Source: Candidatus Desantisbacteria bacterium CG1_02_38_46
GTDB taxonomy: Bacteria; Desantisbacteria; UBA1551; UBA1559
Direction: 5' to 3'
Assembly: GCA_001871015.1 (NCBI GenBank)
Contig: MNUO01000105.1
Coordinates: 1-6,543, forward strand
Length of the DNA: 6,543 bases
Below are positions 1 through 6,543 of the stretch, in pieces; position 1 is the stretch's first letter; every line of letters begins with the position of its first letter. A program made the translations under genes and the position numbers. The notes below the pieces were generated by a model. The model saw only the letters and a program-made list of their open reading frames with translations, was not told the DNA's origin and did not search any database.

Positions 1-880
1 CATCGACCAGGCTGGATATGAGTTCGTTAACAGTGTCAATGACTAAATGATGGAGTTTTTCAAGGCCTTCAGATTTTTCAGCGTACATTATGCGGGTTAT
101 CACATCATCTCCATAAGTTACCTGGCGATTATGAGATGCTTTTGTGCCAAGAGTTTTTCGCGTATTCAGGTCAACAAGATTGGCTGCGATTGTGGTGGTT
201 CCAATATCCAGGGATATGCCGTAATTCCTCTTTGAAGTATCTCCTGGTTCTATGAAGACCACTTCTGTAGTTCCATTTCTCTTTCCTAATGTAACAGTGG
301 CCTGCCAGTTGCTCTCTCTCAGGAGTCGCCCCATCTTTTTAACATTGGCAAGTCCTGTCTGTATAATTGGTACATCCACATGTCGTCTTATTTCACGATA
401 CAATCTTTCCAGGTCACTGATGTTATCGTTAAGTGTTGGAGGAGATAATTTAAGAAAGAGCTTCGTAGCAAGTGGTGAGTGGGTGAACGTTTTCCTTTCT
501 TTTATCTCAATATCTTTTCCAATTTTTTCTGCTTTACTGAAAACTCCCGCCATTCTTTCAATTTTTGCCTCTTCAGTCAATATCTGTTCTTTTCTTAACC
601 TCGAGGCTGGCGGAACCTCAACTTCTATATCGCTGTGTATGGTTGAACGGCAGGCAAGCACATAACCTTTTTCTTGTTCCTCCCTGGATATGCGGCCGGT
701 TGGCTCAGAAAGGACATTTCCACTTTTAACTATGACCTTGCATCTGCCACAAACTCCTTCTCCTCCGCAGGAAGAATTTATATAGATTCCTGCACCAGCA
801 GCTGCATCAAGGATGTCAGTTCCTTTTGCCACCCTGATCTTCTTTTCATCAGGATAAAATGTTACTGTGCAATCACTCAT
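1..880 (-). CDS. acsV: RACo, reductive activator of the corrinoid iron-sulfur protein (5' part, cut by window edge)
   Basis: The first 293 residues are present; the frame is open through the left edge, and family members are usually about 600-650 residues, so roughly half is missing. Residues 1 to about 95 form a plant-type [2Fe-2S] ferredoxin domain with ligands C38, C44, C47 and C77 (C-x5-C-x2-C-x29-C, core CGGEGVCGRC). A linker and middle domain follow. From about residue 220 the ASKHA (actin-like) ATPase domain begins with GISLDIGTTT, the phosphate-binding loop. By family knowledge, RACo uses ATP hydrolysis to pass an electron from its [2Fe-2S] cluster to inactive Co(II) CFeSP, returning it to the Co(I) methyl acceptor; it acts in the cytoplasm. 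The start is the ATG at 880, which overlaps the end of the upstream gene by 8 nt, with GGAG 9 nt upstream. That overlap points to translational coupling. Related ferredoxin-ASKHA activators serve O-demethylase corrinoid proteins, but the acs context favours AcsV. Confidence 0.93.
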   Translation of the reverse strand, partial: MSDCTVTFYPDEKKIRVAKGTDILDAAAGAGIYINSSCGGEGVCGRCKVIVKSGNVLSEPTGRISREEQEKGYVLACRSTIHSDIEVEVPPASRLRKEQILTEEAKIERMAGVFSKAEKIGKDIEIKERKTFTHSPLATKLFLKLSPPTLNDNISDLERLYREIRRHVDVPIIQTGLANVKKMGRLLRESNWQATVTLGKRNGTTEVVFIEPGDTSKRNYGISLDIGTTTIAANLVDLNTRKTLGTKASHNRQVTYGDDVITRIMYAEKSEGLEKLHHLVIDTVNELISSLVD

Positions 881-1475
881 AATCCTTTTCTCCCGGTTTA
901 GTTACAAGTTCCTTAACTAATTCTTCACAGGCCACCGCAATACCTTCTGTTGAGAGATAATCTGAGATACTTGAATCAAAGAGGACTTTGCAATCAGGTG
1001 GAAATTCTTCATCGCCAGGATATAGAATAAAAGTTACCAGAACTTTAGGAAAAACTTGAAATGTCAATGCAAAATTACCATATTCTGCTTTTATTCCTCC
1101 AAAAGATTTGCCAGCTTCCATAAATACTTCAGGGTTATTGCCAAATGTTTTCAACAATGGTTTGTGTACCCTTGCTTCAAAAACTGAATAATACATATTT
1201 CCACCAGGAACAAGTCTAAAATCTATCAATTTTCCAGTTAAAAGGGTTGTCTTACTTGTGATTATGTAGTGGAGAATTAAATTTTTTTGATTGTCTGTTA
1301 ATTTAACATCAGGAGAAGTAATTTCTACTTCTGGTAAATGGATTATATAATCAGAATTCAAATATCGGACTATTATTGTTTTTTCATCTTTTAAAATTGC
1401 TCCACTTTTTTGGCAGGCCTCTTTTACATCTATTTTTTTAAATTCTTCAATAGTCAATTCAAGCGATTCTTTCAT
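873..1475 (-). CDS. DUF3786-like protein of the acs operon
   Basis: A 200-residue soluble protein with no signal peptide or membrane segment. I assign it to the DUF3786 family from memory of its pattern: a PGG turn at 90-92, a SFGG motif at 124-127, GDEEFP at 154-159, then LFDSS at 165-169 and a YLSTE helix start at 173-177. The biochemical function is unknown to me. It has only three cysteines (21, 162, 183), too scattered for an obvious iron-sulfur site, while the acidic GDEEFP stretch and following LFD are its most motif-like part. It starts 7 nt after the acsE stop with no clear Shine-Dalgarno site before the ATG, and it overlaps acsV by 8 nt. It is therefore probably translated by coupling to acsE. 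Position between the methyltransferase and the CFeSP activator suggests a role in corrinoid protein maturation, activation or regulation; that is inference only. Confidence 0.82.
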   Translation of the reverse strand: MKESLELTIEEFKKIDVKEACQKSGAILKDEKTIIVRYLNSDYIIHLPEVEITSPDVKLTDNQKNLILHYIITSKTTLLTGKLIDFRLVPGGNMYYSVFEARVHKPLLKTFGNNPEVFMEAGKSFGGIKAEYGNFALTFQVFPKVLVTFILYPGDEEFPPDCKVLFDSSISDYLSTEGIAVACEELVKELVTKPGEKDYE

Positions 1476-1482
1476 TTTATTA

Positions 1483-2385
1483 TCACAATTTGAGCCAGGA
1501 GTGGGAGTAAAGAGAGTGACCTAACAGAACCTTTGTGGTCTTCAGATAATTTATCTCTTCCTCGCTCAAGTTACCCCCCTTCGAAACGGGTTCCTTTCCA
1601 TCCACTACATCCCAGACTAATTTCTTCAAATTTTCCCCACCCACCTTCGGCGGGTACCCGCCTTTTGCTATCTGAATCAGTTCTTTATCGAATGCATCAA
1701 CTATTGCTGAGGACATTCCATATTTTTCGAGTATCATCAGATATGTCCGGTTTAGAATTGGGCGCAATTCAGAAGGTGCTCCATTTGAGACATTGGAGAG
1801 TCCACAGGTTGCTCTGCATCCTGGTAAAATGTCTTTGAACATTGTCATAAATTCTGTGCATCCCCTGACCTGGTCCTGCTGAGATGATACAGGAAGTACA
1901 ATTGGGTCAATCCAGATATCTTCACTTGGAATTCCAGATTCTGCAGCTCTGGTTGTCAATTCTACTGCAAGTGCTGCTCTTTCATTGGCGTCTCTGGGTA
2001 TACCTTCAGAACCCAAAAGTAAACCAACAAATCCAGCATTGTATTTCTTTGCAAGTGGAAGCAGAGCATTCATTACTTCGGGTTTACAGGAGATGGAATT
2101 GATAATTGCTTTACCCTTGTGAACCTTGAGTCCTGCCTCTATTGCCTCGATATTTGTAGTATCCAGAAAAAGAGGTAAATCTGCTACTTCCTGGACTGTT
2201 TTCACCAGCCACTGCATTGTTTCAGGTCCCTGTTTTCTCGCAGGTCCCATATTTATGTCTATATAATCCATCCCTCTCTCCTTCTCCTTTATTGCCATTT
2301 CCTGAACAGGTTTCGCTTCCCGGTTCTTTATTGCAGGACCAAGCACGCTTGACATTACATTTAAATTTTCTCCAACAAGAATCAT
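1483..2385 (-). CDS. acsE: 5-methyltetrahydrofolate:corrinoid iron-sulfur protein methyltransferase (MeTr)
   Basis: This cytoplasmic enzyme transfers the methyl group of CH3-H4folate to Co(I) of CFeSP, linking the methyl and carbonyl branches of the Wood-Ljungdahl pathway. The protein is a pterin-binding TIM barrel of the MeTr/DHPS fold. Visible conserved elements are DINMGPA (43-49), LDTTN with D75, IINS with N96, WIDPIVLP with D160, and GLSNVS with N198, the position matching the Asn that assists N5 protonation in the Moorella enzyme (N199 there). At 300 residues it is longer than the classical enzyme (about 262); the extra length is a segment at about 238-283, before the terminal helix (VLLGHSLYSHSWLKL). 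The ATG at 2385 is preceded by AGGAGG with a 6-nt spacer. It lies between acsC and the DUF3786 gene. MetH-like or mtgA-type methyltransferases share the fold, but the neighbours settle the assignment. Confidence 0.96.
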   Translation of the reverse strand: MILVGENLNVMSSVLGPAIKNREAKPVQEMAIKEKERGMDYIDINMGPARKQGPETMQWLVKTVQEVADLPLFLDTTNIEAIEAGLKVHKGKAIINSISCKPEVMNALLPLAKKYNAGFVGLLLGSEGIPRDANERAALAVELTTRAAESGIPSEDIWIDPIVLPVSSQQDQVRGCTEFMTMFKDILPGCRATCGLSNVSNGAPSELRPILNRTYLMILEKYGMSSAIVDAFDKELIQIAKGGYPPKVGGENLKKLVWDVVDGKEPVSKGGNLSEEEINYLKTTKVLLGHSLYSHSWLKL

Positions 2386-2391
2386 TTTCCC

Positions 2392-2397
2392 CCTCCT
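2392..2397 (-). promoter_or_regulatory. Shine-Dalgarno site of acsE, abutting a palindrome
   Basis: AGGAGG on the minus strand, 6 nt before the acsE ATG. Only 2 nt separate it from the end of the inverted repeat at 2400-2467, so a hairpin in the transcript would stand directly upstream of the ribosome binding site and could influence acsE translation (inference). Confidence 0.75.
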
Positions 2398-2399
2398 AT

Positions 2400-2467
2400 G
2401 GTGTCAGGTCTTGACATGTAACTCAGGACTTTAGTCCTGACACCTCAAAATGTCAAGACCTGACACC
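2400..2467. repeat. Nested inverted repeat between acsC and acsE
   Basis: The outer arms are a perfect 18-bp inverted repeat, 2400-2417 (GGTGTCAGGTCTTGACAT) and 2450-2467. Inside lies a second perfect palindrome, TCAGGACT at 2423-2430 and its complement at 2433-2440. The core TCAGGWCT therefore occurs four times in 60 nt, twice on each strand (2404, 2423, 2433, 2456). On the minus strand a related 14-nt unit also appears as a direct repeat (2433-2446 and 2456-2469, 13 of 14 identical). The outer arm encodes the last four AcsC residues (GVRS) and the TGA. There is no U tract after either stem, so it does not look like an intrinsic terminator. It resembles a REP- or MITE-like dispersed palindromic element, or an RNA-processing or stability hairpin. 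Confidence 0.88.
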
Positions 2468-3805
2468 TCTTTCTCTTAAAAACACGGGAATATGAGCGGC
2501 TTCACGAGGGCCGATTATTATTTCCCACCCCTGTAGTTCTTCTTCCAGTTCGCCAGAAATTCTTGCAACCGCACCAGGAATGATAAGTTTTTTGTGTTTT
2601 ACTTTATCGGTAATTCCAGATTTCTTTACAAGTGCTGCAATTGTCTCCGCTACAAATTTATCAGCAGCCCATGCCGTGAGAACTGAAAGTCCTTCTGCAT
2701 CCTGCACCAGTAACCATGCCGGAACTCTGCTTGATTCTATTTCGCCTGAAACAATGAAATATGTTAGTGAAAAGTTTGTTGTGACAAGTAATGGTGAATT
2801 TTCATCGGGCCTACCTATCTCATATATTCCTTCCTTAGTAGCCATAGGTCTTTGAGGATCAGTGAAGATGTTCATTCTTGTTATGAGAAGAGGGAAGAGG
2901 CTTTCTCCATAAAAATCTGAAAGCACAATAATCCCAGCATATTTTGCAATTAAAGTTGATGCAATAAGTGTTTCTTTCATCGGGTCTTCTGTCATTTCAC
3001 AGGGAAATGCAATTGTTGGAAATCCAAGCGGGCGAAATTTATTCAGAAGGGGTGCTCTCCTTATAATTATTTGATCCTCTAAGACATTGCGAAGGTTTCT
3101 TGTACCCGAATCAAGAACCAGGTCCTTCAGTCCGCCACCTTCTAATTTCTGGGTGAGTTCTACTAGTGTATCAAGATTTTTGCCATACACTGTTAGGGGG
3201 CAGGAACTCTCCTTTGCAATCTTTGCCATAGCGTCGGCATTTTCTTTATTGGCAGCGCATATCAATGGTTTGAGGTCCTGGCAGGCTTTTACTCCAGCAG
3301 CCATAACCTCTGGATTATTGCTCATCAGTACAATTCCAGCTTTGATTTTTCCTTTCACTTTGTTGACAATGGCTTCAAATTTAGCCGGGTCCGCTGAGGT
3401 ATCCTTTATTGCTATGAGGTTAGGTTTGAGAATAAGTCCGACTCTTTCGTATTGAAGTTCGTTGAATTTTTTAATTCTTTCCTGTATCTGTGCATCATCC
3501 ATTTCACTGGTAATTAGGATTGCAATGCCAGGTGGATTGACAAAGGTTTTCTCATGGCGAAACATAACTGTTTCTCCACCAATTTTAAGAGCATTATCTC
3601 CTGCTCCAATGGTAATAGGTCGAATCGGAGGAGCAGATGCCTCAGCAAGTTCAGCCTTCGCTTCATCAGTTACAAAAGGACAGGCATCCAGTTCAGCTTT
3701 TCCACCAGCAAGTTGCATGGCAAATGCAAGGCAGGTCGGTACTCCACACTTTCCACAGTTTGTCTTCGGTAACTTCTTATAAATCTCAATTCCTGTCAAA
3801 GCCAT
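2453..3805 (-). CDS. acsC: Corrinoid iron-sulfur protein, large (gamma) subunit
   Basis: The 450-residue cytoplasmic protein carries methyl groups on a cobamide between MeTr and acetyl-CoA synthase. The N-terminal domain holds the low-potential [4Fe-4S] cluster site, C17, C20, C25 and C42 (NCGKCGVPTC motif), which feeds electrons to cobalt. A TIM-barrel domain spans roughly 60-325 (for example LKDLVLDSGTRN at 226-237). The C-terminal cobamide-binding domain starts near TTNFSLTYF (342-350) and includes LLVQDAEGLSVLTAWAADKF (365-384), LIIPGAVARISG (407-418) and IIGPREA (430-436). Length matches the family (about 445). The ATG at 3805 has GGAGGT 5 nt upstream. The last four residues and stop come from a palindromic repeat, so the natural C-terminus may have been replaced. 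Its obligatory partner AcsD is not encoded beside it. The archaeal homologue is CdhE, but the rest of the operon is bacterial. Confidence 0.97.
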   Translation of the reverse strand: MALTGIEIYKKLPKTNCGKCGVPTCLAFAMQLAGGKAELDACPFVTDEAKAELAEASAPPIRPITIGAGDNALKIGGETVMFRHEKTFVNPPGIAILITSEMDDAQIQERIKKFNELQYERVGLILKPNLIAIKDTSADPAKFEAIVNKVKGKIKAGIVLMSNNPEVMAAGVKACQDLKPLICAANKENADAMAKIAKESSCPLTVYGKNLDTLVELTQKLEGGGLKDLVLDSGTRNLRNVLEDQIIIRRAPLLNKFRPLGFPTIAFPCEMTEDPMKETLIASTLIAKYAGIIVLSDFYGESLFPLLITRMNIFTDPQRPMATKEGIYEIGRPDENSPLLVTTNFSLTYFIVSGEIESSRVPAWLLVQDAEGLSVLTAWAADKFVAETIAALVKKSGITDKVKHKKLIIPGAVARISGELEEELQGWEIIIGPREAAHIPVFLRERGVRS

Positions 3806-3810
3806 TCTCT

Positions 3811-3816
3811 ACCTCC
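3811..3816 (-). promoter_or_regulatory. Shine-Dalgarno site of acsC
   Basis: GGAGGT on the minus strand, 5 nt before the acsC ATG. This strong site supports the chosen start and allows independent initiation after the 65-nt gap that follows acsB. Confidence 0.75.
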
Positions 3817-3827
3817 AGTCTAAAAAT

Positions 3828-3866
3828 AGGGACAGCGACCATTAAAAAGTAAGAACCTGCGTCCCC
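3828..3866. repeat. Imperfect palindrome in the acsB-acsC spacer
   Basis: The segment begins with GGGACAGC on the plus strand and ends with GCGTCCCC. In a minus-strand transcript GGGAC-GC can pair with GC-U-GUCCC, a 7-bp stem with one bulged U and a loop of about 24 nt that is rich in A and U. The next bases, UAUUUUUAG, contain a short U run. It could be a decayed REP-like element or a weak attenuator between acsB and acsC. The long loop and short stem argue against an efficient terminator. Confidence 0.5.
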
Positions 3867-3870
3867 TTTT

Positions 3871-6075
3871 CTAAAGTATTGGTTCCATTTCTAATGCTGG
3901 ATGTTTCTTTTCCTGCAGAAATGGAAGGATTTCTTCCTCTGTTGCTCCTATTGTCTCATCCGCAATTCTATCCAGGAGATCTGGAATTCCTATTTCCTCT
4001 GCACGCTTCTTAAATCTCTCTCCTATCTCTTCTTTGAGCATCCTTGGCATCCATACTATTCTTTTTATTCCTCCATCACCAACAATAAATTTTCTCTGGC
4101 AAATATTATATTTAGAGTGTCCTACAAATCCAGGAGTTGAAAGCCCTCCACCAATTGTTCCGGCAAGAGTTGTAAATTTCATTCCGCACGGAGTCATTCT
4201 ATCATATTCGCGATTTACCGTCATCACACCATTACAAAGAGGAAGAACAACGCATATACATTCACAGCATCCACAGGTTGTCATAGGGTCATGAACAACA
4301 CTATAAAAATTATAGTGGTCTATTTTGCCACGAGAAGCTTTATAGATAAATTCATTGACTCCTTTCCACTGTCCAAGTTTTGGGTCTATTGCTTGTCCTT
4401 TTTCAACTGGTTGGTTTGGACCTGTTGGATTAATTTCATTGGATGCTTTGCAATCCATCCAGTTATATGCTCCACAAAGCCCGGTCCTTTCAGGGCTTAC
4501 CATACAGACATGTGAGGGAGCAAAACTCTGACAAAGCGTACAGGAATAGTAAGTTTCTATTGTTTCATCTGTCATACCTTCAATTCTTGCATCCCTTTTT
4601 CTATATACACCTCTTGCTTTTTCAAGAATTTCCTTAACTTTATCTTCTTCTGTATAAATTTTTATTTGCACCTTATCAAATATTCTTCCAAAATCCTGGT
4701 GATACTTAGCATGAATTATTGAGCCAATGTGCTTTAATCTGAATCCTTTTTCTTTTGCCTGCTTGCCGATTCTAAGCCAGGCGATATCCCTCTGTCCTAT
4801 ATGCATTACACCCTGTGCATAATTTATGAGATGGTGTATCTGGCGTTCGAGTATTGGTTCAAAATCCTCCTGCATTTCTCTTCCTGCAACCTCGGCTAAA
4901 ATAGCGAGTGGAAGTTGTGCTCCTTCAGGAATATTATCTAAGTCAGGACCAATTACCTCTATTTTTCCATCCTCAACTTCATCCATTGGTTTCATTGTTG
5001 TCCATTCACAAACATGCGTTACACCGCCGCGGAATTCTGCATAGAGTTCTTCTTTCCTGATTCTTTCTCCTTCAAAAGCAGGCCCATATGCGACAGGAAC
5101 CGGAACTTCTGCAGTTGTTACTTTCAATCCCCTGACCTCAATTGACTTCGCAACAATCTGGTCATGGGGGACATTAGAAACTACATGTTCGTATGTGCAA
5201 ATACCTGTTGGAAGTACTTGTGGAATTGCTGTATCTGCAATTGTTGGAAAGCCCCAGTTAATTGCACCAGCAGCATTTGCGTACCATTCTTCGTTCACAT
5301 ATCCCAGTGCCATAACAAATGCAAAAATCCTATCTTTATTATATATTAATATTTTTCTGTATTCCCCGGGTTTGATGCCACCAAAGGACATTGCAGCTCT
5401 TGTAGCAAATCCGATTGCAAATACTGCTGCTGAAATATCAGGACCAAAAGACACTAATCTTGTTGGCCAGCCAATCTGAACTTTTGCTTCAACGAGTTGC
5501 TGGGAAAATTTCTTCCCGTTGTGTTCAGCACACATAAATACATAGAGGTTTTTCTCCTGAAGTTCCTGTGCAATCTTTGCAGCAATCTGTGCATCAGGAG
5601 CAGCACCAGCTATTGCGGCGAAACCAGGAGCTGTGCCATCAACGAATTCTATGCCTCTTTTTCTCATAATCACATCGTCAGCTGCACCAAGCCATATATT
5701 GCCATCAAGAGGATCTTCCTGCTTTGTATAGAATTTAGGTTCTTCAAGATATCGAATTCCCTCAATAATTTCTTCTGCAAATAGAGTTGTCATACCAGCG
5801 TCAAGTGCTGGTGCCAGATAGGGTAGGGGATGGTTCTCCCGGACAAAAGAAGGAAGAAGTTCCCTGCATTTTTTCAAAACTACTTCTACATCAGTTAAAG
5901 TTTTTACCGGTATTCCGAGGATTCCGTAGATTATAGGAAGGTAATAAGCAGTGTTCGGAAAACCTATTTCCTGATTTGGACCGAATTTATCTACAGCCTC
6001 CTTGAATTTTTTCTCTGCCCTCTCAACAATTTTGTGTGCTCCTCTTATTGCTGCTGAAGCAATTATTTTTGACAT
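3871..6075 (-). CDS. acsB: Acetyl-CoA synthase (ACS, alpha subunit of CODH/ACS)
   Basis: The enzyme condenses CO, the methyl group of CFeSP and CoA into acetyl-CoA. At 734 residues it matches the bacterial enzyme (729 in Moorella). By homology the N-terminal domain (about 1-315) contacts CODH and carries the CO tunnel, the middle domain spans about 316-505, and the C-terminal domain holds the A-cluster. The [4Fe-4S] ligands are C512, C515, C524 and C534, with C515 also bridging to the proximal nickel. The C601-G602-C603 motif binds the distal nickel. F518 sits where the Moorella A-cluster phenylalanine (F512) lies. Further conserved blocks are TLAGTIGGG (636-644) and IADETIG (704-710). The loop after the CGC motif is unusually cysteine-rich (C604, C606, C608). 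The ATG at 6075 has AAAGGAG 6 nt upstream and follows the CODH stop by 13 nt, so the two subunits are co-translated. Archaeal CdhC lacks the N-terminal domain, so this is the bacterial type. Confidence 0.98.
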   Translation of the reverse strand: MSKIIASAAIRGAHKIVERAEKKFKEAVDKFGPNQEIGFPNTAYYLPIIYGILGIPVKTLTDVEVVLKKCRELLPSFVRENHPLPYLAPALDAGMTTLFAEEIIEGIRYLEEPKFYTKQEDPLDGNIWLGAADDVIMRKRGIEFVDGTAPGFAAIAGAAPDAQIAAKIAQELQEKNLYVFMCAEHNGKKFSQQLVEAKVQIGWPTRLVSFGPDISAAVFAIGFATRAAMSFGGIKPGEYRKILIYNKDRIFAFVMALGYVNEEWYANAAGAINWGFPTIADTAIPQVLPTGICTYEHVVSNVPHDQIVAKSIEVRGLKVTTAEVPVPVAYGPAFEGERIRKEELYAEFRGGVTHVCEWTTMKPMDEVEDGKIEVIGPDLDNIPEGAQLPLAILAEVAGREMQEDFEPILERQIHHLINYAQGVMHIGQRDIAWLRIGKQAKEKGFRLKHIGSIIHAKYHQDFGRIFDKVQIKIYTEEDKVKEILEKARGVYRKRDARIEGMTDETIETYYSCTLCQSFAPSHVCMVSPERTGLCGAYNWMDCKASNEINPTGPNQPVEKGQAIDPKLGQWKGVNEFIYKASRGKIDHYNFYSVVHDPMTTCGCCECICVVLPLCNGVMTVNREYDRMTPCGMKFTTLAGTIGGGLSTPGFVGHSKYNICQRKFIVGDGGIKRIVWMPRMLKEEIGERFKKRAEEIGIPDLLDRIADETIGATEEEILPFLQEKKHPALEMEPIL

Positions 6076-6081
6076 TATTCA

Positions 6082-6088
6082 CTCCTTT
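6082..6088 (-). promoter_or_regulatory. Shine-Dalgarno site of acsB
   Basis: AAAGGAG on the minus strand lies directly after the TAG of the CODH gene and 6 nt before the acsB ATG. This arrangement suits handover of ribosomes between the two complex-forming subunits. Confidence 0.75.
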
Positions 6089-6543
6089 CTACACGGCGTC
6101 AAGTTCTCTTCGCTTTGCCATATCAAAAAGAACTCTTTCCCTTGTTTTATCAATTCCAAGTGCTTTTCGTTTTTTATCTATGTGTTCAATCATCAGTTTT
6201 GCTGCTTTTATAGGGTCTGGTTCAAATGCCCATTTACCTTTGAGTGTGTTCTCGTATTCCTCAAAAAGTAATTTTGTCAATTTTTCACTACCAAGTGTTG
6301 GCCAGGTAACACCAAATACAGTAAACACTCCACTTGCTACAAAATACTGGCCTATTGAAATTGCTTTTTCGCTCATCCATTCAGGCGCAGCACCTGCAGC
6401 AGGTAAATCAGATATGTCATCTCCCAGCCCTCCTTCTTTTACCATTGCTGAAGCAGCTATGAGAATTCTTGAGTTATCAACGCAGGAACCCATATGTATA
6501 ACAGGTGGGATTCCGACAGTTTCGCATACTTCAGCAAGTCCTG
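6089..6543 (-). CDS. acsA: Ni-Fe carbon monoxide dehydrogenase, CODH subunit of CODH/ACS (3' end, cut by window edge)
   Basis: The C-terminal 150 residues are present and the frame stays open to the right edge; the family is about 630-680 residues, so most of the gene lies outside. The enzyme interconverts CO2 and CO at the Ni-4Fe-4S C-cluster and channels CO to ACS. The motif HMGSCVDNSR (Cys codon at 6482-6484) supplies the last C-cluster cysteine, matching C526 of Carboxydothermus CODH-II. WMSEKAISIG further on holds the lysine that likely corresponds to the active-site lysine K563. QYFVASGVFTVFGV is also typical of the family. The methionine at 6493 is internal, inside the HMGSC motif, and is not a start. 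The tail runs on past the usual KRKALGI end by about 18 residues (DKTRERVLFDMAKRRELDAV). Position directly before acsB indicates the ACS-linked form rather than a stand-alone cooS. Confidence 0.95.
   Translation of the reverse strand, partial: GLAEVCETVGIPPVIHMGSCVDNSRILIAASAMVKEGGLGDDISDLPAAGAAPEWMSEKAISIGQYFVASGVFTVFGVTWPTLGSEKLTKLLFEEYENTLKGKWAFEPDPIKAAKLMIEHIDKKRKALGIDKTRERVLFDMAKRRELDAV

Follow-up and report, generated by a model that had tools for sequence, protein, structure and literature searches.

The window analysed here is one entire contig of 6,543 nt, with genes in the minus-strand order acsA (end), acsB, acsC, acsE, DUF3786 and acsV (start). The C-terminal part of acsA, the gene for CO dehydrogenase, occupies 6089..6541 on the minus strand. 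It is followed on the same strand by acsB (3871..6075), which encodes a bacterial-type acetyl-CoA synthase (NF040764, 1106 bits), and by acsC (2453..3805), which encodes the large subunit of CFeSP with its N-terminal 4Fe-4S domain (PF04060; NF003195, 641 bits). The next gene on the minus strand, acsE (1483..2385), encodes the methyl-THF:CFeSP methyltransferase and matches PF00809, as well as PRK07535 with E=1e-73, slightly below the PRK07535 cut-off. The DUF3786 gene (873..1475, minus strand) is an open reading frame from ATG to TGA that specifies 200 amino acids. The final gene, acsV (2..880, minus strand), contributes the N-terminal 293 residues of RACo, the reductive activator of CFeSP, and its Fer2, RACo linker and RACo middle domains are all present in Pfam searches. 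The DUF3786 gene is thus the only one in the window without a known function, as the initial annotation had stated.

The gene set continues on two other contigs of the same genome. Contig C17 shares 300 nt with the left end of the window at 100% identity, and acsV continues there. Beyond acsV, C17 carries genes for a YjbQ-like protein, a single-strand-binding protein and a second AcsE-like methyltransferase, the last with 36% identity (L200 3839-4627, G000:C17). Contig C47 carries acsD and the N-terminal part of acsA, together with a cooC fragment, Fe-S genes and hydrogenase/NADH-dehydrogenase-type genes; genes on C17 and C47 that were not scanned are named by resemblance. Since these two contigs complete the gene set, the DUF3786 gene of the window lies within a full Wood-Ljungdahl cluster. 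Two intergenic regions of the window have features of their own. The acsC-acsE gap holds a perfect 18-nt inverted repeat (GGTGTCAGGTCTTGACAT / ATGTCAAGACCTGACACC, within 2400-2467), which looks like a dispersed repeat of the REP/MITE type because pieces of it recur on C17 and C89. The acsB-acsC gap (3806-3870) holds a sequence of the GGGACAGCG...CGCAGG/CCTGCGTCCCC type and resembles another repeat-like insertion between operon genes.

The junctions on either side of the DUF3786 gene are tight. The end of acsE at 1483 is separated from the DUF3786 start by 7 nt (1476..1482, minus strand), and the bases preceding that start (CTCAAATTGTGATAATAAAATG) hold no Shine-Dalgarno sequence. At the other end, the DUF3786 stop at 873 and the acsV start at 880 overlap by 8 nt (873..880, minus strand; ATGAGTGA), and acsV has a Shine-Dalgarno sequence, GGGAG, about 9 nt upstream of its start and within the DUF3786 gene. 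The initial annotation had described the same spacing and the same missing ribosome-binding site, and had taken it that synthesis of the protein appears tied to that of both neighbours. Such a translational lock is real in the window but only partly conserved at most. The sister genome (L014), which holds the nearest relative, keeps the acsA-acsB-acsC-acsE-DUF3786-acsV order with one additional gene ahead of acsE, and its DUF3786 protein is 52% identical to that of the window. There acsE and DUF3786 are separated by 120 nt, a good Shine-Dalgarno sequence (AAGGAG) precedes DUF3786, and only the DUF3786-acsV junction still overlaps. This overlap is also seen in L020, and at other loci the gap between acsE and DUF3786 can be as short as 1 nt or as long as several hundred.

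The protein encoded at 873..1475 matches DUF3786 (PF12654) over profile positions 1-175 of 176 with 167.2 bits (E=3.4e-49), a full-length match far over the Pfam curated cut-off of 27 bits, which bears out the family assignment made from the letters. The conserved HYL, PGG/Y, GD-E-EFPP and LFD motifs of the family are all present, and the start codon is right, as the N-terminus aligns residue by residue with that of the nearest relative. Six positions, Y95, D155, E157, F158, P159 and D167, are invariant in an alignment of 73 DUF3786 sequences; they are mostly acidic or aromatic. H69 and R102 are nearly invariant in the same alignment, and no cysteine is conserved. Judged from sequence, this pattern would suit an interaction surface or a metal/ligand site. 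The AlphaFold2 model of the window protein (pLDDT 95, pTM 0.89) has two helix-sheet-helix halves. A search of the PDB gave no sequence relatives beyond one chance match, and fold searches with the model gave weak matches (best Foldseek E 0.057; best VIA-align Z 6.9 over 96 residues at 4.4 A). Nothing in either fold search rose above noise, and weak likenesses to the KA1, YugN, IclR and lachrymatory-factor-synthase folds were set aside. The missing fold match is not evidence for a new fold. DUF3786 has no match in PHROGs, and a single fragmentary match to an unannotated fecal contig in a phage collection was also set aside.

The distribution of DUF3786 follows that of AcsC closely. In a broad sample of 339 genomes, approximately one per bacterial family, DUF3786 is present in 29, AcsC in 35 and both in 26 (odds ratio 290, p=4e-28), and in a second sample of 299 genomes from one Bacillota phylum, AcsC is present in all 82 DUF3786 carriers while DUF3786 is present in 0 of 204 AcsC-negative genomes (p=3.5e-60); both p-values assume independent genomes, which related genomes are not. 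The exclusivity of DUF3786 to AcsC genomes plainly holds despite this non-independence. The exceptions in the broad sample are G131, whose congener G256 has AcsC, G175, which has CODH only, and G028, which has a broken fragment. A survey of this kind could have spoken against the proposed acs link, and with AcsC in 26 of 29 and 82 of 82 carriers it upheld it. Copies of DUF3786 outside acs clusters follow the same rule, with AcsC in 44 of the 50 genomes that have such a copy among the fetched loci. In two of the six AcsC-negative cases (L031 and L050) the protein is near-identical to that of L056, whose genome has AcsC, so incomplete assemblies likely lie behind such cases. Among 72,556 plasmid records, the one record with DUF3786 is also the one record with AcsC, NZ_CP154629.1. 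This 2.63-Mb record (L198) is labelled plasmid pTPELB2 of Acetoanaerobium noterae. It bears acsC and uvrC-like genes, and it appears to be a mislabelled chromosome of that species.

The implication runs in one direction. AcsC is found without DUF3786 in 9 of 35 genomes of the broad sample and in 13 of 95 of the Bacillota sample, the remaining 82 of which carry both, so DUF3786 is not needed everywhere. A replacement gene was sought in the operons of such genomes and none stood out. In both methanogen controls, M. jannaschii and M. acetivorans, AcsC is present and DUF3786 was not found. CODH (CooS) was rejected as a sufficient partner, given that 8 of 10 genomes of the broad sample with CooS and without AcsC lack DUF3786 and 2 have it. 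The co-occurrence profile cannot tell CFeSP from ACS as the partner, because the two co-occur.

Helicobacter pylori is not known to have the acetyl-CoA (Wood-Ljungdahl) pathway. In the open literature searched, one paper uses the name DUF3786, as a label for the H. pylori protein HP0386 (PMC12666383), and most DUF3786 copies lie outside acs operons; both observations would be expected if the role of DUF3786 lay in general anaerobic metabolism, in lineages that have the pathway by coincidence. The near-perfect one-way implication in the Bacillota sample argues against so indirect a link, and we regard it as highly improbable.

Gene neighbourhoods tie DUF3786 to acs genes in many lineages and in many arrangements. 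A contig scan gave 80 DUF3786 loci, with titles naming Chloroflexi, Deltaproteobacteria, Bacillota, Omnitrophota, Spirochaetes, Armatimonadetes and others. The acsE-DUF3786-acsV arrangement of the window is found in Desantisbacteria, Omnitrophota and one Bacillota locus (L158). In Dehalococcoidia, DUF3786 directly follows acsE or acsE-metF, and in Desulfobacterales it follows acsE. At least five positions occur in Bacillota acs clusters: besides that of L158, DUF3786 lies ahead of acsA (L159), ahead of cooC-acsA (L160 and L085 of Sporomusa ovata DSM 2662, the latter with the order DUF3786-cooC-fhs-acsABC), last in acsV-cooT-DUF3786 (L161, L162), or amid two cooT genes (L164, L165). In 33 genomes of the Bacillota sample a DUF3786 copy and acsC lie no more than 50 kb apart, and they almost always share a strand. 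Adjacency, which the initial annotation had proposed to count across genomes, does recur near acs genes but is infrequent in the broad sample. There, DUF3786 lies in an acs cluster only in G000, G001, G040 and G243 (near acsE) and in G045 (beside acsV), so that just 5 of the 26 genomes with both DUF3786 and AcsC have it near acsE or acsV.

Several of these loci carry further small genes. In two Bacillota acs clusters, cooT-DUF3786 is preceded by a gene of another DUF family, DUF3842 (PF12953; L164 429-860, the copy identified with Pfam, and L165 3023-3463). In L163 a 122-aa His-rich protein without a Pfam match is encoded between DUF3786 and cooC (12073-12441) and resembles a nickel-storage protein of the CooJ type. 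A VapBC-like toxin-antitoxin pair, by appearance, seems to have been inserted between acsE and DUF3786 in the acs operon of G040 (L011 8642-9284).

The immediate neighbours of DUF3786, within 500 bp, are CooC in 16 cases, AcsE in 14 and AcsV in 8. CooC is thus as frequent a neighbour as AcsE and more frequent than AcsV, which points to nickel insertion as much as to CFeSP. Many Deltaproteobacteria have a DUF3786-cooC pair, and such pairs stand alone in Desulfobacterota. The CooC neighbours carry the CxC motif of CooC, a search with one of them gave a match to CooC of PDB 3KJE, and CooT (PF10133) flanks DUF3786 in L161 and L164. The main rival to a role on CFeSP is therefore one in which DUF3786 matures a nickel centre together with the CooC/AcsF ATPase and CooT, at the A-cluster of ACS or the C-cluster of CODH, and its proximity to CFeSP genes is incidental. 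The lack of DUF3786 in most genomes with CooS and without AcsC indicates that DUF3786 does not act on CODH nickel alone, and adjacency to acsE and acsV suits CFeSP better, as do the Fe-S fusions described below. We consider nickel maturation somewhat unlikely on balance.

Within the family as a whole, operon membership is changeable. Of 135 DUF3786 sequences, 36 lie near acs genes. On a tree of these 135 proteins the acs-linked label requires 15 changes, at least 8 of which are forced by well-supported branches, so the linkage has been gained or lost many times. Several genomes (G131, G217, G256, G425, G456 and G534) have 2 to 5 diverged DUF3786 copies. These features bear on two further explanations. 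DUF3786 could belong to the CODH/ACS-CFeSP-AcsE assembly as a structural or docking subunit and hold CFeSP in position for methyl transfer, in keeping with a gene placed between subunit genes of the operon and with the compact, highly conserved fold predicted by the model, in which no catalytic-looking cysteine appears. It would, however, be unusual for a stoichiometric subunit to be missing from part of the AcsC-positive bacteria and often encoded elsewhere, and a single genome can hold as many as five copies; we judge this role improbable. Regulation of the pathway by DUF3786 as a redox or ligand sensor would be consistent with multiple copies, some of them near housekeeping genes, and with the weak, non-significant fold likeness to IclR ligand-binding and KA1 domains. 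DUF3786 has no DNA-binding domain and recurs within a structural operon, both of which make a sensor more improbable still.

Fusion proteins also point to CFeSP. Six DUF3786 proteins from five genomes (L099, L101, L105, L117, L122 and L123) have an N-terminal 4Fe-4S domain, which is PF04060 in the five scanned with Pfam. The best NCBIfam match of this domain in the same five is to positions 1-56 of AcsC, with 47-58 bits against 20-26 bits for the best RnfB-type model; the AcsC model exceeds the best RnfB model by 22-36 bits. In AcsC, the 4Fe-4S domain is the electron route to cobalt in CFeSP. The fusions form one group with long branches in the 135-protein tree, and on this ground may have a single origin. 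G242, a single-contig genome, encodes no DUF3786 protein other than the fusion. The window protein has no N-terminal PF04060 domain and consists of the DUF3786 domain alone, which places it outside the fusion subfamily.

DUF3786 is very probably an accessory factor of CODH/ACS, a role common to the CFeSP and nickel explanations: the family is almost confined to AcsC genomes and recurs in acs operons, in line with the candidacy that the initial annotation had put forward. That annotation had tentatively placed it in the corrinoid cycle, and here the accessory role stands while action on CFeSP itself, in cofactor loading, assembly or redox control, is less firm, being drawn from the AcsC-type Fe-S fusions and the acsV and acsE neighbours. 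From these sequence-level comparisons we infer, with a modest lean in favour, that DUF3786 works as an accessory protein dedicated to the bacterial CODH/ACS-CFeSP system rather than as a pathway enzyme, that its likeliest client is CFeSP (AcsC-AcsD), and that its job would be cofactor maturation or reactivation. The identity of the client is a less certain step than the accessory role. DUF3786 would bind CFeSP, probably near the 4Fe-4S domain of AcsC, and help to load or repair CFeSP cofactors. Alternatively, it might hand CFeSP to the reductive activator AcsV or aid reactivation by AcsV; RACo brings Co(II) CFeSP back to Co(I) with the use of ATP (PMC4934906). Both versions are suggested by the overlap or direct adjacency of DUF3786 and acsV in several lineages and by the fusion of DUF3786, elsewhere, to an AcsC-type Fe-S domain.

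The acetyl-CoA pathway is regarded as among the oldest routes of CO2 fixation and is being engineered for gas fermentation. An overlooked conserved accessory factor, if DUF3786 proves to be one, would bear on the difficulty of producing CODH/ACS and CFeSP in foreign hosts and would be an engineering target in acetogens. The family also gains its first functional context, one that is directly testable in tractable acetogens. The open literature searched contained no functional report on DUF3786 that we could find, and PF12654 was not found there. A study of CODH gene context associates CooT and Hdr-like proteins with the pathway, and no DUF or hypothetical proteins were found in its main text (PMC6344411). 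The acs cluster of Acetobacterium woodii has hypothetical proteins Orf1/Orf2 of about 215-219 aa directly after acsV, and that of Eubacterium limosum has the unnamed ELIM_c1649 right after acsV (PMC3315566, PMC6925170, PMC5651825). Their size or position fits DUF3786, which also follows acsV in L161; the likeness is by description only, and identity is a lead.

To PF12654, a family without an assigned function, the present analysis adds a link to CFeSP genomes. Among known accessory proteins, AcsV/RACo resembles DUF3786 in its operon, its overlapping gene, its presumed CFeSP client and its status as a dedicated accessory protein. RACo differs in having a 2Fe-2S domain and an ASKHA-type ATPase part, whereas DUF3786 has neither, lacks the Fer2, RACo linker and RACo middle domains in Pfam searches, and has no sequence similarity to RACo. 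CooC/AcsF and CooT are likewise small dedicated accessory genes that share operons with DUF3786 and are often its direct neighbours. DUF3786 differs from them in lacking a P-loop and a CxC motif and in not being CooT-like, with no sequence similarity and no Pfam match to a P-loop ATPase domain or PF10133 at E up to 1. Beside the CooC/AcsF nickel ATPases and AcsV, DUF3786 may tentatively be counted as a third, so far unrecognised class of accessory factor for CODH/ACS. It would then be a chaperone or electron-entry factor for CFeSP, used by most acetyl-CoA-pathway bacteria and in some versions equipped with an AcsC-type 4Fe-4S cluster of its own.
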